This document shows, one piece after another, positions 1 through 37,836 of a DNA stretch of 37,836 nt. The stretch's first letter is position 1; each line of letters starts with the position of its first letter. Origin of the DNA: an uncultured bacterium. GTDB lineage: Bacteria; UBP6; UBA1177. The position numbers and the translations under genes are program-made. Below the pieces are notes generated by a model. That model was not told the origin of the DNA, did not search any database, and worked only from the letters and a program-made list of their open reading frames with translations. The stretch lies in contig CAJOFY010000027.1 of the NCBI GenBank assembly GCA_905233945.1, positions 1 to 37,836 of the forward strand, in the 5' to 3' direction.

Positions 1-2367
1 CTCGTCTTTGACGAGCGCTTTTTCGTCGAGTTTCGGGAACGGTGTCTCGGCGATTTCCTTCATTCCGCAGATTTCTGCGAGTTCTTCGGTGATGTGCGGC
101 GCAAACGGGTTGAGAAGGAGGATTATCGAGCGGAGTGCCTGTGCGAGAACCGCTTTTTCGATGTCGGTTTCGGGCTTAAGTTTGTATGTCGCGTTGACAA
201 GTTCCATGATCGCGCTGATTGCGGTGTTAAAGTGGAATCTTTCGATTTCGTCACCGACTTTTTTGATTGTTTCGTGGGTTTTCGACCAGAGTTCCTTGCC
301 GGCACCTTCAACATTTTCGGGGTCGGCGAAGTTTCTGATGATCTCTTCGTTAGCTGTGACGATGTTCCAGATCCTGGTGAGGAATCTGCTGCATCCTTCG
401 ACGCCTTCTTCCGACCATTCGAGGTCTTTCTCGGGCGGAGCCGCGAAGAGGACGAAAAGTCTTGCCGTGTCGGCACCGTATTTGTCGATGAGAACGAGCG
501 GATCAACGACATTTTTCTTCGATTTGCTCATTTTTTCGACTCTGCCGACGTTTACTGGGGAATCATCGGAAATGGTGTAATATTTGCCGTCTTTCTTGTA
601 AACTTCATCAGGATATAAGTAGCCGGAATCGTTGGAATAAGACTCCATGCAGACCATTCCCTGCGTAAGAAGGTTTTTGACCGGCTCGCGGAATCCGACA
701 TAACCTAAATCAGCCAGGATTTTTGTGAAAAATCTGGTGTAAAGCAGGTGCATTACGGCGTGTTCGACTCCGCCGATATACTGGTCGACAGGCATCGCGT
801 GGTCAACTTCCCTGCGTGAGAAGGGGACATCAGCGCTCTTCGGATCGCAGTATCTCATGTGATACCACGAACTTTCGACGAAAGTATCCATAGTGTCTGT
901 CTCTCTTGTCGCCTTGCCGCCGCAGCAGGGACAGGTCGTCTCGTAAAATTCCGGCATATCTTTAAGCGGGCTTGTAACGCCTGTGAATTCGACGTTTTCG
1001 GGAAGTCTGACAGGAAGGTTCTCGATTTTTTCGGGAACCGTGCCGCATTTCGGGCAGTTTATCATCGGGATCGGAGTTCCCCAGTATCTCTGACGGCTGA
1101 TGCCCCAGTCGCGAAGCCTGTAGTTGATGCCGATCCTTCCTTTTCCCTCTTTGATGACATAATCGCTGATCTTCTTTTTGGCGTCGGTCGATTTCGTGCC
1201 GTCGAAGATGCCGCTGTTGACGAGGACGCCGGGCTCGGTGTAAGCCTCTGCAAGCGGTTCTTCAAGAGCTTTGTCTTCAGGCTGGATAACGATTTTTACC
1301 GGAAGACCGTACTTCTTGGCGAAGTCGAAATCGCGCTGGTCGTGAGCCGGAACCGCCATTACGATTCCAGTTCCGTAGCCTGCAAGGACGAAGTTCGCGA
1401 AGTAGAGCGGAACTTTCTCGCCGGTGAGCGGGTGAATCAGATATTTGCCCGTGAAGAAGCCTTTCTTTTCGTAGTTTTCATCGCGTGTCTCAAGGTGGAG
1501 ACGTTTGACCTCGTCGATAAATGCCTGCATTTCGGCGCGGTTGGGAGCATCTTCAAGAAATTTCGCCGTGAACTCGTGCTCGACCGCCATGCTGACGAAA
1601 GTTACACCCATGAGCGTGTCGGGACGGGTCGTAAAGACAGTTGCGGTTTCGTCGCTGTCAGCGAATTTGAAGTCGATGTAGGTTCCTTCGCTCCTTCCGA
1701 TCCAGTTGCGCTGCATCTCTTTTACGTTGTCGGGCCAGCCTTTGAGCTCGTCAAGACAGTCGAGAAGTTCCTGCGCATAGTCGGTGATTTTGAAGTACCA
1801 CTGCTCGATTTTGCGTTTTTCGACCGGACAGCCGTGACGCCAGCAGATGCCGTTCTCGACCTGCTCGTTGGCAAGGACGGTGTTGCATTTCGGGCACCAG
1901 TTGACCTCGCTGTTCTTTTTGTAGACAAGACCGCGGTTGAACATCTCGATGAAGAATTTCTGTTCCCAGCGGTAGTATTCCGGCCTGCATGTTGCGGTTT
2001 CGCGGCTCCAGTCGTAGCTGAAACCGAGCTGATGGAAGCGTTCGCGCATGTTGTCGATGTTCGCGTAAGTCCATTTTGCAGGCGGGATCTTGTTCTCGAT
2101 TGCTGCGTTTTCTGCCGGAAGACCGAAAGAGTCCCAGCCTATCGGATGAAGGACGTTGAACCCTTTTCTGAAGTAGTATCTCGCGACGACATCGCCTATC
2201 GAATAGTTTCTGACATGTCCCATGTGAAGTCTGCCGGACGGGTAGGGGAACATCTCGAGCATGTAGTATTTCGGACGCGGATCGTCCGCACCTTTGTATT
2301 CAAAAATTCCCGATTCTCTCCATTTTTTCTGCCATTTAGGCTCTATTTTCTTGTGTTCGTAAAGCAT
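1..2367 (-). CDS. leuS: Leucyl-tRNA synthetase (3' end cut by window edge)
   Basis: Class I aminoacyl-tRNA synthetase that charges tRNA-Leu in the cytoplasm. The 789 visible codons are open to base 1; bacterial LeuRS is usually about 820-870 residues, so only the C-terminal tail is missing. The HIGH-type motif is HMGH at residues 48-51 and the KMSKS motif lies at residues 612-616. A CPKC...GICWRHGC segment near residue 160 belongs to the zinc/CP1 region. The ATG at 2367 has an AGGAGGA ribosome site at 2371-2376, 11 bases after the stop of the TPR gene, so the two are probably co-transcribed. A long plus-strand open frame over this gene is a shadow. The identification is secure. Confidence 0.97.
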   Translation of the reverse strand, partial: MLYEHKKIEPKWQKKWRESGIFEYKGADDPRPKYYMLEMFPYPSGRLHMGHVRNYSIGDVVARYYFRKGFNVLHPIGWDSFGLPAENAAIENKIPPAKWTYANIDNMRERFHQLGFSYDWSRETATCRPEYYRWEQKFFIEMFNRGLVYKKNSEVNWCPKCNTVLANEQVENGICWRHGCPVEKRKIEQWYFKITDYAQELLDCLDELKGWPDNVKEMQRNWIGRSEGTYIDFKFADSDETATVFTTRPDTLMGVTFVSMAVEHEFTAKFLEDAPNRAEMQAFIDEVKRLHLETRDENYEKKGFFTGKYLIHPLTGEKVPLYFANFVLAGYGTGIVMAVPAHDQRDFDFAKKYGLPVKIVIQPEDKALEEPLAEAYTEPGVLVNSGIFDGTKSTDAKKKISDYVIKEGKGRIGINYRLRDWGISRQRYWGTPIPMINCPKCGTVPEKIENLPVRLPENVEFTGVTSPLKDMPEFYETTCPCCGGKATRETDTMDTFVESSWYHMRYCDPKSADVPFSRREVDHAMPVDQYIGGVEHAVMHLLYTRFFTKILADLGYVGFREPVKNLLTQGMVCMESYSNDSGYLYPDEVYKKDGKYYTISDDSPVNVGRVEKMSKSKKNVVDPLVLIDKYGADTARLFVLFAAPPEKDLEWSEEGVEGCSRFLTRIWNIVTANEEIIRNFADPENVEGAGKELWSKTHETIKKVGDEIERFHFNTAISAIMELVNATYKLKPETDIEKAVLAQALRSIILLLNPFAPHITEELAEICGMKEIAETPFPKLDEKALVKDE

Positions 2368-2378
2368 GATTCCTCCAA

Positions 2379-4817
2379 TCATCTTTCGTTAAAAGGAACT
2401 GAAAATTTATAATTTTTCATCAAAAACTGTCTTAAAACTTTCTGCTTCGACTCTTTGAGCTTTTCCGTTATGTCGGTGATTATCTCGACTTCACGCGGTC
2501 CCATCGGACGCTTTTTATCGAGATTTTTCTGCAGATATGCCATGATTTTGTTCTCCTGACCTTCGTTCACCATGATTTCTGCGCTGAGAAGAATCAGGTA
2601 GTTGTGCATGATGAGCTCGCCGGGAGAAAGGAATTTTTCGTTTTCGAGAATATAGTTGAGCCCGTTTTTCGCCTTTGTCAGATCGCCCTGATAGTAGGTG
2701 ATTTCAGAAGCGAAAGCGAGTGCCGGAAGATAGAATCTGTTGCACTCGATCATTGCGTCTATCGTGGCGAATGTGCGCTGTTTGTCGCCCTGGCTGCGGT
2801 AGACTTCGGCCTTGAGATAGAGCAGTGCAGGTTCGCAGCGCTGCATCGTCCCCATCATTTTGTCGGTTTCTTTGGATACTATTTCAAGTTCGCCGGCGTC
2901 CTTCATCTTGATCTGCTCGCGGATGAAAATCCAGAGCGGATCGTTGTTTTTGCCGAGCTCGAGATATGAATCAGCCTTGTCGAAAAGCATGTAGCGGTTG
3001 TAGATTTCGTTGAGTTTCGAGCGCGCTTCCTTCGTATCGAGCTTTTCGAGCGTTTTTACCGCCTGGTAAACCGCGCCGAACTTCAGAAACTCGTCTATGA
3101 CCGTCATTTTATTCTCGTCTTTTTCAAGTGCGTAGATTTTTTCAAGCAGTTTTATTACTTCCGGAATGTCGTTTTTGTGCGAAAGAACCTCAAAAAACGA
3201 GTAGAGCATTTCAAGGTTTTCGGGATTTTTCTCGACAAGCCCCTTGAGCTGGTTCAGGTAAAGGTCTTCGTTCGTGAGACGGTATTTCATGCTCAGTATT
3301 TTTGCGGTGGTGTTATCGTTTTTCTCTTTTTCGTTTATCTGCTCGTAAGCCGATACAGCCTCTTCAAAGTAGCCGTTTTTCTCGCTGCACAGCGCTCCTG
3401 CGGCAAAAATCTCGCTGTCTACGCTGTCGGGGAAAAACTGCTGGAGTTCGTGATAGGCAAAGTAGCAGTTGCTGTAATCGCTGTTGGCAAGGCTCGCTTC
3501 GAGAACGAGTTTGATGTCCCCGCCGTCACGGGACGAGTCTTTCTTTTCCTTCATGTAAAGCGCCATTCTGTATGCTTCGTTAGGATTCTTTTTGATAAAT
3601 TCGCGTGCGATGTCGCGGCAGAAAGTGCGTCCGGGGCAGACAGAATAGAATCCGTCGACGACAATTTTCTCGTCTTTCATTGCCTCGCCGAGAAGGATTT
3701 TTGCCTCGCCGAAAAAGTATCTTTCGGGGCTTAAATTCTTCCAGTTGTCGAGAATCGAGATGTGATGATCGGCGTTTTCGAGCTCTTTTCCGCTTTCAAT
3801 AGCAGCTTTTGCATCAATCATGATTTTTAGTTTCTGCGAAAGCTCGTAGTGCGGAAAAGCCTCTAAAATCCGGTTGTTGAGCTCTCCGGCATTCTGGAAT
3901 TTGTCCTGTCTGAAAAGCATGAGCGCAGTGTAGAAGGCGCTTCTGAGGTTCGATTTCTCGATTTTTTCAGGAATGTCGAATTCAAGCGAAGCTATTTTAT
4001 GCTTCGTTGCAGGATATTCAAAATCAAGTTTGTGAAAATATTCGCTGTCAACCGGCGGAACGCGGTTTTCAATCGAATCGACAAGCTGGGTAAGCTCCTT
4101 CCCTTTGTCAGAAACCAGAGTCGAATAGATTCTGAACTGCGGAATGTCGCTCTCTTCAAAGTCCGGAGTTATGTGAAAATCGAGGATTCCGAGCGCGTAA
4201 GTCCATAAAATCGCCTTTTTTATGTGGTCGCCCATTCCCTCGCGGATATCGGCGAGCTTGAGATCGCGGATCGAAGCCGAATAATCACGGAATGAAAGCG
4301 ACGTGAAGCTTTCCGCCGGGTTGTCTAGCATATCCTCGTACTGTTTCGCCGGATTTTCTCTCAAAACGAAATAAAGAGCGGCGATTATTCCGGCTGCAGC
4401 AACAAGAATAATGATAAAATTCCGTAATTTCAGCTTGTTGTAGTGCTCGTTCGTCTCAAGTGTCGGTTTTACTATGACGATGTCGCGGATTTTTTTACCC
4501 TGCGCCTCGTCGGCAGTTTTTACATCTTCGTCGTCGGCATACTTTTCAAGCTCTTTTTTTGCCGCGAAATGGTTCGGGTTTGCCGCGATGACGGCGCGGA
4601 GCTCTTTCACGCCTTCTTTCTTTTTGCCGAGATTTATAAGTGCTGTTCCGCGGTAGAAGTGGACTTCCGGTGTTTCCGAGCCGCTTCTTATCGAAGTGAT
4701 TTCAATGATTTTTTCCCACTGCAGCTCACGCTTGCACTCTTCCAGAAGTTCAATGAGATTCGGCAGAGTCGGGTTTGAATTGTACTGTGCTTCCAAAGTC
4801 TCAAGTTTTCTGCTCAT
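2379..4817 (-). CDS. Membrane-anchored TPR-repeat protein of unknown function
   Basis: An 812-residue protein. Residues about 15-95 form a cytoplasmic helical-repeat (TPR-like) segment including a 'FYRGTALINLGKKKEGVKEL' unit. One transmembrane helix lies at about 133-152, and about 650 residues of helical repeats follow, probably in the periplasm. No catalytic motif is visible. I chose ATG 4817 over the upstream GTG at 4832 because GGGAGGTG lies just before it. The gene sits between sbcC (81-base gap) and leuS (11-base gap) on the same strand. A scaffold role, for example in envelope assembly, is a guess from architecture. No close family is recognised. Confidence 0.8.
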   Translation of the reverse strand: MSRKLETLEAQYNSNPTLPNLIELLEECKRELQWEKIIEITSIRSGSETPEVHFYRGTALINLGKKKEGVKELRAVIAANPNHFAAKKELEKYADDEDVKTADEAQGKKIRDIVIVKPTLETNEHYNKLKLRNFIIILVAAAGIIAALYFVLRENPAKQYEDMLDNPAESFTSLSFRDYSASIRDLKLADIREGMGDHIKKAILWTYALGILDFHITPDFEESDIPQFRIYSTLVSDKGKELTQLVDSIENRVPPVDSEYFHKLDFEYPATKHKIASLEFDIPEKIEKSNLRSAFYTALMLFRQDKFQNAGELNNRILEAFPHYELSQKLKIMIDAKAAIESGKELENADHHISILDNWKNLSPERYFFGEAKILLGEAMKDEKIVVDGFYSVCPGRTFCRDIAREFIKKNPNEAYRMALYMKEKKDSSRDGGDIKLVLEASLANSDYSNCYFAYHELQQFFPDSVDSEIFAAGALCSEKNGYFEEAVSAYEQINEKEKNDNTTAKILSMKYRLTNEDLYLNQLKGLVEKNPENLEMLYSFFEVLSHKNDIPEVIKLLEKIYALEKDENKMTVIDEFLKFGAVYQAVKTLEKLDTKEARSKLNEIYNRYMLFDKADSYLELGKNNDPLWIFIREQIKMKDAGELEIVSKETDKMMGTMQRCEPALLYLKAEVYRSQGDKQRTFATIDAMIECNRFYLPALAFASEITYYQGDLTKAKNGLNYILENEKFLSPGELIMHNYLILLSAEIMVNEGQENKIMAYLQKNLDKKRPMGPREVEIITDITEKLKESKQKVLRQFLMKNYKFSVPFNER

Positions 4818-4898
4818 AAACACCTCCCGCACAAAACGCGGTTTTTATACAAATAATTGCCGAAAAATCAAGGAATTGAGCTGTTTTAAGGGGCTAAA

Positions 4899-7643
4899 TC
4901 AGGGATGAAGGGGAGATGTGGGATTTTGTGTGATGCCGTCTCCTCTTAAAATGCTGTGGCCGCCGGGCCCCGGTATCACTTCTATTTTCTGTTCTATTGC
5001 GTCGATAACAGCCGGAAGGTGCGATATTATACCGAGCATTTTGCCGTTTTTCTGCATCGATTTGAGTGTGTCGAGAACGTTGGAAAGTTCAGGTCCGCTA
5101 AGTGTTCCGAAACCTTCATCCAGGAAAAGCGAATCGACTTTTACGTTTCTGCTGGCAAATTCTGCTATTCCCAAGGCAAGCGAAAGGCTTACAAGAAAGC
5201 GTTCTCCGCCTGAAATATTGGAGATGCTGCGCGGTTCCCTGAAGTTTGCATCTTCGATCTGGAAATCGAGTTCGTCTTTTACTTTCAAAGTGTATCTCTC
5301 CTTCATCTGGTGAAGATATTTGTTGGAAATCTCAATCAGCTGTTTGAAAGTGAGGCTCTGGACAAACACCGAAAATTTATCGCCTTCCTGAGTTCCGATC
5401 CAATCTTTCATCTGCTTCCATTTTGAAGCGATTTTGTTCTGATCATCCAATTTTTTCTGAAGTTCACGGCTGCGGTTTTCCTTGTTGTCGCTTTCGTCGA
5501 TTTTTGCTTTTATTTCACCGAGATTCTGATTGAGTTTATTTCTTTCGCTTTCAATTTCCTCCAGGGATTTACTGCACACCTCGCGTTCCGGCATGGATTC
5601 TCTTTTTGTTGCGGCGAACTCTTTGAAAGCTGCCGCAGTTCTTTCCGATTCTGTTTTCGCTGAAATTAGTTTCTCCTCCACTTTTTTCCGCTCTTCCCGG
5701 AGAGAATCCAGTTCGTTCCGTTCAAGAAGCGATTCACAGAATTCTTTTTCATCCGTGAAGTTCTTTTCCTGAATAGCGGTTACAAATCCTGTCGCTTTTT
5801 CTTTCAGTATTGCTGCGCGTTTTCCAGTTCCATCCCTTAGCGAGCTGTGCAATGTCTGAACTGAAGAGAAAATTTTGCCGGTTTCTGCATATTCCAGGTT
5901 TAAACTGTCTATAAGTTTTCCGTTTTCCTGAATCTTTTTGATGAGATTTTCCTCTTCTTCTGCAACTTTTTTATTTCCGAATTTTTCTGTGCGTAAGGAA
6001 ATTTTTTCACTCAGGCTGGTTTTTAAACCGGAGAGTATTTTTTCCTTTTCCGCAATTTCTTTTTTTGTCTCTTCTAGCTGCTTTGTTTTTGCTTCCTGCG
6101 AATATTTAAGTTCAGATTCTGATGTTTTGATCTCGTCACTGATTGAATCCCGTTCTTTCTTCAGCCTGTTTCGTTCATCGTTCAGTTGTTTTAAACTTGA
6201 AACCGTGTTATGAAAGCGGGAATTGTTATCCGGATTGAAATCGGCTGAGTGGGTGCGGTGATAGCGGTTTCCGCATACGGGGCAGATATCACCGGGTTCA
6301 AGGCGGAGTTCAAGCTGACCAGCGAGAAAAAGAGCGTCATCGGCAAATATTTTTGAAATAGCTTCTTCTTTTTCCTTGATTTTGTTATCAAGTTTTTCAC
6401 ATTTTTTTGACCATTCCAGCAGTTCTCCTGATTTTTTTTCGTATACTGCCAGCTCATTTTTCTGTTTAGTCTCATTATTTTTTTTATTTTCCAGCTCTTT
6501 TTCGGCCTGTAAAATCACTTCTCTTTTTGTTTTTATATCCGAATCAAGGTCGTATATTTCTTTCCATACAGGCCGCTGTTTTTGGTGAAAACTGTTTAAA
6601 GATTCCGCCTGCTCCCTGGCCTTGCTGAGGTTCATTTCGGAAGTTTCATATTTTTTCTTTGCTTCGGAAAGATTTTTTTCCGCTGATGCAAGCTGAGAAA
6701 GTTCATTCCGTTGCTCTTTACGCATATCTGAAAGCTGTTCATACAAGTTTCTGCATAACTCGGCCCGTTCGGCTTTTTCAAGAATCTGCCGCTTTTCATC
6801 GAAATCTTTGCTTTCTTTATCCGCTTTCTCCCAATTTTTTTGCGAAATCTCTGCTTCCTTCCGTTTTGACTCAAGAGAGGTATACCATTCCAGATCTTTC
6901 CTAATGGAATCGCCTTTTTCCTTCAGAATTTCGGTTTCTTTAAATATGGCATCCCTGCGGGTGCGCAGCTGCTGCAAATCTTCTTCACTCAAAATGTTGA
7001 TGTTTGCTTCGGTGAGCCTGGATGCAATTTTTTCACATTCTTCTTTTTCTTCTTTGAAGCGTTCCACAATTTTCTTAGCAATTTCCCTGTAACGCTGGGC
7101 ACCGCTCAGTTTTTCCAGAATTTTGGCGCGTTCGTCCTCTTTGCAGTCAAGGAATTTGTCGAATTCTCCCTGGGCAAGCATGACGGAACGGCAGAACTGG
7201 TTGAAATCGAGCTTTACAATGTCTGATGTCGCTTTTTCCAAGGCATTAGAAGAGGCTTTTCCAGCGGAAATTATTTCGCGGCTCTCTTTTTTGATTATTT
7301 GATATTCAGGTTCTTTAAGAGTGCCGGTCCGTGCGCGTCCCTGCGACCATTCGGAAGTGTAGGTGCCGTTTTCAGTCTGGTAAGTAATGCGTGAATAACA
7401 GGAAGCTGTTTCCCGTGTCATGACTTCGTTCCCGGCTTCACCTTTGTTTATAGTTTTCTGTCTTGCGGTTTTGCCGTAAAGAGCGAGCGTTATCGCATCG
7501 AGAATGCTCGTTTTTCCTGAACCGGTCGGTCCGTGAATCAGAAAAATGTTGTGGTTCAAGAGATAGTTTTCGTTTGTGAAATCTATTTCCCACCTTCCGT
7601 AAAGTGAGTTTATGTTCTGAAATTCCAGTTTTAATATTTTCAT
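4899..7643 (-). CDS. sbcC: Exonuclease subunit SbcC (Rad50-like SMC ATPase)
   Basis: ATPase subunit of the SbcCD (Rad50-Mre11 type) nuclease, which opens hairpins and trims blocked DNA ends. The 914 residues contain a Walker A motif GPTGSGKT at 38-45 and long coiled coils broken by a zinc hook CPVC at 454-457. The ABC signature ISGGERF lies near residue 810 and Walker B LFLDEGFGTL near residue 840. Length and order are typical of the family. The ATG at 7643 overlaps the sbcD stop as ATGA, with GAGGTGG upstream, so translation is probably coupled to sbcD. Confidence 0.95.
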   Translation of the reverse strand: MKILKLEFQNINSLYGRWEIDFTNENYLLNHNIFLIHGPTGSGKTSILDAITLALYGKTARQKTINKGEAGNEVMTRETASCYSRITYQTENGTYTSEWSQGRARTGTLKEPEYQIIKKESREIISAGKASSNALEKATSDIVKLDFNQFCRSVMLAQGEFDKFLDCKEDERAKILEKLSGAQRYREIAKKIVERFKEEKEECEKIASRLTEANINILSEEDLQQLRTRRDAIFKETEILKEKGDSIRKDLEWYTSLESKRKEAEISQKNWEKADKESKDFDEKRQILEKAERAELCRNLYEQLSDMRKEQRNELSQLASAEKNLSEAKKKYETSEMNLSKAREQAESLNSFHQKQRPVWKEIYDLDSDIKTKREVILQAEKELENKKNNETKQKNELAVYEKKSGELLEWSKKCEKLDNKIKEKEEAISKIFADDALFLAGQLELRLEPGDICPVCGNRYHRTHSADFNPDNNSRFHNTVSSLKQLNDERNRLKKERDSISDEIKTSESELKYSQEAKTKQLEETKKEIAEKEKILSGLKTSLSEKISLRTEKFGNKKVAEEEENLIKKIQENGKLIDSLNLEYAETGKIFSSVQTLHSSLRDGTGKRAAILKEKATGFVTAIQEKNFTDEKEFCESLLERNELDSLREERKKVEEKLISAKTESERTAAAFKEFAATKRESMPEREVCSKSLEEIESERNKLNQNLGEIKAKIDESDNKENRSRELQKKLDDQNKIASKWKQMKDWIGTQEGDKFSVFVQSLTFKQLIEISNKYLHQMKERYTLKVKDELDFQIEDANFREPRSISNISGGERFLVSLSLALGIAEFASRNVKVDSLFLDEGFGTLSGPELSNVLDTLKSMQKNGKMLGIISHLPAVIDAIEQKIEVIPGPGGHSILRGDGITQNPTSPLHP

Positions 7644-8905
7644 TTTTCCACCTCGTTTGCGATTTCCATGAAAAGCGGAAGATACTCTTTAATCTTTTCT
7701 TTTGCTTCTTCGCTTTCGGGATCGAGTCCTTCCTTGCTCAGAATAAGAGTTCTGAAAACATCTTCTTCGCTGAGTTCCTTCACATCGGATACGCCGAAAG
7801 ATTCCAATGATGTGTCGTAACGCTGTTCCGGAAATTTCGGTCTCCAGCTCACGATATAAAGCGGCGGATTGATCTTAATGTCTGCAAATGCGTCATGGAT
7901 ATTCCGGCCTGTTTCCACTTTATACATGATTTCAATATAGGTTTTTCTTTCAAATTTTCCCGAACAAAGCTGCCCGGCTTTCTCTTTTATTTCGTCGATT
8001 GTCCCTTCAATGCGTATAAAGTCGAAAATCTGCGGAACATCTATCTGTGTCACTTCCGGCACAGATCCGCGCTCTGTTTCAACGAGCAGGATTTTTCTCG
8101 GAATATTGACTTCATCAAACCCGAGGATGAAAGGGGAACCGCTGTAACGGATCCGGTCGTTTTTTGCGACTCTGGTCGGGTAGTGGATGTGGCCGAGTGC
8201 GACATAATCAAATCCTGAAGGAAAGACGGGAAAGACGGAGACATTTATCGCGCCTAGATTTCCGACTAAATCAATGCGTTTTGTTCCGTCGTCTGTTTTT
8301 TCTCCGCACGGAACTTCCGCAAGCCTTCCTTCCAGATTTGCGGCATAGAGATGACCTGTCGCGATAATCGGAATATTTCTTCCGGCGCGCAGTGAGTCTG
8401 CGGCTTCGTAAGCCCGTTTGTAAAGCTCGCCGAAAGATTTGTTTACAAAATCGTCTCCGTCATAGGCAAATCTGCGTAAATCGGGTTCTCTGACGAAAGG
8501 AATTGCAGCGCAGATGGCACATACGTTTCCTTCGGAGTTTTTCAGTTCAAACACACAGTTTTCGACCTTGACATCAGAAATACTTCCGACTACGTGGATG
8601 TTGAGTGCTTCCAGCAGATCTTTAGGAGCATCGATCAGCGGAGCGGAATCGTGGTTTCCTGCGACGATAATGACGTTTTGGCAGCCGGTGTCGAGCAGCG
8701 ATGCTAAAAATCTGTAGTATTCGTGCCTTGCTGCCACAGGCGGATTTATCGTATCGAAAATATCGCCTGAAACAATGAGAGCCTCCGCTTTCTGTTCATT
8801 GATCTGCTCTTTAAGCCAGTCGAAAAAAGTGCTGACTTCTTTGATACGGTCTATGTCGTGCATAGAATTTCCCAGATGCCAGTCCGCCGTGTGAATGAAT
8901 TTCAT
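7640..8905 (-). CDS. sbcD: Exonuclease subunit SbcD (Mre11-like nuclease)
   Basis: Metallophosphoesterase subunit of SbcCD. The 421-residue protein shows the ordered Mn-binding motifs: HTADWHLG at residues 5-12, then VSGDIFD, AGNHDS, a GHLYA motif and GHIHYP. The C-terminal part carries the capping domain. The start has an ideal GGAGG ribosome site at about 8910-8915. It lies 26 bases after the hlyIII-family gene and overlaps sbcC by four bases, so the three form an operon. Confidence 0.95.
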   Translation of the reverse strand: MKFIHTADWHLGNSMHDIDRIKEVSTFFDWLKEQINEQKAEALIVSGDIFDTINPPVAARHEYYRFLASLLDTGCQNVIIVAGNHDSAPLIDAPKDLLEALNIHVVGSISDVKVENCVFELKNSEGNVCAICAAIPFVREPDLRRFAYDGDDFVNKSFGELYKRAYEAADSLRAGRNIPIIATGHLYAANLEGRLAEVPCGEKTDDGTKRIDLVGNLGAINVSVFPVFPSGFDYVALGHIHYPTRVAKNDRIRYSGSPFILGFDEVNIPRKILLVETERGSVPEVTQIDVPQIFDFIRIEGTIDEIKEKAGQLCSGKFERKTYIEIMYKVETGRNIHDAFADIKINPPLYIVSWRPKFPEQRYDTSLESFGVSDVKELSEEDVFRTLILSKEGLDPESEEAKEKIKEYLPLFMEIANEVEK

Positions 8906-8931
8906 TTTATCCTCCGGATTGAGAACGGTGT

Positions 8932-9555
8932 TTAGAGCAGCGATATTATCGCCATATAGTGCAGAATCGCGCCAAAAAGGACAAAAAAGTGCCAGATTCC
9001 GTGAAAATATTTCCTTTTCGAAAGGTAGAAATAACTGCCGGTTGTATAGACAAGACCGCCTGCAATCAGGTAGAGCATCGATGCTTTATGTCCTTTTGAC
9101 CACAGAATGTAAAGCAGAAAAACCGAAAGCCAGCCCATGAGTACGTAAAGTCCTGTCGAAAGGCGCTTGAATTTGAGTGTGAGGCACGAAAAAACGACGC
9201 CTGTGAGAGCCAGATACCAGATCATTACAAGAAAAATGATCGAATAGGGAATTTCCAGCACAAGCATTAGCATCGGGGTGTAAGTTCCTGCAATCAGAAG
9301 ATAGATCGCGCTGTGGTCGATGCGTCTGAAAACTTTTTTTGCTGTTTCGTTCGTCATTGCGTGATAACATGTCGATGACTCGAACGAAATGAAAAGCATC
9401 GCGCTGTAAATCGCTGTCGTTGCAGTCTGCATCGAAGTGCTTGATTTGTAAGCCAGCATGACCATTGCATAAATTGCGAAAAGTGCGCCGAACGCGTGGC
9501 TGAAAGCGTTGAGAAATTCTTCGCCCTGCGTGTATTTTTTTTCTTCAGATTCCAT
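8932..9555 (-). CDS. Hemolysin III / PAQR-family membrane protein
   Basis: A 207-residue integral membrane protein with about seven hydrophobic helices. Family motifs are present: the N-terminal E..N..SHA..A segment, SSTCYHAMT, the FRRIDHSAIYLLIAGTYTP block, and the C-terminal HGIWHFFVLFGAILHYMAI. The conserved histidines and aspartate are those thought to bind Zn in PAQR proteins. Bacterial members (YqfA, HlyIII) have poorly defined roles, often linked to membrane fluidity; the hemolysin name is historical. AGGAGG lies eight bases before the ATG. It is the first gene of the sbcDC operon and follows a good promoter. Confidence 0.9.
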   Translation of the reverse strand: MESEEKKYTQGEEFLNAFSHAFGALFAIYAMVMLAYKSSTSMQTATTAIYSAMLFISFESSTCYHAMTNETAKKVFRRIDHSAIYLLIAGTYTPMLMLVLEIPYSIIFLVMIWYLALTGVVFSCLTLKFKRLSTGLYVLMGWLSVFLLYILWSKGHKASMLYLIAGGLVYTTGSYFYLSKRKYFHGIWHFFVLFGAILHYMAIISLL

Positions 9556-9598
9556 AGCAGCAGCCTCCTGACAGCAAGAAACAGTTAGTCCGGATTTA

Positions 9599-9626
9599 GG
9601 ATTACAGCTAAAAAAAGATATGTCAA
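9599..9626 (-). promoter_or_regulatory. Probable sigma-70 promoter for the hlyIII-sbcDC operon
   Basis: On the minus strand a perfect TTGACA (9621-9626) is followed after 16 bases by TAATCC (9599-9604), about 45 bases before the hlyIII-family ATG. The -35 is excellent; the -10 is imperfect but preceded by TG. Confidence 0.45.
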
Positions 9627-9664
9627 GGAGTTTTTAGAAAATTAAAGGAGTCGAAAAATTGTGA

Positions 9665-10564
9665 TTATAAATCAACAATGAGGACACATTCATCAGTGAA
9701 GCAGTGGCAGACCCATGTTACAAGATCTGTTACATAATCAGGAATTCCACCGAGTTGTGATCCAAGCCACAGTGCAAATTCACGACATTGATCAGGAGTC
9801 ATGACTAAGCGGCACTCGCCGTTATACCACATATAATCGCCGAGGAGATCGCTTTCACAGCCGCAGGAATATGAATCTTCTTCAAGTTCAAGAGTGCATA
9901 CGCCGTCCGAGTGAGTATCTCCAAGACACGGATTCGGATGACATGCGTCGATCGCGCGGCATTCGCCCTCTTTCCAGGTGTAATCTTCGTGGCAGCCGCA
10001 GCTGAAAGATTCGCCTTCAAGAGTGCATACTCCGTTTGAATTTGCGATGTCGAGGCACTGGTTCGGGTTGCACGGTGTTGTTTCCGGTTCGGTTGAGTCG
10101 TTGTCGTTGTTTTCACCGGAGTCGTTGTCGTTGTTCTCGCCGGACTCGTTGTCGTTGTTCTCACCGGATTCGCTGTCGTTGTTCTCACCGGATTCGCTGT
10201 CGGAATCAGCAGTGTCAGTTGCATCTGTGTCAACAGTGTCGGTTGCATCTGTATCAGCAGTGTCAGTTGCATCTGTATCAGCAGTGTCTGTTGCATCTGT
10301 GTCAGCAGTGTCTGTTGCATCTGTGTCAACAGTGTCGGTTGCATCTGAATCAGCAGTGTCAGTTGCGTCTGAATCCACAGTGTCAGTTGCGTCACTATCG
10401 GTTTTGTCTGAGTCAGCAGTGTCGGTTGCATCTGAGTCGGCAACATCTGCATCGGTTGTTTCACCGTCAAGGATATCGCCCAAAGAATCTTTCATGTTGC
10501 CGTCACATCCGATTAAAAGGAAAATCGCTGCAAAAACTGCAAAAACAAAGCATACTTTTTTCAT
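9665..10564 (-). CDS. Asp/Thr-repeat lipoprotein with two EGF-like domains
   Basis: A 299-residue exported lipoprotein. Residues 1-20 form a lipoprotein signal ending in the lipobox LLIGC, with the acylated Cys at 20. Residues about 46-122 are octads of the type ATDTADTD. Residues about 123-155 are a second octad array of the type SGENNDxx. Two EGF-like six-cysteine modules follow (C165-C202 and C208-C251), then a C-terminal region with four more cysteines. ATG 10564 is preferred over upstream starts because GGAG lies six bases before it. It is probably a surface or outer-membrane lipoprotein with an acidic stalk displaying the EGF-like head. The ligand is unknown. Confidence 0.85.
   Translation of the reverse strand: MKKVCFVFAVFAAIFLLIGCDGNMKDSLGDILDGETTDADVADSDATDTADSDKTDSDATDTVDSDATDTADSDATDTVDTDATDTADTDATDTADTDATDTADTDATDTVDTDATDTADSDSESGENNDSESGENNDNESGENNDNDSGENNDNDSTEPETTPCNPNQCLDIANSNGVCTLEGESFSCGCHEDYTWKEGECRAIDACHPNPCLGDTHSDGVCTLELEEDSYSCGCESDLLGDYMWYNGECRLVMTPDQCREFALWLGSQLGGIPDYVTDLVTWVCHCFTDECVLIVDL
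10100..10198 (-). repeat. 24-bp coding tandem repeat (SGENND octads)
   Basis: Four units of 24 bp encode SESGENND/NESGENND/NDSGENND. The array directly abuts the ATDT array but has an unrelated consensus. Confidence 0.8.
10199..10429 (-). repeat. 24-bp coding tandem repeat (ATDTxDxD octads)
   Basis: About nine near-identical 24-bp units encode ATDT(A/V)D(S/T)D. One 15-bp insertion, encoding KTDSD, interrupts the array. All changes in unit number are in frame, so length variation would change stalk length without breaking the gene. Confidence 0.85.
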
Positions 10565-10703
10565 TTTTTTCTCCATCAAAACGTTAAAATATAAAACCAT
10601 TTTTGTTCAAAAATTTTTGCCAACTTTAAAAAAACCGCAGTATTGTAGTATGAAAAAAAAATAATGCAAGATATTTTTGCATTATTATCGGAAATCATTG
10701 GAC

Positions 10704-10729
10704 AAAAAAAACGGGAGCCGAAGCTCCCG
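10704..10729 (-). terminator. Intrinsic terminator after inositol-phosphate synthase
   Basis: On the minus strand, CGGGAGC - TTCG - GCTCCCG (10712-10729) is followed by a run of eight T (10704-10711). It lies about 25 bases past the stop at 10754. The tetraloop and U-tract make this a textbook rho-independent terminator. Confidence 0.92.
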
Positions 10730-10753
10730 CCGAAAAATCAAATCCTGAAAGAA

Positions 10754-12082
10754 TTAGTCTTCTTTCGAGTAATCGTAGTATTCGTTGCCGAGATGCGTGA
10801 TAAGCTCTTCGCCCATCATGTATCTGAGAGTATTTTTGAGTTTGGTATGCTGGATGAAAACATCGTGTTCCGGATAGAGGCCTTCAGCAACCATCGGGGA
10901 TTTGAAGTAGAAGCTCATCCACTCCTGGATTCCGTACATTCCTGCTCTTCTTGCAAGGTCGATGAAGAGAAGCGTGTCAAGAACGACCGGAGCTGCAAGT
11001 ATGGAGTCACGGCAGAGGAAGTTTACTTTGATCTGCATCGGCATGTTGAGCCATCCGAAAATGTCGATGTTGTCCCATGCTTCCTTGTCGTCTCCTCTCG
11101 GCGGATAGTAGTTGATTCTTACTTTGTGGTAGTAGTTGCCGTAAAGTTCAGGATAGTTTTTAGCGTCAAGAATGGTGTCGAGAACGGAAAGCTTCGAAAC
11201 CTCTTTGCTCTTGAAGTTAGCCGGATCGTCAAGAACTTCGCCGTCGCGGTTTCCGAGAATGTTGGTCGAGAACCAGCCGTTGAGGCCGAGCATTCTGAGT
11301 TTGAGTCCGGGTCCGATTATCGTCTTCATCAGGGTCTGACCGGTTTTCCAGTCTTTTCCTGCGATAGGCATCTTCATCTTGTTTGCGAGTTCCTGGATCG
11401 CTCTGTTGTCAACTGTGCAGTTCGGCGAACCGTTGATGTAGGGAAGGCCCATGCTGAGTGCAGCGTATGCGTAAACCTGGCTCGGAGCAACTTCAGGATG
11501 GAAACCGTCTTCCATAGCCTTTTCGAAATCAGCGAGCGTGTTGTGGATTTCGCACGGTTTGTGGTAAGCTTCGGTCGAAGCGTTCCAGACCATAACGGCT
11601 CTCGAGCAGCCTTTTTCCTTCATCGTGTTTTTGATGTCGTCCATAAGCTGATGAGCGAGATCCATGTAGTTTTTGCCGGTTTTTACGTTCGGGCCGTCAA
11701 GTTTCTTGACCCATTCGTGGTTGAAAACAGCCTTCATCGGTTTGATTGCGAGCATTTCGTCTCTGACCGGTTCAAGGTCTTCCGAGCGTACTACTGCTGC
11801 GTGTTTAGCCGATTCGTACATATTGTCGGTGAAAATATCCCAGCCTGCGAATTCAAGGTCGTTGATGTCTGCAAGCGGAACAAATTCCTTAATGAGCGGA
11901 GAGCGGTTTTCCGTTCTTTTGCCAAGTCTGATGTGTCCCATCTGAGTGAGCGAGCCGATCGGTTTGTGAAGTCCTTTTCTGATGTTGAAGATACCGGTGA
12001 GAACTGTGGATGTGATTGCACCCATACCAACAAAGAAAACCAACATTTTGCCGTCAGCAGGTTTAATTTCACGAGCTGTCAT
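10754..12082 (-). CDS. ino1: myo-Inositol-phosphate synthase (Bacteroidetes type)
   Basis: NAD-dependent isomerase converting glucose-6-phosphate to inositol-phosphate, the first step to inositol lipids or solutes. The 442 residues begin with a Rossmann segment MLVFFVGMGAITSTV. They continue with IGSLTQMGHIRLGKRTENR, the GKDWKTGQTLMK block and NGWFSTNILGNRDG, all characteristic of the family. ATG 12082 is preferred to the TTG at 12097 because GGAGG lies eight bases before it and overlaps the longer reading. The gene has its own terminator and no obvious operon partner. Which inositol product the cell makes cannot be told from this window. Confidence 0.93.
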   Translation of the reverse strand: MTAREIKPADGKMLVFFVGMGAITSTVLTGIFNIRKGLHKPIGSLTQMGHIRLGKRTENRSPLIKEFVPLADINDLEFAGWDIFTDNMYESAKHAAVVRSEDLEPVRDEMLAIKPMKAVFNHEWVKKLDGPNVKTGKNYMDLAHQLMDDIKNTMKEKGCSRAVMVWNASTEAYHKPCEIHNTLADFEKAMEDGFHPEVAPSQVYAYAALSMGLPYINGSPNCTVDNRAIQELANKMKMPIAGKDWKTGQTLMKTIIGPGLKLRMLGLNGWFSTNILGNRDGEVLDDPANFKSKEVSKLSVLDTILDAKNYPELYGNYYHKVRINYYPPRGDDKEAWDNIDIFGWLNMPMQIKVNFLCRDSILAAPVVLDTLLFIDLARRAGMYGIQEWMSFYFKSPMVAEGLYPEHDVFIQHTKLKNTLRYMMGEELITHLGNEYYDYSKED

Positions 12083-12179
12083 TTTGAAATCCTCCAAAAA
12101 AATATAAGGTTACTAATCGCACTTAAAAAAACAAAAGGCTGTGAGAGAAAGCAAAAGTTGTGCCATCCGTCAAAAACAG

Positions 12180-12191
12180 CGCTTTAAAGCG
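12180..12191. promoter_or_regulatory. Perfect 12-bp palindrome upstream of ino1
   Basis: CGCTTTAAAGCG is a perfect palindrome about 100 bases before the ino1 start, in the 203-base gap after aspartokinase. A repressor site is possible. The gap otherwise holds only AT-rich sequence. Confidence 0.25.
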
Positions 12192-12285
12192 GTAAAAACC
12201 GGGAAAAAGGCAAAAAGCTTTAAGTTTTCAAAATAAAAAAAATAAAATGTAAAGAATTTTTACAAACCGAGTGTCTTGGAACGGT

Positions 12286-13509
12286 TTAACTGTTCTCTTT
12301 TGAAAATTCGTGCAGCAGGTTCAGAGCTTTTTCAAAAATTTCGGTTTTTATGAGAAGGCTGATTCTGAACGAGCTCGTGTGGAAGCCGGCTATACGGATG
12401 TCGTTCTGCCTGAAAAGGGCTGTGAGTTTCAGCAGGATTTCAGGCGTGTCGGTTATCCCTTCGCCGATGAGCGAAACTGCCGAAAGATCGTCGAAAATTT
12501 CGACTGCGCGGCTGAATTTCTCCTTTATTTCGGACATAAAGGCATCAAGCGAGTAGTTCTCTTTTTTCGAGATGATGAAACTGCCCGTCATGCTGTTTTT
12601 GTAGCCGCAGTGAAACGAAATCTGCTTGACGGAGATGTTTTTTTCGGCGCAGAACGAAAGGACGTTCGCGATTGTCGAGAGATTTTCCGACTCAGGTTCG
12701 TAAGTATGAAAAAGTATGACGTTTTTTTCGTAGGCAACGGCCATTTTCCTTATTTTGCTGCGGTTCTCGAAACCTTGAATGACAGTCCCGGGATTTTCAG
12801 GTGAAAAAGTGCTTTTGCAGTGAATTGCGATGTTGTGCGCTTTTGCAAATTCGACTGCCCGCGAGTGAAGGACTTTAGCTCCGGCTTCGGAAAGTTCCTG
12901 CATTTCGGGGTAGGAGAGGGTGTCTAGCTTTTCGGCATACGGAATCAGCGCCGGATCGGCATCGTAAACACCGTCGATGTCGCTGAAAATCTCGCATTTT
13001 TCTGCATCGAGAGCCGCTGCGAGGGCAACTGCCGTCGTATCTGAGCCTCCGCGGCCAAGAGTCGTGATTTCTTTATTGAAACTTACCCCCTGAAAACCGC
13101 AGACGATGACGGTTTTTCCTTCCGAAAGTGTTTTCAGAACGCGGCTCGGGCGGATTTCGATGATTCTCGCGTTCGTGTGGTTGTCGTCGGTGATGATCCC
13201 GGCCTGTGATCCTGTGAGTGAAATTGCCGGAAATCCTTTTGATTCCAAAGCCATGGCGACTATTGCCGCGCTTGCACGCTCGCCGGTCGTGAGAAGCATG
13301 TCAACTTCGCGCGGATTGCCGTTCGGAGCAAATTCCGCCGCCGCTTTGAGCAGAGACTCGGTTGTCTTTCCGCGTGCCGAAACTACGACAACGGTTTTGT
13401 AGCCGCTTTCAATGCGGCTGCTGATTATGTCGAGAACTTTTTTTATGCACTCGCTGTCCTTGAGCGAAGAACCGCCGAATTTCAGCACGATTATTTTATC
13501 GTTTGTCAT
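12286..13509 (-). CDS. lysC: Aspartate kinase
   Basis: Phosphorylates aspartate, the first step to lysine/diaminopimelate, threonine and methionine. The 407-residue protein has the N-terminal KFGGSSL motif, LLTTGERASAA, the GRGGSDTTAVALAAAL nucleotide-binding block and SDIDGVYDADP. Two C-terminal ACT-type regulatory domains follow (about residues 265-400), so feedback inhibition by an amino acid is likely. The start overlaps the stop of the upstream lipoprotein gene as ATGA, with GAGGTG just upstream. No other amino-acid genes flank it. Confidence 0.95.
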   Translation of the reverse strand: MTNDKIIVLKFGGSSLKDSECIKKVLDIISSRIESGYKTVVVVSARGKTTESLLKAAAEFAPNGNPREVDMLLTTGERASAAIVAMALESKGFPAISLTGSQAGIITDDNHTNARIIEIRPSRVLKTLSEGKTVIVCGFQGVSFNKEITTLGRGGSDTTAVALAAALDAEKCEIFSDIDGVYDADPALIPYAEKLDTLSYPEMQELSEAGAKVLHSRAVEFAKAHNIAIHCKSTFSPENPGTVIQGFENRSKIRKMAVAYEKNVILFHTYEPESENLSTIANVLSFCAEKNISVKQISFHCGYKNSMTGSFIISKKENYSLDAFMSEIKEKFSRAVEIFDDLSAVSLIGEGITDTPEILLKLTALFRQNDIRIAGFHTSSFRISLLIKTEIFEKALNLLHEFSKENS

Positions 13510-13979
13510 CTTATGCGCACCTCTTTTGAGTAGACGAGCTCGTTGCTATCGTTGAAAATCATGAAATCGTAGATTCCGCCGCTTATGTGGGTTACTCTCG
13601 TTATCAGATTGTAACGGCAGGTTTCATCGGAAGAAGAATAGCGGAAGGCTTCCTGGAACGAAATGAAGCGGTCGCCTGCTTCGAGATAGTAGTAGTTGTA
13701 CTTGTTTTCGTATGAAACATTGCCTTCCCTGTCGAGAATTCCCATTGTCGTGTTTTTCGGCGCTTCAATGTTGTAGTGACGGACAATTATGTCCTTGCCT
13801 GAAACCGAAACATCGTAGCTTTCCTCACCGTTACCGGCTTCTTCATCAGTCAGACATGCACTCTGCGAGACATCGCCTGGATAGACAAGCGGCGTTTTGT
13901 AGCTTTCCGCACCGCCGCATGAAACAATCGCGGCGCAGAAGAGAGCCGAAAGTGCCGAAATTATGAAAAACCGCCTCAT
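13506..13979 (-). CDS. Small lipoprotein, function unknown
   Basis: A 157-residue protein with a lipoprotein signal MRRFFIISALSALFCAAIVSC, lipidated Cys at about 21, and a beta-rich body that I do not recognise. Four further cysteines or near-cysteine motifs are scattered through it (for example QSACLTDEE and ETCRYNL). The GGAGG site lies close to the ATG. It is translationally coupled to aspartokinase through a four-base overlap, although no functional link is obvious. The 145-base gap to the divergent protease gene at 14125 must hold both promoters. Confidence 0.75.
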   Translation of the reverse strand: MRRFFIISALSALFCAAIVSCGGAESYKTPLVYPGDVSQSACLTDEEAGNGEESYDVSVSGKDIIVRHYNIEAPKNTTMGILDREGNVSYENKYNYYYLEAGDRFISFQEAFRYSSSDETCRYNLITRVTHISGGIYDFMIFNDSNELVYSKEVRIR

Positions 13980-14092
13980 TTTTTACCTCCGGAACAAAAA
14001 CGCGCCATTTTATTTAAGGCTTCCGCGATGTAAAGTTTATATTCCAGGATAAATTTACTCGAAAAATATAAAAATTCGTGTATCATCATCTG

Positions 14093-14172
14093 TTTTTTTC
14101 TTTTAATTTTGACCGGAGTATGAAATGAAAAAGATTTTTCTTATGTTCGTAATCTTTTTTAGTGTTATGGCC
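14093..14172 (+). repeat. 80-bp leader/signal-peptide repeat, copy 1
   Basis: This stretch (T-tract, ribosome site GGAG, start codon and signal-peptide codons) is identical base for base to 16810-16889 upstream of and within the second protease gene. The rest of the two genes has clearly diverged. Confidence 0.95.
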
Positions 14173-16758
14173 GTAAGCGGTGCAGAGATGTTTTACAGTA
14201 ACGGAACAAGTGTTCCTATGAAAAAATCGGAAGAAGTTACTGCCGTAAAAAGCTCGGCAACGGATGCCGGCAAGCAGAAAAATACGCGTTACCGCATGGA
14301 TACTGGAAGCAGTCTCTACATTTTTGTCAGAGGAAAAAGCGGCAGCCTCCCGGTTTATTTCCTCGGCGATGAGGCTGTGGTTGCCGAAAGGACAGTTTTT
14401 TGGCGCGGTAAAAGATCTGTTGAATATATGGAAAAAAAGTATGGAATGAAACTTGCCGAAATTTTTCCGACATATCCTCTTTATGCCTTTTCAGTAAAGG
14501 GCGACAGTGTGGAAATTGCCGAAAAAATCGTGAAAAACGGTGATGGATACGCCTTCCCGGATTTGGTTCGTGAGACTGTTTTCGAATCTGTGCCAGAAAG
14601 TACTCCCAAAGATCCTTACTTCAATGTACAGTGGCATCTTCACAACACAGGAAGCGGCAAATATTATTATTCAAATTCCGCACCGTTGGACGGCGATATT
14701 CTTGAAAACGCCGATATTAAATTCATTCAGACGCTCGAATTTTTGAATTCTAACGGAATCGAAGTCGATACATCCGCTAAAATTGCAATTATGGACTCTG
14801 GTGTTGCGCCAGATCATGAAGATTTGACGAATCTTGAATCAGGATATGATGCTATTGAAAATAAAGACGGCGCTTATCCCGATTATGACGGGTCGGACGG
14901 TGACGCTCACGGAACGGAATGTGCCGGTATCAGTGCAGGAGTCGGCAACACGATTGGAATGAGCGGAGTATGCCCGTGGTGCAGAATTTATCCTGTAAAA
15001 TGGCTCAAAGGCAACGGCTCGACACAAACTTCAACTTCAGCAATAATCTCTGTTTATGAAAAATATGTCGCGGATCAGAATATCACTACGATAAACTGTA
15101 GTTTCGGAGCACCTTATTCTTTAGGAAATTCCTATGTCGATTCTGGAACAGTCGAAGCTTTACAGAATTTCATGCAGAATGGAAGAGGCGGAAAAGGTGG
15201 CGTTATTGTTTTTTCATCAGGAAACGAGAGTGTCGATTCCTCTTACAAACGCATTCTGGAATACGATTTCAAATTTAAAAGAAACGGGGTCAATGTCACA
15301 GACAGAGTTGTTTCGGTAAGTGCTACGACAGCCTGGGATACAAGAGCCGAGTACTCGAATTACGGTTATGCGACAACGGTATCGGCTCCTTCGCTGACAG
15401 CAAGACCGACCGTTGGTCTGGCAACGGCGACGATTCCGGGTCTTGGAGATTATCCTGAGGCGGGAGGTGACTACACGATCATTTTTAGTGGAACTTCCGC
15501 CGCGGCTCCGGTTGTTTCAGGTTTGTTCGGTGTGCTGTTCAGCATAAATCCCGCTCTCACACTTGAAGAGGCTGTGAAAATTCTCAAGCAAAGTGCTGAT
15601 AAAATCAATCCGGAAACAGGTTTCTGGGATGAGAACGGTTTTAGTGTAAAATACGGTTACGGCAGAGTCAATCTCGAAAAGGCAGCTCGTCTCGCAATGG
15701 GTTTTCCGATGTGCAAAGAGGTAAAAAGTGAAGTTTGCGGAAACCATCTTGATGATGACTGTGACGGCTATGTCGATGAAGAATGTTCAAAAAAACTGAC
15801 GACAGGAAAGGGGTGCACAAAAAATGAGGATTGCCGTCAGGCAGGTTCTTCGACTCTTGATGACGTCATGTGCGTTAGCGAGCGTCTTTCTTATGTTTTT
15901 AAAGATGGTTACTGTTTCAGCAAATCTTTTGTTCAATCGAATATACACGGCAAACCGTGTCCCGACGGAACAAAGCTTTTCGATAAAGAAGGTTATGACA
16001 ACATCTGCGCCCTTGAGTGCAACAGCGCACATCCATGCGAAAGAGAAGGTTATTACTGCACTGATGAAGTTCTCGGCGTGTGTCTGCCGCTCTGCTCGGA
16101 CAATTCGGATTGTACCGAAGGTTCTGTATGCAATGAAAACGGCCATTGTGTTTCCAAGTGCGGAAACGGCGAGCTTGATGAAGGGGAAGCGTGCGACTAC
16201 GGCGAAAACAACGGCGTCATGAACTGTGATTACGGCAAAACAAGTTGCAAAGTCTGCACGGCTGACTGTAAACAGGAAAAGAGCGGAAAAACATCCTACT
16301 GCGGTGACGGATATATTGACATCCGCAACGGCGAAACATGCGACAACGGATATTACAACGGCATGTACGGCAGCTGCAGTAGCACATGCAGCGAATATGA
16401 AAATCCCGATGACGATGAAAACTTTGATGATGACGACGAGATAACTGATGCTGGTGAAAAAACCGATGTCGATGAAATATCGGACAGCGAAGAAAATGAT
16501 AATGAAGAAACTTCGGATAATGCAGGAATGCCTGACAACGAAGAAATTTCAGATGACGAAGAAATTTCAGATGACGAAGAAATTTCGGACAGCAGCGAAA
16601 CATCAAATGACAGCGAAAATTCGGATGGCAAACCTGTTTTGTCGGATGAAGATGTTTCGGAAGGCGGAGAAAGTACCGAAGAACCGACTTATGATGACAA
16701 CACCGCATCTGATGAAAACAAAAAGAAAAGCGATGGTTGTTCGGTTCTTGTGCTTTAA
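14125..16758 (+). CDS. Secreted subtilisin-like (S8) protease with MopE-like and cysteine-rich tail, paralogue 1
   Basis: An 877-residue exported serine protease. A signal peptide (residues 1-20) and a propeptide-like N-terminus are followed by the S8 domain with catalytic Asp224 (IMDSGV), His262 (AHGTEC) and Ser458 (SGTSAAAP). After it comes a MopE-type calcium/metal motif (CGNHLDDDCDGYVDEEC). Several cysteine-rich repeats follow, including DUF4215-like CGNGELDEGEACDYG and CGDGYIDIRNGETCDNG. Next is an Asp/Glu/Ser linker with repeated SDDEEI units, and the protein ends in KKKSDGCSVLVL. ATG 14125 follows GGAG. It is tandem with paralogue 2 at 16842. It is probably surface-displayed, with the acidic stretch as a stalk. 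The substrate is unknown. Confidence 0.92.
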   Translation: MKKIFLMFVIFFSVMAVSGAEMFYSNGTSVPMKKSEEVTAVKSSATDAGKQKNTRYRMDTGSSLYIFVRGKSGSLPVYFLGDEAVVAERTVFWRGKRSVEYMEKKYGMKLAEIFPTYPLYAFSVKGDSVEIAEKIVKNGDGYAFPDLVRETVFESVPESTPKDPYFNVQWHLHNTGSGKYYYSNSAPLDGDILENADIKFIQTLEFLNSNGIEVDTSAKIAIMDSGVAPDHEDLTNLESGYDAIENKDGAYPDYDGSDGDAHGTECAGISAGVGNTIGMSGVCPWCRIYPVKWLKGNGSTQTSTSAIISVYEKYVADQNITTINCSFGAPYSLGNSYVDSGTVEALQNFMQNGRGGKGGVIVFSSGNESVDSSYKRILEYDFKFKRNGVNVTDRVVSVSATTAWDTRAEYSNYGYATTVSAPSLTARPTVGLATATIPGLGDYPEAGGDYTIIFSGTSAAAPVVSGLFGVLFSINPALTLEEAVKILKQSADKINPETGFWDENGFSVKYGYGRVNLEKAARLAMGFPMCKEVKSEVCGNHLDDDCDGYVDEECSKKLTTGKGCTKNEDCRQAGSSTLDDVMCVSERLSYVFKDGYCFSKSFVQSNIHGKPCPDGTKLFDKEGYDNICALECNSAHPCEREGYYCTDEVLGVCLPLCSDNSDCTEGSVCNENGHCVSKCGNGELDEGEACDYGENNGVMNCDYGKTSCKVCTADCKQEKSGKTSYCGDGYIDIRNGETCDNGYYNGMYGSCSSTCSEYENPDDDENFDDDDEITDAGEKTDVDEISDSEENDNEETSDNAGMPDNEEISDDEEISDDEEISDSSETSNDSENSDGKPVLSDEDVSEGGESTEEPTYDDNTASDENKKKSDGCSVLVL

Positions 16759-16809
16759 ATCTCAAAATTAAAAATTCAAAAAAATAAAAAACAGTATATA
16801 ATTCACAGT

Positions 16810-16889
16810 TTTTTTTCTTTTAATTTTGACCGGAGTATGAAATGAAAAAGATTTTTCTTATGTTCGTAATCTTTTTTAGTGTTATGGCC
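16810..16889 (+). repeat. 80-bp leader/signal-peptide repeat, copy 2
   Basis: Identical to 14093-14172. It covers the last 32 bases of the untranslated leader and the first 16 codons of the second S8 gene. Confidence 0.95.
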
Positions 16890-19409
16890 ATAAGCGGCGC
16901 AGAGATTTTTTACAGCAACGGAAAAAGTGTCGCTGTCGAGAAGTCGGATGATTTCAGCGCGGTGAAAAGCGATGCCGCCCAGGCTGCTCCCAAAGATGCG
17001 CTTTACATGCTTAATCTCGGAAAAACGGTTTTTTCTTTCATTAACGGGAAAAACGGTGAGCTTCCGGTTTATTTTTTCGGCGGAATACCTGTTGTAGCCG
17101 AAAAGAAAGTTTTCTGGAAAGGTGAAAAAAGTGTGGAGTACATGGAAAAGAAATACGGTATGAAACTCAGCGAGATTCTGCCGAGTTATCCGCTTCACGC
17201 TTTCACGGTGCAGGGTGACAGCGTCGAAACAGCCGAAAAAATCGTAAAAAACGGCGACGGCTACGCTTTCCCTGACATCGTCCGCGAGACGACTCTCAGA
17301 TTCGTGCCGGAAAAGGCCCCCAAAGATCCTTATTTCAATATGCAGTGGCACTTGCAGAACACAGGTGAGGTTCTTGATTACTACGGCAGCAAGGCGAGCA
17401 TAATGAAAAACGCCGACACGAGATTCATCCAGATGCTTGAATTTCTGAATGCCAACGAAATTGAAGTCAGCACAGATACGAAAGTCGCCATAATGGATAC
17501 AGGAATTGTTCCGGATCACGAGGATTTAACGAACATAGAGGAGGGTTATGACGCGATAAACGACAAGGCAGGCGGCCATCCTGATCTTTCCGAACTCGAT
17601 CAGTATGCCGGTTCGCCTTATATCAGCTATATAGCGGCTGCTGTCGGTCACGGAACGACATGCGCAGGTGTCAGCGCCGGAGTCGGCAACGAAACCGGAA
17701 TGAGCGGAATGTGCCCGTGGTGTAAACTTTATCCGGTAAGATACCTCGAAGGAATTGCCGGAACGGCGCTTTCGGAAGATGTTATGCTCAAAGTTTATGA
17801 AAAATATGTCGCGGATCCCGATATTTCGGTTGTAAACTGCAGTTTCGGAGCTCAGTATTCCGATCAGATAAGCCAGATCCCGATTTCTCCGGCGGAAATC
17901 GAATCCCACACGAATTTCATGGAGAAGGGAAGAGGCGGCAAAGGCGGTGTCATCGTCTATGCTTCGGGAAACGACGGAATTAACTCGGTATATGAGGAGC
18001 TTCTCGGATACGAATTTACTTTTAAGAGAAACGGAACCCAGGTCACCGGAAAAGTTGTAACGGTCAATGCTTCGACTGCATGGGATACACTTGCCGAGTA
18101 TTCAAACTACGGCCCGTACTCGACTGTAGCGGCACCTTCGCTTTCCGAAGTTCCGATGATCGGCATTGCGACAACGTCGATTCCTGGATACGGCGACTAT
18201 AAAAGCGACTATACGATCCTTTTCTCCGGAACTTCTGCGGCGGCTCCGGTCGTTTCAGGTCTTTTCGGCGCGGTTTTCAGCATAAATCCCGAGCTTACGC
18301 TTGAGGAAGCTGTGGAAATCCTCAGAAAGAGCGCGGACAAAATCAATCCTGAGACCGGTCTCTGGGACGACAAGGGTTTCAGTATTAAATACGGTTACGG
18401 CAGGGTAAACCTCGACAAGGCGGCGCGTCTTGCTGCCGGTTATCCGATGTGCGAAGGTGAAAAGGATGAAGTCTGCGGAAACCATCTTGACGACAACTGC
18501 GACGGTTTTGTAGACGAAGGCTGCGGCGAAAAACTTACAGCCGGAAATCCCTGCGGAAAGGCGGAGGACTGTCTCGCTAAAGATCTCACTCTTGACGATG
18601 TGGAATGTTTGAAAGAGCGCCGTTACTGGGTATTCGAGGACGGTTACTGTTTCAGAAAGACCAATAATGCGACTTGTCCCGACGGAACAAAGCCTTTCGA
18701 TGTCGCTGACGGAAATAATGATAACAAATACCTCTGTGGAGTTGAATGCGGCAGTGCCAAGGCGTGTGAAAGGGAAGGTTACTACTGTTCCAACGATGTC
18801 TGGGGCGTCTGCCTTCCGTATTGTGACGACAACGACGACTGCCTCGAAGGTTATCTCTGCAATTCCGATACCAAAAAATGCGAGAGACCTCCGGAACAGA
18901 TCGGCGGAAGCTGCGACAAGGACGAGGACTGCATAGGCGATTTCTCAACCTGCAACACGAGAATGGAAGGCGGTTACTGCACGCAGGAATGTGACGGAAA
19001 CTCCGATGCAATGTGTCCGAAAGGCTCACTGTGCGCAACTACGGGAAGAAGACAGACCATGCTTTGTCTCGCTTCGTGTTCGTCTGACAACGACTGCCGC
19101 GTCGACGAGGGTTATCTCTGCCATCCGCAGCTCGGAACAAAATCGGGAGTCTGCTACAGAAAATGCCGCGGTGATTCTGAATGCAACGACGAAAACGCAT
19201 ACTGCAACGAGGACGGTTACTGTGCTCCGCTGGACTGGGCAGGCTGGCCTGAAGAGGGAAGCGACGACGATGCGGAAAATTCAGATTCCGGCGAGATTTC
19301 CGACGACGATTCCACGGGAAGCACTCCGGAAAACGAAGAAGATATGACTTACGATGACGACAAACCGTCAAAGAAGAAAGATAGCGGCTGTGCGGTCGTT
19401 GTAATGTAG
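16842..19409 (+). CDS. Secreted subtilisin-like (S8) protease with MopE-like and cysteine-rich tail, paralogue 2
   Basis: An 855-residue paralogue of the preceding gene with the same order: signal peptide, propeptide-like region, and S8 domain with Asp219 (IMDTGI), His270 (GHGTTC) and Ser465 (SGTSAAAP). These are followed by the MopE-type motif CGNHLDDNCDGFVDEGC and a run of cysteine-rich repeats. A short acidic linker and the tail KKKDSGCAVVVM end the protein. Its cysteine-rich region is longer than in paralogue 1 and its acidic linker shorter, so the tail has evolved freely while the protease core is kept. The SDR gene begins four bases after its stop, implying co-transcription into the downstream cluster. 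Confidence 0.92.
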   Translation: MKKIFLMFVIFFSVMAISGAEIFYSNGKSVAVEKSDDFSAVKSDAAQAAPKDALYMLNLGKTVFSFINGKNGELPVYFFGGIPVVAEKKVFWKGEKSVEYMEKKYGMKLSEILPSYPLHAFTVQGDSVETAEKIVKNGDGYAFPDIVRETTLRFVPEKAPKDPYFNMQWHLQNTGEVLDYYGSKASIMKNADTRFIQMLEFLNANEIEVSTDTKVAIMDTGIVPDHEDLTNIEEGYDAINDKAGGHPDLSELDQYAGSPYISYIAAAVGHGTTCAGVSAGVGNETGMSGMCPWCKLYPVRYLEGIAGTALSEDVMLKVYEKYVADPDISVVNCSFGAQYSDQISQIPISPAEIESHTNFMEKGRGGKGGVIVYASGNDGINSVYEELLGYEFTFKRNGTQVTGKVVTVNASTAWDTLAEYSNYGPYSTVAAPSLSEVPMIGIATTSIPGYGDYKSDYTILFSGTSAAAPVVSGLFGAVFSINPELTLEEAVEILRKSADKINPETGLWDDKGFSIKYGYGRVNLDKAARLAAGYPMCEGEKDEVCGNHLDDNCDGFVDEGCGEKLTAGNPCGKAEDCLAKDLTLDDVECLKERRYWVFEDGYCFRKTNNATCPDGTKPFDVADGNNDNKYLCGVECGSAKACEREGYYCSNDVWGVCLPYCDDNDDCLEGYLCNSDTKKCERPPEQIGGSCDKDEDCIGDFSTCNTRMEGGYCTQECDGNSDAMCPKGSLCATTGRRQTMLCLASCSSDNDCRVDEGYLCHPQLGTKSGVCYRKCRGDSECNDENAYCNEDGYCAPLDWAGWPEEGSDDDAENSDSGEISDDDSTGSTPENEEDMTYDDDKPSKKKDSGCAVVVM

Positions 19410-19413
19410 GGAA

Positions 19414-20202
19414 ATGACTGATCTGAAAGGAAAAAAAGTCCTGATTACCGGGGCGTCAAGCGGTTTCGGCACTGATTTCGCACACATTCTGGCTGAAAAA
19501 GGGATGGATCTGGTTGTAACGGCGCGGCGCGTTGACAAACTGAATGCCCTCAAAGCTGAAATCGAAGGAAAATACGGTGTCAAAGTGCGCGTCATAGCGA
19601 TGGATCTCACCGGTTTCGAATCGGCTGAAAAGCTTTACGCCGAGGTCAGGGATGAAAACATTGACATGCTCATAAACAACGCCGGATACGGGATGTACGG
19701 CTGGTTCGACAGACAGGACGCGGCTGAGCTCAACAAAATGGTTCAGCTCAACGTCGTTTCGGCTTTTGCCCTGGCCAACCTTTTTGCCAGAGATTTTTCG
19801 GCAAAAAATTCGGGCTGGATTCTGAACACGGCTTCGTTTGCGGCTTTCAATCCGACTCCTTTTTATGCTGTTTACGGCGCGACAAAAGCATTTCTTATGA
19901 ATTTTTCGGTCGCACTGCGCACAGAACTCAAAAAAAACGGAAAAAATGTCTTTGTAACCGCATTCTGTCCGGGTTTCACGGCAACCGAATTTGTTAAGAC
20001 GGCAGGTCAGAAACGCTCATGGTTTCTCGAAAAAACGATAGGAAAAAGCTATCCGGCGGCAGAGGAGGCGATATGCGGGCTTCTTAAAAACAAGCCGGTT
20101 GTAATGCCGCGCTTTATGAACCGCTTAGGCGCGTTCTGCCTGCGTTTCATGCCGAGAAGCATGGCTGCTGACGCGGCGTTCATGTCGATAAAGGAAGATT
20201 AG
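19414..20202 (+). CDS. Short-chain dehydrogenase/reductase
   Basis: A 262-residue NAD(P)-dependent oxidoreductase of the classical SDR type. The cofactor motif TGASSGFG lies at about 13-20, NNAG near 90, catalytic Ser141 in NTAS, and Tyr154/Lys158 in YGATK. The sequence resembles the YqjQ/DltE-like branch, whose substrates are mostly unknown. It starts four bases after the protease stop with a weak GGGA site and ends eight bases before the TerB-like gene. The substrate cannot be predicted. Confidence 0.9.
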   Translation: MTDLKGKKVLITGASSGFGTDFAHILAEKGMDLVVTARRVDKLNALKAEIEGKYGVKVRVIAMDLTGFESAEKLYAEVRDENIDMLINNAGYGMYGWFDRQDAAELNKMVQLNVVSAFALANLFARDFSAKNSGWILNTASFAAFNPTPFYAVYGATKAFLMNFSVALRTELKKNGKNVFVTAFCPGFTATEFVKTAGQKRSWFLEKTIGKSYPAAEEAICGLLKNKPVVMPRFMNRLGAFCLRFMPRSMAADAAFMSIKED

Positions 20203-20210
20203 GGCGGACT

Positions 20211-21467
20211 GTGGAGCGGAAATACTATTACGACACTCCGATTGATTTCAGCGAAAAGGAGAAAAAAACACCTGAAAAAATAAGGCAGATGTACCTGCTT
20301 GCCCAGGGTAATTCCGTAAAATACTGTACGGCATCCGTCAGCAAGGCCAGACTTTTTTATGTTCAGGGAAAATTCATGGAGAACTACGAGGATGATTTTC
20401 CGTGGTACGGAGAGATCCGCGCATATCTGCCGGATTATCAGAGCCTCAGCATCGATCAGCTCCGCGGCTATTTCACATGGAGAAGCAAAATCAGAAAAGG
20501 AGAATATGAAAAAAACGCCGAAGCCTACGCGTTTATTTATATTTTTGAACTTCTGAACGGAATCGGAGTTCAGTCACCTGAAGAAAGCATGGAAGAAATG
20601 GTCAGGTTCGGAAAATATTATGCCGACGAGACTGCCGGCAATATGCTGATGCAGCGTTTTATAAGACAGTGGCTTTTTGAATTTGCCGTCGTGAACGGAA
20701 TGGATCAAGAAACGATTCTCAAGTATGCCGACACCGAAGATCTGAAGTGGGATCGCACGATGCTTGTCCTGAAAGAACCGGAAAAATATGAAAACAGCGA
20801 AATATTCGAGGCGATGTGTGAAGTTGCCGGAAAAAAATATTTCTCGTCTTCGGTGATAAAGAAACTTGGAAACGAAGGAATCGATTATTTTGCCGGAATC
20901 TGGAAATTTGCCTGCAGTCAGCTGCTGCCTAAGGAAAAAAAGCTATTCGACAAGTGTTTCGGAACATTGAGAATGCGTACGTGGTATCCGCTGAACATGA
21001 CTTTGTGCTACTTTGAAAATCCTGAAAAATCAGTGACTTATGCTTTGGATGAGTGCAGGAGTTTCAGTTATGTTCCGGAAAACGCTATATGGTTCGAGAC
21101 AAGTTACAGAAAAACAGTTTCCGGTATTGAAACATTTTCGGAATTCATGCGCAGCGCCGACAGAAAACTGCGCATATATCTGAAAACGGGACGCGAACTT
21201 CAGGAAAAAGTAGGTGAAAAATGGACTTATCGTTTTATAGATTCCTTCATTGAAGCCGACAAAGCGGCTAAAGCGGAGGCTAAAAAAGTAAAAATTTCCC
21301 TGAATCTTGCAGATCTTGAAAAAATCAGAAGCGACGCTTTGAAAACCTGTGACTCGCTTCTTACCGAAGAAGAAAAACTTGAAACAACGGATGAAAATCC
21401 TGTTGAAAAGACGGAAACTCAGCCCGATAAAACAGAATCTGAACCGCAGAATCTGACGAGCCTCTGA
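20211..21467 (+). CDS. TerB_N-domain protein, prematurely ended by a frameshift
   Basis: A 418-residue open frame starting at GTG, eight bases after the SDR stop. The N-terminal third carries the TerB_N signature: a YVQGKFM..YEDDFPWYGE segment, then LPDYQSLSIDQLRGYFTWR and YIFELLNGIGV. The TerB_C-type region begins near residue 375 (KISLNLADLEKIRSDALKTC) but the frame stops at 21465-21467. The rest of TerB_C continues in the -1 frame (21443-21679). TerB_N/TerB_C proteins occur next to DUF2791 (BrxD-type) ATPases in many bacteria, as here, and a stress or phage-defence role has been suggested. The product may be non-functional, or this may be one phase of a switch. Confidence 0.82.
   Translation: MERKYYYDTPIDFSEKEKKTPEKIRQMYLLAQGNSVKYCTASVSKARLFYVQGKFMENYEDDFPWYGEIRAYLPDYQSLSIDQLRGYFTWRSKIRKGEYEKNAEAYAFIYIFELLNGIGVQSPEESMEEMVRFGKYYADETAGNMLMQRFIRQWLFEFAVVNGMDQETILKYADTEDLKWDRTMLVLKEPEKYENSEIFEAMCEVAGKKYFSSSVIKKLGNEGIDYFAGIWKFACSQLLPKEKKLFDKCFGTLRMRTWYPLNMTLCYFENPEKSVTYALDECRSFSYVPENAIWFETSYRKTVSGIETFSEFMRSADRKLRIYLKTGRELQEKVGEKWTYRFIDSFIEADKAAKAEAKKVKISLNLADLEKIRSDALKTCDSLLTEEEKLETTDENPVEKTETQPDKTESEPQNLTSL
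21433..21456 (+). repeat. 10-bp direct repeat at the TerB frame break
   Basis: CAGAATCTGA occurs at 21433-21442 and again at 21447-21456, 14 bases apart. Deleting one repeat plus the 4-base spacer gives ...KTESDEPLTEVV..., joining both TerB frames exactly. Confidence 0.85.
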
Positions 21468-21679
21468 CTGAAGTTGTTAAAACTTTGCTGAAGGGCGGAA
21501 GCGCAGCCGGAATAATCGCCGCAAATCACGGAATGCCTGAAATTTACGCCGACAGCATAAACGAAGCCTTTTTCGATGAAATCGGCGACAACGTTATCGA
21601 ATGTGACGGCAGTGAACTGGTTCTTGTGGATGATTACAGAGATGACGTTATGAAAATAATAGCCGGAAACCAGGAGTAA
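21443..21679 (+). pseudogene. Out-of-frame 3' end of the TerB_C domain
   Basis: This frame is open from 21443 to the TAA at 21679. It reads EPLTEVVKTLLKGG...ADSINEAFFDEIGDNVIECDG and ends LVDDYRDDVMKI. That is the usual C-terminal end of a TerB_C domain (conserved DSINE, GDxVIE and DY.DD elements). There is no good start codon or ribosome site; a TTG at 21485 would cut into the domain. It is therefore best read as the detached end of the 20211 gene. The BrxD-type gene starts three bases later. Confidence 0.8.
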
Positions 21680-21682
21680 ACA

Positions 21683-23014
21683 ATGGATGAAAATAACAGA
21701 AAAGTGCCGAAAAGAATAGCTCAGACGGTTCTGAACTCGCTGAAAGGCGGTGTTGTGCCGAGAATCGGTCTGCCTTACATCACGGTCGGGCGGAAAAACG
21801 AGATCGAGGCTCTTCTGCACGATGTCGATATCGTTTCGGAAGGCGGTGCGGCTTTCAGATTTATCGTCGGGCGTTACGGTTCCGGCAAAAGTTTTCTTCT
21901 CCAGACGATCAGGAACTATGTGATGGAGCGCGGTTTCATTGTGGCCGATGCCGATCTTTCGCCTGAACGCCGCCTGCACGGGACGCACGGGCAGGGGCTT
22001 GCGACTTACCGCGAGCTTATCGGCAACCTTTCGACGAAAACCAAGCCCGAAGGCGGTGCGCTGACCCTTGTTCTTGACCGCTGGATAAGCACGGTTCAGA
22101 GTCAGGCTGTGCAGGAAAGCGGCTTCGTGCCGGGGGATCTGCGGCTTGCTTCTCTGGTCGAGCAGAAAATCTATGCTGTTACTTCTTCAGTCAGCGAGCT
22201 TGTCCACGGTTTTGAGTTCGCGCGGCTCCTTTCAACATACTACCGCGCCTATGTCAACGGCGATGACGAAACGAAGGCGAAGGTCGTCCGCTGGTTCCGC
22301 GGCGAATACGCATTGAAGCGCGAAGCGAAGGAAGAACTCGGCATCAACATCATCATTACCGACGACGACTGGTATGACTACCTGAAGCTTTTCGCGGTAT
22401 TTTTCAGGCTCGCGGGCTATGCCGGACTTCTTATAATGATCGACGAACTTGTGAATGTCTTCAAGATCCCGAATGCTGTAACACGCCAGTATAATTACGA
22501 AAAAATGCTCACGATGTATAACGATACCCTGCAGGGAAAGGCAAAATATTTAGGAATAATCATGGGGGCGACTCCGCAGGCTCTTGAAGACAAAAGGCGC
22601 GGGATCTACAGCTACGAGGCGCTTCGTTCGCGTCTTGCCGAGGGCAAATTCTCGAAGCCGGGAACACGCGATCTCCTTGCGCCTGTCATCAGACTTGAGG
22701 CTCTGACTGCGGAAGAAATGCTTATTCTCTGCGAAAAACTTGCTTCGATGCACGCCGATCTTTACGGATATACAGGGAGAACCGGGACAGACGACCTCGC
22801 CGCTTTCATAAAAATCGAATACGAAAGGATCGGTGCAGACGGAAATATCACTCCGCGTGAAGTTATCCGCGATTTTATCGAGCTTCTGGACATTCTTTCG
22901 CAGAATCCCGCTCTTACAGTCGAAAAACTTCTCAATTCCGATAGTTTCAGCTACGCGAAATCGGAGGCTGTTTCCGACAACGCCGATGAAAACTACGCCG
23001 AGTTTGAAATCTGA
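21683..23014 (+). CDS. BrxD-type (DUF2791) P-loop ATPase
   Basis: A 443-residue ATPase related to the BREX ATP-binding protein BrxD. The N-terminus RIAQTVLNSLKGGVVPRIGL and GRKNEIEALL lead to Walker A VGRYGSGKS (residues 62-70). The diagnostic DADLSPERRLHGTHGQGLATYRELI and a Walker B-like LLIMIDEL near residue 253 follow. It starts three bases after the TerB_C end with AGGAG upstream, so the two act together. No other BREX genes (PglX, PglZ, BrxC, BrxL) and no helicase lie in this window. It is more likely part of the TerB_N-linked system than of a true BREX locus. Confidence 0.88.
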   Translation: MDENNRKVPKRIAQTVLNSLKGGVVPRIGLPYITVGRKNEIEALLHDVDIVSEGGAAFRFIVGRYGSGKSFLLQTIRNYVMERGFIVADADLSPERRLHGTHGQGLATYRELIGNLSTKTKPEGGALTLVLDRWISTVQSQAVQESGFVPGDLRLASLVEQKIYAVTSSVSELVHGFEFARLLSTYYRAYVNGDDETKAKVVRWFRGEYALKREAKEELGINIIITDDDWYDYLKLFAVFFRLAGYAGLLIMIDELVNVFKIPNAVTRQYNYEKMLTMYNDTLQGKAKYLGIIMGATPQALEDKRRGIYSYEALRSRLAEGKFSKPGTRDLLAPVIRLEALTAEEMLILCEKLASMHADLYGYTGRTGTDDLAAFIKIEYERIGADGNITPREVIRDFIELLDILSQNPALTVEKLLNSDSFSYAKSEAVSDNADENYAEFEI

Positions 23015-23045
23015 ACCTAAGATCTGCTTTTTTGTGAAATGCTGC

Positions 23046-23468
23046 TCATGCGATCACGAAGCCGAGTTCAGCCGTGCAGACAGTTTCGCCGTTGATCTCG
23101 GCGCGGGCCGAGCCTTTGCCGATATTGTGCCGGAACGAAATGAGTTCGACGTAAAGTTCCAGAGTGTCGCCGGGAACTACTTTTTTCCGGAATTTCGCGT
23201 TGTCTATTGATGTGAAATAGACCTTTTTGCCGCGGTATTTCTCAATGCCGAGAATAAGAAAAGCCCCGAGCTGCGCCATCGATTCGATGATGAGAACGCC
23301 GGGCATGACAGGTTCATCCGGGAAGTGCCCTTTGAGAAAATCTTCGTTTCCCGTCAGTGTTTTAGTGCCTTTCGCCGATTTTTCAGGCTCGACTATTTCG
23401 GCGCCGTCAATCATTAAAAAAGGGTCGCGGTGAGGGATGACTTCGATTATTTCTTCTTTGTTTTTCAT
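23046..23468 (-). CDS. fabZ: 3-Hydroxyacyl-ACP dehydratase FabZ
   Basis: Type II fatty-acid synthesis enzyme dehydrating 3-hydroxyacyl-ACP. It has 140 residues, the normal length. IPHRDPFLMID is followed by the catalytic helix region GHFPDEPVMPGVLIIESMAQ, with His48 and Glu62 as the active pair. Its ATG shares bases with the stop of the upstream ankyrin gene (TAATG), so translation is coupled to it. It converges on the BrxD-type gene with 31 bases between stops and no clear terminator. No lpxA/lpxD neighbours, the usual companions, are present. Confidence 0.95.
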   Translation of the reverse strand: MKNKEEIIEVIPHRDPFLMIDGAEIVEPEKSAKGTKTLTGNEDFLKGHFPDEPVMPGVLIIESMAQLGAFLILGIEKYRGKKVYFTSIDNAKFRKKVVPGDTLELYVELISFRHNIGKGSARAEINGETVCTAELGFVIA

Positions 23469-24577
23469 TATTTTCTGAGAAGCATCGAAATGTATGCAAG
23501 GTCTTTTTCTTCCGCGATGTCAAGGGCGGTTTTACCGTCTTTTCCGGCGATGTATTTGTCGGCTCCTTTTTCAAGAAGGTCTTTCACGACTTCTCCGATT
23601 CCCATTTCAGTCGCATAGATGAGTGCTGTTTTTCCGGCATCGTCGGTGATGTTGAAATCCTGTCTGAATTTGCTTATCGACCTTATGAAGCGTCTGTCTT
23701 TCGTGAGAATCGCAATCATCAGAGCGGTTCGTCCTTTTGCGTACTTGAAGTTGAAATCGCCGAGTGCACCGTTTTTAAGCAGTTCCTGGGCAAGTTTTAT
23801 TTTGTTCGAGGCGAGGCAGTACATGAGAATTGTGTAGCCTTTGCTGTTCTTGAAGTTGACGTCGGCGTTGTTTTCAAGAAGGAGTTTGAGCATAGCCTTG
23901 TCGTTGTTTCTTATCGCGACGAAAAGCGGCGGCTCCCCCTGATCGTTCTTGAGGTTGGGATCGACCCCTTTTTTGAGGAGCGAGCGGGCTTTCGTTGTAT
24001 TGCCGGTCTCAACTGCGATTATGAAATCGTGCGGCTGGGTTTCATACTGTCCCAGCATTTTGATTATCTGCTTGTTTCTGCCTGCCATCGCGTAATTCAG
24101 AGCGTTCATCCCCTTGTTGTCGGCATCGAGCGGGTTCACTTTCGCTTTCAAAGCCTTGTTTACGAGGTCGAGATCACCCGCTTCCGCAGCGTACATGAGG
24201 ACATTTTTACCGGTTCTGTCCTTTGCGGTGAGGGAGGCTTTGTAGTTGAGCAGAAGATTTGTGACTTTTTTGTTTTTGTTTGAGATCGAGTGCATCAAAG
24301 CCGTTTTTCCGTCAGGCCCGGCAATATTTATTTTGACGCCGTTTCTCAGGAAAACATCGATCATGTTGATGTTTCCGCCGCTTACAGCGGTGATGAAGTA
24401 AGGCCATTCATCATCGTCAACACCGTTCACGTTGGCACCTGCCTTGACGGCGTTACGCGCCTTTTCGACATTCATCGCCTGAACCGCGAAAAACAGTTTG
24501 TTGTCAGCCTGTTGATCGGCAAAAAGAGCCGTCCCGAAAACAAAAAGAATGAAAAATGATAGAAAAAGTCTTTTCAC
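23468..24577 (-). CDS. Exported ankyrin-repeat protein
   Basis: A 369-residue protein with a cleavable signal peptide (MKRLFLSFFILFVFGTALFA) followed by about ten ankyrin repeats to the end (units such as DGKTALMHSISNKNKKVTNLL and KGYTILMYCLASNKIKLAQELL). I chose the GTG at 24577 because GGGAG precedes it at the right distance and it gives a clean signal peptide. The longer frame to 24640 would bury the signal. It is probably a periplasmic protein-binding scaffold. The TAATG overlap with fabZ is unusual company. Confidence 0.85.
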   Translation of the reverse strand: MKRLFLSFFILFVFGTALFADQQADNKLFFAVQAMNVEKARNAVKAGANVNGVDDDEWPYFITAVSGGNINMIDVFLRNGVKINIAGPDGKTALMHSISNKNKKVTNLLLNYKASLTAKDRTGKNVLMYAAEAGDLDLVNKALKAKVNPLDADNKGMNALNYAMAGRNKQIIKMLGQYETQPHDFIIAVETGNTTKARSLLKKGVDPNLKNDQGEPPLFVAIRNNDKAMLKLLLENNADVNFKNSKGYTILMYCLASNKIKLAQELLKNGALGDFNFKYAKGRTALMIAILTKDRRFIRSISKFRQDFNITDDAGKTALIYATEMGIGEVVKDLLEKGADKYIAGKDGKTALDIAEEKDLAYISMLLRK

Positions 24578-24662
24578 AGCAAACTCCCGCAGAGAACATA
24601 AAAACAGAAACGGGTGAGTATATGAAAAACTGAATTTCACGCAAATTTATTGTGGTATTTGT

Positions 24663-24977
24663 CTAAAACGATATTTTTGAGAAATCTCTGCTACCGTACA
24701 TGATTCGGACGATGTTCACGGTTTTCTCTTTTTCTTTCGGCTGATACCAGACAAGATAATTGTCTATCGGGAAAAATCTTATTTTCTGGCTTTTCAGTGG
24801 TTCTTCCGGATAGACAGGGTGCATAAGCGGCATTTTGTCAAGTGCTTTTACGGAATCCATTATCCGCTTGATTTGCTGTGATGCTGTATTTGGTGCGCAC
24901 AGTTCAAAAGCGATGTATTCGTAAACCGCTTTCAAATCGTTGAAAGCTTTTTCTGAATAATTTATAGTCCAGTTCAT
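24663..24977 (-). CDS. RelE/ParE-family toxin
   Basis: A 104-residue type II toxin. The N-terminal helix (YSEKAFNDLKAVYEYIAFEL), the HPVYPEE segment and the C-terminal strands (KIRFFPIDNYLVWYQP, VNIVRIMYGSRDF) match the ParE/RelE fold and its RD-type end. Targets in this family are DNA gyrase (ParE) or mRNA on the ribosome (RelE); sequence alone does not decide which. The start overlaps the antitoxin stop as ATGA. Confidence 0.9.
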   Translation of the reverse strand: MNWTINYSEKAFNDLKAVYEYIAFELCAPNTASQQIKRIMDSVKALDKMPLMHPVYPEEPLKSQKIRFFPIDNYLVWYQPKEKEKTVNIVRIMYGSRDFSKISF

Positions 24978-25279
24978 AGGTTATAAAGCCGTTTCATTTC
25001 TTCTGAAACTTGTTTCTCGGAATAGACATTGCCGTTCTCGATGTCCGCGAGACCTTTTGCGATTTCACTCTCAAACTCTTCTTTGCTGAGTTCTCCGACA
25101 AAAATGGGCTTGTTGGCCGGCAGCTTCATTTCAAAAGGGATCCCCCTTTGGATAACTACCTGCCTTAGAAACATTCCTACCGCATTCGACATTGGAATTC
25201 CCAACTGATTGAGTACCATTTCAGCCTGTTCTTTTATTTCTGGCTCAATTCTAGCAAAAACATTCGAAGTTCTTCCCAT
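24974..25279 (-). CDS. RelB/DinJ-family antitoxin
   Basis: A 101-residue antitoxin. The N-terminal ribbon-helix-helix (SNVFARIEPEIKEQAEMVLNQLGIPMSNAVGMFLRQVV) and the RGIPFEM motif are typical of RelB/DinJ. The C-terminal half should wrap the toxin. ATG 25279 has a perfect GGAGG five bases upstream; the longer frame to 25330 has none. It precedes and overlaps the toxin. Autoregulation through the palindrome at 25324-25349 is likely. Confidence 0.9.
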   Translation of the reverse strand: MGRTSNVFARIEPEIKEQAEMVLNQLGIPMSNAVGMFLRQVVIQRGIPFEMKLPANKPIFVGELSKEEFESEIAKGLADIENGNVYSEKQVSEEMKRLYNL

Positions 25280-25323
25280 AATTACCTCCGCAACCAAAAT
25301 GCAATCTATTGGTAAGCTAAAAG

Positions 25324-25349
25324 CTTGCAAAAATCAAGATTTTAGCAAG
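25324..25349. promoter_or_regulatory. Palindrome, probable toxin-antitoxin operator
   Basis: Two 12-base arms with one mismatch and a 2-base centre (CTTGCAAAAATC / GATTTTAGCAAG) lie about 45 bases before the antitoxin ATG. This is the position where RHH antitoxins bind their own promoter. A weak terminator role for the upstream ATPase gene is an alternative. Confidence 0.45.
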
Positions 25350-25442
25350 GTTAGAATAGTTTTTTTCTCATCAGAAATTGTTCTTATGGCATTTCTGAGC
25401 CGTGTCAGATATCGTAAATCCCGGAAGAATAATCTGACAGAA

Positions 25443-26684
25443 TTACACAAAATCCGCCGGTATCGCCAAAGCTGAACGTTCCCCTTTTTTGACGGAAACG
25501 ACTTTATCTGTGCAGCAGACAATCGAACTCTGACCGATCTGAACATCTTTCAGGCGGTTCGTTATGAAAAAGTTTTTCGCGTCATCGGAGTTAGGTGAAG
25601 CGGTCTTTTTTATTTCAACAGGATAAATAGTGTTGTCGCGCTCGATGATGAGGTCGATTTCGATTTTGTCTTTGTCCCGGTAAAAATAAACCGGTGCTTC
25701 TTCGCCGTTGTTGGCGAACGATTTTATGATTTCGCTGACGATATATGTCTCAAAAAATGCGCCGGCCATAGCTCCGGTCTGCATGACAAGCGGATTTGTC
25801 CACTTTGTGAGATATGCCGCAAGTCCTGTGTCCATGAAGTAAAGTTTCGGAGTTTTCACGACCCGTTTTTCAACTTTTGTCGAAAAGGGTTTCAGAAGAT
25901 AAACGATTCCGGAAGTTGTGAGAAGCGACATCCATTTTTTTGCCGTCATTTCGCTTATTCCGCATTCCTGCGCCAGATCAGCGTAATTCAAAAGCTGGCC
26001 CGTTCTTGATGCGGCTATCGTTATGAACTGTAAAAACTGCATTTCGTCTGCGACATGGGTCAAACTTCTGATATCCCGCTCGATGTAGGTTTTAAGATAT
26101 GATGCGTAAAAATCTTTCGGATCGACATTTCCTTTCACAACTTCGGGATAGCCGCCTGTGTAAATGCGTTCCCAGACTTTCTGAACAGAAAAACTGCGGT
26201 TCGAAAGAGCATTGTTCCGTTCTAGAATATACTCTTTTGTCGGAATAAAACTTTCAGAAAAACCGTCGCGGTGGATTTCCCTCGCCGAAAGCGGATAAAG
26301 CTGAACGATCCCTATTCTTCCGGAAAGGCTCTCAGTTGCCGCTTCCATCAGTTTGAACTGCTGGCTTCCGGTGAGATAGAACATTCCGTTTCTGCGGTTT
26401 TTGTCGATCTCGATTTTAAGATAGCGGAAAAAATCGGGAACATACTGGACTTCATCGAACATATACGGACTCGGATGGAGTTCGAGAAAGGTTTTAGGGT
26501 CTGAAAGTGCAGACCGTTCCTCGGCGATATCGTCAAAAGTCGTGCTGCGTACCGATTTAGCATCCGTTATTTTTTTTAGGAGCGTGGTTTTTCCCGTCTG
26601 CCTTGCTCCGGTTACAAGAACTGCCGGAAACGAAGATTCAAGACGTGCTAAAGTTTTTTCCGCATGTCTTTCAAAAAAAGTCAT
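25443..26684 (-). CDS. AAA ATPase with DUF4143 domain (1)
   Basis: A 413-residue ATPase of the archaeal/bacterial AAA_14-DUF4143 family. Walker A GARQTGKT is at 26-33, Walker B is MFDEVQYV, and a sensor-like YLTGSQQF follows. The winged-helix middle includes AQECGISEMTAKKW. The C-terminal DUF4143 part has a PD-(D/E)xK-like IEIDLIIERDNTIYPVEIKK. ATG 26684 follows GGAGG by five bases. These genes are often mobile and multi-copy, with no settled function. It lies next to the TA pair on the same strand. A second, distant homologue is at 36507. Confidence 0.9.
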   Translation of the reverse strand: MTFFERHAEKTLARLESSFPAVLVTGARQTGKTTLLKKITDAKSVRSTTFDDIAEERSALSDPKTFLELHPSPYMFDEVQYVPDFFRYLKIEIDKNRRNGMFYLTGSQQFKLMEAATESLSGRIGIVQLYPLSAREIHRDGFSESFIPTKEYILERNNALSNRSFSVQKVWERIYTGGYPEVVKGNVDPKDFYASYLKTYIERDIRSLTHVADEMQFLQFITIAASRTGQLLNYADLAQECGISEMTAKKWMSLLTTSGIVYLLKPFSTKVEKRVVKTPKLYFMDTGLAAYLTKWTNPLVMQTGAMAGAFFETYIVSEIIKSFANNGEEAPVYFYRDKDKIEIDLIIERDNTIYPVEIKKTASPNSDDAKNFFITNRLKDVQIGQSSIVCCTDKVVSVKKGERSALAIPADFV

Positions 26685-26711
26685 TTTTACCTCCACTCCA
26701 CACAAAATTTG

Positions 26712-26746
26712 TGGGATGATCCAAAGTGGCGCTATGGATTATCCCA
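26712..26746. promoter_or_regulatory. Inverted repeat upstream of DUF4143 ATPase (1)
   Basis: TGGGATGATCCA (26712-26723) and TGGATTATCCCA (26735-26746) are inverted copies with one mismatch and an 11-base spacer, 28-62 bases before the ATG. A smaller palindrome, CACAAA-A-TTTGTG (26701-26713), adjoins it. These are probable operator sites in the gap between divergent genes. Confidence 0.45.
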
Positions 26747-26792
26747 TATTTTTGAAGGATGTCAACAAATAAATTTTTATTTTCTCATAACC

Positions 26793-26820
26793 TTGCAATT
26801 TCAATTTTCATAGGTATTTT
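26793..26820 (+). promoter_or_regulatory. Possible promoter of the methylmalonyl-CoA decarboxylase operon
   Basis: TTGCAA (26793-26798) and TATTTT (26815-26820) are separated by 16 bases, about 50 bases upstream of the mce ATG. This is a plausible but unproven sigma-70 site. Confidence 0.3.
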
Positions 26821-26869
26821 GCGCGCGTTAAGAGGTTTTTTAGGAACTGAGTTTGTATAGGAGAAAGTT

Positions 26870-27274
26870 ATGAGCAGAAAAATCAATCACATTGGTATCG
26901 CAGTCAACAGCATTGACGCGTTCGTAAAAGTTTACCGCGACGTTCTCGGCCTTGAGTATGCAGGCGAGGAAATCGTAGAGGATCAGAAAGTAAAAGTCGC
27001 TTTTTTCAACATCGGTGAAAGCAGAATCGAGCTTCTGGAGCCGACATCCCCCGAAAGTTCGGTCGCGAAATTCCTTGAGAAGAAAGGCGAAGGTCTCCAT
27101 CACCTTGCAGTCAGCAGCGACAATGTTGAAGCTGATATCGCGCAGACCAAGGAAAAGGGCTTAAGAATGATAGACGAAGTTCCGCGCGGCGGAGCACACC
27201 ACACGAAAATAGCTTTCGTTCATCCGAAAGAGACGAAAGTTCTTATTGAATTCACCGAAGAAACTCATCATTAG
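26870..27274 (+). CDS. mce: Methylmalonyl-CoA epimerase
   Basis: Interconverts (R)- and (S)-methylmalonyl-CoA in the succinate-propionate route. It is a 134-residue glyoxalase-fold protein. Metal-ligand regions are NHIGIAV (His), ESRIELLEP (Glu), GEGLHHLAV (His) and the C-terminal VLIEF (Glu). TAGGAGA lies before the ATG. It is the first gene of the decarboxylase operon, 31 bases before mmdA, which supports this specificity over other glyoxalase-family enzymes. Confidence 0.93.
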   Translation: MSRKINHIGIAVNSIDAFVKVYRDVLGLEYAGEEIVEDQKVKVAFFNIGESRIELLEPTSPESSVAKFLEKKGEGLHHLAVSSDNVEADIAQTKEKGLRMIDEVPRGGAHHTKIAFVHPKETKVLIEFTEETHH

Positions 27275-27305
27275 TTCATAGATTGTGATTTTTTAGGAGG
27301 AAAGA

Positions 27306-28841
27306 ATGGCAACAATCGAAGAAAAACTGGCTGCTCTCAGAGCTAAAAAAGAGAAGGGAAAGCTCGGCGGCGGCGAAAAGAGGATCGAAGCTCAGCATGC
27401 GAAAGGCAAGCTCACGGCACGCGAAAGAATCGCTAAACTTCTTGACGGCGGCAGCTTCGAGGAAATCGACGCTCTCCGCTGCGCAAACGGCGCAAATGCT
27501 GCAATCGGCGACGGCGTAGTTACCGGTTACGGCACGATTGACGGAAGAAAAGTTTTCGTTTTCGCACAGGATTTCACAGTTGCAGGCGGCTCGCTCGGCA
27601 AGATCGTCGGCGAAAAGATCTGCAAAGTTCTCGACCTTGCAATGAAAGTCGGAGCTCCGGTTGTCGGTCTCAACGATTCCGGCGGCGCAAACATTCCTGA
27701 AGGTGTCCACGCCCTTGACGGTTACGGCGAAATCTTCAAGAGAAACACTCTTGCAAGCGGCGTTATCCCGCAGATCTCGGCTGTTTACGGTCCGTGTGCA
27801 GGCGGCGCTGTTTACTCTCCGGCACTTACCGACTTCGTTTTCATGACAGATACGAATTCATACATGTTCCTTACCGGCCCGAAAGTCGTAAAGACCGTAA
27901 CCCACGAAGATGTTTCGGTTGAAGATTTGGGCGGCGCGGCAGTCCACATGACAAAATCGGGTGTCGCACACTTCTCTCACGCTACGGAAGAAGAGAGCAT
28001 CGCTGCTATCAGACAGCTTTTGTCTTACCTGCCTTCCAACAACGCTGAAGAGCCTCCGATGGTAGAGCCGACTGATCCTTTCGACAGAATGGAAGAAGCT
28101 CTCAACCAGATCATCCCCGAGAACCCGAACAAAGGATACGACATGAAGCAGGTCATCGCTATGGTCGTTGACAACAGCGAGTTCTTCGAAGTTATGCCGC
28201 AGTACGCGACCAACATGATCGTCGGTTTCGCAAGACTCAACGGCAGAACAGTCGGTATCGTCGGCAACCAGCCGAACGTTCTTGCAGGATGCCTTGACAT
28301 CAACGCTTCCGACAAAGCTGCAAGATTCGTCCGCTTCTGCGACGCTTTCAACGTTCCGATAATCACTTTCGTCGACACTCCCGGATTCCTTCCGGGCACA
28401 GGCCAGGAATACGGCGGCGTCATCAGACACGGAGCGAAGATGCTTTTCGCATACAGCGAAGCAACAGTTCCGAAGATCACGGTCGTTACCAGAAAATCGA
28501 CGGGCGGCGCATACCTCGCTATGGCTTCGAAAAACCTCAGATGCGATATGAACTACGCTTGGCCGACCGCTCAGATCGCAGTCATGGGCGCAAAAGGCGC
28601 AGTCGAAATCATTATGAGAAAAGAACTCGAAGCTGCTGAAGACAAGGCGAAATTCCTCGCTGAGCAGGAAGAGCTTTACAACGAAAACGTTGCAAATCCC
28701 TACATCGCTGCACAGCACGGATACATTGACGACATTTTTGAGCCGAAGACGACAAGACCGCGTCTTATCAAGGCTCTCGAAATGCTCATCACGAAGAATG
28801 ACGACCTTCCGGCTAAGAAACACGGCAACATTCCGCTGTAG
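27306..28841 (+). CDS. mmdA: Methylmalonyl-CoA decarboxylase alpha subunit (carboxyltransferase)
   Basis: A 511-residue acyl-CoA carboxyltransferase with two crotonase-like halves. It moves the carboxyl group from methylmalonyl-CoA to the biotin carrier. Visible motifs include [30 protein letters not shown], the oxyanion region [14 protein letters not shown], and in the C-terminal half [13 protein letters not shown] and [14 protein letters not shown]. The neighbours (OadG, biotin carrier, Na+ pump beta subunit, and no biotin carboxylase) point to a decarboxylase rather than a propionyl-CoA carboxylase. Strong AGGAGG site. It is GC-richer and more codon-biased than its neighbours, suggesting high expression. 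Confidence 0.93.
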
Positions 28842-28849
28842 GAGGAACG

Positions 28850-29278
28850 ATGATTCAGCATATAAGTTTAATTCAGTCCGCGGTCGCTTTCTCGGCTGAC
28901 CTGACGAAGTCCGACTGGGCTGTAATCAAAGCCCTTCCGTTTATCGGAATCGGGGTCGTTCTCAGCGGTCTGGCGATACTCGCGATAGTTCTTTCGCAGT
29001 TCTACCGCCTTGCAGGAAAAGACGCGAAACCGGCTCCTGTAGCGGCTCCGGCACCTGCACCTGCAGCTCCCGAGAAAAAGGAAGAGGCACCTGCTACGGA
29101 AGAGAGCGAGCTTGAGCAGATCGCAGCTATGATCGGTCTTTCGATCTACATGACCGAAAGCTCCGACAAGGTATATCTCACCGAGACGAAGCAGTATTAC
29201 AACAACAATCCGTGGACAAGCGAAAGTTTGGCAAAACAGTCCCGCCGTTTCAAAAGATGGCAGGCAGTAAAAAAATAG
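28850..29278 (+). CDS. OadG-family small subunit of the decarboxylase
   Basis: A 142-residue membrane subunit. One transmembrane helix (about residues 20-46, VIKALPFIGIGVVLSGLAILAIVL) is followed by an Ala/Pro-rich linker and a cytoplasmic tail ending in basic residues. In oxaloacetate and methylmalonyl-CoA decarboxylases this subunit joins the alpha subunit to the membrane pump. It starts eight bases after mmdA with GGAGGA upstream. The C-terminal YNNNPWTSESLAKQSRRFKRW block resembles the tail of Bacteroidetes OadG proteins. Confidence 0.85.
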   Translation: MIQHISLIQSAVAFSADLTKSDWAVIKALPFIGIGVVLSGLAILAIVLSQFYRLAGKDAKPAPVAAPAPAPAAPEKKEEAPATEESELEQIAAMIGLSIYMTESSDKVYLTETKQYYNNNPWTSESLAKQSRRFKRWQAVKK

Positions 29279-29290
29279 TGAGGAGACGAG

Positions 29291-29743
29291 ATGAAAAAGT
29301 ATGAACTTACGATAAAAGGAAAAAAATTCGATGTCGAAGTCAAAGATTTCGGCGGCGCGACGGCTAGAGTCGCTGTAAACGGCAACGAATACGATGTTGA
29401 CATTACCTACAAAGGCGGTGAACCCGTTGCGTTCACTCCGGCTGCACCGAGACCGGCTGCTGCAAGACCCGCTGCCGCTGCTGCACCTGTTGCCGCTGCT
29501 CCGGCTGCTGCACCTGCAGGCGATGTAAGCGGAAACAACGTTGTTGCTCCGATGCCCGGACTTATCATGAAAGTCCTCGTTAAAGTCGGCGACACCGTAA
29601 CCGCAGGACAGAAAGTCATGACTATGGAAGCTATGAAGATGGAAAACGACATCAACTCCGGAACTGCTGGAACAGTTAAAGCTGTTCTTGTCAAGGAAGG
29701 CGACAATGTCAAGGAACACCAGCCGCTTGTAACAATTGGTTAA
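29291..29743 (+). CDS. mmdC: Biotin carboxyl carrier subunit
   Basis: A 150-residue biotinyl protein. It has an N-terminal beta-rich region, an Ala/Pro linker (about residues 50-77), then the biotinyl domain starting APMPGLIMKVLVKVGD with biotin acceptor Lys116 in EAMKMEND. It carries CO2 from the alpha subunit to the beta subunit. AGGAGA precedes the ATG. Confidence 0.94.
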   Translation: MKKYELTIKGKKFDVEVKDFGGATARVAVNGNEYDVDITYKGGEPVAFTPAAPRPAAARPAAAAAPVAAAPAAAPAGDVSGNNVVAPMPGLIMKVLVKVGDTVTAGQKVMTMEAMKMENDINSGTAGTVKAVLVKEGDNVKEHQPLVTIG

Positions 29744-29752
29744 GAGGCTAAA

Positions 29753-31657
29753 ATGAAGAAAAGTATAATTTTAATTCTCGCTCTTTTCCTGAGCTTCCTT
29801 CTTTTCGCTCAGGAAGAGCAGCCGGCGCCGGAGGATCTGAATCCGGCACCGCAGCAGAACGTGCAGCTGCGCAATCCGAACCATGTCAGAAATCTTCCTC
29901 CTTTCCAGCAGAGAAGACCCGGAGCGGGTGCAAACGCTATGTTTACTGGACATAAGGAAAATGCGTCTCTTGTCAGACTAGAGATCGAATACGATACTCT
30001 TGACAACCAGCATCAGCAGAAAACGGAATACGCGGCGATTGTTTCTGACAACGTTGTAGAGGGAACACCAGAGTTCAAGACGATTGCGGAACACCGCGAC
30101 GAAAAGACGATAGGCAGATACCTTATGATCACCGGTCTTGAAGCGATTCTTCCCAATACAAAGGCGAAGAATCCGGCAAATCTTACGGAAATTGATCTTG
30201 AATCATTCAATCCGGAAAACCAGCACTACAAAGTCACGGCGATATTCCCCGACGGAGATACGAAGAGTTACAAACACTCCGACCTTCTCCTTGCCGACAA
30301 CGGTGTCGCTTTCATCAACTTCGATGCTCCGGAAGGCAAGTATCCGGTTATGCTGAGCGGCGAGTCTGCAAACGATGTAACGCTTACACGTACGCTTTCG
30401 ATCAAAAACTTCGGCAAAACTTATGAAGTAACCCCGCTTTTCATCAATTTCTCGCTCCGTTCGTCAGGAACGATGGAATATTACCTTCAGAAGAACAGAA
30501 GTTTCTTTGCCCGTTTCTTCAACACCACGGCTGTCGCTCACATCACGATAGGAAACCTGATAATGATGCTCGTTGCGTTCATTTTCATTTTCCTCGCGAT
30601 TGCGAAAGACTATGAGCCGCTTCTTCTTCTCCCGATCGGTTTTGGTATCCTTATCGGAAACATTCCGACTGCGGCAGGCGTTCAGATCGGCGTTTACGAT
30701 CCGGGCTCAGTTCTCAATTATCTCTACTTCGGAGTTCTGAAAGGTATCTATCCTCCGCTTATTTTCCTTGGAATAGGCGCAATGACCGACTTCTCCTACA
30801 TGATCGCTAACCCGAAACTTATCCTTATCGGCGGCGGTGCTCAGGTCGGTATTTTCGCGGCGTTCCTTATTGCGATTTTCCTTGGATTCAATATTCAGGA
30901 AGCTGCTTCTATCGGTATCATCGGCGGCGCTGACGGTCCTACGGCTATTTTCACGACAGGCCTCATGGCTCCGCACCTTTTGGGCGCAGTTGCTATCGCG
31001 GCTTACTCGTACATGGCTCTCGTTCCGGTTATCCAGCCACCGATCGTAAAACTACTTACGACCAAAAAGGAAAGACTTATCCGCATGAAACCGCCGCGCG
31101 TAGTTTCAAAGCGTGAAAGAGTTCTTTTCCCGATAGTTGCGTTCATCGTCTGCACATTCATCGCTCCCGGCGGACTTCCACTTATCGGTATGCTCCTTCT
31201 CGGCAACATCATCAAGGAATCTGGTGTAACTGACAGACTTTCGAAGACTGCAAGCAACGCGCTTATCGATATCGTAACCGTTCTCATCGGTATCACGGTC
31301 GGTGCTTCGACAAGTGCTCAGACCTTCCTTACAGCCGCTTCGATCAAAATTTTCGCTCTCGGCGCACTTTCCTTCATGATCTCCACTGCCGGCGGCGTTC
31401 TGATCGCGAAACTCATAAACTGCTTCCTCAAACCGGGCAACAAACTCAACCCGATCATCGGATGCGCCGGTGTTTCGGCAGTTCCCGACAGTGCACGTGT
31501 TGCACAGAATATCGGTAAACAGGCTGATCCCACGAACTACCTTCTTATGCACGCAATGGCTCCGAACGTAGCAGGCGTTTCTCGGAATCATCCCGCACTA
31601 AGCGGTTCATTGCTTGTTAAGATTCTTTACGGGCTTCCTTCGGGAAGCCTTTTTTGA
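29753..31657 (+). CDS. mmdB: Na+-translocating methylmalonyl-CoA decarboxylase beta subunit, with N-terminal extension and altered C-terminus
   Basis: Membrane pump that decarboxylates carboxybiotin and exports Na+. Of its 634 residues, the first 19 form a signal peptide. Residues about 20-255 are a non-family, probably periplasmic extension, and the beta-subunit core runs from about 260. The core has GGADGPTAIF and NPIIGCAGVSAVPDSAR, which match the Asp203 and the Asn373/Gly377/Ser382/Arg389 set of Klebsiella OadB. After HAMAPNVAGV the expected last helix is lost: the frame reads SRNHPALSG..., passes through the terminator hairpin and stops at 31655-31657. Bases 31061-31579 recur at 35760-36278. 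Activity may survive, since the key residues are upstream of the break. Confidence 0.88.
   Translation: MKKSIILILALFLSFLLFAQEEQPAPEDLNPAPQQNVQLRNPNHVRNLPPFQQRRPGAGANAMFTGHKENASLVRLEIEYDTLDNQHQQKTEYAAIVSDNVVEGTPEFKTIAEHRDEKTIGRYLMITGLEAILPNTKAKNPANLTEIDLESFNPENQHYKVTAIFPDGDTKSYKHSDLLLADNGVAFINFDAPEGKYPVMLSGESANDVTLTRTLSIKNFGKTYEVTPLFINFSLRSSGTMEYYLQKNRSFFARFFNTTAVAHITIGNLIMMLVAFIFIFLAIAKDYEPLLLLPIGFGILIGNIPTAAGVQIGVYDPGSVLNYLYFGVLKGIYPPLIFLGIGAMTDFSYMIANPKLILIGGGAQVGIFAAFLIAIFLGFNIQEAASIGIIGGADGPTAIFTTGLMAPHLLGAVAIAAYSYMALVPVIQPPIVKLLTTKKERLIRMKPPRVVSKRERVLFPIVAFIVCTFIAPGGLPLIGMLLLGNIIKESGVTDRLSKTASNALIDIVTVLIGITVGASTSAQTFLTAASIKIFALGALSFMISTAGGVLIAKLINCFLKPGNKLNPIIGCAGVSAVPDSARVAQNIGKQADPTNYLLMHAMAPNVAGVSRNHPALSGSLLVKILYGLPSGSLF
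31061..31604 (+). repeat. mmdB 3'-end direct repeat, copy 1
   Basis: Bases 31061-31579 align without gaps to 35760-36278 (spacing 4699). I count 25 mismatches, all between 31140 and 31480. A 12-base difference follows, then 24 more identical bases (31581-31604 against 36292-36315). Confidence 0.95.
31632..31655 (+). terminator. Intrinsic terminator after mmdB copy 1 (overlapped by the reading frame)
   Basis: GGCTTCC - TTCG - GGAAGCC (31632-31649) followed by six T. The mmdB frame reads through the hairpin and ends on the TGA formed by the last T, which supports loss of the original stop codon. Confidence 0.9.
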
Positions 31658-31700
31658 GTGAGGAAATATATTTTTTCAACAAATAAATATAGGTGCTTAA

Positions 31701-33788
31701 ATGAATGCAGAAAGAGAAAATGTTATAGATACAATGTTTGATAACAAAAGACAGTATCAAATACCAGTTTATCAAAGAAATTATGATTGGATGAAAGATA
31801 ATTGCTTGGAATTGTTTAATGATGTCATTACTGCATATGAAAAGCAAAAGACGCATTTTTTAGGCACTATAGTTCAAGTTCAACAAGATGAAGAATGCGG
31901 ACTTAAACACTTTATTATAGTTGATGGTCAACAGAGGATGACCTCTATTTATCTTATGTTAAAAGCCTTATATGATAAAGCTTCCGATGATTCAGATAAA
32001 GAAGAAATAGAAGGACTGTTATTTAACAAGTCTTCCTCGCATGATTTTGATAAGCAGGAAAAAAACAAACTTAAACTAAAACCGATAAAAACTGACAATG
32101 AACAGTTTATGTTGCTTATGAATAATAAACAGGAATATATGAATAGAAGTTCTAATATTTGGATAAACTATGATTATTTTTGCTCTTTAATTGATGCTAA
32201 ATTGGCTTTAGAATATAAAATTAGAAATATTTTGAATGGATTGAAACGTCTCATAGTAGTCATGATTTCCTTAAAAGAACCTGATGATGATCCTCAAGTA
32301 ATTTTTGAAAGAATTAATTCGACCGGTGAAGATTTGAAACTCGCGGATCTTATTCGTAATTATCTTTTAATGACTGATAAAAATATGGATAATTTATTTG
32401 AGGAATATTGGCTTCCGGTTGAGAGTGTGCTTGGGAAAGTTGAAATTAATAAATATTTTTTGACTTTTATTATTTTTAAGCTTGGGGAAGTTAAAGAAAG
32501 TTATGCTTATCAATACTTCAAAAAGTGGGCTGATGCCTCAAATCTTACTCACGAAGAAATAATGAAAGATTTGAAATATTATTCTAAATTCTATGAAGCA
32601 TTTGTGGGATTACAAAACGAATATTCACGAGAAGTTAATAATTATCTAGCTGCATATAGAAGTTTAAATCAATCAACAATTTATCCTTTCCTGTTTAGTG
32701 TGTTTGATGATTTTGAACAATCAGTAATTAACGAAGAATCTTTGTTGCAGATTTTGCAGTTTTATTTGAATTACACGATAAGAAGAATGGTGACAGGAGT
32801 TCCTTCCAATTCGTTAAGAGGCCTATATAGAACCCTGTATAAGAGAATATTTAAGGTCGAAATAGATAAAGAGAATTATCTTGATAGAATTTATACTTTT
32901 ATGGCTAGGGATTTAGCTTATACTAAGGATGCGACCCCGAATGATACGATTTTTAAGGATAGGTTGATGAATGAAAATCTTTATAAAAATCGGAATCTAT
33001 GTAAATATTTGCTGTCAATTTTAGAAAATGGCATAGGCATTATTAAAGAGACTGTAGAAATTGATGAGGAGACCACTATTGAGCATATAATGCCTCAAAA
33101 TAAAGCTAGTGTCGAATGGCGCAAAGACTTGGGGAATGACTATGAATTGGTTTATGATAAATACCTTAATACATTGGGTAATTTGTCTTTAACTGGCTAT
33201 AATAGCGAATTGTCGGACAAAACTTTTAAAGAAAAAGTGAACATGATAAAAGCAAATTCTAAGTTTGTTGAACTTAATAAGGATGTGATTGATAAGCAGA
33301 TATGGAATGAGGAATGCATTTTAGCACGAGCTGATAGATTAAGTAGCAAACTGCTTTCTGATTTACGGCTTCCTGAGGTCTTTGGAAAGAAAGTAAATGG
33401 TAAGAATGCTTACCATGTGTATGATGTTTGTAGTTTTATCAATAAAAAGTTTACGAATTTTATATTTTTAGGTGAAAATGTAGAAATATATAGTGCAAGA
33501 GAAATGTTGCTGAAATTTATTGCAATGTTGTACACGTTATATAGCGAAAAATTTCTGGAATTGGCTGCTGATGATTGGAAAGGCGGTAAATCAGCAAATA
33601 CTCCAAAGCTGACTACGAATCCAAATAAATTAAGAGAGGCAAGGGAAATATTGAATACAGGGATTTATGTGGAAGTAAATCTCAATGCTGATAGTGTTGT
33701 TGGTTTTATTAAAAGCCTAATGGAAGAATTTGATATAGATGCGGAAGAATTTATTTTTTATACTAAATCAGATGATGATTTGCAATGA
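31701..33788 (+). CDS. GmrSD-type restriction endonuclease (DUF262-DUF1524)
   Basis: A 695-residue type IV-like restriction protein. The DUF262 (GmrS-like) N-terminus has IPVYQRNYDW at 21-30 and the DGQQR motif at 75-79. FERINSTGEDLKLADLIRNYLL follows near 205-230. DUF1524 (GmrD-like, HNH nuclease) has TIEHIMPQ with His462, then LNTLGNLSLTGYNSELSDKTF. Residues about 560-695 form an extra C-terminal region I do not recognise. The family uses NTP hydrolysis to cut modified, e.g. glucosylated, phage DNA; the target here is unknown. The ATG has only a weak AGGTG site. Confidence 0.88.
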   Translation: MNAERENVIDTMFDNKRQYQIPVYQRNYDWMKDNCLELFNDVITAYEKQKTHFLGTIVQVQQDEECGLKHFIIVDGQQRMTSIYLMLKALYDKASDDSDKEEIEGLLFNKSSSHDFDKQEKNKLKLKPIKTDNEQFMLLMNNKQEYMNRSSNIWINYDYFCSLIDAKLALEYKIRNILNGLKRLIVVMISLKEPDDDPQVIFERINSTGEDLKLADLIRNYLLMTDKNMDNLFEEYWLPVESVLGKVEINKYFLTFIIFKLGEVKESYAYQYFKKWADASNLTHEEIMKDLKYYSKFYEAFVGLQNEYSREVNNYLAAYRSLNQSTIYPFLFSVFDDFEQSVINEESLLQILQFYLNYTIRRMVTGVPSNSLRGLYRTLYKRIFKVEIDKENYLDRIYTFMARDLAYTKDATPNDTIFKDRLMNENLYKNRNLCKYLLSILENGIGIIKETVEIDEETTIEHIMPQNKASVEWRKDLGNDYELVYDKYLNTLGNLSLTGYNSELSDKTFKEKVNMIKANSKFVELNKDVIDKQIWNEECILARADRLSSKLLSDLRLPEVFGKKVNGKNAYHVYDVCSFINKKFTNFIFLGENVEIYSAREMLLKFIAMLYTLYSEKFLELAADDWKGGKSANTPKLTTNPNKLREAREILNTGIYVEVNLNADSVVGFIKSLMEEFDIDAEEFIFYTKSDDDLQ

Positions 33789-33921
33789 GTAGATATGGCT
33801 ATGTAATCGGGAGAAAATTTTTGATAAGTTATTTGTCAATAGTTGGAAAAATAGGATTAGATAGGTTGTGATTTGAAAATTTTTTGGGAAGAGTTTAATT
33901 GAAAAATTAAAATAAAAATAG

Positions 33922-33949
33922 TTGCAAATTAAGAAAAATTAAATACACT
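33922..33949 (+). promoter_or_regulatory. Possible promoter for the TIGR04255-Panacea cluster
   Basis: TTGCAA (33922-33927) and TACACT (33944-33949), 16 bases apart, lie about 20 bases before the start at 33971. The 182-base gap after the restriction gene is very AT-rich and otherwise featureless. Confidence 0.3.
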
Positions 33950-33970
33950 GCAAAACTTGGAGGTGGTGAC

Positions 33971-34792
33971 ATGGTAACCAGAGAAGATTTTCATTACAAT
34001 TTTCTTAAAAATGTTATAATTAGATTAGACTTCCAAGGAGTGCTGGAAACAGAAATGGACAAAGTGCTTGTCCTAATTAAACCATTTGCTAAAGAAAGAG
34101 GTTTCTCTAAATATGTTGAGAAAAATACGAAGCAAATAGATATTGCTTTTACAAATAATGAAACCCCGGAATCTATAGAAACAACCAATAAAATAAGAAA
34201 TCAAAAAGTCTATTCTTTTATTGATGAAAATCGCGGCTTTGCTTTGGGAGTTTCGAATACTTTTGTCTGTTTGCAGATCAACACGGTTCACTATGTTCCT
34301 TTTGATGAATACTGCGATATAATTCCGATAGTATCTGATTTCTATAAAAACAGTATCGATTTTTTTTCTGTTACGAGATTCGGAATTCGCAAGATCAATG
34401 AATGTCTGATTGAAAACAAGAACGAAATCGGGTACTATTTCAACCCGTCATATTTTAATTTCTACAATTGTATCGAAGAAGCGGATACCATTCAAAGCAA
34501 TCACGTAAATATATTTAAATGCGGCGAATACCATGTTAATTTGATAACAAATATTGCTCAGGGAAAGTTCGAGGGGAACCCGTTGTACAGCGTTCGCCTT
34601 GACATAGATACATATTTGGATAAATCGGAAGAAATATTATTGCTTCTGAGTGAGTCAGGAAAAATGACTGAAATGAATGACCTGATTTTTAAAATCTACA
34701 CATCCTCTTTAACCGATAAATTTATTTCGTTGTTAACATCGGATGACAATTTTGACAATACAATAATGCGCGGAGTTGAAAGAAATGACTAA
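33971..34792 (+). CDS. TIGR04255-like protein
   Basis: A 273-residue protein with no signal peptide or membrane helix. The pattern SFIDENRGFALGVSNTFVCLQINTVHY..FDEY followed by FFSVTRFGIRKINECLI resembles the sporadic TIGR04255 family. That family is often seen in accessory and defence regions and has no established biochemical role. GGAGG lies seven bases before the ATG. The stop overlaps the start of the Panacea gene by eight bases, so the two are co-translated. Family assignment is from pattern memory and moderately sure. Confidence 0.62.
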   Translation: MVTREDFHYNFLKNVIIRLDFQGVLETEMDKVLVLIKPFAKERGFSKYVEKNTKQIDIAFTNNETPESIETTNKIRNQKVYSFIDENRGFALGVSNTFVCLQINTVHYVPFDEYCDIIPIVSDFYKNSIDFFSVTRFGIRKINECLIENKNEIGYYFNPSYFNFYNCIEEADTIQSNHVNIFKCGEYHVNLITNIAQGKFEGNPLYSVRLDIDTYLDKSEEILLLLSESGKMTEMNDLIFKIYTSSLTDKFISLLTSDDNFDNTIMRGVERND

Positions 34793-35303
34793 TTCATACT
34801 TCAAATCATTTGCCATGAGCGAACCGAATATAAGTGAAACCTTGAATAATCCGGATCATTGTTTTGGAGACATCTATGATTTGGCGAACTCGTTTTTGGC
34901 CATTGAATCAATGACGCATAAAAAATTACAGAAGTTGTGCTACTATGCAAAGGCTTGGTATCTTGCTATTAACGACACAAATTTAGTGAGCGAACCTTTT
35001 GAAGCATGGGTTCATGGAGCGGTTCAACCACAACTTTATCAAAAATACCGGGCTTATGGATTTCAGCCTATTCCAATGTATACAGGCTCTCTTAATGATT
35101 TGCCGGAAGAATTCTTGAGTTTTGCAAGGGAAATTTTTAGCTCATACGGTGATTTGACAGGTGACGATCTGGAAAAGCTGAATCACAGTGAAATGCCTTG
35201 GCAAAATGCACGAAAAGGACTTGAACCATGGCAAAACTCAGGCAACGAAATAAGCGAAGAAGACATGAAAACTTATTATCGAGGTCTGTTGAGTGAAGAA
35301 TAA
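34785..35303 (+). CDS. Panacea-domain (DUF4065) antitoxin-like protein
   Basis: A 172-residue protein with the Panacea/SocA-like signature: IYDLANSFLAIESMTHKKLQKLCYYAKAWYLA, then EPFEAWVHGAVQPQLYQKYRAYG, and the late PWQNAR...ISEEDMKTYYRGLL. Panacea domains neutralise many unrelated toxins encoded beside them. ATG 34785 is preferred to TTG 34776 because GGAG at 34772-34775 is better spaced. It overlaps the gene before by 8 bases and the gene after by 11. Confidence 0.85.
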   Translation: MTNSYFKSFAMSEPNISETLNNPDHCFGDIYDLANSFLAIESMTHKKLQKLCYYAKAWYLAINDTNLVSEPFEAWVHGAVQPQLYQKYRAYGFQPIPMYTGSLNDLPEEFLSFAREIFSSYGDLTGDDLEKLNHSEMPWQNARKGLEPWQNSGNEISEEDMKTYYRGLLSEE

Positions 35304-35733
35304 GGATATTCCAAAGGCAACGAAACCTTCACAAAATCAAATAAAAAAACCTGATTTCATTCCAACAGATGACAAGATAAAATTTTCTTTTTCTGCCTTG
35401 GAGAGAAATGAGTATTTTGATTTTGATGTAAGTCATCCGAATTGGGCATCAAAATTGTTTGATATGCTTAAAAATGCATCAAATTTTTCCTTTGAAGATT
35501 TGAAAAAACTTGGAACTTATAGAGTTCACAATCATGAAAATGCTAAACCGCCATGTTCATTACCTAACGGAGTTAGACTAAAAGATCTTTATCAAATTCG
35601 CATTGACAAATCACACGGTGGAATACACGGTGTGTTCTATGAAAATATCTTTTATGTAATATGGCTCGATCCCCTGCATAACATGTATCCAGATTCTAAA
35701 TATGGCGGTTTGAAAACTATCAATCCTTTATAA
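35293..35733 (+). CDS. Candidate toxin with RelE-like C-terminus
   Basis: A 146-residue small basic protein starting at GTG inside the Panacea gene, with GAGG nine bases upstream. The N-terminal 30 residues are Lys/Pro-rich and probably disordered. The end (LKDLYQIRID, then GIHGVFYENIFYVIWLDPLHNMYPD) has the strand-strand and terminal His/Tyr pattern of RelE/YoeB-like folds. Position next to a Panacea antitoxin suggests it is the toxin. This is inference; no family name is certain. Confidence 0.6.
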   Translation: MKNKDIPKATKPSQNQIKKPDFIPTDDKIKFSFSALERNEYFDFDVSHPNWASKLFDMLKNASNFSFEDLKKLGTYRVHNHENAKPPCSLPNGVRLKDLYQIRIDKSHGGIHGVFYENIFYVIWLDPLHNMYPDSKYGGLKTINPL

Positions 35734-35759
35734 AAAGCATATTTGTAAAAAAATTCTAA

Positions 35760-36323
35760 ACCAAAAAGGAAAGACTTATCCGCATGAAACCGCCGCGCGT
35801 AGTTTCAAAGCGTGAAAGAGTTCTTTTCCCGATAGTTGCATTCATCGTCTGCACATTCATCGCTCCCGGCGGACTTCCTCTGATCGGTATGCTGCTTCTC
35901 GGCAACATCATCAAGGAATCGGGCGTAACAGACAGACTTTCGAAGACTGCAAGCAACGCTCTTATCGATATCGTAACCGTTCTTATCGGTATCACGGTCG
36001 GTGCTTCTACAAGTGCTCAGACCTTTCTGACACCTGCTTCGATCAAAATTTTTGCTCTCGGCGCACTTTCTTTCATGATTTCAACAGCCGGCGGCGTTCT
36101 GATCGCGAAACTCATCAACTGCTTCCTGAAACCGGGCAACAAACTCAATCCGATCATCGGATGCGCTGGTGTTTCCGCGGTTCCCGACAGTGCACGTGTT
36201 GCACAGAATATCGGTAAACAGGCTGATCCCACGAACTACCTTCTTATGCACGCAATGGCTCCGAACGTAGCAGGCGTTGGCAGGTATATTGCTCGGAATC
36301 ATCCCGCACTAAGCGTTATTTAA
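35760..36323 (+). pseudogene. Displaced 3' fragment of mmdB (copy 2)
   Basis: Encodes the last ~185 residues of a decarboxylase beta subunit, starting abruptly at 'TKKERLIRMKPPR'. It has no start or ribosome site of its own. It is 519 bases collinear with mmdB copy 1. Of 25 differences, 24 are silent and one changes Ala to Pro. After VAGV the frame reads GRYIARNHPALSVI and stops at 36321-36323. Another frame over the same bases reads ALAGILLGIIPH and stops at 36310, which looks like the family's normal last helix. It is probably not translated. Confidence 0.85.
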
Positions 36324-36341
36324 GCTTTTCGTGATTTTACG

Positions 36342-36367
36342 GGCTCCCTTAGGGGAGCCTTTTTTTT
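36342..36367 (+). terminator. Intrinsic terminator after mmdB copy 2
   Basis: GGCTCCC - TTAG - GGGAGCC followed by eight T. It is the counterpart of the hairpin at 31632, in the same position relative to the repeat, but differs in stem sequence. Confidence 0.92.
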
Positions 36368-36388
36368 ATTTATTTTGTTAGCTTCTAT

Positions 36389-36427
36389 TGAAAAAAATTG
36401 CCCGAAGTGGCAAAAATTTTCAGTGGA
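36389..36427 (+). repeat. DUF4143 leader repeat, unit 1
   Basis: 39 bases matching 36462-36500 at 35 positions. It contains the inverted repeat TTGCC-CGAAGT-GGCAA. Confidence 0.85.
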
Positions 36428-36461
36428 AGTTGATTTCTAATAGCTTTGAAGTATATTCGAC

Positions 36462-36500
36462 TGAAAAAAAATGCCCAAAGTGGCAAAAATTTTCAACGGA
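36462..36500 (+). repeat. DUF4143 leader repeat, unit 2
   Basis: Second 39-base unit, 73 bases downstream of the first. It contains TGCC-CAAAGT-GGCA and ends in the bases that begin the ribosome site of the ATPase gene. Confidence 0.85.
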
Positions 36501-36506
36501 GGTCGC

Positions 36507-37742
36507 ATGAACGGGATAAAAAGAAACACTTATCTGGACAAACTTATAAGCAGTCGGGGAAACGGACTTATAAAAATAGTGACGGGAATCAGGCGTTGCG
36601 GCAAATCGTATCTGCTTGATCCTATTTTTAAAAATTATTTGATTGAAACAGGGATCCCTGAAGATCATATTATTAAAATAGAGCTGGACAGGGCGGCTAA
36701 CAGAAAATATCACAAAGATCCTGAAGCTTTCGACAAATATATCCGTTCTTTCGTAAAGGATGAGCAGATTTACTACATAATTCTGGATGAAATACAACTG
36801 GTTGAAGGTTTTGAACTGGTGCTTAACGGTCTTTTGTATGAAAGGAATCTGGATATTTATGTTACAGGAAGCAATTCGAAGTTTCTTTCTTCTGATATAA
36901 TTACTGAATTCAGGGGACGTGGCGATCAGATAAGAGTTTATCCGCTTACATTTTCGGAATTCTTGGCGGCTTGCGGCAAAGATAAATACGATGCTTTGAA
37001 TGAATATCTTACTTTCGGCGGAATGCCGCTGATCCTTTCAAAAGAGAGCGATTCGGAGAAATCAAAGTATCTCAAGGAACTTTTCGAAGAAACCTATTTC
37101 CGTGATATAATCGAGCGGAATAATGTGAAAAGAAAAGATGTGCTTGACGGTATCGTGAACGTGCTGGCATCTTCTGTCGGCTCTCTGACCAATCCGCTGA
37201 AAATTTATGACACTTTCAAAAGTAAGGGCGAAAAAGAGATTTCCCTGAATACAGTCAACTCTTATGTCGAACATCTGGAAAATGCCTTCATTGTCGAAAA
37301 AGCTCTGCGTTATGATATTAAAGGACGAAAATACATAAATACACCGTCAAAATATTATTTTTCCGATCTGGGGCTCCGCAATGCAAGGCTGAATTTCAGG
37401 CAGCAGGAAGATACTCATCTCATGGAAAACGCAATATTCAATGAACTTATTGCAAGAGGTTTCAATGTGGATGTCGGTGTTGTCGAGATTCGGGAAAACG
37501 GAAAACGCATTCAGACAGAAGTTGATTTTGTCTGCAACGAAGGAAACAACAGATACTATATTCAGTCTGCATTCAGCCTTGAAACACATGAAAAAACACT
37601 GCAGGAAAGCAGACCGCTGAACAATATTCCGGACAGCTTCAAAAAAATTATCGTCGTGAAGGATCATATAAAACCGTGGCGGACCGAGGACGGGATATTG
37701 ATAATCGGAATTTATGATTTTTTATTAGATGTCAATGAATAA
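36507..37742 (+). CDS. AAA ATPase with DUF4143 domain (2)
   Basis: A 411-residue ATPase. Walker A variant GIRRCGKS is at 27-34, Walker B is IILDEIQ, sensor-like YVTGSNSKFLSSDI follows, and FRGRGDQIRVYPLTFSEF and GGMPLIL precede the DUF4143 region. The C-terminal nuclease-like motif is degenerate: TEVDFVCNEGNNRYYIQSA lacks the ExK seen in the homologue at 25443. ATG 36507 follows GGAGG by four bases; the longer frame from 36471 would start inside the leader repeat. Function unknown. The 94 bases after its stop show no clear gene or strong terminator. Confidence 0.9.
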   Translation: MNGIKRNTYLDKLISSRGNGLIKIVTGIRRCGKSYLLDPIFKNYLIETGIPEDHIIKIELDRAANRKYHKDPEAFDKYIRSFVKDEQIYYIILDEIQLVEGFELVLNGLLYERNLDIYVTGSNSKFLSSDIITEFRGRGDQIRVYPLTFSEFLAACGKDKYDALNEYLTFGGMPLILSKESDSEKSKYLKELFEETYFRDIIERNNVKRKDVLDGIVNVLASSVGSLTNPLKIYDTFKSKGEKEISLNTVNSYVEHLENAFIVEKALRYDIKGRKYINTPSKYYFSDLGLRNARLNFRQQEDTHLMENAIFNELIARGFNVDVGVVEIRENGKRIQTEVDFVCNEGNNRYYIQSAFSLETHEKTLQESRPLNNIPDSFKKIIVVKDHIKPWRTEDGILIIGIYDFLLDVNE

Positions 37743-37836
37743 CAATCTATCAACAAGATCATCTTTCCGGCTATCTAAAAACAACTAAACAAAACCTTGT
37801 TTTGCCTTGAACGATGTCGGATTTTAAATAAATTTT

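Follow-up and report, generated by a model that had tools for sequence, protein, structure and literature searches.

Duplication of the mmdB 3' end around defence-type cargo in an uncultured bacterium: a possible integrase-free recombination hotspot

We identified a duplicated 3' end of mmdB in a draft genome of an uncultured bacterium (2.65 Mb in 56 contigs, rated 99.7% complete with 0.38% contamination). The stretch of DNA analysed (the window; 37,836 nucleotides) is the entire contig C27 of this genome, which is labelled G000; the other genus genomes compared carry labels of the same form. The mmdB 3' end is present at 31061-31579 and again at 35760-36278, and a cargo of four genes on the same strand lies between the two copies (Table 1). 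We propose, with a probability of roughly 0.55, that the 3' end of mmdB is a recombination hotspot which operates without an integrase, and that incoming cargo with its own mmdB end displaced the resident end.

Table 1. Positions of the features discussed in the text, numbered from the first nucleotide of the window
Feature	Position	Strand	Basis or remark
mmd operon partners upstream of mmdB	27306..29743	+	ORFs; subunit names from gene order and by eye
mmdB, Na+-transporting decarboxylase beta subunit	29753..31657	+	C-terminus frameshifted; ORF reads through terminator
Copy 1, mmdB 3' end	31061..31604	+	Collinear match to copy 2
99-bp exact direct repeat	31481..31579 (second: 36180-36278)	+	Both deletions begin at repeat end
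29-nt loss point, copy 1	31579..31580	+	Comparison with relatives
Tail T1, former stop codon and terminator hairpin	31599..31655	+	Best genus match: G009 mmdB tail
GmrSD/DUF262-type nuclease, 695 aa	31701..33788	+	PF03235 114.7 bits, PF07510 74.4 bits, both above cut-off
TIGR04255 family protein, 273 aa	33971..34792	+	82.5 bits, cut-off 30
SocA/Panacea antitoxin-like protein, 175 aa	34776..35303	+	PF13274 60.6 bits, cut-off 25.7
MAG6450-like protein, 146 aa	35293..35733	+	NF046006 30.0 bits, under cut-off 40
Copy 2, mmdB 3' end without first two thirds of gene	35760..36315	+	
17-nt loss point, copy 2	36278..36279	+	Comparison with relatives
Tail T2, former stop codon and terminator	36310..36365	+	Different type from T1
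AAA_14/DUF4143 ATPase, 423 aa, after copy 2	36471..37742	+	PF13173, PF13635
Contig end overlap	37738..37836	+	Last 99 bp identical to first 99 of contig C29

The two copies are collinear over 519 bp and have the same orientation, with 25 mismatches (95% identity), and a further 24 identical bp follow past the gap in each copy (31581-31604 and 36292-36315). A preliminary description of this DNA had claimed such an mmdB piece on both sides of the cargo, each followed by its own terminator. Both claims are borne out in the assembly, with terminator-like hairpins found at 31631 and 36341 in a text-pattern search. The similarity is far beyond chance and includes exact runs of 80 bp and 99 bp. The 80-bp run opens both copies (at 31061 and 35760) and is followed by diverged sequence, and no direct repeat in the window is longer than the 99-bp run. 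When the duplicated piece was searched as DNA against the entire draft, two places only were returned, both in the window. The 25 differing sites fall in 24 codons, 23 of which are synonymous (binomial p about 4e-13 against the 25% synonymous changes expected for random single changes, a calculation that ignores codon and transition bias), indicating that the copies diverged inside working genes and were joined later.

The mmdB product matches PF03977 (474.5 bits, residues 268-610) and TIGR01109 (458.1 bits). The ORFs of its operon partners encode a 511-aa carboxyltransferase-like, a 142-aa gamma-like and a 150-aa biotin carrier-like protein, and relatives of the 511-aa gene precede mmdB in most loci compared. 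All 16 relatives read, 12 from the genus and four more distant, have the C-terminus NVAGVIGSAIAAGILLG-[I/L]-[I/V]-PH-stop, and the residues past NVAGV in mmdB of the window are unlike those of all 16. Relative to these relatives, copy 1 as assembled is without 29 nt and copy 2 without 17 nt. Both losses start at the same base, directly after ...GCAGGCGTT, and both copies are out of frame from there. No intact or further mmdB end was found elsewhere in the genome of the window. Each copy carries a loss and a frameshift, so that mmdB is not rebuilt by copy 1, and copy 2 does not represent the old end in intact form. The earlier suggestion that a new end was supplied and the old one displaced therefore stands only in part: the terminators in T1 and T2 fit it, but the supplied end is frameshifted and copy 2 is not intact. 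The common starting position of the two frameshifts also speaks against a clean replacement. This shared deletion point stands out as the chief unexplained observation and gives the strongest ground for doubting the assembly.

If the assembly were chimeric, the shared deletion point would be an artefact of the join. Two close strains or species, or a chromosome and a separate 4.7-kb circle of cargo with an mmdB fragment, would then have been joined via mmdB, an explanation that we consider possible but on the unlikely side. It agrees with the fragmentation of the draft and with contig overlaps of 99 bp (C27/C29) and 91 bp (C35/C27), as they occur in short-read graph assemblies; going by these two overlaps the assembly word length would be near 100, but the two are unequal. 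The exact 99-bp run of the copies ends where both deletions start, and as a shared graph node it could be re-paired to give mmdB-T2-ATPase and a circle; the re-paired halves would, however, keep both deletions. An intact mmdB end is expected and is missing despite the high completeness, and the divergence between the copies is about that between species of the genus. On the other hand, there is no N in 29500-37836, the cargo ORFs are uninterrupted, the contamination is low, and tails are repeated beyond cargo in other assemblies too.

The island very probably continues onto C29, judging from the 99-bp identity of the contig ends, this one overlap being the sole basis for the continuation. C29 carries, in this order, a Type I restriction system, an mmdB tail (C29:4803-4858) and a gene identified by eye as yidC. 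yidC was considered as the native neighbour of mmdB and rejected, as in the other genus genomes in which both genes were placed they lie on separate contigs or, in the case of G006, some 140 kb apart.

The GC content of the cargo is 31.9% versus 50.9% for the mmd operon. The 695-aa protein contains both the GmrSD_N and the GmrSD_C domain and scores 397.6 bits with the PADLOC model 'Orf5'. The SocA/Panacea protein scores 58.4 bits against NF047745, under the cut-off of 190, and the 146-aa MAG6450-like protein is possibly its partner. An AT-rich cargo with a GmrSD-type gene and a gene of the Panacea family, both described earlier, is confirmed by GC content and profile matches. The AAA_14 ATPase gene behind copy 2 scores 397.8 bits with the PADLOC candidate model PDC-S01. 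The cargo may act in phage defence. In 28 genomes of the phylum (own genome included), the best other matches show 30% identity for the GmrSD-type protein and 33% for SocA. Given this lack of a close relative of the two proteins in the other phylum genomes, the cargo was probably acquired from outside. A plasmid source was rejected, as the plasmid matches of GmrSD (663 records) and SocA (27) are all below 60% identity. A phage source was rejected as well: exact patterns found no viral contig with the tail or with an intact mmdB end, and there was no confirmed viral relative of GmrSD. Nothing on a TIGR04255/Panacea/MAG6450 module was found among the open-licence papers listed.

The site was then compared within the genus. 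mmdB was found in 13 of the 15 genus genomes, the exceptions being G002 (59% complete) and G007 (84%). It is single-copy in the 12 other genomes, in G004 in two pieces through a frameshift, so that duplicated mmdB coding sequence occurs in one of 13 genomes with mmdB, namely that of the window. In seven genus genomes a single contig carries both mmdB and the conserved downstream gene, which is convergent and encodes 532 aa; two of these sites are empty and five are filled differently. At the empty sites, in G001 and G014, about 60 bp separate the two genes. The empty site for which a search in relatives had been suggested is therefore present, and the arrangement is not fixed. The site holds one AAA_14 ATPase (candidate defence) in G009, three genes in G005 (with an Lcl_C domain above cut-off in one and below in another), and four genes in G003, including an Lcl_C protein, a specificity-subunit gene and a PIN protein. 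In G011 it holds a Type I restriction system and other genes (HsdR identified by PADLOC scan only), and in G006 it spans 13.7 kb with a SMEK-WD40 protein, a Type I system and two M78 peptidases. A Type I system followed by other genes comes after mmdB in G012. G004, G008, G010 and G013 were partly read and yielded no resolved island of this kind; they have other neighbours or the contig stops.

The 3' flanks of mmdB vary among the 11 other genus genomes inspected, and some modules are common to several islands. Defence-type genes at the site comprise Type I systems (G006, G011, G012 and C29), GmrSD (window) and candidate ATPases (window and G009); the cargo of G005 and part of that of G003 are not recognisably defence. 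The place downstream of mmdB is variable and often, but not always, holds defence genes. The notion of a hotspot for defence cargo is supported in so far as sites are empty or variably filled and restriction systems recur. The Type I cassette of G012 is 96% identical to that of C29 over 3.9 kb; the shared cassette begins at the end of the mmdB terminator in G012 and directly after the ATPase gene in the genome of the window.

The mmdB stop codon and terminator form a recognisable tail of 41-60 nt, of which at least three types were distinguished by eye in the genus. T1 is 96% identical to the G009 tail over 45 nt (73.4 bits), followed by G005 with 59 bits, among at most 20 candidates scored per genome. 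T2-type tails are located at mmdB in G001, G004, G011 and G012 and beyond cargo in G006, G012 and C29, and are 90-95% identical over about 55-62 nt. A pattern for this one tail type, written after the copies had already been seen by BLAST and allowing up to 3 mismatches, gave 6 matches in 5 of the 15 genus genomes, and a reversed control gave 0. The matches are the mmdB ends of G001 and G004, T2 in the window, and the tails beyond cargo in G012, G006 and C29, the last being counted as within the island beyond mmdB. The pattern was found only at mmdB ends and in the islands beyond, and the tail was rejected as a genome-wide repeat; the bare hairpin is common. T2 and the sequence following it match the native mmdB downstream region of G011 (90.5%, to 36396) and the far tail of G006 (81% over 117 nt).

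All three far tails (G006, G012 and C29) begin at the stop codon, which in G012 and C29 also ends the last cargo gene; the G006 sequence appears to be the same. The far tail of G006 sits shortly before the conserved downstream gene, and the tail adjoining mmdB in this genome is of a different type, as are T1 and T2 in the window. No second tail was found in the stretches read of G011, G009, G005 and G003. Different cargo between duplicated mmdB ends, which had been anticipated for other strains, is thus found at the level of the tail (G006 and G012) and in no case at that of duplicated coding sequence.

The recurrence of tails would also suit a more mobile arrangement, in which defence cassettes without an enzyme of their own use the duplicated mmdB end as portable homology. 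Recombination between tails, which measure 55-60 bp in G006, G012 and C29 and exceed 500 bp in the window, would release a circle of cassette and tail, and this circle could enter any mmdB end by one crossover, leaving a duplicated end. In the window, such an event would have been captured with a long arm of homology. We regard this extension as unlikely.

Sequence comparisons were used to assign the two ends. Over 31321-31579, copy 1 is 97.7% identical to both G009 and G012, and copy 2 is 95.4% identical to G009 and 95.0% to G012, G009 being closest for copy 2 as well. Over 31061-31320, G003 is closest for both copies, and a tree of the mmdB 3' end puts the two copies near each other. The trees of yidC, mmdA, the mmdB middle and the mmdB 3' end reject one another (10 genomes; every AU p 0.03 or less), indicating that recombination among these lineages is common. 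Such conflict does not single out the mmdB 3' end, as it also involves mmdA, the mmdB middle and yidC, and an excess at the flank was not apparent. An abrupt rise in identity at 31061, as exchange of the 3' segment alone would give, was considered and rejected, since in a sliding comparison the domain from about 30413 is about equally conserved within the genus. The resemblance of T1 to G009, the 97.7% identity of the 3' half of copy 1 and the resemblance of T2 to G011 and G006 weakly suggest that copy 2 with T2 is the resident end and that the 3' part of copy 1, T1 and the cargo came in. A donor with T1 joined to this cargo was not found among at most 20 candidates scored per genus genome.

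According to the replacement that we favour, DNA of a related species with cargo right behind its own mmdB end would have recombined by homology within the conserved 3' region of mmdB. What now stands behind the resident 5' part of mmdB would be the incoming sequence (3' part of copy 1 and T1), and the resident end (copy 2 and T2, then the AAA_14 ATPase and the Type I system) would have been moved 4.7 kb downstream, where it persists as a remnant. The most probable route would be either a single crossover of a circle with an mmdB fragment or a homologous crossover combined with end-joining at 35757-35760. Both the direction and the route are deduced from the arrangement.

The visible lack of an integrase, mentioned in the preliminary description, agrees with the family scan: no integrase, transposase or resolvase family was found among 37 proteins scanned with Pfam (7 of the window and 30 of relatives and C29; for one WD40 protein, the result covers the best 25 of 43 families). 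No tRNA or tmRNA was found in the window. Separately, an ORF in G013 (L040:14172-14777), which is not among the 37 proteins, resembles a REP-type transposase by eye.

Site-specific integration comparable to that of e14 in icd would involve an element with a spare mmdB 3' end and a core near 31061-31140, the integrase having been lost or never carried. The exact 80-bp start followed by divergence resembles an att core with a replaced end, and each copy has its own terminator-like hairpin. Apart from the negative family scan, however, the far tails of G006, G012 and C29 start at the stop codon and not at an 80-bp stretch, and exact patterns found neither a tail nor an intact end in viral contigs. 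The 80-bp match at 31061, which could be such a core, is present in this genome only. We consider such an integration improbable. It is very improbable that the mmdB end was duplicated in tandem at its place and that cargo then entered between the copies, which decayed, because a free remnant would gain amino-acid changes and T1 and T2 are different tail types, even though the copies share orientation and order and both are without a normal 3' end.

How defence genes move without an integrase is an open question, and a core-gene end with its terminator that flanks defence cargo on both sides in several species of one genus could be a footprint of homology-driven exchange that can be looked for in other lineages. 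Caution is required, as a draft with a duplicated gene end may hide an unresolved circle or a strain mixture. The element e14 enters the 3' end of icd, carries an integrase and rebuilds icd. The window resembles this case in having a second, synonymously diverged gene end beyond the cargo; it differs in that no integrase was found and in that the replacement end is out of frame. Among the open-licence papers listed, none was found on point for e14-like displaced gene ends, and none reported a site of this kind at mmdB or at oxaloacetate decarboxylase genes.

Homology-facilitated illegitimate recombination (PMC3240628) involves a homologous and a non-homologous end, and the junction at 35757-35760 is of the type that it would produce. 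DNA uptake can also leave partial duplications, as described for merodiploids obtained by transformation (PMC3784515). Those duplications are 100-900 kb in size and bordered by repeats; for the window the mechanism is deduced from the structure.

Two kinds of known hotspot are comparable. In Pseudomonas aeruginosa, cDHS1 and cDHS2 are core defence hotspots for which transfer via flanking homology is suggested (PMC10250203). As at mmdB, several kinds of defence systems occupy a fixed place next to conserved genes; the flanks described there hold RNA genes, known landing sites, and here the shared landmark is the stop codon and terminator of a protein gene. Hotspots without mobile elements, in which recombination takes place at the flanking core genes, were reported in 2017 (PMC5635113). 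They share with the mmdB site the variable cargo between core genes, including defence genes, the lack of an integrase and the recombination of flanks among lineages. The mmdB site differs from them in that the core-gene end itself is duplicated and in that the comparison spans species of one genus. Core defence hotspots are already known; what is uncommon at mmdB is that the end of the core gene is duplicated around the cargo.

The genes for TIGR04255, SocA/Panacea and the MAG6450-like protein, which form part of the cargo between the two copies of the 3' end of mmdB (Na+-transporting decarboxylase beta subunit), overlap one another. Together they possibly represent a single three-gene toxin-antitoxin-like unit. 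The names TIGR04255 and MAG6450 had 0 occurrences across the ten papers listed for a module of this kind.

Two 48-nt units that are 85% alike are located between the terminator following the second mmdB copy and the AAA_14/DUF4143 ATPase gene. The first unit prolongs sequence that is also found in G006, another genome of the genus, after the mmdB tail (stop codon and terminator) beyond the cargo. Elsewhere in the window, an exact 80-bp repeat is present at the start of two adjoining homologous genes (877 and 855 aa).

Coordinates of the features described
Feature	Sequence	Position
80-bp repeat, copy 1	Window	14093-14172
80-bp repeat, copy 2	Window	16810-16889
Three overlapping cargo genes	Window	33971-35733
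48-nt unit 1	Window	36383-36430
48-nt unit 2	Window	36456-36503
mmdB locus of G004 (L044)	G004:C21	1-8000
Conserved stretch ahead of hsdR	C29 (L154)	36-168
mmdB tail and neighbouring yidC	C29 (L154)	4803-6492

The mmdB gene of G004, a genome of the same genus, contains a frameshift near residue 489. Protein identity to mmdB of the window is 73% before the frameshift and 97% after it. Either the 3' part of mmdB is disturbed in G004 too, making this the second such case in the genus, or the draft contains an error here.

On C29, the probable next contig of the window's genome, a stretch of approximately 130 bp ahead of hsdR shows conservation with two other genomes of the genus, G006 (90%) and G011 (83%), even though hsdR of G006 is of another type. 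The same contig carries an mmdB tail, and the 3' end of yidC is approximately 40 bp away from it. In the relatives examined yidC is not adjacent to mmdB, and the arrangement on C29 may reflect a large rearrangement at an mmdB tail.
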